A stretch of DNA of 64,000 nucleotides, taken from positions 33,481,073-33,545,072 of the forward strand of contig OU744447.1 of assembly GCA_916610825.1 (NCBI GenBank). The letters run 5' to 3'. Shown piece by piece: positions 1-64,000 of the stretch (positions are counted from its first letter, which is position 1; each line of letters begins with the position of its first letter). The notes beneath the pieces are model-generated. The model was not told where the DNA came from. It made no database searches and saw only the letters and a program-made list of their open reading frames with translations. Source of the stretch: Haliclystus octoradiatus. Taxonomy: Eukaryota > Cnidaria > Staurozoa > Stauromedusae > Haliclystidae. The position numbers and the translations under genes are program-made.

Positions 1-178
1 GTAATGAATTTATTGGAGATCAATAGTAATGGTTCTAGCTGGGCTAGTTGAATTTTTAAACAAAACAGTTGATTTGAAATTGGTTTAAATAGAAAATACA
101 AATAGGAATTAATTTTTCATAATGACAGTTCTGTTTATTCAATCTACTATAATCGGTGTATTTATTTTGTTGTCACAG

Positions 179-3100
179 TTACGACTACTCCAGCAGTACC
201 TGCTACTCCACAAGGAGGTTTGTTTAACATTTATTATATACTTAATTGTAATTGGACTTCTAGTCAGTAGCTACTACTGTCTTTATGAATAACAGTTATA
301 TTACTGATGTGATGAAGTTGAAGAAAAAGTTCTACCATGAAAACGTTTTAGTATATGAAACATTATTATTTTGACATATTTGCAATGCATAGAGGAATAT
401 AACTTGATAGAGCCGCTCTAAAGTGTCTTTACGTTACACAGTTTTGTTATTATAAAGATAAGTTCGAGAAAATTTGCTTGAAAAGGACAATCCCTTTACT
501 CTTTGTGAAGTTCATAGAAGCCATCTAAACATGCCAATATCAGAGAGATTAAAAGTTTGAGGATGAATTATATGTGAACTTCTTAGATGTGGATGCTATA
601 TAAATGTGGAAAAAATATCACTTCATATTGCTTATTGCGTTCAGGATGTTTAAAATTGTGTGCTACTTAAAAAGAGAGATTACTTCATGGAAAGCACGTC
701 GATGGATATTATGATACAACACAACGAATGAATAATATGTGTACAAAGCGCTTCCGGTGAAGTTTCCTTTTTATACTATAACCAGCGAGATTGAAACTAT
801 TAAAACGATGTCATTGATGAAAGTAAAGAATATTTATGCTTTTGCAATCATGAAAATTTGACAGTTTTGACTAGTTTAAATATTTCCGAAGATTTACAAA
901 GGGTCTCTTTCATCGAAACCATGGAAAAAGCGTGACATTTTACGGCGTTTTCATGACATTTCCATGTCACCATTACATTTTAATATCGTGAATATGAATG
1001 TTTTGATGGTTTTCAAACTTTTTCAATTTTCAGGGCCTACAAAATGTGTGGTGTTTACTTTTTTACATTTTCATGGTGCTTCACAACACTTTCATGGCAT
1101 TATTATGATTTCCTTGAGTTTCAACAACACTCGTTCGTGTTAGGATATGTCACACTGGTGAATAAAATCCGTACGATGCGCTTCCAAGGAATTAATCTCT
1201 ATATATAACGCATGTGATTCCTACTGCTTCTGATATTTTTACAGTACATTTCATTTCAATTGCTAATATCTTAATATATTATTGATTAGGTTGTGATGTC
1301 GCCACCGATCTTGTCTTTCTTATCGATCAATCAAATACAATTGGAGTTAATAATTTTGAACTCATCAAAAAATTTCTAATCAATGTCGTCAGTAAATTTC
1401 CGATTCATCCAACGAAAACACGAGTTGCAATAATTATATTTGGAAGATACGTTAGGGTGAGTGTACATTCCAATTCTTAGAAAATTATCAGGAAATATCC
1501 GAAATCTTCTATTGGCATCGAGATCGATGGAGCATTTAATCAACGTTGACTTCCATACTCCCATATTGTGACAGCATCTCGAGTAAATGGAATTTCATAC
1601 CTGTTAAGAATATGGTGTTGTCAAACATCATACTTCAATTTCGTCACTTTCACCGTGCAGGAATAGATATAACAGTATCCAGAATCGCTCATTCCACCCC
1701 AATGAGTCGATGCTAATAGACAAAATATCGACGATAGTAGATCAAAACAATGGAATGAAATACTGAAGAATGCCTCATACGAATTCTTAATTAAAGTTAT
1801 TTAACAGCATTAAGCATCGATACTGTCCCAGTAGCTATGGTACAGTATAGCAATCCTCTGGATGATCGAGTTGAATGCTCGACACGTTCTATTCCAAGGT
1901 ATCAAATCGATAAACTCGTATCAGTTTTTCAAATTTGTTTCCCTTCTCATATCATTCAAGATTTCATAGACTTCAAAAACCCTATGAAATTATTATCAAG
2001 AATTTTATTGTTTTGAAATCAGAATACATCTTCTACTTAGGTCATGGGTTTCTGTTACGTTTAGTTTTTATAACAAATCTGATCAAAGTCTGTATTTAAA
2101 AATAAACTAATCAATTTCAACTCTTGCCACGTAAAACTCTCAACTTCATACAACAAATTTGATGAGGATTTTTAGAATAACATCAGTCAAACTTTTGATG
2201 AATTTCAATGTTGATTAATTTTATTTTGGATTAGATCAAGAGGGGATATATTTTTTGACATCTTACCCAGACAAAAAGAGGTTATCAAGTTGATTCAAAT
2301 ATATTTTGCCCATTATAGCCTTTCTTTGATCTGAAAGCATATGTAACAGCTGAAGCAGCCCTTACACGAATACAAACACTTAGCTACTGGGGAGAAACGG
2401 ACACTTTAATTGAAGTAGCAATGAAAGCTGGTTTAGAGTCATTCCAAACTGCCCCAAGACCCACCGGAACACAATACTCCAGGGTTATCATGTTGTTAAG
2501 TGATGGGAAATCAAATACCGAAGAAGATCGCAAAGCAACAGATGTAGTTGTAGCAGATATTAAATCCAAAGAATATCAAATTGTATCAATCGGAATTGGA
2601 GATGTTGCCGCAGATAACTTACGAAAATGGGCAAGCAAGCCAGAGTTCTATGTTTATGAAACTGATTACAATCGATTGGAATCGCAATTCGATGAGATTC
2701 AGAAAAAGTTATGCGAAGGTATATACACATAATAACATTAAAGTAAGGAGTTATGTTACTAATATCTCATTATATAGAGATTCCTTTACCCCCATTAAAT
2801 GGCAAATTATAAATAATTATGAAACAACACATAAAATGCCTCTGCTAGGCTGTATATGATCGAAACATGAAATAAATTGAATTTCTTTAATTTTCGTTAA
2901 TTGGATAGGGTGTGGCAGTTTGTTGCATATTTGCAACACTGCCAAGTAAGGGGTAAATATATCGGCTAAATTCAAAATTCTACGTAACTTTTCTCCTTAC
3001 TCAGCCTAGTAATATTATAACGTCTTTTACATATGAAAAGGGAATATAAAATTTCATGTGATATAAATTAATCCAGACATGCTTTGTAGGATAAAAAGTT

Positions 3101-6028
3101 AGTAATTTTTATCAAAACTGCTGAAAATGTAGTATATAAAAGTAACAAAATCACATCAAAATTCAAAAAATCATATAATATATTTCCGTGGACGAAAATT
3201 GTACATCTTTTGATCCATGTGCTGTTGCTGTTCTGCCTTGCAATGCAAGCTGCAATACTTGCTTAGTTAAAGCGGCTTTTTACTTTGTTGCAAGTATGCA
3301 AGAAGGCGAAGTAATTGACTCATTTGATACATGTGACTATGCCTTTTATCACTTTCTTCTGTAAGAATGTAAGTTTATTACCCACAGATACCTTGTACGT
3401 AAAGTGTTTCTCTCAATTCTTGTGTATTAATGTGTGTGACATAATGCTAGATTTCTTATTCACAGTATTTAGTTGATTGAGCTAGACGTTTTTTGTTTGT
3501 TTTATTCTAGCAACCGTAATAACTCCAAGCACAGTTGCTACAACACCGACAACACCAAAACCACCGCAAACAACTCCTTCCACCATCCAAACAACCCCCT
3601 CTCCACCACCGACAACAAAGCCAACAAGTCCGATTACAACTAAGCCCACAACCCCAAAAACAATCCCAACAACTAAATCAACAACAAAAGCTACAACAAC
3701 TCCAAAAATCGTCACAACAGTGGGTACCACACGAGCTACAACTACTCCAACAATTGTGATACCAACCCCAACAACAAAAAGAACCACGCCTACTACCCCA
3801 GAAACAATACCGACAACACCTACAACTCCTACAACACCAGCAACCATTCCAACTACCCCGACAACCCCAACACAACCAGCTACACCATCTACAACCCCAA
3901 CCAAACCAACAACCCCAACCAAACCAACAACGCCAACTACTCCGTCTACAGTCCCAACTAAATCAACAACGCCAACTACCGCAGCACAAACATCCAAACC
4001 TTCTACAGTTCCAACTACACCCACACAACCAACTACTCAACCTAAAGACGACACGTTACCTACTGTACCAACTACCATTACATTAATTCAAGCAACTACT
4101 GGTGAAGTTATAGTTGACACCTTGCCTCCAACAACTGATTCACCAACACCAACATTCCCTTCTATTCTAGAAACAGGTAAAATGATTTGATAGTATATAA
4201 TCTAAACATTTTTATATGAAAATTCATATTATGAATTGTCTTTTATATGTATCCACTCTCTCAACTTCCTGAGTAATAAATTATATACACGGATACGCTA
4301 TTGAATAAACTTCTGAATAATTATTATTTATTAGAAAACGACGATGAAAATGAATCTAAGGAACAAATTGATAAAATAATACCCAATATGGAAGGAATGA
4401 GCCTCAACTGTATCTAATATTTCCTATACTAATTTTTCAAGTCAGACTTCTGAGCTCTTGTTTATTTTGCTTTATTAAGTCGATATTGATGCATACATCG
4501 TGTGACTGTGATATAATGATATAAACAATTCTGATAATCAAATAAATCTCCAAATATATCGAAATAATATAAAACGAATAAATAAATAAATAAATAAAAC
4601 AAAAAAATTATTATCAAATCATACAATCAATAGTATCTCAAACAGGGGACTTCAACCGTGACTTCAACCGTGACCTGTGTGATATCGTTGTGAAGACCAT
4701 GCATGGAACGTGTAATCCCTATTCTTATTGGCCACAGAAAAAGAATACGAATCAGTGTTGTATTAGAACTATTTTCAACTTTGAGGCTCGATAAAGATGT
4801 AACTGATATAAATGTATGGCTAAATATGTCTACCTCATAAATATCTAGGCATCAAGAAACAACTTTTTCAAATTGAAATTCAAAATTATAATGTAATGTG
4901 TCAACTGATATAGTAAAACCTATGTGTCAAGTTGTTTTTATATGCCTTTGAATCACTATTATCTAGCTATTATGAGCAGCTGTATTGGTTAATTATTCTC
5001 TTTTTACTCAGTAACCCCGACCCAGCCAATAGAACCGACACAACCTCTAGCAATTGTCGACCCGTTACTTCCAATCGTACCTTCGATGCAACCACCACAG
5101 ATTATCACTTGTCAAGGTATGTGTTGTATCTCTTTATAATTCACACTTAACCTAATTAATAATGTAAATATATATAATCTATACTGCGCAGCAACTTATT
5201 CAGTTCACTTATATCATTATATTTCCAACGCCGTATTATTATTATAACAATGTTATATGGTATCAAGTGTACATCTTACTTATAAATCATACCAATTGAG
5301 CCATATGTATATTTATATGTCTATTCAGTATTGGTTCTAATACGAACATAACAGTATGCAATAATGTTATTATGAAAATCAGCGCATGACATAGATTTTA
5401 TTTGATTCTACACAGAATATTGTCCCGGAATGAGTGGCATTTCTCTGTCTTCTCTATTTTAATTTCTACTTGTGGCATTTTGTTATTGTCATTGTGATTG
5501 TCATTTATATGTTTGATTAATTATTATTATTAACTATTCCATTATAAAATATATGGAAAAACAGTAAAATCAGGCAATAATGGTTCCTGGCTTAACGGTA
5601 TTCTGTGAGTAACATTAAGCCAAAAAAAGTCCTGTGATGAGTTATTTACGGTAAAACTTTGCTAAAGATTTATTGCTAACAATTATAGGGTTCCTGACAA
5701 AACGGGTAAAATTGTTTCTCTCTCTATAGCGTACCGCTATGCCGGATTGAACTGTATATGGAAATAGTGACGTTTGTCTACATGTGCGGCCTTGAACATT
5801 AAGGTACATTTATGAAATATGAAATTAAATTGGGCCTTGGCAGGAAGAAAACACGTTTAAGTCCACCCTTGTCCATTGAATTGTATTAGGGTACACAATT
5901 AGAGAAAATTTGACTTACTTGTCTATATCATGTATATTTCAGGATGCCCACCAAGTCTTGGATGCTGTCCAGGAATGCCACAGTGCTGTCCTGGTGATCC
6001 GGGATGTTGCCCATTGTCAGGTCGTTGA
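179..6028 (+). CDS. Gene A (5'-partial): secreted vWA / Thr-Pro-rich / Cys-tail protein
   Basis: Exons by GT/AG and frame: 179-217, 1290-1456, 2319-2718, 3511-4176, 5012-5116, 5943-6028 (stop TGA 6026-6028). The visible part is 486 residues; upstream exons lie before the window. Order: 13-residue Thr/Pro linker, one vWA (two exons), about 222 Thr/Pro-rich residues, a 35-residue Pro-rich exon, and a Cys tail. These exons align one to one with exons 11-16 of gene B, with identical lengths for four of the six (39, 167, 400 and 86 nt) and identical phases (1,0,1,1,1). The vWA keeps DQSNT, GETDT and LLSDGKSN, so a metal site is likely. By analogy with B and C, the missing 5' part should hold a signal peptide and two more vWA domains. 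Likely a secreted matrix, mucus or adhesive protein (inference). Confidence 0.85.
218..1289 (+). other. Intron of gene A with a remnant of the CACTA-like MITE family
   Basis: No exon is seen here. Around 900-1110 the sequence is related to the MITEs at 54581-54783 and 57135-57318. A shared segment, ACATTTTAATATCGTGAATATG, is followed by repeated TTCATGG-type words. Clear ends and target duplications are not visible in this older copy. Confidence 0.55.
1290..2718 (+). CDS. vWA domain of gene A (equivalent to vWA3), two exons
   Basis: Exon 1290-1456 encodes the first strand and helix, with MIDAS motif DQSNT in the context FLIDQSNTIG. Exon 2319-2718 encodes the rest, with the MIDAS threonine in YWGETDT and the aspartate in LLSDGKSN. 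The terminal part has GIGDVAADNLRKWASKPEF, as in genes B and C. The intron between them is 862 bp and phase 0, at the same codon position as in B and C. Fold and metal-site assignment rest on known vWA motifs (DxSxS...T...D). Confidence 0.9.
3511..4176 (+). CDS. Thr/Pro-rich mucin-like exon of gene A
   Basis: A single 666-nt exon, phase 1 at both ends, encoding about 222 residues dominated by Thr and Pro in PTTPTTP-like units with some Lys, Ser and Val. Such segments are usually heavily O-glycosylated, extended spacers. It is less regular than its counterpart in gene C. Reading frames on the other strand (Val/Gly-rich) are shadows of this repeat. Confidence 0.85.
4525..4700 (-). repeat. tRNA-derived SINE-like remnant, family 2, copy 1
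   Basis: Lies in the gene A intron after the Thr/Pro exon. It shares with 31100-31250 the start TTCTGATAATCAAATAAAT, an AAATAAA-rich tract and CAGGGGA(C/T)TT(C/G)AACC. The last part, read on the - strand, resembles a Pol III B box (GGTTGAAGTCC here, GGTTCAAATCC in the other copy). The B-box-like word is duplicated here. The AATA-rich tract at 4577-4600 is probably the element's tail. Confidence 0.5.
5943..6028 (+). CDS. Cys/Pro C-terminal tail of gene A
   Basis: The last coding exon gives GCPPSLGCCPGMPQCCPGDP, then GCCPLSGR and stop. With the TCQ cysteine of the preceding exon this makes eight cysteines. Genes B (18783-18868) and C (45306-45391) have the same 86-nt exon with the CCPG pattern kept. 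It has no family that I recognise. It could be a disulfide-bonded knot or a cross-linking tail. Confidence 0.85.
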
Positions 6029-6168
6029 TCTAAAACAATGAAGAATTGTCATCTTATTTTCATAAATACATATACTATTTTGTATCGAAATTTAATAACT
6101 ATATTCCATCCTATATAATATGTATCATGCATATATACATACATGAACACTGTGAAATCATATTTTCC

Positions 6169-6174
6169 AATAAA
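6169..6174 (+). terminator. Poly(A) signal AATAAA, gene A
   Basis: AATAAA 141 bp after the gene A stop codon, in an AT-rich 3' region. It is the first good signal downstream of the stop. Confidence 0.5.
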
Positions 6175-6717
6175 ATATTAGCTATTTTTATGTCAATAGG
6201 TACAACGTCGTTGTTGATGTGTAATTAGAGATTTTGCATGTCGCTAGAATATTCACACCCGCAAGAACACTCGCAATCAGTCCACTGAAACAAAGTAATT
6301 GACTTACGATGTTAGAAATCAATTTATAATTGGTAATTGGCGTATTAGTGTTGGTACAGCAGTCTGTAGAAGGTAATCTTGATGCATTTACTCTAGACAA
6401 TGCCATCCACAGTTTTAATATGGGTTTTATTTAATGAGAATAAATTATTGCTGCACCAAAAACCCGTACTACCGCACCTAATTTGATTTTCTTTGTATTA
6501 TGATTTTGTTTTCACAGATTTTATGATAAATCCAAAGACAAAAAAGTATTACATATCTCGTAAATTAGTATAATCCACTGTTTTATGTGAATAAATGTCT
6601 CTTGGAACGGAGCCGTAGGGAACTAAGTTATTTAGGTGCGCAAAACATTAGATTTGGTGCGGATTCACACTTATTTAGGTGCGGCGTTAAATGTATAAGC
6701 CTTATTTAATTACTGTA

Positions 6718-6775
6718 ATGATGATACCCATTGGTGTTCAAGTAAAGTTGAGACTGAGTTGAACAAATTTGGATT
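6718..6775 (-). repeat. Diverged tRNA-SINE fragment (family 1, copy 2)
   Basis: The run CATTGGTGTTCAAGTAAAGT and TGAGACTGAGTTGAAC parallels CATTTGATGTTTCAGATAAA and TTAAGGCTGAGTTGACC at 29089-29127 in the better-preserved SINE. The tRNA-like part is too decayed to see. Confidence 0.45.
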
Positions 6776-6947
6776 AAATTAGACCTTGGTATCTGTAGCA
6801 TAAATCTCCTTGTGTTTATGGCTATATAATGAAATATTCTACTGCATCATTGTGTTTATCTTATGCCAATGTCCTACAGACTAAAATATAGCTGCTGCTG
6901 GTTGAGACAATATTCCTGTAGAATGTCAGTCAAATGCTCTTAATATA

Positions 6948-7212
6948 TATGATGTTAAACATCTTCTTCATTTGAGAAATGACTTCAAATTTGCTTTTGT
7001 AATCTCCAAGTATAAGAACGTGTAACTTACTCATTGTTATTTCTTCATATCAAGGAACATGAATTGATACTTGTATATGAATTCAATGGAACAACATACC
7101 GTCTTGTATGACACAAATGATTAATCCAAAACATTAAATATCTTCAATTGAGAAATAATTTTAAATTTTTTTTCTTATCTCCGAGTATCAGAATGTGTAT
7201 GTAGTTTACTTT
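6948..7212 (+). repeat. Tandem duplication (period about 180 bp) upstream of gene B
   Basis: 6948-7034 and 7130-7212 are diverged direct copies. Both run from ACATTAAA or ATGTTAAA through ATCTTC, TTGAGAAAT, ATCTCC(A/G)AGTAT and AGAA(C/T)GTGTA to TTAC. They lie 190-460 bp before the gene B start codon, so they could carry duplicated regulatory sites, but nothing shows that directly. Confidence 0.5.
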
Positions 7213-7262
7213 AACAAAGAGAAACAAACTCAGAGTCACAGGTTATGATTGATGTAATGTCG

Positions 7263-7316
7263 TGGATGTGATTTGTGTGTAACGATTAACCTGTTGTTTG
7301 TGATTTAACTATTCAA
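7263..7316 (+). promoter_or_regulatory. Upstream block shared by genes B and C (gene B copy)
   Basis: GGATGTGATTTG...AACCTGTTGTTTGTGA.TTA..TATTCAA, 90-140 bp before the ATG, resembles GGATGTAATCATTGACCTGC followed by TTTGTTTGTGAGTTATTCAA at 23130-23168 before gene C. Both genes also have RRCCAAAATG at the start codon. This could be a conserved core promoter or 5' UTR, or simply residue of the gene duplication. Confidence 0.35.
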
Positions 7317-7403
7317 CTGTGAAAAGTTACATTTATCTCTCATAAGCTTCAACCATTTCTAAGCAAGATCAATGAGCCTTGATTTTACATCAACAAGGCC
7401 AAA

Positions 7404-7509
7404 ATGTTGGATTTTGATGCAAAGAGAATGTATGTTCTTGGTTTTATAATCGTACTGACTTTAGCATTTGCAAGTGGGAATTATCGCCTTCACAAAAAAC
7501 TCAGATCAG
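7404..7509 (+). CDS. Signal-peptide exon of gene B
   Basis: ATG in context GGCCAAAATG. It encodes 35 residues with a hydrophobic core and ASG before NYRLHK, the likely cleavage point. Gene C's first exon (23255-23357) ends in the same NYRLHK with a similar leader, which fixes this start. Confidence 0.85.
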
Positions 7510-10500
7510 GTATTCTATATTGTTGACTGAATTCAGAAAAACATTTTCCCTGTTTATTAAGCAAAGAATAACGCTATCACAATTGATACCAATGTTCTGA
7601 AAATTATATCAACTGCAAACCAGCTCTTGTATCTCATTATATATAAACTATATTGGTTTTCTTAGACCTAGAAATATGTATTGGGCAGTTCCTAGAAAAC
7701 AGTGAATTGATCTGAACTCTTCCAGTGGATGTGCTAAGTTTACACCTTTTAAACTTCATCACTGAACATAGTTGTATACATCATGGCATAGTTACCTTGT
7801 GCAGTATACTTCCTAGGCTAGTTTCAAACTACAAAATTTCGTATGTCAGCTTTTTAACGTCATGCTTTCATAGTAGGAAGGGTATATTCTTGCCATAGTA
7901 AAATCTAAATTTCCTTATGTCTCGAATGAGTAATATTTAACGTCTACTTATCGGAGTTGAGGTGATTATCGGCTTATAATGACCGGGACTTTAAAAACTC
8001 GCATCCTGAGGATTTAATTTTTTGTTATTCCTTTGAACCGACTGGAGCACACTCCGTGAAAATATCCATATTGATAACACAGTCAGTTATTGATGATTAA
8101 GACAGTCTTAAAAACACAATAACAAACAATGATACTATTTATTATCTCAATGTATCATTGAACTGCTTCTAATATAAAACTCAATTGCAATACCATCCGC
8201 GTCTTTCCACGATAAACTTTAATAAACATGGATCGATACTGATTTAGATTTGATTGCTGTTTGGCCAATCGAATTGATCTATATTTAGTATTGATATCTT
8301 GATCAATGACTAAATACTTCCACCGAAAATTAACAATGATTCTGCTGCCATATACTTACAAAGACCGCCGCTATATGACGCCACGATTAAACACAATCAC
8401 AAGAAGACGAATTCTAGAAGACGAAACCCAATCACAAGTCTGTTTTCTTTAATGTCGATTTGTTTTATGGTTCATTTGAATTTCAACAAACATAAAAGTG
8501 TTTCTTTTTACTCCAGCGTTTCTTGAAAATTTCCCTACTGAAACTATTGACATAACATTTTGTTATATTATGATCAAATCATATTTTTTATTATCTATAG
8601 GTCACACCGTCCTGGCTGTTCGTAAGAATGCAGCCCCTGATCCAAGATCACAAGAAATATTTCCAAGTAATGTTATTTTACCTTTACTTCACGATTAACC
8701 CTAGTGCAAAATTTTATATAGAAAACAATAGCTGAGATTATGTTAATAGTTGTGAATATGCAAAAATAGAACCAAAAGTATTGTTTAACAATTTTGGAGA
8801 TAAATTTTCTTCAGAAAATTCATTTTTAATTCGAGTCGCATCCAATTTCTCTTGTAAATAATGCCTCATTAATTACAAAGTTACGCAAAGTAAAATAATT
8901 TGCTCCATGTTAACGATGAAACTATTGAAGTCTAAATATGTACCATCTGAAGCTATGGATAATTAAGTTTGAAAATATTACACGATAGTTTTAAATGCAT
9001 CATGTAAAAAGTGTTAAGATATTAATTCCATTAATATTCTTGATTACTGATGAAACCATTGCCAAGCTCCAGTCTTTTCAAAGTATTTTTGGATGAGTTT
9101 CTTTATCCTCTTTTTTCAAAAATTCGTATTATTATTATGAATTACATAGATGCAAATAAAGACAAAGCTGATATCTACGTAATGATGGATTGCTCAAGTC
9201 CTCTTACAACAACGCACGCAAATTTCTTCAAGACAACTTATTTACAAGTAATCCATGATATTATTGTGTCTGTTATGCGTGATAACATGGAACGATACAT
9301 CAATATCTACCCATATGGTGCCAACACAGGACTTGTAAGTAACATCAGCAATAATTTTGACACTTTCACGTAATAACTTTAGCGTATAAAACTAGTTTTG
9401 GTTTCACCATCTGAAGATCGCAAATTAACGTGTGGAACTCAGAATGACGGTGAATGATTTTGCATCATCTTTGTTTCCTATTGTACATCATAGTGTAGAA
9501 GATGAGCAAATATCGCTTAGAAAATATACAGGACGCTAGAACGCCAAATACAAGGGAATCCATCCAAGCAGATCTATCAATTTTCTGGTATGTTCAAAAG
9601 TCTGTATGAATGCAAAAGCTTAAGAGCAAGGACGTTTAGAAAATATTCAAATGAAGAAATTGAGCTGCAAACACTCATTATACATAATGAAATTATTTAG
9701 TTGTTAGGATATGAGTAATATATTATTTGGTTTAATTGGCTCAATGACTGTAACTTGGTGACTATAGACTACAGTACAATATAGTGTAGAAAATGAGCAC
9801 TTTAGCGCAAGAGTTAAGAAATTACATTACAGTGCTTCATTTGTAATTCAATAATGACCATTTCTAGACAAATGGTACCAATACTTTTGTTAAGCAAGAG
9901 CAGCAGAATCTCTGTAATATTCAAATAGATTGACTAAGATGTGACAGCATTGTAGCCTTGGTTTACTGATATATGTATAACACTGTGCATTGATTTCAAT
10001 TTGTTAAATACAACTGATTTATTTTCAATTATTTTGATACTCTGATTCTTGGTATTTTCAGAGCAGAGAAAACTACTATATCCCATCTGACATCAAAAAC
10101 TTTCTACAAAAAGAATTTCCATCATATCAAGATCGAAACATTGGAGCAGGAATGAATATTGTTTCTATTGATAATCAGAACGAGGCAAGATTTGGATTTG
10201 ATATTGGTAGAGTTCTTTTACTGATAACAACTGGTCCAACTACTGAGAAAAACAAGAAAAAAATCACAGAAATGAAACAGAAACTAACAAGAAGAGGTGT
10301 TATTGTCATTGCGCTTGGACTAATTGGTCAAGCCAGACCAAATGATTTATCATTCTTGGCAACAGGATCAGATTGGGTTATATCGAGTCATTATAAAGAT
10401 TTTAGTTCATGGAAAGGTCAAATTTCGAAAAAAATTGAAGAAGGTTTGTAAAACTGATAACAGCAAAACTGCAGTCATACAGAACAGAAATCGTAATTGA

Positions 10501-13500
10501 TTTTCTAAAATATATTTTCCGAAGATAAAACTTCTTTGGGATTTTGCATAGGATCAATCCTGTCCAAATGTATATCTTTGCATTTGATTTCTTGGATTTT
10601 ATTTTGGCTCATTCAATTGCAATACTCAGAGAATTTTGTTTTATAAAGTAGACGAACTGTTTATTTTGACAATAAAAAGGCCAAATGATGATCGCATGTA
10701 AATTATCCTACAATGACTTCTTCGTAGAGACTTGGACGAGCGTGTATTTTAGAAACATCATTTAATTTAACTTTCTGATAAAGTCTATTACTAGTTATAA
10801 AATGGAAGAAAATCGATTGAAAATAATGTGGGTGGCTGCAGTTTGGGTGCTATGAGGCTCTTGAAAGGCGAAACTCACTCAACTGGTGGCTCGTTATTTT
10901 GTAAGCCTCTTTCATGTCATATTACGCACCCAGAGCTTTGATTAGGTCAATTTTAATATGTGTAACAGAACCATACCGAAACTCACCTGCATAGAGAATT
11001 ATTGGTTTTATCATAGTGCTGTACATAGTTTGGTGAGTTGCAATGTAGCTGGTTTGTGAATATCCCATGAAATACTGTGTCAGTGACCACGCCTCCTCAG
11101 CTTTTGAGCAAAGATACTCGATACCGAAACCTTTTTCAGGAGCTATGGAATAAAAACATAAATATTTGTTATTTTCTACGATATCGATGGTCGTATTGTT
11201 ACAGAAAATATTTATTCCCTGAAGAGATTTTTTGGGAATATGATGTACTTTGATTTTTCTTAATGCATTTTGATCTTCCATTGATTGCAATTCAGAAGTA
11301 TTTATCCATACACTTGTGAAGACCCTCTTTGGTTTGGGAAATAAAACAATGCCATCTGCAAACATTAAACAGTTTATCAGATGATGACAATGATACAGGA
11401 TAGGGATTATTCTCTGTCATTCTCGATCTCTGTTGAATATCATTTTTATTATATTAATGAAAACGAGGGTTAACTATGAGTCTTCTAGTCTTTCTTCTAA
11501 ACTTGTATCTGTTTTTATTTTAGGGATTATTGCAAGTCGATGTGAGTAGAAATCTTGAATTGCATTACTATGAGAAATTAATTAAATGACTTGAGAAAAT
11601 TCCCTATATTAATTGCATTTGATATACTGCCAAAATTAAACATTATTGAGATCATTATGTGACAGTGAAATTTTTAATACTACTCAGATAATTTTTGCAT
11701 TGACATCCTTGTTGCATATCCAAACCACAATTAGACCTGTCCATACAGTATATGTATTGCCTAAATGCTAGATTTATACAATTGCTATTGAAGAGATACC
11801 GTCTAAATTACTTAATACTTAAGTACCCAACAAACATTTATCTTTTCACATCCACGTAAACACGTCCCCTTATTGTAATAATGAGGAAGAGGGATTAATT
11901 TCAATATACTGAGCAGCAACAATTAAAACAACTAATTCTTTTATATTTATTTCGATCTATCTTGAAGCATAATTGAAATGCCTTTGCGAATTATTGCTTC
12001 GTATAATAAAAACATTCATATGACAATAACATGCTTCTTTGCAGCTATCAGAAGACAACGTGAACCAATACAAGGTAATTGACGATTTGGATGTAACAAG
12101 ATAATTATAATGATGACGATAAACAATGTTTTGTTATAACAAAAACACAAAATTATGATTCTCCACTCTTTCTTCATTTTTATAGAATACAGTGAAAAAG
12201 CTGACGTCCTTTTGTTGGTCGATTGCTCAAATAAATTGAACACATTTTCAGTGACATTTTTCAAGGACAAGTTAATGGCTTTCATAATGAAGGCAATTGG
12301 ACATTACCAAGTTGGTTTCCAAACGACAAGATTTGCAATGATATTCTTTGGTGATGAAGCGAAGGTAATTCTAGAAAAATAGTTATCGAGTTTAGATATT
12401 GTATAGATGCAATTATTAAACAACTGCTTGAAAATAACACAGGCATTAAGTTAAATAATTCAACGTTTAGATTTCAATAAAGTGAATGTACATGACCAAA
12501 ATCAAAACTAAACTAGGCTGGTAAATTATTCTTGATTCAAGAAATCGCTCCGATCTTTACAATAACTCGATCAGTTTTAGTCTAGCATAGAAATTTATAT
12601 GTATATTATACGATACATTATCAGAAATAGTATTATGAAATCCAAATTTCGAATCCTAATCGTCTATGGCTTGTGATTGGTTGAGGGTGTTATTGGTAAA
12701 TATCAACACAAGTACATTTCAACATACTAGCAATACTCAAACCAATAAGCGAAACGTATACGGAATGAATCTGGTAAAAAAAGTATATCAAAAGGGGTTA
12801 AGTAGCATCTACAAGATCAGTACAAATCTAAAATGACAACATTCTCGTGCAACTTCAACGACACTAATAGTAGCCAGATCATCATCCCGGGATCATCATA
12901 CGGTATTATCTCAAACTTGCAACTAATTGAATCCTGGATCAAGCTTAATAATAAAGGAAGCTTTGAAAATAATCTGAATCAGAGTCACCCTCAGAATAAT
13001 ATAAGTAACCAACAGTTTTTGAAAGCAAAATCAGCAGAAATTAGACAACCATGTATTATTATGTAGCGGTACGAAGGCATCTATAACTTTTTCAAACATG
13101 AACTTCTTTATGTCACTTAAATGACGTCATAATTATAGGAGGTCATATTCATCATAGTGTTGCATGTAAGCTTTATGGACACTCGTGATGCTATGAGTCA
13201 CTCGAAAGGCTGAAATAAAGGCTCCGGCAGCTCGTGGTGTCTGATTCCTTTATTTTGCTTAATTACGCATCTCTCACGTACATAAAAACCCAGGGAAACA
13301 TTGCTTTCGTTTCATAATTGCTTAATAGAAGAAACAAAAATGTTATTTGCAGTATGCATCGAGAATTCAGAAGTGATATCAAGCAGCATACAATCTCCCT
13401 TGATACTATTTACGTTTTGTTTTTCCATCTTTGCCAGTAAGATTTTACCTACTAAATGTAAAGAAACATCTCGATTTGATTTATTGTAATCATACCTGAT

Positions 13501-16500
13501 GTACTATTTAATTTACAGGAAGAAATCTCGTTCTACACGCCTGATTACGCTGCTATTAAAAACGTAATTGACAACCTCGTCAAACCAGACTACAAGACTT
13601 CTTTGGTTTCCGTTGGTTTAGAAAAATCTATTGAAATTTGGCGTAGAACAAAGATTGAAAGTGACCGTAAACGAATTCTTGTGTTGATAACAACTGGAGA
13701 AGCTGCAGATATGGATAAAGTTATGGAACAAATAACAATAATATTTCAGCTATCTGTTAAAATTGAATGCATTGGCATTGAAGGTGGTACAATACTTGGA
13801 AAGTACATCGAAGGACAGGGGGGCTTCTTCCTGGAATATACACGAGTGACCTTGCTCTTGGAGGCCGACAGATTTGCTTTGAGACTTTACCAAGGTAAAT
13901 TGTAGTTCGATGAAATGTTATCCCTCCTCTCATTTATCAATCTAAATGATTATAATAAATTGTTGTTTGTTATTGCTTTTTAGAGATCACAAGCATGCCA
14001 CGTAAGTGTTAATGGAAAGAAACTTGTAATTCAATTTCTTATATTGTATTGACGTAATATCTTAAACTTCTATTACGAATGATATTTTAATTGTTAATTA
14101 CCGAATGGCTGGTATTGGCAGAAGTATAACATGCAATGGGCATGTATCATTTATTTTAAATCAGAATATAAAATACTTTTTAGAATATTATTTTGATGAC
14201 ATTTTTCCATTGATTTTCTCTATTGTAGAGCCAACGACTCAACCGACAACTGTAGGATGTGAGTGATCTGAATTACTACATAATTATTTCAATATGTCAT
14301 CTATACCTATTAGTTTCAACGTCTGTGTAGGGTCTGTGAAATAATATTTTGACAAGTCCATGTTCGAAGAAATATTTAGAGTTGATTGTCTGAAACAATA
14401 CAGAGGACTATGTGGGACGCTACTTGTATATAGACTTCTAGACTTCATTATACATTTCCTCAGATTTTAAAACGTAGATGATGTTTTTATTTCACAGTAA
14501 CTACCACACCAGTAATGCCACCAGTTCCAACAGGAGGTTTGTTCAGTTTTAAACTTTTATATATTGCAATTCTAGCACATTTACATGTTGCTTTATATTC
14601 TGATATAAGTATCATCTCCCATTCAAGGTTTAGCAAACATAAAAGAATGACTATTGTAGGGTTTCCCAATCATATAGCGGTATATCCCCTTATTTAGCAA
14701 TCATTTTAATTGCCCCTTTATTAATTAGTTAGTAGAAATTACCTTACTGATCTTCATCTTTGGATTAGAACATTGCTTCGACATGTATTTAGCTAATTAA
14801 ATCCTTCAATCAATTCACCAATATGTTATCTACAGAATATAGCTAAAAATATGTATTTTTCAACAAAGAAGTATGTCTGTCAAAAACAATTGGAACTTGG
14901 ATAAGGACAGAAATATTTCTCCCAAAATAAACAAAAAAGAGCTTACATCATAGAGAACATTCTTACTATAGCTTATACCAATCTAAATGTTCTCTATTTA
15001 TCATTGTTGTATCAAGGTTGTGATGTTATGACTGATATGGTATTTCTCGTCGATCAATCGCACACTATTGGCCCTAATAATTATGGCCTCATTACAAAGT
15101 TTCTAAAAGATGTTGTCAATAAATTCCCAATCCATCCTGCGAAAACAAGAGTTGGTATGTTTACATTTGGGAAATATGTCAGAGTAAGTGAATATCCTTG
15201 AAACTTTCATTTTCAAATTCCTACTCTTGATTCCATTGAATCTTGTAATGCAGCAATTAGCAACCATTATAATAAGGTTCCTAACTCATTCGTTTAGTTT
15301 TTGAGCTAAATGTAATGTATTTGGAGATTCAGATAATTTATACTTGAACTGCCTTGAAATTCCCATTATTGATTTGAAGCGTAACATGAAACGTCAAATA
15401 AATACAGGGTCATCGAAAATTATCCTTTTTAAGACTCTACGTGATACTCTTCCATTCAATATAGCATTATTACCTATTGACTAGCTCCTGTAAGAGACAA
15501 TAATTCAGGTAATCATATACTATGGATACGAAGATTCATGTGTATTTATCCAAATACTTTTTAGAATTGGTTTCCAGCCTTGTTTTTCTTCATATTCTTC
15601 AAGTTCATTTGCATTCTCTGTATCTAATTATGTTCTAGCATCAGAATTAGTCATATATACTGCATAATTACTGTATATTGCAACGGTACTGAGTACAGTT
15701 TAGATGATTATAAGCTTTCGTATGGCCTTTGGTAGCTTTCAGAGGAGTTGCTTGAACTACAGATAATTTTATCCAATGTGATAGGTCATCTGAACCAATC
15801 TCTTTTGGATGATGGTGCCGTGAAGAACTAATAAATTATGTCGAATTATTTCATTATATTTCTGCAATGATCTTAATTGTTTACCGGTGCTCACTGCTCT
15901 ATTACAAATTTCGAATTAGACTTTGAATAATTAAATCGTAGAAATAAGGTCTTTTTTGCTTCAATAAGCTATAAAAATTTTGAGAAACTTTGAGTCCATT
16001 TGATCTCAATGTATAATAGAGTATCATTGATTTTGTCGATTTTATTGTCGATTGTAGAACGTATTTGGATTTCAAACTCATTCCACTGCTGATGGTGTAC
16101 TTTCTAGCATTGATCGTCTGAGGTATTGGGGAGAGACTGATACATTGATTGAACCAGCGATGAAAGCAGGATTTGATATGTTCCAGACTGCCCATCGACC
16201 TCTAGATATTGCATACTCAAGAGTCATTATGTTATTAAGTGATGGCAAATCTAATACAGAGCAAGATCGTATTGCTACCAATGTAGTTGTTGATGATATG
16301 AAATCTAAACAGTACCAAATAGTTACTATTGGAATTGGAGATGTTTCGGTTACTAATCTACAGTCATGGGCAAGCAAGCCAGAATTCTACATTTACGAAA
16401 ATGACTACACTCAGCTACAATCAGAATTTGATAAAATCCAACAGCAGTTATGTGAAGGTAAATATTCATTTTTAACAGTACCTGCGAGTTCACACATTTT

Positions 16501-18868
16501 TATGAAATACATCATTTTCTATGAGTAAACCTCCGTGGTTTATGATAGTATGTTTTGATGAGTAAATTCAAAAAAGATATGTTGGGCACAGCTAATTCAG
16601 GGGCAAAATATCCAAATACGCATACTTGTTCCTGCCGGGTAGAATGATAGATACATCTTTCTTTTGAATTGAAGAGATTACAGGTAGGCGCTCTTAGAAC
16701 CATGTTTTACACTTCAAGTCGTCAGTACCTCATTGATCGAAAAACATATTATTAAAAGTACGTCCTCCGTGTACTAATACTTTCCCTTTGGGATATGGGT
16801 AAACCGTTTACTGAATCTATCCCTGGTCAGTTCAAAACTGCTATAGTGAATTGAATGCAAGTGGTATTAACTCAAGTTGCAAAACGATACAAGTTCAAGA
16901 TATGGAAATCCCGTCAGAATACTGATAATAACAAATAACTAAGAAAATAAATGGAGTAGTCATTTGACTTTTTGAGACTCCACTCTTTCCATTTCTACAT
17001 AATTAGTACTGTTTAGACCAATGATACTATATCTACCTTTTACTTGAGATAGGCTTAACAATACTTTGAGCTAAAAAAGCATTTCATTGCTATTTGCTTC
17101 ATTTTGAAAGTGAAGAAAGTGAAGTGTTGTACCAATGATCATAATGCAATTCCTTCTGGGTTGTTTTATCTAAGATGGTAATCATTGAAAATTTAGATAA
17201 AAGCATTTTTAGGGTCAAGGTTTCAGATGGTTATGAACCAAAAACCAGGGCTAGTACTATATACATGTGGAACTAATTTCCCACCCAATCGTTACCCTTC
17301 TTTCTATTTCAGCGACAAAGATTACACCAAGCACTGTTGCTACTACACAAACCACGCCTGTTACAACTCCAACAACACCTTCGACAGCTCGATCAACACC
17401 CTCTACCCAACAGACAACACAACCAACAACCCAGCAAACAACTACAATAATCCCAACAACAACTCCAATACCCACAACCACCCGAGCAACAACTACACAA
17501 ACAATCACGCTACCAACACCTACTACAACGCCAACTCCTCCAACAACTCAAACTACTCCAACAACGCCAACTACTCCAACAACGCCATCTACTCCGACAA
17601 CTCAAACTGCTCCAACAACGCCAACTACTCCAACAACTCAAACTATTCCAACAACGGCATCTACTCCGACAACTCAAACTACTCCAACAACGCCAACCAC
17701 TCCAACAATTCAAACTCCTCCTCCAGAACCAACAGATCCAACTGCGCCACCCACTCCACCTACTATAACCACAGATGCTCCTGAGACACCTCCACCACAA
17801 ACAGGTATGAAAATTTGACATGTTGCTATTTCAAAGCATTCAGTTGCCTTCGTGATGTAATCCTCGACTATAGGCACCCACAACAGATTAAGTGATAATA
17901 CAATCGATTATTATAAATAGATTTCTCTGATACTTCTATGCTGCCAGCCACACACCAAGAATTGTTTTTTTCAAATTTCAGAAGCACACAGATTTCAGGT
18001 AGAAATGAAAGCTATACTGGATTCATTTATGTTATTTCTCCTTCAAATAAAATTACAATAATAATATTTATCTACCTATAAATGATCACAGATATCGTAT
18101 TCAAGTATTGTAGGTTCTTCTTCAGCATCAGTCATAATATACTTTTGAATAAAATGATATACAGATGTTTTGGATGGTTTCATGTATCAAAATTATTTAT
18201 CAAATATATGTATCAAATAGTATTTATATATATATACTTCAGTACTTGAAATATTGAATTTGAATGAATCTTTGATTTTTTCACAGCACCTACAGAACAA
18301 CCAGTCCAACCACAAATTGTCACATGCCAGGGTATGTGCTTATACATAAATAACTTTTCTATCTATTTTCCTATTAATCATATTTGATAGCAAGAAGCAT
18401 TCAATTCTGATTATAAAGTGCTTATACTTCAGGACTATTGATCTTCGGTTAGACATACAACTAAATTTTCAATTTTCTCGGTTTCATGCATCAATCAGAT
18501 ATAGCCCTAAGATGTATAATATATTAAATCATAAAATCTTCTAATGTGACTCTGATCGCTGATTGGTTGTTGTTGATGTTTGTATTAGAAGGCATATCGT
18601 AACGTAACATCGTAAATATGGCTTATGGCTTGAATCCCAAAATGCAAAATAATATAAACAGAATGATCCTCATATCTTTGATAGAGTGCTTGAATTACCC
18701 TTCAAATTCAAATTAGCAAGGAGAAACACATTTACTGACGAAATCAGAAAATAGAAATGATGGTTGATATTTTATATCATAGGATGCCCACCAAGCCTTG
18801 GTTGTTGTCCAGGAATGCCCCTCTGTTGTCCTGGTGATCCTGGTTGTTGTCCAGTATCAGGTCGATGA
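7404..18868 (+). CDS. Gene B: secreted triple-vWA, Thr/Pro-rich, Cys-tail protein
   Basis: Sixteen exons: 7404-7509, 8601-8666, 9150-9334, 10062-10443, 11524-11541, 12045-12074, 12186-12364, 13519-13894, 13984-14001, 14229-14258, 14498-14536, 15017-15183, 16058-16457, 17313-17804, 18287-18331, 18783-18868. Total 2619 nt, about 872 aa. Residues 1-25 are a signal peptide (hydrophobic VLGFIIVLTLAFA, cleavage likely before NYRLHK). vWA1 is 58-246, vWA2 263-447, vWA3 477-665, Thr/Pro-rich 666-829, Cys tail 830-872. All junctions join in frame and gene C repeats the layout exon for exon, which strongly supports the model, including the 18- and 30-nt exons. No membrane segment or GPI signal is seen, so secretion is expected. 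Function in matrix, mucus or adhesion is inference. Confidence 0.87.
9150..10443 (+). CDS. vWA1 of gene B, MIDAS-deficient
   Basis: Exons 9150-9334 and 10062-10443, separated by a phase 0 intron. The strand-1 motif is MMDCSSPL, so the DxSxS pattern fails at its last position. The region that should carry the MIDAS Thr reads NIGAGMN, and the third loop is LLITTGPTTE with no Asp. The fold is still supported by hydrophobic strands and by ALGLIGQA near the end. It probably does not bind metal in the usual way. Confidence 0.8.
9408..9800 (+). mobile_element. Decayed Penelope-like terminal repeats with hammerhead remnant
   Basis: In gene B intron 3. At 9410-9452, CTGAAGATCGC...TGGAACTCAGAATGACGG parallels the intact hammerhead at 21211-21250, and the following GTGAATGATTTTGCATCATC parallels the bases after it. 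TAGTGTAGAA(G/A)ATGAGCA occurs twice (about 9491 and 9783), consistent with tandem PLE terminal repeats. No coding part is left. Confidence 0.5.
10922..11365 (-). mobile_element. LINE reverse transcriptase fragment, degenerate
   Basis: A - strand open frame of 147 codons in gene B intron 4. It starts MFADGIVLF, an altered FADD-type catalytic box (second Asp to Gly). Downstream MIKPIILYAGEFRYG matches the position of the 'K..L.Y....WG' motif in LINE reverse transcriptases. It lacks the endonuclease and the fingers/palm part. Part of the tract may be a different repeat. Confidence 0.55.
12186..13894 (+). CDS. vWA2 of gene B, MIDAS-deficient
   Basis: Exons 12186-12364 and 13519-13894, phase 0 between. 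First loop LLLVDCSNKL, second-loop region SLVSVGLEKSIEIW (no Thr at the expected place) and third loop LVLITTGEAAD (no Asp directly after the strand). It resembles vWA1 (KAD, DCS, FFK, LITTG shared), consistent with internal duplication. It is followed by 18- and 30-nt exons, as vWA1 is. Confidence 0.8.
12833..13066 (+). other. Unspliced 77-codon open frame with a CaaX-like end in gene B intron 7
   Basis: The frame runs from ATG 12833 to TAG 13066 and ends RQPCIIM, a match to the prenylation box Cys-aliphatic-aliphatic-Met. It is Asn/Gln/Ser-rich and has no domain that I recognise. It may be chance or a fragment of a retrocopy. Confidence 0.15.
13984..14258 (+). CDS. Gene B 18-nt and 30-nt linker exons after vWA2
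   Basis: Exons 13984-14001 (EITSMP) and 14229-14258 (QPTTQPTTVG). The same size pair occurs after vWA1 (11524-11541, 12045-12074) and at both places in gene C. All are phase 1 at both ends. The tiny exons are accepted because the frame is continuous and the position and length are conserved in the paralogue. Confidence 0.75.
15017..16457 (+). CDS. vWA3 of gene B, MIDAS intact
   Basis: Exons 15017-15183 and 16058-16457. MIDAS pieces: FLVDQSHTIG, YWGETDTLIE and MLLSDGKSNTE. The end has GIGDVSVTNLQSWASKPEF and LCEG. It is the only one of the three vWA domains in this protein with all three metal-site loops. Confidence 0.9.
17140..17225 (-). repeat. tRNA-SINE fragment (family 1, copy 3)
   Basis: AATGCAATTCCTTCTG (17143-17158) is identical to 29040-29055, followed by GATGGTA.TCATT and TTAGATAAA in the same order and spacing as the SINE at 28840-29225. 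It lies in gene B intron 13. The tRNA-like head is not visible. Confidence 0.5.
17313..17804 (+). CDS. Thr/Pro-rich mucin-like exon of gene B
   Basis: 492 nt, about 164 residues, mostly (S/T)TPTT and TQTTPTT units ending in a Pro-rich part (EPTDPTAPPTPP). A 45-nt period (CCAACAACTCAAACTRCTCC type) is visible between about 17530 and 17710. An Asn/Tyr-rich frame and a Cys/Trp-rich - strand frame over the same bases are shadows. Probably O-glycosylated. Confidence 0.85.
18783..18868 (+). CDS. Cys/Pro C-terminal tail of gene B
   Basis: Gives GCPPSLGCCPGMPLCCPGDP, then GCCPVSGR and stop TGA 18866-18868. The preceding exon 18287-18331 carries the extra Cys in IVTCQ. Length and all cysteines agree with genes A and C. 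Confidence 0.87.
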
Positions 18869-19012
18869 AATGACACCACGTATACACAATTGTTGGAAGA
18901 TATTTTGCAATTCTGGTGGAATATTATTCTCTTTTCAAATTGAAATGCATTTTACATGCAATTCTTTGATGGCAGATCCGCGTGTTGTGTCAAAATTATA
19001 AATAGAAGTTAA

Positions 19013-19018
19013 AATAAA
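19013..19018 (+). terminator. Poly(A) signal AATAAA, gene B
   Basis: AATAAA 145 bp after the gene B stop, a spacing like that in gene A. Confidence 0.5.
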
Positions 19019-20249
19019 AGCTTTCCCAATTGATGATTTCTTATTTGGAGCTCTGAGATGAGTAAATTATAGTAAATTTGCACGAATTAAATAACATATC
19101 GGGTCTACAGCACAATATTTCATAGATGTGTAAGCAATCGTTGAAGGTATATCTTAAACTATTAATTGATAATGAATGAAATAAGTGTTTATTATGATAA
19201 ACATATTTTAGCTGAATGGAAATAAACTACTTTCATTACAACATTGGTTTCAATTTAGCATTATCTTTCGCACAAACATACATAAATAATCCTTTCCATA
19301 CATTGTCAAGAAAGTCTTTCATCACACAGTTGATACTTTCCTTGTTTAGAATATTTTTCAAACTTGACAATAAAAACTAGTTCACAAGTATTGCACGCGT
19401 ACAATTTTTATTCACGAGTTGTAAAGTATCGAGTCTCTGCGTTTAACTGCAAAAGTTACTATTCCTCTGTGTGTTAAATGAAATTTAAATGAATAGAATA
19501 TCAACCCTAGGGTAGGTGGAGGTACTTCTGTACTTTTTGTACTTTGGGTGTTCCATTGAGACTCTTGGAAGCTTCCAAAAATTTTACATTATTCTGGAAA
19601 TTATACTCCAAACCATGCCATCAAGGCAGGGGTATGAGTATCTCACACAGTATTCAGCAAACAAAAATTATAGAGGGTACACCGAGAAGTTTGATTCAAG
19701 TAGCGAAAATTGATATGGAATTGATCCTACATTTCCCCTTCGTAATATATTGTAAAGGTAATAAATACTTCATTAAACGTACAGAAAAGGTAGTAAAACA
19801 TAATCCCATTGAATGAATTCCAAAAATGGGATCATTAAATGAGGCAGCAAGTTATTTTCCAGATGGCTTTGAGTGTTTTAATTGTTTTTAGAAGATTAGT
19901 TTCTATACCTGGATTGGAATGTGATGGTCTGCATAACATCTTTACCTTTCGCCAAACACTACACAACATACCGACCGAGCTGTCCCTAGTATGAGGAAAT
20001 TTGGTCGACTTGGTCAGTCGGCAAATCTTCATTGAAATGTCTCCAGTAAGCAAAAGAGGGAAGCAATGGCAAAGGAATATTGTGATGTTCGCTTTCTAAG
20101 AGTAAAAATAAGAGAGTTCTTTAAATTCTTGTTCATTTATTCATGTCTACAAAATTCATGAATAATCTATAGAGACAACTAACTCTTACCTTTGGTGTTT
20201 ATCAGGACAGATAAACACCAAATTTATTGCTCTACACCCCCTCAAATAT

Positions 20250-20269
20250 AATATCTCGGTACGGCCCTG
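20250..20269 (-). mobile_element. Possible hAT-like transposon terminus
   Basis: On the - strand the sequence reads CAGGGCCGTACCGAGATATT, typical of hAT ends (CAGGG...). The partner end and target duplication were not located. A similar word, AGGGCCGTCCCTAGT, occurs at 33813-33827 (-). Confidence 0.35.
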
Positions 20270-20473
20270 CATACCAATTATGCATTGTATTGTCATCCAA
20301 TTAAGTATCGGATAATGTGGTTTTTTTCTTAATGAAATATCTTTTCCAATTTTACGAAACTTGACCCATTTTCTGCAACCGCCTCATTGAATAATATTAT
20401 CAGTACTATCAAGATTTTAAAACCCAATGTCCCTTTCGGAATTTTTATATACATCAGGCAATTTAATCTGTGA

Positions 20474-20478
<5 letters not shown>

Positions 20479-20515
<37 letters not shown>
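20479..20515. repeat. (TA)n microsatellite
   Basis: About 18 uninterrupted TA units just upstream of the first PLE remnant. Confidence 0.9.
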
Positions 20516-20520
<5 letters not shown>

Positions 20521-20599
20521 AATTGTGTGGGCAAAACATCAATTTGAAACATCATTGAAGCACAAAAAGTCACTGAAATCCAGCGATAGCCCAGAATCA

Positions 20600-21105
20600 A
20601 CCTACAAGCAATGCAGCCCTTCACAACGCCGAATATTAACAGAAAAAGGAATATAATCTGGTTTAATCCGCCATTCAGCCAAAATGTGGACATTAACATT
20701 GCAAAGAAATTTTTAGCGATGATTGGCAAACACTTCCCGAAAGCCCATAGACTCCACAAGATTATTAATAGACATAATGTTAAGGTATCTTACAGCTGCA
20801 CCATGGCCAATGTCCCAACTATAATTAGAAGCCATAACAGTAAAGTCTCAAGTGACAATAGCAGCACTAAACCTAAATAGACTTAGACTAAATTACACAA
20901 TAAAATGGTCAATACTAGCCACAGCGGCTGCCTACAGTAACAAAACTAAAAAATGTAATCTAATGTCTAACGGAGAAGTTCCACATAATTTATTATAAAC
21001 ATGACGATTTATTATATAAAAGAACGGAATTCATTTCCAAGTGCCGACACGAAAACATATATTATTTAAGAAACTATATGAATAACAAGTAGATATTTAA
21101 CAGCA
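20600..21105 (+). mobile_element. Penelope-like element remnant 1 (linker and GIY-YIG endonuclease end)
   Basis: From 20611 the + frame reads [16 protein letters not shown], then [12 protein letters not shown] and [21 protein letters not shown] recognise this as the region between reverse transcriptase and GIY-YIG endonuclease in Penelope-like ORFs. Further on, in broken frames, are TIKWSI, YSNKTKKCNL, LLYKRTEFISKCRH and ENIYYL, matching the endonuclease C-terminal part. The reverse transcriptase and the GIY-YIG core itself are missing. Stops and frameshifts make it non-functional. Confidence 0.7.
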
Positions 21106-21210
21106 TCATAAATAATAGAATAGAATGTAATCATATATTTAAACAATAGAAACGCTTCCTTAGGTCATGTATATACTTGAGCACACCGTAATGATTTTTC
21201 ATTCAATAAA

Positions 21211-21250
21211 CCGTCTGAAGAGCGTCTTTACGCGAAACTCAGAGTAACGG
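21211..21250 (+). ncRNA. Hammerhead ribozyme (type I-like) in Penelope terminal repeat
   Basis: CCGT pairs with ACGG (21247-21250) as stem I. The core is CTGAAGA (21215-21221, CUGANGA). Stem II is GCGT-CTTT-ACGC (21222-21233, perfect). GAAA (21234-21237) is followed by a short stem III ACU-CAG-AGU. The cleavage triplet is GTA, with the predicted cut after 21246. All invariant core bases are present. PLEs are known to carry hammerheads in their terminal repeats, and this one sits between two PLE remnants. Confidence 0.75.
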
Positions 21251-21319
21251 AGTAAACTGGTGATCTTTGATCTACTATTTACATACATTATATGTATATA
21301 TATGCTCTAAACGAGTATA

Positions 21320-21490
21320 TAAAAACGAGTATCTGTTATGTGATGATTGTTTCATAACGTGAAGCTTGAAGTTACAACAAAATAATGTGTCTATCTCATT
21401 ATTATCATTATTATTTACACTCTGCTATTCGCTAGCATTGAGCCCTATCCAATTGCCAATATTAAGTTTTAATATTTCTAATATTATAAT
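21320..21490 (+). mobile_element. Penelope terminal repeat with decayed hammerhead
   Basis: GAGTATCTGTTATGTGATGA...GTGAAGCTTGAAGTTACAAC matches the hammerhead arm at 36291-36340, but the core is mutated (TGTGATGA, GAAG). The tail TTATTTACACTCTGCTATTC...ATTGAGCCCTATCC matches the - strand of 36110-36185. So this copy and the palindromes in gene C belong to one family. Confidence 0.65.
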
Positions 21491-21559
21491 TTGTCGTACT
21501 TGTTTATTTGTCTGATGATTCCGTAAGCATGAAACATTTTAGTAACAATTATGAATGTG

Positions 21560-21840
21560 TAGTCTTTGTCTCCTTTTATTATAATATTAATACAGCAAAT
21601 ATTCAACAAGCATGCAACTTTCTAACTATGTTTGGAACCTTAAAAACAACCACATTGCTTACCGAATTAAATGAACGTCCCTTTCAACGGCAAACGCTTA
21701 CAGTAACAAAACAAAGAAAAGTCAACTATGTATTGCAGTAAAGTTCCATTAGCGCAAAAGAAATTTATTGAACGCTATATAGATCAGAACTTATATCTAA
21801 ATATGTAGACATGAAAACAAATTCTACTTAGCCAATTATA
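21560..21840 (+). mobile_element. Penelope-like element remnant 2 (GIY-YIG end)
   Basis: A + frame reads YVWNLKNNHIAYRIKW and then YSNKTKKSQLC, the conserved tail of PLE GIY-YIG endonucleases. ACAGTAACAAAAC is shared with remnant 1 (20935 on). It is a second partial copy in the same orientation, so the pair resembles a tandem PLE arrangement with the hammerhead-bearing repeat in the middle. Confidence 0.65.
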
Positions 21841-23129
21841 AATCAACAAAAACAAAACTGTAATATTAATTCAACAATTAGGAAGCTAACATGATCAACT
21901 CCAACACATTTAACAATTTAGCAACAATCCTAGCGAAATTTAACAACTATCGAACAAGATTGAGCACGACACTGAAAACTCCTTTCTATTTCTATTATTA
22001 TTATATTTTTATATACATATAAACAAAAAAATATATATGCTCACTGTTTCAATAATTACATAAAACTTTTGTATTTTTAACTATTTGAGTGACGCATTCG
22101 AATTATCCTTGCTCTACCACCTTTGATTTTCAAACAGAACCATACAACATTTTAATTGACATGATGTTTAAAGTCAAGACTATTGATTTTACCAAGAATT
22201 TATTGATTTTAAACCTTGCCCTCATTTCCTAACGCTATCTATTATCTACTGTGTGCTGTATCTCGTTAACTATTCGACGGTAGACAGCAAATAGTAAACG
22301 TTGGTCTGAGACGTTGTCTTATTTTATAATAATTTCTTTTTTTGTTTGCTGAGGCATTAATATTTGCTATTCCTTACAAGACTTCCGCTAACCAACGTAG
22401 TACATGTTTGTAGGTGCGAATATATTGATGAAAGTAATAATTTGAAAATAAAAGATTCGGTTGGAACAATGTTGGTATAAGCCTACCATTTTCAAGGATA
22501 GATTAACTATTGGAACATAGTAACTTATCACACAAAAATAATGATAGATTAATATACATATTAAAATAAAGAAACGTATGGAAATCTGAAGTGGTATCTA
22601 ATGTATTTCGATATTAGGTGATGTTTTATATCAGTATTGACCGTGATTTTGAACGTGTTTCTGTACAAACTCTGTTGGACAAAAGACGGAAAATACTTAC
22701 AAATATTGCGACAGTTTACATAATTATATAATTCTACTTATATATATATATGGGAGATTTTGATTAACTTCAATTATATGTTTCAACTGTATAAATCAAT
22801 CACAATTCATTATAATCACAACTCACGTGGAATCCAGGATGTTCCAATAAGATATTGGAAAATGTTGAATGTTATCTCACATTGTGGTGTTGTGAAAGAT
22901 CGTGAATAATTCATACTCCATTAATGTATCAGTTTAATTTGCAATAGTTCATTGAAAGAATTGGACACGAAATGGTATTATAACTCTAATCCTGTAATCA
23001 GCTATACTTTTATTGCCTTTAACGATTTGGAATCAGACTTCATTATAAAGTGTTTACATTTTGTAATCAAGAAATAAACAAACCATTGAACCTTAACTGT
23101 TTTATTGATCAAATGTATCAACGTACTTT

Positions 23130-23168
23130 GGATGTAATCATTGACCTGCTTTGTTTGTGAGTTATTCA
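23130..23168 (+). promoter_or_regulatory. Upstream block shared by genes B and C (gene C copy)
   Basis: GGATGTAATCATTGACCTGC then TTTGTTTGTGAGTTATTCAA, 90-125 bp before the gene C ATG. Counterpart of 7263-7316. No clear TATA box is placed relative to it. Confidence 0.35.
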
Positions 23169-23254
23169 ATCAGCTGAATTTGTCGAATCTGTTTCAGGAA
23201 ATATGAAAAAAGCTTTGGAAATTACAAGTTGAAGCTTTTTCCAGAGAGACCAAA

Positions 23255-26200
23255 ATGCTGGAACTCATAGGAAAAGCAATGCATATAATTGCTCTAGTTA
23301 CATTGATGATCGCTTGTGCAAATGGAAATTATCGTCTGCATAAATATCCAATGAAAGGTAGATCAATACTTTGAAAGCAGTTTTTATTTACATTTCTCTT
23401 TCTACTTTCATTATAATTCATCGTCTAATAACAGTGCAATTATTTTATGAAATCATTTAGATATATAATATAATAAGATTTAAACTTTGACTATAGAATA
23501 ACTAATTTATTGACATTATTTTTGATTTTTTTTAGAGCTGTTTATACATGGACATATATATAATATTCCACTTGAGATGGAATCGTTATTTTCATGAAAG
23601 GAAATTGTAAATTTTCATATAATGTGCAATAAAATGGTATTCTTTCGAATTTATAAAATTCAGAAATTTCATTATCTAGGATTTATTTGAGTGTACATTT
23701 GGGATCTCCAATCATATTGATTTCAGAGAAATTAAATCTCAACTCCCCCTATGGACATTGCCAATATTTACTACTTCATATTCAACATATAACAGAAGAA
23801 AAAAATGATAAACCGAGGAAGAATTGCTGAGAAACAGAATTCAATAAATTAGAATAAATAATTGTTTGAAGATGGTTAGAATTAATAAGGCTGATGTAAC
23901 ATGGTAAGGATCCGGGGAGGAATACTTTCAAATAGGCGCTATACTGGATGCAGCATTTCTGATGCTATGATTTTGGCATCATGCTGACAATTTTTGGATT
24001 TCAGTGAAATTTATCCTGAAAGGAGCTTCCTGGAACACTGCTGTGAGGCACTAATGTGACATTTTTTAACTCAAGTGTCAGGATCGAATAGTACATTTTT
24101 GGCAGCAAAACCACCAACTTTGATGTGCTTGCATCATTTGCGATATCCACACCCTGCAAAAAAAGTATAGAAATATACCCTCTTGGGGGATGACTGATGC
24201 TGACATTAAAAAGAATAAACATAAATGAAGTGAAGCACGTGATTCATGCTAGTCGGCTCCTAATTAATGGGTTCGTAGCACACGCTGACAACGGCGGGAA
24301 TAACGCTGGGGCCTGGTAACCAAATTAACCTATAGAGCGAGTTGAGTATTTAATTTCTATATCGTTAGGATATAGGATTCTATTATATTTTCCAGCAGGA
24401 CATTACAATGCCGTGAATGGTTATCAGAGACATGCTATGCAGCCTGCTCCAGGTAAGAACTCGCATACGGCTTGTATTCCGCTGAATTAGGGACTCGAGA
24501 AATAATTTTTCTGAAATAGATAATACATCACACTATTTTTAGAAGATATTTACGCACAAAGAGTTTTCTATAGTAAACTTATTATTATCATTTTCTTGGA
24601 AAACTCCCTACTTAAAATTGAAACTCATACTGCCGAAGTTGAAGGCAAAAAGCGTTTCAATGTTTGCATATTTGCATATTTCTCATTGTTAATATTAGTC
24701 CCCACAGAAACTGCATAATTCTATCGAATGTATTTGAATTAACCCACAGCAGAATAATCAAGCTTTCGAACTTCGTAATTACTTATTTTTATACTTATTA
24801 CTATGTTCCTGATCAATAGATAGGAGATCGAGACTTCTTTATCGTTTCACATCTACAGCTTACCTTATCGTCATCTCTTACAGAGATGATTAGCAGCATC
24901 TTTTGTAATGGATTTGCTGTTATCGTACAAAAAATGAAACTTGAAATACAAAGGGCTGCGATGACACTTCATGAAATCCACCTTGAAAATCCCGGGCCAG
25001 AATTCAAATTTTTTTCCAATAACATCGCTGCTCATACAGTAGTAGAAAATAAATTAATTTCAACCACATGATAAAATATGTATGCTATACATATATACAC
25101 TGATCAGTTAAATATAATATACAATGGCTGTGTTCAACTTTTGCAGATGCTAGAATTTATAAATGACTAATTAGTGAGTAGTTTAACATAAGATTATAAA
25201 ATTTTAGAACAAATCAAAATTGTATTTGGAAATTAAAACTAAGAATGAATTTGTTATAAGTTGAAATGTTTCCCAAATTAGGATTACTAAGCAATTGGCG
25301 CACAGTTTCCCATGAGCTACTGATATTTGGCGCACGAGAGACACGTAAGGAGAAAACGAGTAGGCATCAGAAAATTACGATTCGCCTCGGCGAGTAATTT
25401 TCCCTTTCGAGATTTCTCCCGAAGTGACTCAAGTGCACCAAATTTCATTAGAACAGAACAAGGATTTGCTCCGATTCATTCTTGAAACTCTATTGGTTAA
25501 CGCTAAAAGCGCCATTTCCCCATAACCTAGCTTGACCCCGTCGATTTCAATAAATTTATAAAAATATCAAACAACTGATATACATATACAATTTCACTAA
25601 GTTGCTGCTTTATGCGGTTTGTACATTGCTGTTTTATGAACTTATCAGTTTCGATAGTGCTGCAGTGCGGTCCGGTATTTTGTAAAGAATACTAATAATT
25701 TATAATATTTATTACATAGAATCGATTTATAAAAGGGTTACCACACGGCTGCCTTGTGGTAACCCTTTATTAATGAAAAGTATGTAGTTTTCATCTCGGA
25801 TATACTTCAAATTCGTTTATATCAGTGTCAATGTGAATGTATTGCAATGCTCATAGTTCTAATATATATATATTTAATATTTAAAGAGGAAAAGCCTCAC
25901 TCATCTTCGATGATTTTCAGGAGGTTCCTCGAAATAGAATTAACAATGAAAATAAGTAAAATTAAGTAACATAATAAATTAAAAATATAGAGAACAACAT
26001 GAAATAAATATTTAACTATAAGATAAGAACATAAAATCTTCTGATAACATTTTAATTGAATTAGTTTATAAGAACATTGAACGTTTTAGGGTATTTTTAA
26101 AAATGGTAAATGACGATAATTGTCTAATGCTTTTTTCTATGCTGTTCCATTCTTCAGCGAACGTAAAATGTGTCAAATATGTACCCCATTTGGATTTTGA

Positions 26201-29200
26201 TGATGGTTTTCTTAAATCCTTTCTATACCTAGTATTATGGGTATGTACCGCTGCGCCGTCAGTAAAGTTAAAATCAGTGTCAATTAATTTATTTATGCAT
26301 TTATAAGTTAATAAACGTCTATCATAACTGCGTTTCACACATAACGTGGACCATTTCAGTTCTTTCAGAGCATCTGAGGGAGATGAAAATTTATCTTTTT
26401 GTAGTATGACTTTCGCAGCTTTATTTTGTAATGTTTGTAGGGAATCCATAAGTACAGCGTTGCCTTTATCTCCCCACACGATACTAGCATAATCAAAATG
26501 AGGCTTTATCATTGTATTATAAAAAATAATCCTTGCAAAATATGGTAAATATAATCCGCCTTAATATTGCAATTTTATGACAGACTTTTGATTTGATGTT
26601 CCGTATATGATCTTTCCAAGTTAGATTATTATTTAACATTACCCTAAATACTTGAAATGATCAACATTGTCAATTATTTTGCCGTAGATTGTCAATTCAA
26701 TGTTAGAGTAAGATGAAAGTTTACGAGGGCTACCCATAATCATTAACTTGGATTTAGTAGTATTTACTGTCAATTTATTATTCTTAAACCATTGCAAGAT
26801 TTGGGATAAGTCATTGTTTAATTTTTGTTTTAATCCATCAGATGTACTGTCTTGACAAAATATGACAGTATCATCTGCAAACAATGTAATATCAGTGTGT
26901 TTGAGACAGTTAGGAATGTCATTGATGAATATTAAGAATAATAATGGTCCTAATATTGAACCTTGTGGAACACCAACTGTAATAGGTGATGTAGATGATG
27001 AGCATTGACCAACAGTTGTAACTTAAGAGCGATGAGTCAAATACGATTTGAACCATTGGAGACAATGATTTGATAGTCCAAGTCCTTGAAGCTTACGATG
27101 TAGAATAGTATGATCGACTGTATCAAATGCTTTAGCCAAGTCTAGAAAAATTGCACCTGTAACTTTACCATTTTCCATGTTATTTAACACATTGTCTGTA
27201 AATTTGGATAACGCTATTGTAGTTGATAAATTTGGTCTAAAGCCAAATTGTTTGGGAGTAATTAGATTATTCGATTTTAGGAAATTGTACAATTGATCGT
27301 GGACAGTTCTTTCAAGAATTTTACTAATTGCTGGCAGTACTGATATCGGTCTATAATTTGTAGAATCCAATTTGTTTCCAGATTTGAACAGCGCAACGAC
27401 TTTGGCACATTTCCATAAAGAAGGGAACTCTGCTTCAGAAATAGATAAATTAATTAATTTTGTAATAATAGGAGCAATAATAATCGATGAATCTTTCAAT
27501 AGCCTTGCAATCAATAGCAATGTACTGATTTTATCGAGACCAACTGCTTTGTGGGTTTTAAGTTTGTTCAATTGCTTTCGAATATAGCTTTCTTCGACAT
27601 ATTCTATTGAAAATGCCGGCAACGGAGAATTTAAATTAATTGCAACTGGTAATTCATTGGATTTAAATTTAACAGCAAGCTTCTGACCAATTGTTGTAAA
27701 GAAATTGTTCAAGCAATTAGCGATATCTTGTAGTTTTGATAACCTTCATACTGACCTCCCGTCCTTTACAGTAACTCAATTACAATTAAGATGGCGTTTA
27801 ATGTTCCATTGTTTTGAGAAAGACTCGAGTTTTGAAATCTTACAGCGATAGCTCGTGCATATAAACTTTTCACGAATTTCATAATAACATGAGTATGATG
27901 GATTATGATTAGTTCAACAGGGTGAAAGAGCGGATATATACGTCATGATGGATTGTTCACCTGCTCTCACGAAGAATAATGCTGAATTTTTCAAAACTGA
28001 TTACACAAAAGTGATCTTTGAAGGTGTTAATGCAGTCACTAATAATGATATTTTGGCCAAAGTGTTCTATTATGGTGCTATCAATGGACTCGTAAGTATT
28101 AACATAGGTTCAGATACGGATTTAAAGTTCAAGATTTTAATTTTGTATGATTGCATTTAAAACGGTAATTTTATATTGTGATTCCCCTTGAAATTAATAA
28201 TTTATTTCTCAATTTAGAACTATGATTACTTCAGTAACACTCTCGCCGAATTTCAACAAAAAGAATTTCCATCATTCCAACAGAGGAACATCGGTGCTGG
28301 TTTGAATTATGTCAATTATATCAATCAACATGAACATAGATTCGGAAAGGACATTGGAAAAGTAGTTTTATTAATCACAGCAGGACCAACTACAGAAAAA
28401 AGCAATGATGCTATTATAAGAGAGAAACTGAGACTGACAAAGCGAGGCGTTATTATTATAGCATTAGGCTTACAAGGATATGCCACACAAGCAGATCTAC
28501 CAATCCTAGCTACAGGTTCAGAATGGATGATGTTTGGTCAATTTAGTACAATGACAAAACAAATATCAGAGAAAATCAAAGAAGGTAAAATATATAACAT
28601 TTTGTAATGTTATTATATAGAAGCATTATAACTTTAAGAGATATAATACGGATATTCTAATAATGCAGGCATTAAACAAATGAAATTTAAATCAAATGAG
28701 TCGATCAGAAGTTTAGTCGACATCTGTTATTACTTCTCCTGGATCTTTTTATGAATGAAATTATCAGAACATGGAAAATTAATAAGGCTTTTTAATATTC
28801 AGTGAAGTTTATTATCAATTTGAAAGAATTGCTAGTAAATAAAGTAATATGGACGGTGTCGCCCTACCGAAGGCACCCGTACCACTCCTCTATTTCTAGA
28901 GAAGTGGCTCTTTTCGCTAAGAGCAATGATGTTAAACGCTCCTTAGATCTCAGCCGCGACACTGCAGATCAATTTCAACAGATTTCATGGCAGATAGGCA
29001 TTGATTGTCAATGCGCAACGATGCGCCGCAGCTACTCACAATGCAATTCCTTCTGAACCATTCCATCCGCCATCCTTAGATGGTACTCATTTGATGTTTC
29101 AGATAAAGTTAAGGCTGAGTTGACCTGAGGGGGATTTGAACCACAGTCGATCAGATATGATACGATCTGAAGTTCGGTTGCTCTGCCAACTGAGCTAATC

Positions 29201-32200
29201 ACCCCTCCAACTGAGCTAATCACATCAGAATTGCTAAAACCACTAAATCAATACATGCATAACTGGTCAAAAATTAATAAATTAAACCTTGCCTTATTAA
29301 AATATACAGCGTATTTATCTAAAACTTTAAAATAAGATACCCAAGGGTTACATAATTCATAATATCCAGCTTTTCTATTATGCTTGATCCGTGGCTTTGT
29401 AAGGCAATGCTAACCTTATAAATAAGAAATGAGCTTGCTCTTTTGTGTGCTGTTATTTTATTAGAATTATCCCTTAGCTCATTAAACATGTATTTCGCCT
29501 TACTTCCAAAAGAACCTCATGTCTTTATCACCACTGGCAGGATATATAGTAGCTATATGAAGCTTAAATATAGTAGTTTTTTGTCAAGTGAAGTACTGTA
29601 TGAAGATGTAGTTATGTTGAAAAAATGTGATTATAACATACGTCATAGTTGAACAAACGTTGTTGAACCCCTTAATATAACTTGACAAGCATACTACAGT
29701 ATAGTTAGCAAGGGAGTTTTAACTCTTCTACGATATCATAGATATACCAGTTTCAGAAAAATCAACCTACCTTTCAACTTCAACAAAGAAAAAAGAAGAA
29801 ACATATTACTTCTTTGGCAGAAATACTGTTCTTAATTTTCCGCTTTTGGTGAATTGCTTTTGAGTAAATTTGTTATCACTAAATAAATTGAGTAAATTAT
29901 AGAGCTCGTTCTTTGTATGTATCTGTAAATGTAAATGTATCTTTTTCATATTGTTTTCTTTTTCATATCAAAGTTTAACATTTAATCTGTAGTTATACTT
30001 TTAATTATAATTATTTTATTGAATATAGAATTTTTATTGAAGTCTATCATTACATAATTTATTCATGCAATTGACTTATTATATTTAACAATGCTTCAGG
30101 AATAACTAACGTGTATATTTTCCTTTCAGCAATCATTGCAAGTCGAGGTAAGAACATAAACAAAATTTTTGAAATTTAATTCTGTCAAATTTATAGTATT
30201 TGTAGCAAATAACTTTCAATCGTGTCTTGCCGATTGTGATTATCTCTTCTTAAGCAAAAATCATACTCATTGGAACGGAAAACCGACCAAGTTTTATAAT
30301 TAATTCATTACAACCATATTGGATGGTTGCAATCACATAGATTAGCTGAGGGTAGAATCAGAGCCATCTATTTACAAGAGTTGGGACACTTCTGCCATTT
30401 TTGTATCTTTTTGCCTGGACCCGAGCACGTTTTTAACAGTGCGCATGTGCAGGAGAATGTTGTGTGTTTTTTCAGCCATATTGTATTGCATTTTTTCGCG
30501 CGTTTCACTTGAAATGATTGAGAACCTGTTTCCAAAAGAACAAAGATGGCATCCAAAAATCACGTGACTGGCATCTGTCCAGTTGGAGACGATAGCGGCA
30601 CATGAAAGCGTGTCCCAACTCTTGTAAATAGATGGCTCTGGGTAGAATCACTGCGTAACAAAGCATACCAGAAACTGGTAATTGTTGAGAATTTTTGGGG
30701 AATTGTCCATAAATCATTGTGCAATGACGTCATTGTGTACCACATTGCATCCGCTTTCAAAACATTAATACTTATAGAAATTATGTGCCTTTATTGTGAT
30801 TCTGTCGTGATTATAACTTGAGTAACTTAAAACTAAGTTATCGATTGTAAATTTTATAAATGTATCTTTCTGTAATATAGCATATAATCAAAATTGCCAG
30901 TTAAATTCGTACGCAAATTAAATCTTGCTGAATGTTAAATTAAGCTTTCTTTTCTGCAGCCATCAAAAAGAGCAATGCCGCAACCGAAGGTAAAATAATC
31001 GTTATCTCTTAATTACATAGATATGATATAAACGTAGTAGGTTTTGTATGTTGCGATATTGAATTATTACTTCTGAAATCTTACCCTATTCTTACTATTC
31101 TATTCTGATAACCAAATAAATTCCCAAATTAATAATAAATAACGAATTAGTAAATAAAATATAAAATCATAAAATACATCAAGCAGGGGATTTGAACCAT
31201 AGCCTATAAAATTCCATCTAAGAAATATCGGATCAACTGACTAATGTTTTCAAATTCGGAAAACAGTAACCGCTAATAACAAGACTTTCCTTGGTGAATA
31301 ATTCATCCACTGAACGTGTGAAAGTCTCGCAAATGTGAAAGTTTATTTGTATCGATATGGTGAGAATATTACTATATGAATATTGTTATCAACATCAGAA
31401 ATCAGTAATGGCTTGCCAACTAAAAAAATACTAAATATTTCATTTTCAAAGAAAATCAAATGAACAAAAAGGCAGCAAAATCGAATGAACAAAAATTCTA
31501 CAAAATTGTTTACTTCCTGTGCAAAAGTTGATGGCTTCAGGATGCCCTATTACAAAGCTAAAGAAGAACAAACGCTTGACAGGAAGAAGCTTGAAACATA
31601 TTATCTTCCAGGTGACCGAAATTTCAAGATTGCGACCATTGATATATTAGCCTAGCTCTACAAGGCCCATTATTCCACTACATCCCTAATACTCCCTGTA
31701 CTCTACATCCCTAATACCTATACGAAATGGCCGTTGGTAAAGTGGAGTACAGGGACATGTTACACAGGTCGATTGATATATCATATCATGCTCACTCTTT
31801 CTATATGGATCCATGATTTCTCTTTGTCATGACAAATAAATCAAAGTACTTTTATTGCATTTTTCCACATTACAGAATATGATGTGAAGGCTGATATACT
31901 CCTACTCGTCGACTGTTCAACAAAATTAAGCACGTTTTCAGTAAACTTTTTCAAGGAGCAGTTGATGGCATTCATTGTACAAGCGATTGGGCATTATCAA
32001 GTTGGTACATGGACCACAAGGTTCTCAATGGTATTCTTTGGTGATACTGCTAAGGTATATTGAAACTAGATTTTCAACTCAATGATCTTTATCAAATTCA
32101 TCAGTAAGCTGAATTTGTTACAAATGCTACACAAATGTTTGACTTTTCACAATAAAGAGTTACAACATTAACAGAAGCAGATTTATCAACTTAATTAGAT

Positions 32201-35200
32201 AAGACAGATACAAAAAATACAGATAGTAGATCGCAAGAAAATAAAAATAATTATTCCTGTTAAACATGTGTATCTATTTCGCCTTCGATTTTAGATAAAA
32301 ACCACAACATCTAGTCGACAACATCTAGAAGCATATATTTGAACAAATTTGTTGCAATGAATTCGTAAAAATTCTTCTAATGAAACTGTTCTTGAATAAC
32401 TCATGGGATTAATCAATGGGGGTTCCTAGAGGGTGAAATTCGCGGATCACGTTGGAATTTTATCAAAATTCCCGTTCGACGTATGTCAAAAACGCTCAAT
32501 TCCCGTATGTTGAATTCACTCGTTTGATTTTCCCAAGGCTATTTTAGCCTAAAAAGGCAAATTATTCATTCCATAGAAAATTATATTATTGTTTTGTATT
32601 TTTAGAACTTTTTCACGCAGATAAATTGATTTACATATCTTTTTGAAAAACATACAGATAAAAATTATATAAAACCTTTAAGATATGTTGAGTTCTCGTT
32701 TCGCAGGACAATTCTTGACAAATTCCTGCCTCACGCTATTAAAAAGGGTGATTCTCGGTTCACGTTTGATAGAAATTCCCCTCTCATTGATCGATTTATG
32801 GATAAATAATAAAACAATTATCGGACGAGATGGAGCCTGACATTGAGATTTATTAGGCCTCTGCGATTTTATCGTCCCCAACCAGATGATGTTCTGTCAG
32901 ATAATTCTCAATCTCGTTTCTCATTTCGTTCGATAAGTGCTTGTGACAATTGAATAATTTATAAACAATCTAACAATCAGATTGTTGGAGCCTGGATTCG
33001 TATTTTAATATTTCCTTATGTTTTTATTCCAACAGGAGTACATCTCATTTTACACGCCAGATTTTGTAGCTATTAAAAATACTATTGATAATCTAGTAAA
33101 CCCTAATTATCCTAAAGCAGAGGTTTCAGTTGGTTTAACAAAGGCAATTGAAATATGGCGTGGAATACAAATCACTACCGAGCGGAAACGTATTCTTTTA
33201 TTGATAACCACAGGAGATGCTGCTAATATGGTCTTAGTTAAAGAGCAGATAGCAATATTGATCAGCATATCTGTTAGGGTTGAATGCATTGGTATAGAAG
33301 GTGGAAATGAGCTTGGAGAGTATATCAAAACACAAGGGGGCTCATTTTGGTATTACACTAAAGATTTGCTAATTGAAGCTGACGCTTTTGCTCTCAAATT
33401 ATACGAAGGTAATCTCCATTGAAGACACTGAAACAAAATCATAAATAATAGTAAACAAAATGAGTCTTATGTGCACCTGATATCAAAAATATTAAAACAG
33501 ATTCGGAAAGCTGCTGTTAAAGGAGCAAGATTGTTGAAAAGGATTTTTTTTACCAGGATTTATTTCGGTCCATTTCGTTTTTAAGAGATCCCGCCGGGGC
33601 AAAAATATCTCTCGTTTGTCCTGATCAAATTCAAAAAGTTGAAGATAACTGTCCCTATGTACAGCATTCATGATTCGTGTGGACATGAACAAATGGACAA
33701 AGAATTAAAAGAACTCTCTTACTTCTAATCTTAGAAAGCAAACACCACAATATTCGTTTACTTGAAGACTGACTAAATCGCCAGGGAGTGTCGCGCCCCC
33801 AATACCCCCATACTAGGGACGGCCCTCAGTGAGGTCATATAATTGATTTGAAATTGTGAAATTGAATAGAAAAAACTGAGATATTTATATTTACATAGGT
33901 CATGTAGATCTTATATCAGTATATTTATGTTATTCAGACCTCCATGAGCCGTCAGCTCATGCATTATTCTCATTGTGGCATCCCTACCATTTATGCTTTT
34001 TTAGAGAATTTCACCCAACACACACCCGACTTATTCGATGGTGTTCTGTTTACAACCTCCTACTCGAGAGATATTTTCTCTCGTGTCACTATTGTAAGCA
34101 ATTTCAGGGAGGATGCCTAATATACAAATCAAAACATATTTTGTTTAACCGGCAATACTTTCATGCCTGTACTAGAAATCCATATTGGACACGACGTTAA
34201 GATTTGAAATCCATAATTAAAATTTGATTTGAACCCTAAATCCACCAGCGACAAAAGCCAACTTGAACTTCTTCCTCATAACTACAGAATTCCTTATTTT
34301 TTTCCCATATGCCATGCAATGAGCTTGCCAGTATACAAAATTTGAAGCCCCGGTCAAATGACTTTTTTTATTTCGCCTACATTGATAGGATTCAATTGAA
34401 TTCATTTTCATCAACAGCGATGATTAGATATTTTGAAGGTTGGTGACGAATCAATCGAAGGTTTTAATTCTGAGTCGAGCTACGTTATTGTCGACCAATC
34501 AGAAGACGGCTCATAGTTCACAAATCATATGAATACTGGCGAAATAAATTTGGCTGGGGCTTTACACGTTGAGCATCAAAAACATTCATTCAAAGCAAGG
34601 AAAATGGGCTTTGAAAAGGATTCTTCTTCAAAATAGGGATTTACAGCCACAGCTCTAAACCAAATCACATCTCAATGAAGTATTAAGGCTTTACTTTACA
34701 TTCAGTAAATTTGTATCTTAGCATTCATATCAATATTTGCTTCAACCATAATTTATTTTTACTCTTCTTCTCATTTATAGAGATTAAAGTGGCACCACGT
34801 AAGTGTAATTTGATCAATCCAAACAAATATAATCATTTAAGTTCATTTATTCCATTCATAGGGGACCCTCTTCATATAGCAGATTAATGATGAATAGAAT
34901 TTGTTGATTCTGTTGTTAGGTTTCAAATGCTACAACAACTCAGAATTAGCCATGCACGATATTGCTGCATCACATCTAAAATACCTATCCTACCTCTATT
35001 GCAACACTTCAATAAAGTTATATCCAACTAGTCAATTTGCTATAGGTTAAACACCTATATTTGTAGATAATCTATCTTATGCATATAGTACATCGGTAGC
35101 TCCGAGTGCTAGAGTGTCCGCTCGACGTGTGGGAGACTCTGGCATCGTCGTCGGTACACACAGTCAATATTCTTTGTATCTCTTTGTAAATTTGCAAATT

Positions 35201-38200
35201 GTAATGAACAGCAGCTGTACTTATGAGGTGACTTTCAATCACAATTGCTAATCATTTTATGTTGATTTTAAAAGTGGAAATCAAACGTCAAAACCAAAAG
35301 ATAATAAAAGGATTCCAAGAAATTTATTGCTTTATCCCAAGAATTTCTAAACGATCCTCATAGCATCAAATATGCACTCAGTACTAATTGATTATCTATT
35401 TATATTTGTAATCACAATTATCTTGTTGATTAAACCTGAAAGTTATCAAGTTCAAATAAGCCTTATTTATTTTCTATTTTTAGCACCAACAACCAAACCA
35501 ACAACAGCACCAAGTGAGTTAAGAATTCTTTACATTATATTAGAGCCTACGTTTCCTTAGTGAGCTTTATATTACTTTTAAACTTAATATTTGTTCGTAT
35601 AGTATATAGCCCGTGTATAGCACTGAGAAATGTTATAAAAGTGTGGCTGTTTTGTAACAGTAGAGAGAATGTACCATCTTTATAGGTCAAAATCAAATAT
35701 TCATCATTGAAATACCCATGAAGACCCTGACTAAACGTTTTAAGTTTGTCTATAGATACATTATGCAAAATAAGATAATTATTCCCTTTATGCTTCATCT
35801 ACGGAAACAACAAATAAATGATCAAGTTGACTGAAAGGCATGTAAATATATAATTATAAATAAATAAATCAAAGACTACACATTTTGGTAGTGTAACTTA
35901 AATTTTCACGCTTTATCACGATCATCAGACAGTTAAAACTGTTTTGAATGTCTGATGATTGCAATAAAGCGTGAAACTTTTAAGTTACAGTATCAAAATG
36001 TGTAGTGTTTGACTTTATTTATTTTTATTTACAGCTCTGTCAACAGACATCGAGCACTGTTTTACTGCTATTGCTTAATATCTAATAATATAATTACAAA
36101 TATGTTAATTAATAATATCAAAACCTAGCATTGGCAAATGGATAGTGCTCAATATTAGTGAATAGCAGAGCGTAAATAATGATAACAATGAGAAGGTTAA
36201 GAAAGACACATTCTTTGGTTGTAACTCCAAGTTTCACGTCATTGAACGATCATCAGACAACAAATACTGTAAAAGAGTATTTGAAGACGAGTATTTGTTG
36301 TCTGATGATGGTTTCATAACATGAAACTTGGAGTTACAACCAAAGAATATGTCTTTCTTGACCTTATTATTATTAGTATTATAATTACAAATACTCATTC
36401 ATTTTGTTTAAAATGTGAATATTTTTTCTCTCACCTAGCTACTCCGGTGACACCAGTAGTGCCAGATGGAGGTTTGTTAAAATTATACCTTATTTTCAGT
36501 GTTAAACAAACAGAAATACAGTATAAGGTATATATGAGGTCGATTAAGACAAGCTAATATATCTGTTTGGATCTCACAGATTTCGATCAATATAATACAT
36601 ACAGCATCCGTGTGCTTTTCATTATTACTATTGGCTAGTAATAGTCACTGAAAAAATGAAATTAATAGCTTGATAGTTTTCCGTTGCATAACTTGAAAAT
36701 TGAGGTAAAATGGATAGATTCCTGATTAATGTTACTCCTAGTTTAGAAAATATAACAAAGGCGACAGTGCAGTCTCCAACATAACTTTCAATAATGTTTC
36801 TGCTTTATAATCTTGTCACATAGGTATTTCTCGCTTGATTCACTCATTTTATCAATGACTAAATTGTTTTGTTGAACATTCTGTATAAATGTATATAACT
36901 CGTTAAGCCTGGAAACACGTCAGGCACCCAATGTTTATAAATTTAAAATATACATCTCCAATAAAAATCTATCTAAATACTTAATTATGTAAAACTATTT
37001 AATCATTTGTTAATTTATGTTAAGTTACTCTGTGTGTAATTAACATTTATATGCTATTATGCAGACATAAACAAATCATTCATTCATTTATTCAATATAG
37101 GTTGTGATCGGCCTGTAGATATCGTCTTTCTGATTGACAAATCAGCCTCAATTACACACCCCAATTTTGAACTTATTAAGAAGTTTCTGGAAGGTGTTGT
37201 AGGAAAGTTTCCAATTCATCCAGCTAATGCAAGGATTGGATTAATTACGTTTGGTAAATATACATCTGTAAGTATAATTAATAATTCAAACTTCACATCA
37301 CTTGTACTAAATGTTTTAATGTTTTAATATTATAGCTTTTCGTTTTCTCAAGAGCCACATAAGCAATTTGAACAATTATTCGAATGTAATATTATTCCTG
37401 GCTGCTGTCACTGTCCAAGATACAAAGTACTCTCTTTCTCTTTGGGCTTTCGGTAATCATTGTACTGGTATTAGAACAAGATGGTGACGAAGTGGAGATA
37501 ATTAAATTAAATGTTCCTCTAGTAATACTGTTCCCTAATATGAAGGTTGTGGCATGCGAAAATGTTATGTGAAAGTCAGTTTTATTTGAAACGATTCAAA
37601 ACCTTATAATAAACAAGGTGTTCGATCTTTTCTAGCTTTGAAAACAGGAGATTCCTTGGTAACGCAAATTTATTTATTTCATTTATTTTGTCAAAATTGA
37701 CAGGCAAAGCAACGGAGAGTCACATAATATGATCTCTCACTAAAATGTAGCCTAGTTACAACTAATGTTAATAAAAAATAATATAAATTTAAGCAATAAT
37801 TTTAAGCAAGTTTTATGTGTGAAATAATATCAACTTTATGGAATATGGCTTTTATGAGTGATGGAAAACCCGCTGAGAATATAATGGTCACATAATAAGT
37901 ATATACATGTAAACTTTTTCACGTAAAATCCTCTTTCAACTCTGGCTTTCATCGTGTGAACACTTATTCTGTAACACTAGTGGGATGACATAGGGTCACT
38001 CTTTCTATTCATCTATGTATGCAATTCACATCCTCTCACTGTCAATCGGCCCACCAATTGATACAAAACTTTTATTGAGTGTCATGGTACTTCTTCAAAG
38101 AAACGTTAATTTGAAGACAATGCATTTAATGGTTTACAGGCAACAGCCTAATCTGATAATTGCTGACATTTTTTCACCTCCTTAGTACATCTAAGAACTA

Positions 38201-41200
38201 GCCACACATAAAAAGCTAAAATTGAGATCATTCTTCTAGTATAACATAGAAACTAATTTTACTTTATTTTATTGTATTTATTTCTATCTATAATAATTTT
38301 GGGCATCAATGGGAAACTCACAACTATGTGATTGGGACATTGTGATAGGCGAAAACGTAAAAAAAATACAACTTTGCATACTGCAATCATTTCTCGTATA
38401 TCTCTATCTTGTTCAGATAATTTTATGCTCTTGTTAACTATTTCCTCTCTGTCACCCATAATTCAATATCATTCAAACGGGAATAAATATCATTCGGCGA
38501 GGTCAAAAGGGTAAGCACTCTTACTCCAGATACCCATATCTGTGTCTCAAATCATCAACGGATCATCTGAACATCAAATCAGTGCAATCTTGTAAAGGAA
38601 GTAGGGTGGTCCAAACGAAATTGCATAACAAAAAGCTATGACGTAATGGTCCCGCTGTCAGTTGCAAATCAAAGCCATTCTGACATGAAATGTTCTAAAC
38701 TTTCTAGATGCAGAGTCGCATCTGAAATCAGTAATAAGGATTTATCATCGCTGCCTTGTTGAAAATAGGTAGCCATCAGAGTAGTATGGGTTGCTTGATA
38801 GGATGGTCCAGCATGTGTTGATTTAGTTTGCTATTTTATCAGCGATATATACTTTGATAAGAAGACAAGCGATAGGATAGACGCAATTTTTCGACATTTT
38901 GTCATTATACTAATATGACATTTTCAAGCGAAAAAATTTAAATGAATGTTTGGATGTTTTAACTTGGCTAATTTACAATATGTGATAACAATTTTCAATG
39001 CAATGTGATAAAATTTAACAAACAATAGGCTATACCAATTATAAAGAAAATGTGTTAATGATGTAAAACAATACAGTTACGCGGCAAACAATTTAGAATT
39101 GATTGAATCGGATTGCGAATTGAGTGTCGGCATAATCCGCTTCAACGCATACTCTAAATTAGCCCACTTAAACATATAAATATTCTTTTATTTTAGGTAT
39201 CTATCCTTTAATTTTATTCGCTTGAAAATGTCATATCAGTATTGTTATAAAGCTTAAAAGACTATTTAATAAACAAGAATCAATAGTTGTATATATTGTA
39301 AAAACTAAATATCTCTAAAGAATTACATGTGCCACCAGTCTTATTGAGTAGCCTCCTTTTCATTATTAGTATTCATACTACAACAAAGGCACATAGATTG
39401 CTAACCTTACAACAAGTATAAAGACGAAACGTAGCAAAAATACGTTTATTCTCTTGCGTGACTTCTTATCAAACTTTTTAAGCCAAACATATTTTATTAA
39501 ACATAATATGCATTACATAACACTCTATTTCAGACAATATTCAACCTCCAGAAGTATATGACTGCCAGTGGTGTCGTTAATCGTATTCAGGGCCTTCAAT
39601 ATCAAGGAGAAACAGACACTATAATGGCAGTAGCAATGACAGATGCACTCGCTATGTTTCAGAACTCTCCAAGATCATTGCAACTTGAAAATTATTCAAG
39701 ACTGATAATGCTATTGGGTGATGGTAAATCACATACAGAACCAGATCGTATTGCTACAGATGCAGCTGCCAAATCAATCAAATCCCAACAATACCAAATC
39801 GTTACAATCGGAATTGGAGATGTAAATTCTGCAAACTTGCAAAAATGGGCCAGTAAACCTGAATTCTATGTACATGAAACCGATTATCAAAAATTGCAAT
39901 CGGAATTCGATAAACTTCAGGGCATTTTATGCGATGGTAAGTGTAAACTGAACCCTTTATGTCAGCACTGTATAATGTGTATGCATTCTTGTTATCTCAT
40001 TTTGGATATGGTAGAATGAAATCCTCTAATCGCAAAAGACACGCAAGGCAATGATAATATAATTCAGCAAGAATCAAATCGCTATACTAATATAATTAAG
40101 TAAGAATCAAAAAAATTCTGTGCAAGAAACCCACAACAGTAAATCAATAATACTTTTCGAAAAATCGCATCTTGCAACCATCAGTTGCATTATTATTGTT
40201 GGTCTGCTAGGTCACCTTCAAATTATTCTTTGAACACATTTAATAGGGCTTTTTCATATAAGCCATGTTGGTGTTCCATAACAATAGATTGAAATATATA
40301 TTGGGGTCACAATCGTTTCAAAATACACCACCAGGGTCATCAATCTTTTCTGCAATTAATTCTCAGGAGACTCATTGGTGCAAGGTCCGACAAAAAGTTC
40401 AACCTTCTGGAATCCTAGGGGCATTTAAACTTTTTCTTCTGAATTTTCTTGTTGAGGTTTGACCAGAAAATCATTAAAAACATCAATTTTCTTCTGAATT
40501 TTGTCTAGCCTTCCGCGATCTAGGATCCCAGGATCCCCACTTTTGTTAGACCCTGCATTGGTGTACCAGTGAAAAAGCTCTTATAGATTTATTAATAGAT
40601 AGAGATAAATTTAACTTGACATTAGACCTTTTTGATCGAAGAAATTTCTATCGTATTGAAGAATCTGTCTGTTAATCCATTCAAATAACTAGTTAGGGAC
40701 TTTTCAATCAAAGTACAATCTATATACCAAATGTATTTTTTATAATTCGAAAAAATTGTGGCTATTTCATTGAAAGTTGATTTACCGCATCAAAATCCAT
40801 CAAAGTTTACACGGGTATATATATTTGTATATATGCTATGTGTATGCTATATATGCTGCTATGTATGTCTCAATTGAGCATGCGCAATTTTGAGCACTAT
40901 CGACTCGGGATGTGTCTATACTATTTGCATTATGCATTGCCCACTACTTCGGTAGTTTGAGCACTCTGGTATGGCACAGATGTTTTTCATGTGATGAATT
41001 TTTTCACCACATTTATAACTCATCTTGACTTAGGTGTATACTGAAGTCAGTTCCTTGTTCGCTCACTGAGCACTACTGATGAAGGCTAATGGCCAGAAAC
41101 ATGTACTTGTCTGCTGCTATATGTGTATATATATATGTATTTGAAACTTTTCAGAAGAAAGAATTTGCAAAATAATGTACATACTAAAGGCAATAATTAC

Positions 41201-44200
41201 ACTTACTCTTTTGGAGATAATCAGATCAAAATAAATGTTTACGTAGTGAAATGCTGCTATATTCGAACTATTTACAATATCCTCAGGTAGATTGTTCCAT
41301 TGAGGTATAACACGGTTGAAAAAGTAATTATGTCTAGCATTGGTCTTTGTAGTATTAACATAGCATTTGGATTTATGTCCACGAGTACTTGTTGATTGTT
41401 TCAGTGTTACATCTAATGGAATTTCTAGATCAACTTCATCATAAAATATTTGATAAAATAAACTAAGTTCTAGATATTTTCTTCGAGATTCCAAAGATAA
41501 TAGATCAAGGCTAACTATACGATCTGAATAGGATGTTTTTGTATCTCGTAGACAGCAAGCAAAAACCTTTTTAGTAAATCTACGTTGAACTTTCTCAATG
41601 ATGGTAATGTCCTTTGATAATAAGGAGAAAACACTGGTGACGCATACTCTATAGGATAGGACGAATATAAGTTGTAAAAGCATTGATGACATGGCCAGGA
41701 TCATTCCATTTGAATGCTTTTAACACATAGAACGATACACAATAAGCTTTCTTGATTATTGATTTACAATGATGAAATGCTTTCAAATCAGAAAAACTGT
41801 GAACTCCGAGATGTATTAAGCCTACGGCCTAATTAAAGTTTTATCATGAGAGGTTCCGCAATATTTGGACACTGGTAAAATGAAAGTTCATGATCTTAAA
41901 AATGTTTTACTACATGCTGCTAAAGGGAGAGAAGCAACCTCTTTAAGGAAGCCGTAGGCTATCTCGTCCCAGGCAACGTCTGGTAAGGGTGGATTTAAGT
42001 TATTGAATGGCAATGCTTAGTATTAGTATATGTATTTTAGTGTCAAAAGACAAATAAATATATAAATAAATACCTGTATACCTAACCGTAATATTTAAAT
42101 AGACACTATATACAGTTGTTAGGCATCAACAAGATGAATTAATTAGAAAATGAATGTGACCACATGTCTATTTATTGACTATATTACGTGAAAATTGATT
42201 CGCTTTTTACTCTGGTGAAAAGTCTTTTTATCTTCATTTACATATCAATGCTGTTTTTGAAATCACATTTTTTCATCATAGAGCTTACTAATATTGGAAT
42301 GCTTGTATCACATTTCTGATTCCGTGTTTTTAATTTATTTTCATTCATTATTATTTATCCGACATGTGCTACTAATCGTATATCATTATTATTACTACGT
42401 GATCACTGCGATCACAAAATAGTGATTTCCCAAATATTGTGTTTGGCATATTATTACTGTAATATAGGTATATAATATTGAAACTTTTTAGCCATTAGAT
42501 ATAACTACCAATAAATTGAATAAGAATAATTGCGTTAGAAGGAAACGACAGCCTAATCAATGATGTGCATGACAACTGCATGTATTGTAGTTTTTACCCG
42601 AGTTTTTATAAATCGTTATACATTGCATTTGTGAATTAACTTGTATTGTGAATTTTGTAGCTGTACTCGTCTATTTTCGATTTTTCTTATAGCTGCTGCA
42701 AGCACACCAAGTACAACGCCAACCAAGCCCACAACCACGCCAACAACCACACCAACAACAACACCAACAACTACACCAACAACCACACCAACAACAACAC
42801 CAACAACTACACCAACTACCACCCCAACAACCACGCCAACTACTACACCAACGACTACACCAACAACCACACCGACAACAACACCAACAACCACACCAAC
42901 CACCACACCAACTACCACACCAACAACAACACCAACAACCACACCAACAACCACACCTACAACCACACCAACTACCACACCAACAACAACACCAACAACC
43001 ACACCAACCACCACACCAACTACCACACCAACAACAACACCAACAACAACACCTACTACCACACCAACAACGCCGCCAACCCCATCACCAGAACCACCTA
43101 CAGGTGAGAATCTGAGAAGCATTGTATTATGTAATATAGCATTATGAAACAGTGGACACAAATTTTGCCTCTCATAAAGTTCATCCTCCGTGAGAGCAAA
43201 TAGAACAACAAATCTACGTTTCCCTTTCTCCAGCTCATCAGATTGTTCTTAATGTTTCTGTCCGATTTTTTAAATCTTTCTCTGCACACCTTCTTCATAA
43301 ATCCAAAAATTATATATTGTACAATTTCAATGGAGATAAAAATATATTCAAAAATTCCCCGCGATGGATACCCTTTATTAATTATATACAATTCCCGATC
43401 TGTAATAATAGCTTGGGTGAGTAACCTAGCGCTACAGTACTATAGAACTTTCATTAGAAAGGAATCAAGATTCAGAAAGAAAACAGACAATGATGGCGGT
43501 AAGTTCATAAGCAATCCTGGTGTACACATGCAAAAGAAAGAGTGATGAAGGAAGTTACTTTTTAGGAAAACTAATTTTTGCTAACTGTTGCCTCTCAGTG
43601 AAAACCAGAAGAGATTTTCACTAGGGTATAATTTCTCTCAATACTGAGTATCAGAACTGAAGGATTTGATAAGAGCAAAACATGTTAAACGCGTATTGAT
43701 TCAGAAGATCATTTTAAGATTTGATCTATCGATTTGATCCTTGTGTTACAGCTATATCTGCTAATAATAATTCAATGCACATTCGCATCGATTGCTTATA
43801 ATACATCAATATTAGATATGAACTACAATCTTTTACATTGAATTTTGGAGATAAGGATGATTGATGTGAATATATCAGCTCCTTTACTCTAAGATTTGAA
43901 CGTGCTAATGGGGTGCTAAAAGGGTGCCGAAAAAGGAAACCTATATATAGCACAGTAATAGCACCTTTATTAGTACCCTAATGAGCACCTTGATCAGCAC
44001 CATTTTAGCACCCGGTCATAAAGAAGAGCTTTTGCTCATATTAGAACTGTTGGAAATATATTTCGCATTAGCACCGCAATTATTGTAAACCACCTCAACC
44101 AAACATATCAAATCAAACAAATTGCATAAATCGTATTATTTTTTCAGAAAATTTAATTCTACATTCTATGCATTGTTACATCATATATTCAGAATAACTC

Positions 44201-45391
44201 ATTTATACCGTAATTTTATACAAGTTCTACATGTCGACATAAACGATGGTTGGATAGTAGAACATTAATTTAAAATTGCATTAATAATATTCAAACTCTA
44301 TTACATAAGCAACTTAAATGTCCAGAGATGAGATGAAAGATAGAATAGAACTGCTAATCAGTATTAGACACATGCTGCACTATATTCAACAAATTGATAC
44401 TTACTTCAATTGAACGTTACTTAACTTCTATACGCTCAATACGTAATTTATTAAGTATGCCAGTAAATTCATGGTTCAAAGTCTTTAAACCTCTGCCGCA
44501 TACCAAATTTTAATTTCATCATGCAATCTTTCCAGAATCAATATAGATTGAAACCAGGTGTAAATGAAACATGAACTATATAGAGTATCAATTATTCTTA
44601 TACCATCTAGATCTCTTTTCTCATCTTGAAATGCAAGAATTCGAATACTAATTACTAGCTTCTCATTCATTGTCTCCACATTCATTGTTAAAAGTAACTA
44701 TCTCATGATTAAAACATGCTTTCTTTCTTTTGCCAGCACCCCCTACTGTACAGCCACCGATTGTCACGTGCCAAGGTAAATATAACTACAATGATTATAA
44801 TTATTGTTATTATTATTATTATTGTTGTTATTATTATTATTATTAAAATCTGTTGTGTTTATGATACCGGCCATGACTGTTGCTTTAAAGCCTTCAATGT
44901 TATACGTGGGAAACCATGAAACAAATACAACACTTTACTCATGCCACATACAAATAATAGCTCTTAATAGTCTGACCGGCTTTTACCAAACCTGGAGAGA
45001 TGAATCTCTGCAATGTCAAATGAAAGTTCGCCTTCAAAGTGAAAGCACGGTCTTCCTATTCGAGCCTATGTCTAATTTACTGTAAACGAAAGCACGGCAC
45101 GCTCGAAATCGCGCTGTATAATCTAGGCCTAAGCTGCATCATGGTGATCTAAATCACCGCATAAACGCAAGGAGCCTAAAGATTGTATGTATGAGTACCA
45201 TCAGGTACAACTCATAATCATTCAACCGTGTTTGGGTTACAATTTACTATCATTATAATTCAAAAATTCTGTACGTATACGTGTTATGTATTTTTTTGCT
45301 TTCAGCATGTCCACCGACCTTTGATTGCTGCCCAGGAATGCCTTCTTGTTGCCCAGGTGACCCAGGATGCTGTCCATTCCCAGGTCGTTGA
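23255..45391 (+). CDS. Gene C: secreted triple-vWA, Thr/Pro-rich, Cys-tail protein
   Basis: Sixteen exons: 23255-23357, 24399-24452, 27913-28091, 28218-28584, 30130-30147, 30960-30989, 31876-32054, 33036-33408, 34781-34798, 35484-35513, 36439-36471, 37101-37267, 39534-39936, 42693-43103, 44737-44775, 45306-45391. Total 2490 nt, about 829 aa. Signal peptide 1-24 (IIALVTLMIACANG, then NYRLHK), vWA1 53-234, vWA2 251-434, vWA3 462-651, Thr/Pro repeat 652-788, Cys tail 789-829. Exon order and phases equal those of gene B, with several identical exon lengths (18, 30, 179, 18, 30, 167, 86). The gene spans 22 kb against 11.5 kb for B, mainly because its introns hold LINE, SINE, MITE and PLE insertions. 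It looks intact: no stops or frame breaks. Confidence 0.87.
23358..24398 (+). other. Gene C intron 1, no further gene seen
   Basis: AT-rich, with a more GC-balanced tract at about 23900-24320 (CACGTG, GGCGGGAATAACGCTGGGG) that may be an old mobile element. No family recognised. Confidence 0.4.
25260..25560. repeat. GC-richer unclassified tract in gene C intron 2
   Basis: Base composition differs from the neighbours. TTGGCGCAC occurs twice (25298 and 25328 areas). No open frame or terminal repeats recognised. Probably an old insertion. Confidence 0.3.
25862..27900 (-). mobile_element. CR1/L2/Jockey-like LINE, 5'-truncated, inactivated
   Basis: On the - strand: NCLNNFFTTIG, HKAVGLDKIS, YRPISVLPAISKILERTV, QFGFRP, AIFLDLAKAFDTVDH (palm Asp) near 27150; GVPQGSILGPLLF near 26960; LFADDTVIF (catalytic FADD) at about 26870; and the C-terminal part at 26512-26066 (MIKPHFDYASIVWGD, LQNKAAKVIL). 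An in-frame TAA falls at 27023 and further breaks at 26520-26640. The 3' end appears near 25862 after a short hairpin and an AT-rich microsatellite. The apurinic endonuclease is absent. It lies antisense in gene C intron 2; the equivalent gene B intron is only 483 bp. Confidence 0.85.
27913..28584 (+). CDS. vWA1 of gene C, MIDAS-deficient
   Basis: Exons 27913-28091 and 28218-28584. Loop 1 is MMDCSPALTK, loop 2 area NIGAGLN, loop 3 LLITAGPTTE: none of the three metal-binding positions is right, as in gene B vWA1. The acceptor at 27911-27912 was chosen because it gives phase 1 and VQQGERADIYV; the AG at 27919-27920 would break frame. Confidence 0.8.
28840..29225 (-). repeat. tRNA-derived SINE (family 1, best copy)
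   Basis: On the - strand: TGATTAGCTCAGTTGG (Pol III A box, present twice in tandem at 29187-29222) and, about 50 bp on, GGTTCAAATCC (B box, near 29150), then a non-tRNA body to about 28840 containing inverted words such as CTCTTAGCGAAAAGAG. The T-stem does not pair properly, so this is not a functional tRNA. Located in gene C intron 4. Confidence 0.7.
30359..30640. mobile_element. hAT-like MITE with 31-bp perfect inverted ends and 8-bp target duplication
   Basis: The left end begins CAGAGCCATCTATTTACAAG (30359) and its first 31 bases are exactly repeated, inverted, at 30610-30640. The element is flanked by GGTAGAAT at 30351-30358 and 30641-30648. An 8-bp duplication with CAG ends fits the hAT superfamily. 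There is no transposase (282 bp). Gene C intron 5. A solo right end lies at 48094-48124. Confidence 0.88.
31100..31250 (-). repeat. tRNA-derived SINE-like remnant, family 2, copy 2
   Basis: Homologous to 4525-4700. On the - strand it shows TTAGTCAGTTGA (A-box-like) and GGTTCAAATCCCC (B-box-like) followed by an AT-rich tail. Gene C intron 6. Confidence 0.5.
31876..33408 (+). CDS. vWA2 of gene C, MIDAS-deficient
   Basis: Exons 31876-32054 and 33036-33408. Loop 1 LLLVDCSTKLST, loop 3 LLLITTGDAAN; the second-loop Thr is missing (AEVSVGLTKAIEIW). IECIGIEGG in gene B corresponds to VECIGIEGG here, showing close paralogy. Confidence 0.8.
32400..33000. repeat. Unclassified insertion-like tract in gene C intron 7
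   Basis: More GC-rich than its surroundings, with a loosely repeated unit (GGGTGAAATTCGCGGATCAC and GGGTGATTCTCGGTTCACG). No coding potential recognised. Confidence 0.3.
35883..35948 (-). ncRNA. Hammerhead ribozyme, palindrome 1, minus strand (mutated stem III)
   Basis: Minus-strand core CTGATGA (35938-35932), stem II CGT/GCG with loop, GAAA (35917-35914), then ATTTAAGTT and predicted cut before ACA. Stem I pairs TGT with ACA and TTTT with AAAA across an internal loop. Stem III has an A where its partner arm has C, which weakens it. Confidence 0.5.
35942..35998 (+). ncRNA. Hammerhead ribozyme, palindrome 1, plus strand
   Basis: Stem I: TTTTGA (35942-35947) with TCAAAA (35993-35998) and TGT with ACA (35987-35989), separated by an asymmetric internal loop. 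Core CTGATGA 35952-35958. Stem II TGC/GCG with an AATAAA loop. GAAA 35973-35976, short stem III, cleavage triplet GTT with predicted cut after 35986. All core bases are present; stem II is short with a U.U closing mismatch. Confidence 0.6.
36214..36264 (-). ncRNA. Hammerhead ribozyme, palindrome 2, minus strand
   Basis: Minus-strand core CTGATGA (36256-36250), stem II CGT-TCAATG-ACG (perfect 3 bp), GAAAC (36235-36231), stem III ACU-UGG-AGU, triplet GTT with cut after 36223 on that strand. Stem I is GTTGT with ACAAC. Core complete. Confidence 0.65.
36294..36344 (+). ncRNA. Hammerhead ribozyme, palindrome 2, plus strand
   Basis: Stem I GTTGT (36297-36301) with ACAAC (36336-36340) plus TTT/AAA beyond a mismatch. 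Core CTGATGA 36302-36308, GAAAC 36323-36327, stem III ACU-UGG-AGU, triplet GTT with cut after 36335. Stem II is weaker here (GTT/AAC with a bulge). Confidence 0.6.
37101..39936 (+). CDS. vWA3 of gene C, MIDAS intact
   Basis: Exons 37101-37267 and 39534-39936. Loop 1 is FLIDKSASIT, an exact DxSxS. The Thr lies in YQGETDT and loop 3 is MLLGDGKSHTE. It ends GIGDVNSANLQKWASKPEF and LCDG. Best-preserved metal site of the three paralogues. Confidence 0.9.
41069..41118 (+). ncRNA. Hammerhead ribozyme beside a LINE fragment, gene C intron 13
   Basis: Stem I AGCA-C-TA (41069-41075) with TG-C-TGCT (41112-41118), one mismatch. Core CTGATGA 41076-41082. Stem II GGC-TAATG-GCC. GAAA 41096-41099, stem III ACA/TGT, canonical triplet GTC with predicted cut after 41111. 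A.A closes stem II, a flaw shared in kind with the other copies here. Confidence 0.6.
41117..41704 (-). mobile_element. LINE reverse-transcriptase C-terminal fragment
   Basis: An open - strand frame with IIEKVQRRFTKKVF, SLDLLSLESRRKYLEL, TRGHKSKCY and YFFNRVIPQWNNLPEDIV, the usual C-terminal pattern of CR1/Jockey-type ORF2. No catalytic part remains. It ends beside a (TATA)n stretch and the hammerhead at 41069-41118. Confidence 0.8.
41820..42085 (+). mobile_element. Possible LINE 3' end with AAATA tail
   Basis: AAGCCGTAGGCTATCTCGTC...GGTAAGGGTGGATTTAAGTT followed by CAAATAAATATATAAATAAA looks like an element 3' UTR and tail. No coding remains. Judged by resemblance only. Confidence 0.35.
42693..43103 (+). 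CDS. Thr/Pro repeat exon of gene C (PTTT minisatellite)
   Basis: 137 residues, of which about 110 are near-perfect PTTT units encoded by a 12-nt repeat of the type ACACCAACAACN (about 42735-43070). It ends PPTPSPEPPTG. Much more uniform than the matching exons of A and B, which suggests recent unequal exchange. A long Val/Gly - strand frame is its shadow. Confidence 0.88.
43895..44075. repeat. Cluster of GGTGCTAA / TTAGCACC words
   Basis: About ten copies of GGTGCTAA-like words in both orientations within 180 bp of gene C intron 14, forming an imperfect inverted repeat centred near 43955. Origin unknown. Confidence 0.5.
44800..44847. repeat. (ATT)n microsatellite
   Basis: ATT/GTT trinucleotide run shortly after the donor site at 44776 in gene C intron 15. 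Confidence 0.85.
45306..45391 (+). CDS. Cys/Pro C-terminal tail of gene C
   Basis: ACPPTFDCCPGMPSCCPGDP, then GCCPFPGR and stop TGA 45389-45391. All cysteines match genes A and B although several other residues differ. Confidence 0.87.
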
Positions 45392-45459
45392 TTTGAACAA
45401 TTGATCAAATTAATTTCACAATATGGATTTATTACCTGTTATTTTTATTATAGAAATCC

Positions 45460-45465
45460 AATAAA
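45460..45465 (+). terminator. Poly(A) signal AATAAA, gene C
   Basis: AATAAA 69 bp after the gene C stop. Confidence 0.5.
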
Positions 45466-46364
45466 TATTATTCCATCTAAGGATGTATAATGTCATTAAG
45501 CAGATTTTGGAATGAAGTAAATCTGTAATAGATTCTCTTGTTTGTTCTTCTTAACTTGTGATTACTGTATGGGAATAGACTTCATCTTTGAAACATAACC
45601 ATTAAAAAATTGCAAGTCAGTCACGTGAGCTACCTTACTGTTACGTGAGCTGCATATTCAAGGTGTTCAGAATCAAGGTACAAACGCAATAGACATGTAA
45701 GGATTTTTTTTTTATCATTATTACTATTTACGTTCAATTCTGTTCAATTGTGTTCGTTTGTACTGGTTGATATTTTCTATGAACTTCCGAAGTAATAAAA
45801 TGAGACTCTATGTGAGACATGTAAGAATTGCATTTATAGTAGCATCTGGCACAATTCATAGTCAATCAACCTCCAGACACTCTGATTCTAGTATCTGATC
45901 ACCATCTATGATTAAATGATTAGCCTCTAATCCATGCAAATACATACTCAAGTGACATAATATCAATGAATGATTATTTAATATGTAGCGATATTTCCCA
46001 TTGTCTATTTGATACTATATTTTTCGTTTTGTTTCTTACCTGGGCCAACCAGTTACGCATACTACTTTTTTACACGTGAAGAAAGCGATACCTCAAATCA
46101 AACTCTTCGTACGAAGTATCTCACGTCTGAGACAAATGATACGTCTACTCACAATCAACCTATTGTCTTGCAAAGAATGGAAATAACTCTTATGAAATAA
46201 ATGTGTCATAAAAGGGATTGAATAATAACAAGATATGATAGAACAAAGATAGTCTAACTCAGATTTGTGATGCATGACTTCATCTAAACCGCGCGAATAA
46301 ATGTTTACTTTTCACAAGAAACTAAGTTTGTTTGTTTGATAATATGACCCGCGAAAATTTTTTC

Positions 46365-46810
46365 GCATCAAAACGAAATGTACTTAAAATGGTTTTGAAA
46401 GCCAATTCTCAGTGATTCTGCCAATTCAGAAGCGATCAAAATGTTGGAAAATGATCGGTATTGGATCAACAAAGATAGACTTTTGAGAATATTGAGCCCC
46501 GGCAAAATGATGCCAACATATTTCCAGCTTCCATCAATGTTGTGAAAATACTGGCTTGATTTGGTGACCCCAGCCAGCATTTAGCCAGTATTTTCACAAC
46601 AACGCGATCGACTTTGTGAAAAAGCTGGCAAATTGCTGGCTTCATTTGGCCACCCCAGCCAACAAATTTCAACAAATTTGGATGTTGGATTTTGTTGGCT
46701 AGCATTTTGAAGATGATCAAAAAATTTGCAAACATTCTATTGTTTTCCTCGATGTTGTGAAAATACTGGCTTCATTTGGTCACCCCAGTCAGCATTTTCA
46801 CAACATTTGA
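46365..46810. repeat. Foldback repeat family GTTGTGAAAATnCTGGCT, several units
   Basis: Units at 46539-46599 and 46754-46804 begin GTTGTGAAAATACTGGCTT and end AGTATTTTCACAAC or AGCATTTTCACAAC, each a near palindrome around TTTGGTSACCCCAG. A diverged unit lies between (46616-46700). Related units are at 49715-49785 and 50039-50090 in gene D intron 1. Confidence 0.65.
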
Positions 46811-48093
46811 CATATCGAATTTCAAATAATGGAAAAAGCGACTCTATTATTGATTACGTAATGTTTTTAGATAATCACGTAATGACAACTGCAGTTTGGC
46901 GCGAAAGTCTTGCTATGAAACTGCTGTTGATTTATTTCACAGAGACGATAAATTCAAATAATAAAGTTTGTCTTTTTCTGTAGCAGGTCTTGCTGTTTAT
47001 TCGAAATTTCCAAGATTAGCAATTTTAATATCTCTGTGATGGAAGACGACATTCATACTATTTTTATACTTTAGTTACACTGATATTATTGAATCTCGAT
47101 AGAAACAAAATATAAATCATCTGTGGTTTCTAGGCGTTTGGAATTTGGAGCATTACTGTTTACTTCAGCAAAATTGATTTAAACGTGTATTTTACTACTG
47201 ACCGTTGCCAAGTCGTTGGTAAATTTCTCTGCGTTCCAAACCGCAATTATTTTGGTGGCAATTAGGAACTATTCTAATAAAATTTCAAGGCTTATTCGTA
47301 TGTTTCAAGGATATATATTTCGTATTCAAAACCGTGATTGTCATCATCTTTCACATTGATTTGCTTGTGATTTGAGAAATGTGACAGTATTAAAAAGTTC
47401 AAAAATCACTACTCAAATATAACTGAAATAATATTTATTATTATTTCATCTGCATTATTTCAGATCATTTTTTCAGACAAACAAACTACTTTCCCGATGT
47501 TCACGCGATATTATTGAACAATTTTTAAAGGTTACACGATCTGCACCAGCCAATAAAATAGTCATAAAGCATAACTACAAATTGGAAATGCTTCAACTTT
47601 CAATCATCAAGCGCAATGCGAGAAAAAGCAACTAAATAGCAGAGAGGGACTACATTTAAAAAGTGCGTTTTTTACTAGCTAATCTTGTACCTTTGAAGCG
47701 TTTGTATAGAAGTTTAGTTCTGCCCGTTAATTCTGCCAATGTATAAAATATAACTTCAAGGCTTCAACTTCTGATTTTATGCCGATTTGTTTATTTTATT
47801 GCCACTCCAAGCTTTCTAAACAAGAATCCGTCCAGAGTAATATTTTTAACAAGCCAATATCAGTGTCAAAGTAAATCAACCGAATAAAATCAATCGTGTT
47901 CTGTGAATTTGATTTCACACTGAGCTACACTTATTTTTGTTAAAATATTAACATACAATCTCAAGCGCTAGTAAAATATGAGCATGCATTTCAGAAAAGA
48001 AAAAAATGGTGAATAAAGGACCTCGTTTTGTCACGAGCGAAAATGGCGCCTATGAGTAGAAAAAGCGATCAGATTAAGACTAAAAGAATAATA

Positions 48094-48124
48094 GTGTCCC
48101 AACTCTTGTATATTGATGGCTCTG
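48094..48124. mobile_element. Solo end of the hAT-like MITE family
   Basis: GTGTCCCAACTCTTGTATAT...GATGGCTCTG matches the right end of the 30359-30640 element with two differences. No left end was found within the previous 400 bp. Confidence 0.65.
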
Positions 48125-48829
48125 GCTCAAATTACAGAAAGCTAAGACGGCAACAATAATCACGATAATTGAATATTCCTTCATTGCCATTTGACATAAA
48201 GTTTTTTGTATTTATGCACAGTTTTCGTAATAAAAATTGAGCAGATCGTACACGCCGGTTGACTGTATTAAAGAGTTCATTTACAAAATTGTTTTATGGT
48301 AACTTTATACAATTTACGACATATAGAAAACATTAAACTAAATCCTATAGTTACAGTTTGAGTTAGGAAGAACAAATGAGAGATCTCTCTGTAAATATTA
48401 TATCGGCCATTTGTTTCTCATTCGATTCAACAGGTTCGAATAAAATTGAACATTATAACTGAGAACTTGTGAGCTTAACATTTTTCCAAAACATCTCATT
48501 AGAATCACCATTATTATCTACCGCTACGATAACGTTTCTCTCTAATCAGCTGTTCTATAGCTTGCTAGATTGGTGCTGATATAACAAATTCGTTCACATC
48601 TATTCTCTAGCCAGCCATAATATTCATGGTTCAACCCCTTTGTAATTCGTTTCTCCCTTGAAATTCATTACGCTTCATTGCCTATGAATGAATGTACCTG
48701 AATAGCTGTCGAACGCCCAAAGCCAACAACTAACTAATTCCTATAAACTTTTGAGATATAATGACGAATTCACAGCTCTGTAGTTTTTGATACTACTAAT
48801 TATATTTTTGATTAATTATTTTTAAACTA

Positions 48830-51800
48830 ATGGAGATGGCGTTTTGCCGTATTTCCTATTTAATTGTTGTGGTTATTTCTACTGTTATTGCTGCACCGTT
48901 AGCTCCACCGTGTAAGTAAAATGTTAAAGATCAAATCTTGAAGTACAAGTTGTTAGAGATTAAAAGATCAAGGTTTACTAAAGTTGGTGATCGTTTCCAT
49001 ATGTGTAGAACTTTAGCGCTCCTTCACGATAAGCTTTGCTGTAATTCGTGTAATGTTGACATTTTGCATAGTTTATATACGATTTGTACTGCTACGTTTA
49101 AAATATGTTTAACTTCAATGTTAGATTATATATAGCTTTCGAAATGGATTCTAAAAGCTTTTGAACAAATCGAATCAATAGTTTATCCACTTCCATTCTC
49201 TGTGTTAGTTAGTCTAAAAAGTTGGCAGGGTGGGGATTCCTACAATTACAAATACTTTATATTTCGTCTTAAATACTTTAATACTTTAAATAACTCAATA
49301 TAAAGAGCAATAAAGTCTAAAAAATAAGACCATACATTTTCCAATACGAAATCACGTTCATTTATTTATCCTTGACTTTGCATACATTTATTGTAAATAG
49401 TACATCATGAAGAACATGTTTTTCGTTAACAACAGTTAATTTAAAAATCGGTACACATCTCAAATACTTCCACGATTTTCTCTTTCAATACTATATGCTT
49501 CTCTTATATAGGTGGAATGTAAATCTGTTTGCAGGTTGCTGAAGCTACTACCAAGACAAAACAACCCGCCATTATAAACGGAACATTCATGTAGAACTAA
49601 CCATTAAAAATAACTTAAATGAGGTTCATTTCCCTAATAAATGTATGAAGTTTAACCACCCTTTTGAATCCATTGCCAATGAAGCCAACATTTCAACATC
49701 ATTTGATAAATTTTGCATTAATGTTGTGAAAATGCTAACTTCACTTTGCCACCACAGTTAGCATTTTGCCATCATTTTCACCACATCGATCGCTGGAGAA
49801 AGTAGTCTACATCTTCGTCGTTCGATTCAGATTTATTAGAAATTCTCAATTTTGGAAATCTTGGCAAGAAGTTCACACAAACTATTGAGCTGTAATCATT
49901 ACGTAATCATTGACCAATCAGAATGAGACTTTTTTTCTTTGCTGAAATTTGATATTGAAATGTTGTACACATGCTAGCTGAGGTTGCCAAATGAAGTAAA
50001 ATCGTTAGGCAGAATTTGATGGAAGTTTGCTTACTTAATGTTGTGAAAATGCTGAAAAAATGTTTTCTTCATTTCGCCATGGCTTTACTGTGCGACTTTG
50101 AAGGAAAATGATACTAAAATGTAAATAAAACAGTATATAAACTCTCCTGTTTACCAAAGTTTATAGAGATAAGACAGTTATTCATTTAATAACACACTTT
50201 TATGCTTAGCTTTGAACGTTTTGTCTATTTCAAGACATTGTCATCATTTTTATTTTTAGTATGTCAGGTTACGGCAGATATCCTTTTTGTTATCGACGGT
50301 TCAAGGTCAATTTTAGCCTATGGTATGCAAGAAACTGGAAATCCAAGATACTTTGAAGAGCATGTTCTCAAATCATCAGCAGATATAGCAAAATCATTCC
50401 CTGTTTCTGAACAAGAAACCAGAATTGCTTTCACATTATTTGGAGAAAAACCACCTACTGGTCCAAAGGTAAATCTATTGTAAAGTCGAACAATTTTCGA
50501 ATGCTGTTCTGGTGACATGATTTTTTTTAGAGACAAAAACACATTAAATGTCCAAAATAATATTAAATAGTTGTAAGCAGTACATATTTAAAACAATTTA
50601 GCTTCAAATTAAGTTTACGATCGTTGATCCTAAACCCATATAGTTAATTCATATAGGAAATCATATACGTTTCTTGTACAATTCTTGATTACTTTGCAAA
50701 TGCGTAACAGATAATCATTAAACTCACCAAGAAACGTATTTAATAATGTTTACAAGAAAGAAAGAAGTGAACAAGTGTTAACCACTTTTTTGTTACAATA
50801 AAACTACATTTTCCAAACTCTGTTTCCGTTGGCAAATATTATGTTTGATTATTTACCCGTCGGGGGGTAACTTTAAATGGTTGGTATACTGAGACGTGCC
50901 AATTATTGAGGGTACCTTTTTACGGTCCATACAATGCTCAGAATGACTCCAAATTTTGAGGTATCTATTTCAGAATTTTCAAAATATTAGAGGTATTGCT
51001 TTTCAATGAGCAAAATATATTGATGTAAACCCACGAAATAGTAATCAATTTTCAAATATGATTCGATAAAAAAATATTTGGGGTATACATTTTGGCCTGA
51101 ATAAAACATTTCAGGTATCAATTTTGGAGGGCAAAATTCTGAATTCAAATTGGTACCCACCCCCCGTCCCTGAAATTTCTTTAGTTATCCCCCTCCATTA
51201 TTTACGTATTTTCTTGATGCTTCTTCCCCTCTTCCAATATCCCGTGCAACTGGTATGAGAAAAGACAAACACGGCTCACTAATGTAATCTTTAATAGATT
51301 TGCAATTATATCAAGTAAATTGCAGCCAGCAGATGTTTTAAAATATATTTAGTCGAGGGATAGATACACTTTATTGGTCTATAGTATCCAATGATATACA
51401 TGATTACTGACAACGCATGATTTTATTAAAGTTAACATTTTGTTTCAAACATATTGGAGAAAACTACGGTATCCTGCTGCATGAATGATTATTTTTTATT
51501 ATAAGTACTTTGATTTGTATCGTCGTGAAATGATTTTTCTAAATATTTAAATAGAAGATTTCCTGCCTATATGTCTATATTTAACAATAAATATCAAAGC
51601 ATCTAATTTAAGTGATAAAGTTGATTTTAAATTTCAACCTGTTTTTAAAAGCCGCAAGTTAACAGATGAATGTCGAAATCATGAAGACTTGAGAAAGGGG
51701 CCTGATGACCCGAAACGTTGTCTAACAAAATAATAAGAAGATATATGCTTTGATATTTATTGCTAAATCGGTCAAATTGAAGACTCTCGCTAAATATGTC

Positions 51801-54800
51801 AAGAACAGCCAATATTCCATAACTTCCATTACAAACAAATTGCCATTTTCTATTACAGGATGTATTTGGATTTACGTCTTACAACACGCGTGAATCGGTA
51901 GCTAGTGCAATTGAGAAAGTAGAGTATCCTGCCTATGCTTCGACGTGGTCTGGTGAAGCAATGAAAAGAGCAAAAGAAATATTTAGTACATCATCACGAA
52001 AAAATGTTAAGAGAGGTTTATTCTTTGCAACTGATGGCGTATCTGCGGATGATGACGTCGCTCAACAATTTGCAACAGATGTCAAAGCTATGGGTGTTTC
52101 CATAGTAACACTTGGAATTGGTTCGAACCTTGATGAGGATGTTTTACGGAAGTTAGCATCAACACCAGAAGATTACATTCATGTTGATTTCAAGACTTTG
52201 TTAACCCAAACTGATGCAATCGTGAAAAAGTTTTGTGATGGTAAGTAGTTGGAAAGAGGTTACATACTTTCCATTTAAGCTATATGGAGATTATGAAGAA
52301 AAGGGAAATACAAAGTTGCCTGTGAGCTCACTTGATTATTTAGAGACAAGACATTTCAGATCTGGTTTCATCCTCAAAATATTTATATCGTATGTATATT
52401 GATATCGTATGTATATTATGTATGTATGTAAAATATTGTATGTAGGTTGTATATTTGTCAAGTACCATTAACTGGCAAATACAGGTACACTGACGCTTTA
52501 CAGCCTCAATTAGGGGATACAAAATTTGTTTAAGTCTACTTTCTTAAGTGAAAATTTTAATGAGACGACAGATGGAGCTTGTACGACTTCATCATTTAAA
52601 CTATTCCATACTGGAATTATCCGTTGATTAAACAAAACAATTGACACATATTGTAATCCATATAGATAACATAAAATTGAGTAATTTTCTAAAAATGATT
52701 TGCAGGATATTTTTTCACATTAACACATATTCAGTGCCATACATTTACGTACGAAGAAAGCTGATCACAGAATTCTAATTAAATGGTTTTCTGTTACAAT
52801 TGCATCAGCTATCTCATGTCATAAATAGATTGATCGTAGAAATGCGTTATTGACGTTATTGCAGCGGAATTTATATGAATAACTCGTTGTATTTGAATAC
52901 TCAAATTTTGACTGATGCTATAGCTTTTTTGTTATTCAAATTATTTTAGGATGCTTTAGGGAAACCAACTAACTTACCACAATTTATAGCGAATGCCATC
53001 TAACAATTTTGAAACAAATTCTACCATGTTCTTTTATTGAACTTGGATTATTCTGTTCAAACGTTTTTAATTAGAAATATTATAGTCATGACAGAGGAAT
53101 AAGAGCTACTTATGAACATGATGAAGTTTCTACTTATTACAATTTGATGATAGGAGTGCGATAGTAAAACAATCTACTTAACGTTGAGATCCATATTGCA
53201 TCTTAAGAAGATAATTTAGGGCTCAAACTTATATACACGAAAGATGACATAAGAATGTCGAAACGTCTATTTGAGTTTATTTATAGCTCTTTCTTATCAC
53301 CACATCATAATTATGGCTTAGTTATGATGTTTGAAAGCCGTGGAACCCCATACGGTTTGTAGAACTCTCGATACTCTTGCAGGTTTCATGTAACACTATG
53401 AATCTCGGAAATACTGAATCTCTACTGAAAACCTACTGAAACCATACTGAAATTCACCAGACACTCAAATCTAGAATCTTCTCCTTCTACTGAAAAACTA
53501 CTGAAACCCACATTAAAGTTTGAAAGTTACTATATGAAAAGAGCCTAATTCAGGACCATATTCAGTATGTTTTCAGTAGGATTTTCAGATTTTCAAAATC
53601 TGCAGCGTAATCAGTTTCATTATTGTGCATTGCTCCAACAGCTATTGTAAGTCCAGCAGGACCAGCAGGACCAGCAGGATCAACACCTTCTCCTCTTACT
53701 GTAACTTCTCCAATCCCATCAGTTGTCACTCCAACGCCAGGTAATATTTATTTATATGTAATAAAGTAAATTGTCGAATAGAACTAGTCTTGTAATACAG
53801 GTATACTGTAGCAAATATCCATCTGATTTTAAGATTAACTATCTGATCCTTATTCAAGTCATTGATGTAAGTTAATTGCTACCATGAAGACCATAGTCAT
53901 AAAATGTGAAACATACGATTATCAGCGATTGAATAGTTGTTAACGGTTTCAGGGTATACTATCTTGTTCAGATTAAGGAAAAAAGGGCATCAGACCGCAA
54001 AATGCTTCTTAATCTTTTCTTTTGGTTGAAAAAAAATATGAAAGCAATATGAGCAGCAATTTCTTATTGCATTATGCATTAATTATCCACAGCCGTTACG
54101 AAAAGGATGATTTGATAAGAATATGTTAAGTCCTGCCTTACCTTTGCTCAAGGTCAAGCGGTGATTCATTCAACGTCTGACAGAAGATATAATATGAAAT
54201 TACTACCTTTTGATTAAAATTTTCATCATCATGATTTCCCTTAAGATTAGATTATTCATTTTGCATCAACGCAGTATGCATCAACAGAATATATGTCTCT
54301 ATTTAATGTATTTAAATGTATCTTTTAACTTTAGAATTAACAACTCCTTCAATAACACCAGCTCCAGTCGTTCCTACAGCCGCACCAGTTCTAAATGGTA
54401 TTTGTAGTCAAAAGTACGCTGGTGCAACTCATTGCTGGCCTTTCGATAAATCAGCGGGTGGCACAGTTATCGATGAGTTTGGTGGAATGAGTGGTAGATT
54501 AGAATCGGTAAACACTGTTCCTCATAATTACAAATGTAACTTGAAATATATATATATACAGTACCTGCAAAACTTACCAGCACTACTGACAACAGAAACC
54601 ATTAAAACAATTGTGAAAGTACATTGCGTTTTCATGGCATTTTCACATTTTAATATCGTGAATATGGATGTTTTCATTGTTCTCAAAATTGTTCATGGCT
54701 CAGAAAATTTTTGGTTTTCACATTTTTACATTTTAATTTCACAACCCTTTTATGGCATTTTCATGGTTCTGGTGTTGGTAGTGCAGTATACCTTGACAAT

Positions 54801-57800
54801 CAAGCGCAATCAAGGCCTCTAAAATGAGTGGAGATCCTATTTCATGTAAAATATTCTAATGTTGAGCAAATATTTCCTAGAGATAAGTAAATAATAATCT
54901 TATCAATGGATCCCATCAATATCATTGTAAGTTTCGATCACTTAGAAATATTTTAACCAATAAATAACCACCAATTTCATTCCTAATCTGATTGGCCAAA
55001 TTTGATTACGCTTTTTCTTGAAATTCATGTAACCAGTAGTAGACATATCAACTGAAGTAATGAATTGAATACATTTAACATATTCCTCATTGCAACTCAT
55101 GAAAATTGGACAATATTTTTATGTATCTCTCTTAGCTACAAGAGTACCTACTCTAGAAACAGGAGTGAAAACAAGCTACTCAACGTTGAGATCCATATGG
55201 AAATTCTCCCTGTTTTGGGATAAGAAAACATTTTGGAGAGCAAATTTCTAAATGAAAAATGGCACCCCCATCTCCGACAGTTGATGATAAAAATGAATTG
55301 AAAAACGTCATGCAATTGACTTATCAACAGTACCTTACATTTTAAGATCACGCTTAGAATAGATACTTTATCATATTCAAATCTCTATTCTTCACAGCAA
55401 GCAATTGTCGAAACTTCAGTGTCTCGTGGCATGGTCATGTCATTGCTGAAATCAAAGACTGCCTGGGTCAACATGGGTGACTTTGCTGGTATAGTCAAAA
55501 CTAAATATATTCAGATGATATGTAATTGCTCTCGTGTATGGCTCAAGTAATAGATAACAAATGGATAATCGTTTTTCATTGAAATTTTATACGTTAAGTC
55601 AACTTTTCCACTCAAAGAATGAATGTCTATTGTTAATAAATTATACGAATTACATTTGAAGCTCTGCATTCGAAAATACTATTGTGTCCTTGTATCACAG
55701 AAATAATTATCTGCAGTGACAACAGACGGAAAAGAGAATAATACCATTAAATCGATACATAACTGAGCAGACAGTGAAGCTGACATTTTCACAACAAACC
55801 CTACTTAGTCAACAAGCCCCCATCAATACAGAAAAATCTAAGATTTAGTTGTGAAAGTGTCACGATGAGTCGTGGAGATTATAAAGCTCATGAAGCACTA
55901 TCATCAAATGTCTCATCATTGTCTGTTTCAGGGAAATGTGTTTCTGATCCTGATCAATGTAAACAAGGTTTGACTGTTATGTTTTGGTTGCGCATGACAA
56001 CAAGAATGATCAATGATATGACAGCTGCTGGCCATGAACATCAATATGTTATTTCAAGTGGAGGACAAAGAAAGGATTCACGTGGTTTTGCATTTTTATA
56101 TCAAAAAGATGCTGCTTTCACTGGATTTAAATTGCAATTGCAAACATCTGTAGGGGATTTTGTTGTTGAAATGGATGAGATACCGGAAGCATGGTTCTTA
56201 TTTACATTCACATTCAGACCAGGTGAGGCTCGATTGTTATAATGATATTATATTTCAGTATAACTACATCTATAATAATAAATATTACACATAAAGTGAG
56301 CTATATATATAACCAATGGTCACGTCTATCGTAAGCACGGGTGCTTTTGTGCTTATGTACGAGGATATTGGCGTTTGTGTGGTATAAACATATTTGCAAC
56401 ATAAACTTGTATACACCGACGAAGAATCGAAGCCAGGACTCCCGAGAAAGGGAAAATCTGCCACGGAGCTATACTCGAAAATATGACAGTATCCGAAAAG
56501 TCTTTGTTATACTAGCATGCTTCTAGTGATACATATCTCCTTCTTCAGCCGCTAAATATTGTTACTTGTTCAGATTAATGAGGAAAAAAGAGCATACCAC
56601 GTTTCGTTTATCAGACCGCAAATGCTTCTTAATACTCTCATTTATTTGAAACAATTATGAAAAACATATGAGCAGCAAATTCTTACTGCATTACGGTGAA
56701 ATACCATTATTCTCTTATTAACCTAGTTTTGCAAATGATGCTAGAGTAACGTAGCGTATCTTTAATTTATTATATTTTAGGTGAAGGGTTGATCTATTAT
56801 CAGAACGGCCAAAAACTTCAAACTAGCACAATGATTACTGGTAGTTATTCAACCGATTCAGTTACAACTTTGTCCGTTGGTAAACCTAACAAGGGTGATA
56901 AATACTTCGGTAGATTCAAGATGGATGAATTAGTCATTTGGTATAAATCATTGACTGAACAAGAAGTAGCAAATAAATGTAAGCACTAAAACCATCATAT
57001 GGACGGGAACAATGGAATTGTAAACGTATTCAACATTGCGGCAATGCTTTCAACATATATACAGGTTTGAAGATGATCTATTGGTTCCTGTACAGCCTAT
57101 TGGAGACTTTATAGGATAAAAACCTAAATTCATCCATTACCAACACAAAAATCATGAATATACCATGAAAGTGCTGTGAAGACACCATGAAAATGTAAAC
57201 AATTTGATAACCATGAAAACAACCATATTCGCGAAATTAAAATGTGAAAATTTCTCGAAAATGCCATGAAAATGTAATGAAATTTCACGACTTATTCATG
57301 GTTTTGGTGTCAGTAGTGATCTGAGCTGAGATGTATGCAGGTCTCATACTGATGCATTTATGACAGCCTTGAGATGTCAATGTGTATGGCTTTTTATGAA
57401 TAACATTTATGCATACAATGACTATCATTTTCATTATAGATACTCCCACAACACCAACAATCGCAACAACAGCAGGTATGTACTTATAATTATGATATGA
57501 ATTTTATTTTTCATTCATTTGCAAATGGCGAAAGGTTCTTTGAAGATTGTCTTGAAGCCTAGTCTCTGTAGATTAGTGACAATTAATACTAGATTAATTG
57601 AATGTAGTTCATACATTGTGATAAAACGTAATAAAATAATACGTAATTCTTTCCATATAGTCAAGGGATCAATTGTAATTGCTTGTCTGGATGAATTCCA
57701 ATGAAATTGCAACATCTAAATAGAATATCAAAATATTCCTTTTCATCCAAAGCCATTATATAAGCCTGTTAAAATCCATTATATTCGAGCTGTTTCCATT

Positions 57801-60800
57801 GTCGCTGTAGAAAACTCTCTAAAACTGTCTCGATTTGCAAGACATGCAAGTAAAATAATTACATATGCTCAATATTCAAGATTATGGTGCTGCAATGTTC
57901 TTTGTCAGACCTGCAAATGCAATCGTGTCGTCTGGCACGAGAACGTTAGACAGATCTGTAATCAAGCAGAATATTCGAAAAATGTTCAAATAATCCTTGT
58001 GAATTTACTTGCTAAGGAAAACATAATCATCCATGTACTATAGCGACATTACCTTAAACATTTTTTTTTGTGTAGCTCCTGGTATCATTACTGGTGATTC
58101 GTGCGGTGTCGGATATGAAAAAAGTAAATATTGCTTTCCATTTCAAACGCAATCAATTACAGCAGGCCTCTCATTCTCCGTGGATGTTGTCGGTGGAAGA
58201 AAAGCAGAATTAAAGGTAATCATTCTTTCAAGCCTCAAATGTTGTTACATTTCCAATTTATAAGGGTAGCAATAAGTCTTGGTATTTTCATTTCGGATAG
58301 TAGAATTAATAAGAAAATGTTGCGATCTATAGATTAAGGACTTGACGCTTTGAGGATTTCATCTCTACTACTGATTTGCAATGGCGTTTAAGTTTGATTG
58401 TCACCCCAATCTTAAGTAGTATCTGCAGTAATTTGTTACCTATCATTGATGAAAGAGCATATTATTAACCTTCAATGCATATAACCTGTTTCCATTTGAC
58501 ACAAATTAATCGAAGAGCATCTTACATTCAGAAGAGAAAATAAATGTGTGTACATAAAATATATAGGTAAGCATGATAAGGTAGGTATATAGGTATAATG
58601 ATTACATTACATTACATTATATTACATTACGTTACATTACATTTTACGTTTCTCTCAAACAGAGTGGCGCAGCTGTTGTTGATGATGCTGATACTGGAAA
58701 ATGCCTTTCATTGAATTCTACTGGAAGCTTTGTCATGGCTGGGGATTACAAAGGTAAATTTAGTAACAGAGCCTGGTAGATCGAGAAATGATACTTAATC
58801 GTTCTAGATAGAGATTAAATCATGAAATCACGTGCGATGGGACTTCCCTAGTACATATATCCTATATGCTCCATTGTTTGGCTATTCCAGGTGTGAAATC
58901 TCTGTATTAATAGCATTGTCTGTTTGTAAATAATTTGATAGTGGTTTGCCGTGACTTATGTACGTCTCACAGGCAAGATAATACAGATAATCCGTTGATA
59001 ATCCGCTATTCTACGTGTGAAATATAAGCTATCACAGGATAGCAAAATTTCAATGCAATAGAGATTCTGAATCCACGTACAGCTATCTGTTAATCAATAG
59101 AGAACAACTCATCATTTACCATCATCATAGCCATCATCTTCAGAAAACCTAAAGTACATTGGAAGACATCTTCTTAACACATGACGGACTATTGTACTAA
59201 ACTATGCATTACATGAATATACTTAACCGTTGAATTAATGAATTGTATATTTTTGTAAAACAACAATCGCTTTGAATTACGTACAGAACATTTATTATTT
59301 CATTACGATTATTCATAAATTAATCATATTTAAGATATTTTGATAATTCCTCAGATTTAAGTAAATGTAATTTAAGTAGCAATATGATAGTTGCATAGGA
59401 ATGCTTGTTACAAACTTGTCAAAAACTCATTATAAAAGAAACAATGGAATACTATAGGAATCTATCGAGTCCTCCTTCTTATTTTAACTGTATGAGCGAT
59501 ATTACAATATTATTTTGTGGTCCCTCTCTACTTTATGATGACTGTCCTTAAACGATGACTCCCCAATTTGGGAAAATATGGCAATATTATGCTTTCTCGA
59601 ATGAGATGCAATACACTGCATCAACATCCATATTCAGGTTAAATTTCAGTTAATTCATTTTGATGAATCATGCATAATTTTGAATTTATCGAATTTTCGG
59701 AGAGCATAGCAACGATTATGTCGGATCTGATAAACTATCGAACTTTGCTTAGACCGTTGATGTTTGGCGGGTGTTTGTTGACGACTTTATTCTCCAGCTG
59801 AAAGGAGACCGTATTTTGAGGCTTATTCCTCCTAGATCCTCCTTCATTGTAGACAACAGATCGTTCTGCTGCACGCATCAGTATGCTAAATTGAGTAGCA
59901 ATAGCTATGGATATCTTGCATTTGTCGTCATCGGAATGAGTATTGTTCTGATGCGGCGTATGATGATTTAAAGCAATTTTTAAGCAATTTTATCATCTTA
60001 ATTGCAGGTGAATGTGCCAGTGATATAAATCTATGTGCTCAAGGAATCACCGTGATGTTCTGGATCAAAATAACATTTGCTGATTTGGACGCCAACGGTG
60101 AACATCAATACATTGCTTCAAGTGGAGGTCAAGTGAGCAGCGCACGTGGTTGGTCTATACTTTATGTTAAATCAGAAGAGAAGTTCAAAATACAAATGCA
60201 AACATTACAGTATGTTTATATGATTGAATTGTCACGTGAGCAAGTAGAGGAAAATTGGTTTCTGTTTACACTTACATTCAGAGCAGGTAAGTTTATAATG
60301 ATGAGAACAAAGATCATAATTATTAATCAATAAAAAAACTTATTATTACGGCGAGTAGCAATATTGACACACGAGGTTTCAAAGGTACTCTTATCTAAGA
60401 TACAAGCTATTATTCTCGATTTGTTTTGAAAATAGTGCAAAAACGAAAACCGTTGCAAAATAGCAAAAACCGTTCAAAAAAAGGAAATCAGCGGAATAAA
60501 TAGAATGAAACTCAAAATGAAACAACAGCAATGATCTAGAAAAGCAGCGAGAGGATAAATCATGTCTGGTCACAGAGATTCTGAATTGCAGCATGGCAAA
60601 ATGCTTTGATTTAGAAATAAGATAAGAGCTGAAAAAGTAGGTCTAATGTTTATGTTACACTTGTAAATATTCTTTGAAAAATTATACAATACAGCGTATA
60701 TCAAGTTTGAGTTCGAGAATAAAAATTTATTATTTTGATGACAAATCCCGGATTCGACTTCTTACGCCTGTTCTCTGGTACAGTCATTTTCTTTGGATTT

Positions 60801-63522
60801 TTCAAAAGTATATTTTCAAATTGTAATACTTGGCTTTCAGGCTCTTGCAATTTGATCGTTTGAAAATTCCGCTCTTGCAAATTAATGCCGAATTGAACTG
60901 GACACCTTATTGACTACCTCTACTTATAACTGGAAATTACGGTCAAGAGACCTCGAAATAAATAATTCATTATTATTTGAATAACTAATTTAAAGTGGTA
61001 AAATGACCGCTGAGCTCTACGCGCTCAGAGTCACGTGCGTGTTTGTCGTTTGTATTGTTTCTGTGTCTGAAACCATGCTGAAACTTGAAATTTGAAGCCA
61101 TGCTAAACCATGACTGACATTGATCGTTGAATTTAAGCTACGCTTTATTGAAGTTGAGCTAATAACGACCGCCGGTCATTATTGCTCCTTTAATTAAGTT
61201 ACGGTATAAATAGAGCAATCAGGAACAAAATGATGATAGGAATTTGCCCCCCTCTGTTTCTATACTACAACCACATCAACAATAAGCTAATTATTGATGT
61301 TCTATTTACAGATGAGGGATTGGTTTGCTACTTCAATGATAAAGAGATAGCCCGTGTTTCAAAAACGACGCGAAGTTTCCCAACTGACAATCATACACTG
61401 ATAACAATTGGCAAACCTAATCACGTGGATAAACATTTTGCTACATTTTATATGGATCATTTTGCTATCTTTTACACGAGGATATCTCTCAACGAAATTA
61501 CAACAATATTCAATGGTAAGGAGGAAATCTATGATCGATATTATAATTATCTAGTATTAATTGTATAAGTCAACTAATGGAACATAATTGATTGAATTTA
61601 ATTGGCATTGATTAAAATAGAAATTTTGAAGAATAAAATAAAATTGAAGGTTGAAATTTCATATTTTGCGATAAAATCAAAGAAATATTTCATTTCTACC
61701 TCAGGCCTCGCTGTCTTCCTCTGGGTATGCGACTTGGCTTGGCCTGTTGTATAGTTGTTAAAAGGCTTATTTTTAGTTAACTGTTTGTTTGAGTACTAAT
61801 TGAAAGACTGGTTATTAAAAATCGTATAAAAAACTTTACAAACACCATGTCAATTGAAGATTGAAAGCATCGTATTTAATTGATTTGCATTACTTTTAGG
61901 AAGAAATAACTTGAGTGACTATTTGACCGACTTAGCATAAATGAAGCACTGTGGTGCTCAGAAATTAGTAAATTAGCATACTTCGCTTCCTCGTAGTAGT
62001 CCTACTTCTGAAGCCCTATCAGAGTATCGATTTCTCAATGTTTGCCTGTTTTATTTTTCTAGGTAGAGCATTAAAGCCAACTGAAGCGCCAGGTAAGTTA
62101 ATTTTAGAATCAATAAATGAATGAGAGTAAGTGTCTTAACAGTGATTCTTCTCAATTATAGTATATATATATCAATATACTACGTACGTACGATTAGACT
62201 ATAATTTTTTATAATTTTATCGTAAACAATGCGGAATATTTTCTTTAGACATTATGGATTGACATGATTCCAGTTATACAATCAGAACCACTTTTGATTA
62301 CTAATAATATTATTACGGATCGTACTTACGAAGATTATTTCTATATAGTACACGTGCATTCTTTGTTTTTCAACTTAGACAACACTTATACAACTGCAAT
62401 ATAATTTTATTGATTTATTCCAATAGGTACTGCAACAACCAAGCCGACTACAGCCCTCCCAATATTGAACCCGATAACAACCGCTATGCCTCCTGTTATA
62501 CCAACACAACCAGAGACTACATTCAAACCATTGGTCATAACAGAGCCACCTACTGTTGTACCCGCAACAAGTAAGTAAAACAACGTATTTATGCGGTATA
62601 CCCGGAGCGACTTTCATAATTCAGCTGTCTCAGATTCTTGTAAAACTTTTCAAAAAATTTCAAACTTTTCCTTTGTTTTGCTCGCATTTGCTGTGAAATT
62701 TTACCTTTTCCCTCTATTTTGAAAATGGCACACCCCCGTCAAAAATTTACGGAATTGAGTTGGCTATATGTTGTTGAAAGCTTAAGAGGGATGAATATCA
62801 CGAAGGGGACACATTCGGAAACAATAATTGAATGGTTAACATGGCATTTTGTACACAAAAATATGCCTCAGTGATGCAATATCTAATTCTATATAATTTT
62901 ATTATTTTTATATCTATATAATATACAAAAGATGCAATACTAGAAAACCTAGAAGATCTAGAAAACCTGTGATACTTCGGAAGTTAATTACATGTGTCTA
63001 TGTATGATTGTATGCATATTTCTACAAAAAAATATTAAAGCAAGTTCAAAATATCATATGCTATTATTCTAAGAGTTTAATAACGTCTTTTATTACGTGC
63101 ATCTATGTTGGTGAAGTAATTTTAATGTTAAATCACGGTGGATGTAAAGTTCATTATTTGGAGGTGGAGAGATGACGTCATTGGATCCTGTCACATTGCA
63201 TCAATATGTAATTGAATTTAAAATGATTCTCTTTGTTTGCCTTTGATTTTAGCTGGAACATGTGCAACTAAACTTGATTTAGTACTTATCATCGATAATT
63301 CTGGATCAATAGAAGCGCCTGACCGTCCTGGTCTATTTACAAAATTAAAATCATTTACCAAAACACTCTTTCAAGGCTTTGAGATTGGTGTTACAGATGT
63401 TGCTTTGGTTGAAGCAAGTGGCGATCCAAGAATTGTGTTTAGTTTTGGTAAAATGAAAGGAATGATAGGAGTCAGTGCTGCTGTTGACGCAATCCAACAC
63501 AAGAAACAAAGATCTTTCATGG
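48830..63522 (+). CDS. Gene D (3'-partial): secreted vWA-LamG-LamG-vWA protein
   Basis: Exons: 48830-48911, 50260-50468, 51859-52240, 53642-53740, 54335-54507, 55398-55488, 55932-56222, 56781-56978, 57440-57475, 58076-58215, 58663-58753, 60008-60286, 61312-61515, 62063-62092, 62427-62570, 63253-63522; continues past the window. 906 codons seen. Signal peptide about 1-21 (YLIVVVISTVIA), vWA1 28-224 with full MIDAS, Pro-rich linker with PAGPAGPAG, LamG1 about 280-508, short Thr linker, LamG2 about 521-758, Thr/Pro linker to 816, start of vWA2 with DNSGS. ATG 48830 was chosen; ATG 48836 is also possible. It is not a close paralogue of A-C but shares the vWA plus Thr/Pro linker style. An extracellular adhesive or matrix protein is likely (inference). 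Confidence 0.83.
50260..52240 (+). CDS. vWA1 of gene D, MIDAS intact
   Basis: Exons 50260-50468 and 51859-52240, joined in phase 0. MIDAS loops: FVIDGSRSIL, ASTWSGEAM and FFATDGVSADD. End: TLGIGSNLDEDVLRKLAST and FCDG. Canonical vWA with all metal ligands. Confidence 0.9.
52510..52644 (-). mobile_element. LINE C-terminal fragment in gene D intron 3
   Basis: The minus strand reads LFNQRIIPVWNSLNDEVVQA, then PSVVSLKFSLKKVDL, and ends in a stop, the C-terminal signature of CR1/Jockey-type ORF2. A TATG/GTAT-rich stretch at 52380-52445 may be its 3' tail. Confidence 0.7.
53160..53640. repeat. Repeat-rich tract before gene D exon 4
   Basis: ACTTAACGTTGAGATCCATA (53178 on) recurs with one change at about 55173. 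53400-53600 has many ACTGAAA and TTTCAGT words in opposed orientation (TACTGAAA... and TTTTCAGTAGG), a possible small foldback element ending 40 bp before the exon. Confidence 0.4.
54335..56978 (+). CDS. LamG1 of gene D, four exons
   Basis: Exons 54335-54507, 55398-55488, 55932-56222, 56781-56978 (phases 1-0, 0-1, 1-1, 1-1). Features: CSQKYAGATHCWPFD, LTVMFWLRMTTR, HQYVISSGGQ, WFLFTFTFRPGEGLIYYQNG, VGKPNKGD, MDELVIWYKSLTEQEV. This strand order fits the concanavalin-like LamG_3 jelly roll. Sugar or protein ligands cannot be inferred. Confidence 0.8.
54581..54783. mobile_element. CACTA-like MITE, copy in gene D intron 5
   Basis: Starts CACTACTGACAACAGAAACC and ends ATGGTTCTGGTGTTGGTAGTG (inverted ends). 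Flanked by CAG at 54578-54580 and 54784-54786. CACT... ends with a 3-bp duplication are the hallmark of the CACTA (EnSpm) group. 203 bp, no coding. Confidence 0.7.
57135..57318. mobile_element. CACTA-like MITE, copy in gene D intron 8
   Basis: Starts CATTACCAACACAAAAATCATG and ends CATGGTTTTGGTGTCAGTAGTG; flanked by ATC at 57132-57134 and 57319-57321. The inner part is inverted relative to 54581-54783. 184 bp. Confidence 0.7.
58076..61515 (+). CDS. LamG2 of gene D, four exons
   Basis: Exons 58076-58215, 58663-58753, 60008-60286, 61312-61515. The phase pattern equals LamG1 and the second exon is again exactly 91 nt. Motifs match: SKYCFPF, CLSLNSTGSFVMAGDYKG, ITVMFWIKI, HQYIASSGGQ, WFLFTLTFRA, IGKPNHVD, MDHFAIFYTR. 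A tandem domain duplication within the gene. Confidence 0.8.
58599..58645. repeat. (ATTAC)n microsatellite before a splice acceptor
   Basis: About nine ATTAC/ATTAT units ending about 18 bp before the acceptor of exon 58663, in the branch-point and pyrimidine-tract zone. Confidence 0.8.
63253..63522 (+). CDS. vWA2 of gene D (start only)
   Basis: One 270-nt exon, phase 1 at both ends. LVLIIDNSGSIEAP has an exact DxSxS. The chain continues through FGKMKGMIGVSAAVDAIQHK. The exon ends after FMG at a different place from the vWA introns of genes A-C, so this domain has a separate history. The remaining half is beyond the window; 63523-64000 shows no further exon. Confidence 0.8.
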
Positions 63523-64000
63523 GTATGTTCGATATAGTTTCAAATATTTAACAAGAGTAATATATTCAAATTTGAAAATATTTTTGAAATATTAGACGAC
63601 TGGTGCTAATCCAAAGCTATTCGAATATAATCACCTACCCATACATGCTAATCTTTCAGAGTTTTTATAGTTTGACTGGCCAATCTTGAAGTTTTTGTTG
63701 TATAATGCACGAGCTAAATGAAATACAGAATTTTCGAAAATGAGCAGTTTTGGCCAATATTGAAACAATGTAAATCCCTCGAAGTCCTGCATGATTCCTT
63801 CTATATACATAGAAAAAGCTTTCTTACTTGTTTTGATTAATCTTCTACATATCCAAATATCATGGGTTTTTGTCTCGCAAGTCCGTATTGCTTGAAAATT
63901 AAACATGAACAATCACTTCTCCCTCAAAACAAGAATTTTCCAAAAGACAAGTGAAAGAGGCCTTAAATCAAACAAAATATTCATGTTCAATCAATCATGA

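Follow-up and report, generated by a model that had tools for sequence, protein, structure and literature searches.

Opposite-strand hammerhead motifs in a 64-kb animal DNA window as probable remnants of Penelope-like element insertions

Background

Positions 35820-36420 of the 64-kb window, by which we mean the whole stretch of DNA analysed here, contain two palindromes (P1 and P2), each of which had been read in a first-pass annotation as a plus- and a minus-strand hammerhead facing away from a common centre. Do these hammerheads represent a ribozyme device that serves both strands, or can their arrangement be traced to the way in which the sequence was inserted? The window belongs to a 262-Mb genome of 33 contigs. 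Penelope-like elements (PLEs) are known to leave inverted pairs of pseudo-LTRs (pLTRs) (PMC3846280), and the role of the hammerheads in PLEs is, according to a review, unknown (PMC7761336). The palindromes are flanked by open frames at 33009-33422 and 39507-40019 (both on the plus strand), which by eye have the look of VWA-type exons and are compatible with an intron.

Results and discussion

Hammerhead motifs in the palindromes

The entire window was scanned, with filters off, with a covariance model of 20 related motifs, all from outside the window; its score reflects membership of a homologous family and is not independent proof of catalysis. Searching both strands, we found four motifs on alternating strands, well above chance expectation, and the outward-facing pair described earlier for each palindrome was thus recovered. 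In P1, the motif at 35889-35934 on the minus strand (43.4 bits, E 1.6e-10; predicted cleavage 35895/35894) has mismatches in stems I and III, and the motif at 35946-35992 on the plus strand (42.9 bits, E 2.2e-10; predicted cleavage 35986/35987) passes a strict stem-by-stem pattern, the covariance-model alignment showing stems II and III intact and the outermost stem I pair alone lost. In P2, the minus-strand motif at 36217-36262 (54.9 bits, E 4.9e-14; predicted cleavage 36223/36222) also passes the strict pattern and has every modelled stem paired in the same alignment, and the plus-strand motif at 36296-36341 (48.6 bits, E 4e-12; predicted cleavage 36335/36336) has a mismatch in stem II. Clear damage to stems beyond the outermost pair is therefore present in two of the four motifs, 35889-35934(-) and 36296-36341(+). 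Read by eye, the model places cleavage at 35986/35987 and 36335/36336, the two points that had been predicted before.

The strict pattern has three sites in the window, two of them in the palindromes, versus two matches in 200 dinucleotide shuffles of the window; a relaxed pattern has six sites versus 53 across 200 such shuffles. At the gathering score Rfam gave no match in the window, and in E-value mode HH9 alone appeared (15.2 bits, E 1.1), at one of the four motifs; no curated Rfam hammerhead model reached its cut-off (best HH9, 21.7 bits against a cut-off of 52). Both palindromes also matched microRNA precursors in Rfam (40.2 bits at best, cut-off 84), which we dismissed as general hairpin similarity.

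Structure and covariation of the hammerhead family

The features that define a hammerhead (the core CUGANGA..GAA, three stems and a UH cleavage site) are present at the level of the family; within the window, core and three stems are found in 36217-36262(-) and, bar the outermost stem I pair, in 35946-35992(+). The strict pattern is passed by 96 motifs of the window and the scanned loci, many of which are copies of each other. The nucleotide 5' of the cleavage site is U in 59, A in 36 and C in one of them, and the base of stem II is G-C in four. Across related copies, changes on both sides of a pair were seen at six of ten pairs, with a covariation score of 0.388; shuffles gave 0.222, and sliding gave no more than 0.147. 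The changes are confined to stems I and II, and stem III hardly varies. As the rows were preselected for pairing, the paired percentage (98%) is inflated, but chance selection is an unlikely source of the covariation given the low rate of the strict pattern in shuffles. The compensatory stem pairing noted in the first-pass annotation is thus clear at family level, whereas in the palindromes themselves pairing is kept only partly, with lesions in two of four motifs.

The pLTR hammerheads are of the minimal type I. Minimal type I hammerheads of PLEs are reportedly the subject of Cervera 2014 and Lunse 2016. Our motifs resemble those described for PLEs in their short stem III, their location in pLTRs and their tandem units (PMC7761336, PMC6155905), and differ from them in that a 3-bp stem III is kept and that 90 of the 96 motifs have U.U as the basal pair of stem II. 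U.U at this position has also been reported for the axolotl hammerhead HHR_Amex2 (PMC7229834).

It had further been supposed that a transcript could fold into one long hairpin, and this agrees with the folding of the whole inserts, which gave two single long hairpins, one of -94.7 kcal/mol (z -13.8) and the other of -118.2 kcal/mol (z -16.2). Such a hairpin of a whole-insert transcript would bury the hammerhead cores. When hammerheads were folded in isolation (n=8), only that of a tandem PLE-like locus (L085) stood out (z -2.29); for the four motifs of the palindromes z ranged from -0.94 to +1.24, and their folding was not superior to that of shuffles.

Genomic abundance and pair geometry

The strict core pattern has 928 + 937 = 1865 exact matches genome-wide, and its backward control has no match in the genome. 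Pair geometry was analysed for the first 100 of the 1865 matches, which reach as far as 16.7 Mb on contig C1, with a pattern that overlooks decayed partners. These contain 30 pairs of neighbouring cores at most 4 kb apart, 25 of which are head-to-head, four same-strand and one tail-to-tail; 1000 strand shuffles gave on average 7.5 and at most 14 head-to-head pairs. Every one of the 16 pairs within 150 nt is head-to-head. Tight palindromes account for 32 of the 100 places, and head-to-head pairs of up to 4 kb for 50. DNA searches with the two palindromes returned 993 and 702 first-look candidates, of which 40 each were scored, and the palindrome alignments comprise two P1 subfamilies (P1a, P1b) and one P2 family. 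At one place (L016, L017, L026; C2:34.37 Mb) P1 palindromes are arrayed in (TAA)n; one copy there has a reversed centre, and an arm variant is shared, which looks like exchange of sequence between arms.

Hammerheads on both strands are thus the layout of a high-copy repeat that is frequent in this genome, and with 1865 strict cores and 16 tight head-to-head pairs in the first 100 listed places the arrangement loses the unusual status it had been given. This bears on the reading of the motifs as a working pair of bistrand ribozymes that is retained in a host intron for cleavage or regulation. Recognisable cores on both strands would suit such a pair, and bistrand hammerheads exist in viroid-like RNAs (PMC6466107), but stems are damaged in two of the four motifs, the single hairpin of the whole insert hides the cores, the isolated motifs do not fold better than shuffles and the layout is that of an abundant repeat, so that we consider this function highly improbable. 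The presence of hammerheads on both strands in an animal locus is not in itself a sign of a viroid-like or regulatory device.

Link to a putative Penelope-like element

Searching for the Pfam GIY-YIG domain gave 27 matches, one of which (L074) lies inside a complex locus (L083) that also carries P1-like hammerheads. Of 1165 candidates obtained with a protein query from a frame of this locus, 150 were scored, and many of these contain 721-740-aa open frames, arranged head to tail in tandem or as inverted pairs. In L085 the tandem unit is 2519 bp long and its ends are 182 bp and identical; head-to-tail tandem units with pseudo-LTRs, here with a 2519-bp period, are a trait of PLEs. At four loci (L084-L087), whose pLTRs are 74-83% identical to P1, a hammerhead follows a GIY-YIG-like frame end and precedes an RT-like frame start on the same strand, in L085 at a distance of about 200 nt 5' of the first ATG. 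At L088 the pLTR hammerhead is located 3' of the frame end in sense orientation, with only the frame end present before the pLTR, and at L089 the main hammerhead match is weak (24.4 bits) and on the strand opposite to the frame.

By eye, the PLE-like frame contains the motifs FDIENFYPSI, YRDD and YIGLT..R...H. Using hhalign it was aligned in register with a Pfam-positive PLE-like protein, at an E-value of 0.0029 but a probability of 10.6%, and at E 0.048 for the GIY-YIG part; the Pfam-positive PLE-like frame of L076 is distantly related, its best BLASTP piece having an E-value of 0.05. Searches of Pfam and PDB gave no match for the frame. An AlphaFold2 model of the RT-like frame had a mean pLDDT of 34.1 and was set aside, and a profile search of PDB with the alignment used for it gave no match up to E 10. 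Motifs, the weak in-register profile match, tandem architecture and the pLTR are the basis on which we assigned the frame to a putative PLE. Among the 721-740-aa PLE-like units many frames look intact (e.g. C4:29214693-29220207 and C2:32621999-32630297), and the units are recently active by appearance.

Two insertions at one target

In the window, an inverted-repeat scan detected 93-nt arms that are 87% complementary at 36176-36268/36290-36382 and, within 35852-36029, inverted repeats with arms of 51 nt (80%) and 40 nt (85%). The 14-mer TATAATTA[CT]AAATA has three sites on the plus strand of the whole window, starting at 35849, 36089 and 36380, and none on the minus strand; the first copy differs at one position from the other two. 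These sites delimit two inserts, the limits of P1 being fixed by its flanking duplications. P1 (35863-36088) consists of a tail-less pLTR arm (-) on the left and a tailed pLTR (+) on the right, head to head, and P2 (36103-36379) of a tailed pLTR (-) on the left and a tail-less pLTR arm (+) on the right, again head to head. The left copy of the P1 target duplication (35849-35862, plus strand) is identical to the other two copies at 13 of 14 positions, the middle one (36089-36102, plus strand) is common to both inserts as the right copy of P1 and the left copy of P2, and the third (36380-36393, plus strand) is the right copy of P2. As one 14-mer recurs at these three positions and is absent elsewhere in the window, P1 and P2 are evidently two serial, separate insertions at one 14-bp target. 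The four alternating copies, taken earlier for an unusual bistrand set, are better described as two insertions of inverted pLTR pairs of a known type (PMC3846280) at this target.

Insertion layout in related copies

Arms and flanks of related copies were aligned in 45 rows, which stand for 44 distinct places (L001 and L031 are both P2 of the window; P1 of the window is not among the rows). One tailed and one tail-less arm were recognised by rule in 43 of the 45 rows and by eye in the remaining two, which the rule missed due to a chance extension (L039) and an alignment split by a deletion (L057); the same is seen for P1 of the window in the palindrome alignment. Inverted pLTRs with a tail on one arm only, as in these 45 rows, are a PLE trait. 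The tail-less arm ends at nearly one point throughout the 45 rows, mostly within -5 to +8 of the landmark. Flank repeats of at least 9 bp are present in 10 of 20 P2-type rows compared with 4.2% of mismatched flank pairs, and after collapsing copies of one place or duplication in 8 of 18, one of which is a simple repeat. Their lengths are 14 bp in the two rows of P2 of the window (L001, L031), 16 bp in L062, 19 bp in L061, 14 bp in L051 (missed by the rule) and 16 bp in L046, where the repeat overlaps the next insert.

Some relatives are longer. About 86 nt of upstream element sequence are found between the arms of L061 and about 300 nt between those of L062, and the inner ends differ. The stretch in L062, a P2 relative with a tail-less arm on one side and a tailed pLTR on the other, corresponds to the last ~54 codons of the PLE frame, through the stop, and that in L046, which belongs to another family, to the last ~60 codons. 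Since the arms of L062 and L046 still enclose the C-terminal end of the PLE frame, the palindromes are, judged from their sequences, extreme 5'-truncated PLE insertions, which were formed repeatedly in different families: an autonomous PLE family has its own pLTR in the identical palindrome form (L021), and this form is also found in diverged families (L003, L024, L032, L054). Centres and fillers vary in nearly all P2-type copies, and five P1a rows have the same perfect centre. In most tight palindromes the inner ends lie about 12-17 nt before the core, as if the 5' end of a template RNA were defined there, and the fillers comprise 0-32 nt.

Terminal inverted repeats, target duplications and high copy number are also what a foldback or MITE-like DNA transposon with chance hammerhead-like motifs would show. 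We rejected this origin, to which we assign next to no probability, because the arms are PLE pLTRs by sequence and have two fixed, unequal end points, and because the longer copies contain PLE coding sequence.

Formation of the palindromes

Homology to the PLE pLTR, the duplications, the asymmetry of the arms, covariation and the longer relatives with PLE coding sequence are the sequence basis on which we consider it likely that each palindrome is one PLE insertion cut down to two head-to-head pLTRs, only one of which has the 3' tail, between 14-bp target duplications. As the pLTR carries a minimal type I hammerhead and the pair is inverted, a hammerhead lies on each strand. Against this explanation, half of the P2-type rows are without a flank repeat of at least 9 bp, and the perfect centre common to five P1a rows is what inheritance of the palindrome would give. 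The assignment of the PLE frame from motifs and a weak profile match, with no hit in Pfam or PDB, also counts against it.

One possible mechanism is two-sided target-primed reverse transcription on the element RNA with head-to-head joining of the cDNAs, whose chances we put at even or slightly less. The PLE endonuclease would cut both target strands at an AT-rich site, and each target 3' end would prime reverse transcription at a defined place in the element RNA, one start being the end of the tail and the other a tail-less site about 71-79 nt downstream of the core start. Both cDNAs would then reach the 5' end of the RNA or stop early, and their ends would be joined. The role of the ribozyme would be to process tandem PLE transcripts, and the palindromic hammerhead would be a by-product, which its own antisense arm probably masks. 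The fixed outer ends, the duplications and the independent inner ends are all accounted for by two-sided priming, and a purified PLE protein has been reported to cut both strands of the target and to extend them from a pair of adjacent internal start sites matching the tail (PMC11167929). It offers no ready explanation for the strict one-tail rule, which counts against it: free choice of start sites predicts pairs with two tails or none, and neither was seen in the 45 rows.

With the same PLE identity, the 3' end of one strand might instead fold back and be copied, the copied arm stopping before the tail. Self-priming of this kind on antisense RNA was proposed in 2013 for bdelloid PLEs with palindromic inverted junctions (PMC3846280); it is in keeping with the often short palindrome centres and directly predicts that the arms of one element share private variants. 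Compared with shuffled partners, arms within an element indeed share more such variants in P1a (3 vs 0.32, p 0.0036) and in P2 (9 vs 3.45, p 0.0008), where a single column contributes five of the nine, and in P1b there is no excess (0 vs 0.27). These shared variants count against two-sided priming unless both RNAs have one source; no P1a/P1b hybrid was seen, which also counts against it. On the other hand, the near-constant end of the tail-less arm in the 45 rows suits a start site better than a stop, and L046 and L062 would require a fold-back over a few hundred nucleotides. We regard self-priming as a tenable but rather doubtful alternative, and that the footprint fits two-sided priming better than this published model may be new.

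Shared private variants are equally predicted by a palindromic source, that is, a palindromic master element that is transcribed and copied as a unit, with gene conversion keeping the arms alike. Some P1a and P1b copies have common centres, and in the (TAA)n array a centre and one arm were apparently exchanged between arms. Yet nearly every P2-type copy has a centre and filler of its own, and the layout recurs both in the diverged families (L003, L021, L024, L032, L054) and with PLE coding sequence inside, which makes copying from a master unlikely.

Relation to known elements

The insertions resemble those of the bdelloid PLEs Pen2a and Pen3a, which likewise have head-to-head inverted pLTRs with a palindromic junction, a tail on one of them and AT-rich targets (PMC3846280). 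Target duplications are 8-10 bp in the bdelloid cases cited there and 14-19 bp in the cases examined here, and many of our copies, in contrast to Pen2a and Pen3a, are without nearly all of the body and have a hammerhead in each arm. The Anolis element Poseidon (PAc) has, as here, a protein with RT and GIY-YIG parts, tandem units and a pLTR hammerhead, and its two internal RT start sites, AT-rich target and cutting and extension of both strands are further points of likeness (PMC11167929). The PAc hammerhead overlaps the ORF start, in contrast to that of L085, which precedes the first ATG, and the source text does not tie two-strand extension to inverted pLTRs (PMC11167929).

Hammerheads in PLE pLTRs and inverted pLTRs are thus already known separately. 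In the open literature searched, outside which key papers on PLE hammerheads lie, we found no description of palindromic hammerhead pairs, and we do not claim that they are absent from print. The genome provides a large series of insertions that have one asymmetric layout and target duplications and are truncated to various degrees, which makes the origin of the inverted ends of PLEs testable. If two-sided priming is true, inverted pLTR pairs are a direct product of the insertion reaction, and a single genome records a very large series of such junctions at every degree of truncation.

Metazoan retrozymes, too, are non-coding repeats with type I hammerheads, but they are direct repeats and P1 and P2 are inverted pairs (PMC7229834, PMC7761336). 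P1 and P2 thus lack the direct tandem hammerhead units of retrozymes; a direct arrangement is found at 21328-21585 (plus strand), where a related head-to-tail pLTR pair carries hammerheads at 21334-21379 (30.3 bits) and 21506-21550 (37.5 bits). It consists of a P2 copy at 21328-21487 (86% over 166 nt) and a P1b copy at 21503-21583 (78% over 83 nt), and the former substantiates the tie of the palindromes to a PLE repeat at 21320-21490 that had been proposed from the sequence.

Other hammerhead-like sequences in the window

At 41076 (plus strand), as well as at about 1460 and 1830 of L009 and about 1470 of L024, a repeat CTGATGA..GGC..GGCCAGAAACATGT is hammerhead-like in its core only; the copy at 41076 adjoins a frame at 41117-41719 (minus strand) that was named LINE-like by eye and has no Pfam match. 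A weak match to the hammerhead model lies at 9405-9452 (plus strand; 19.1 bits, E 0.0035). Shortly 5' of the direct pLTR pair, at 21209-21252 (plus strand), there is a hammerhead of 54.4 bits with G-C at the base of stem II, which belongs to a family common to L024 (1178) and L056 (3104).
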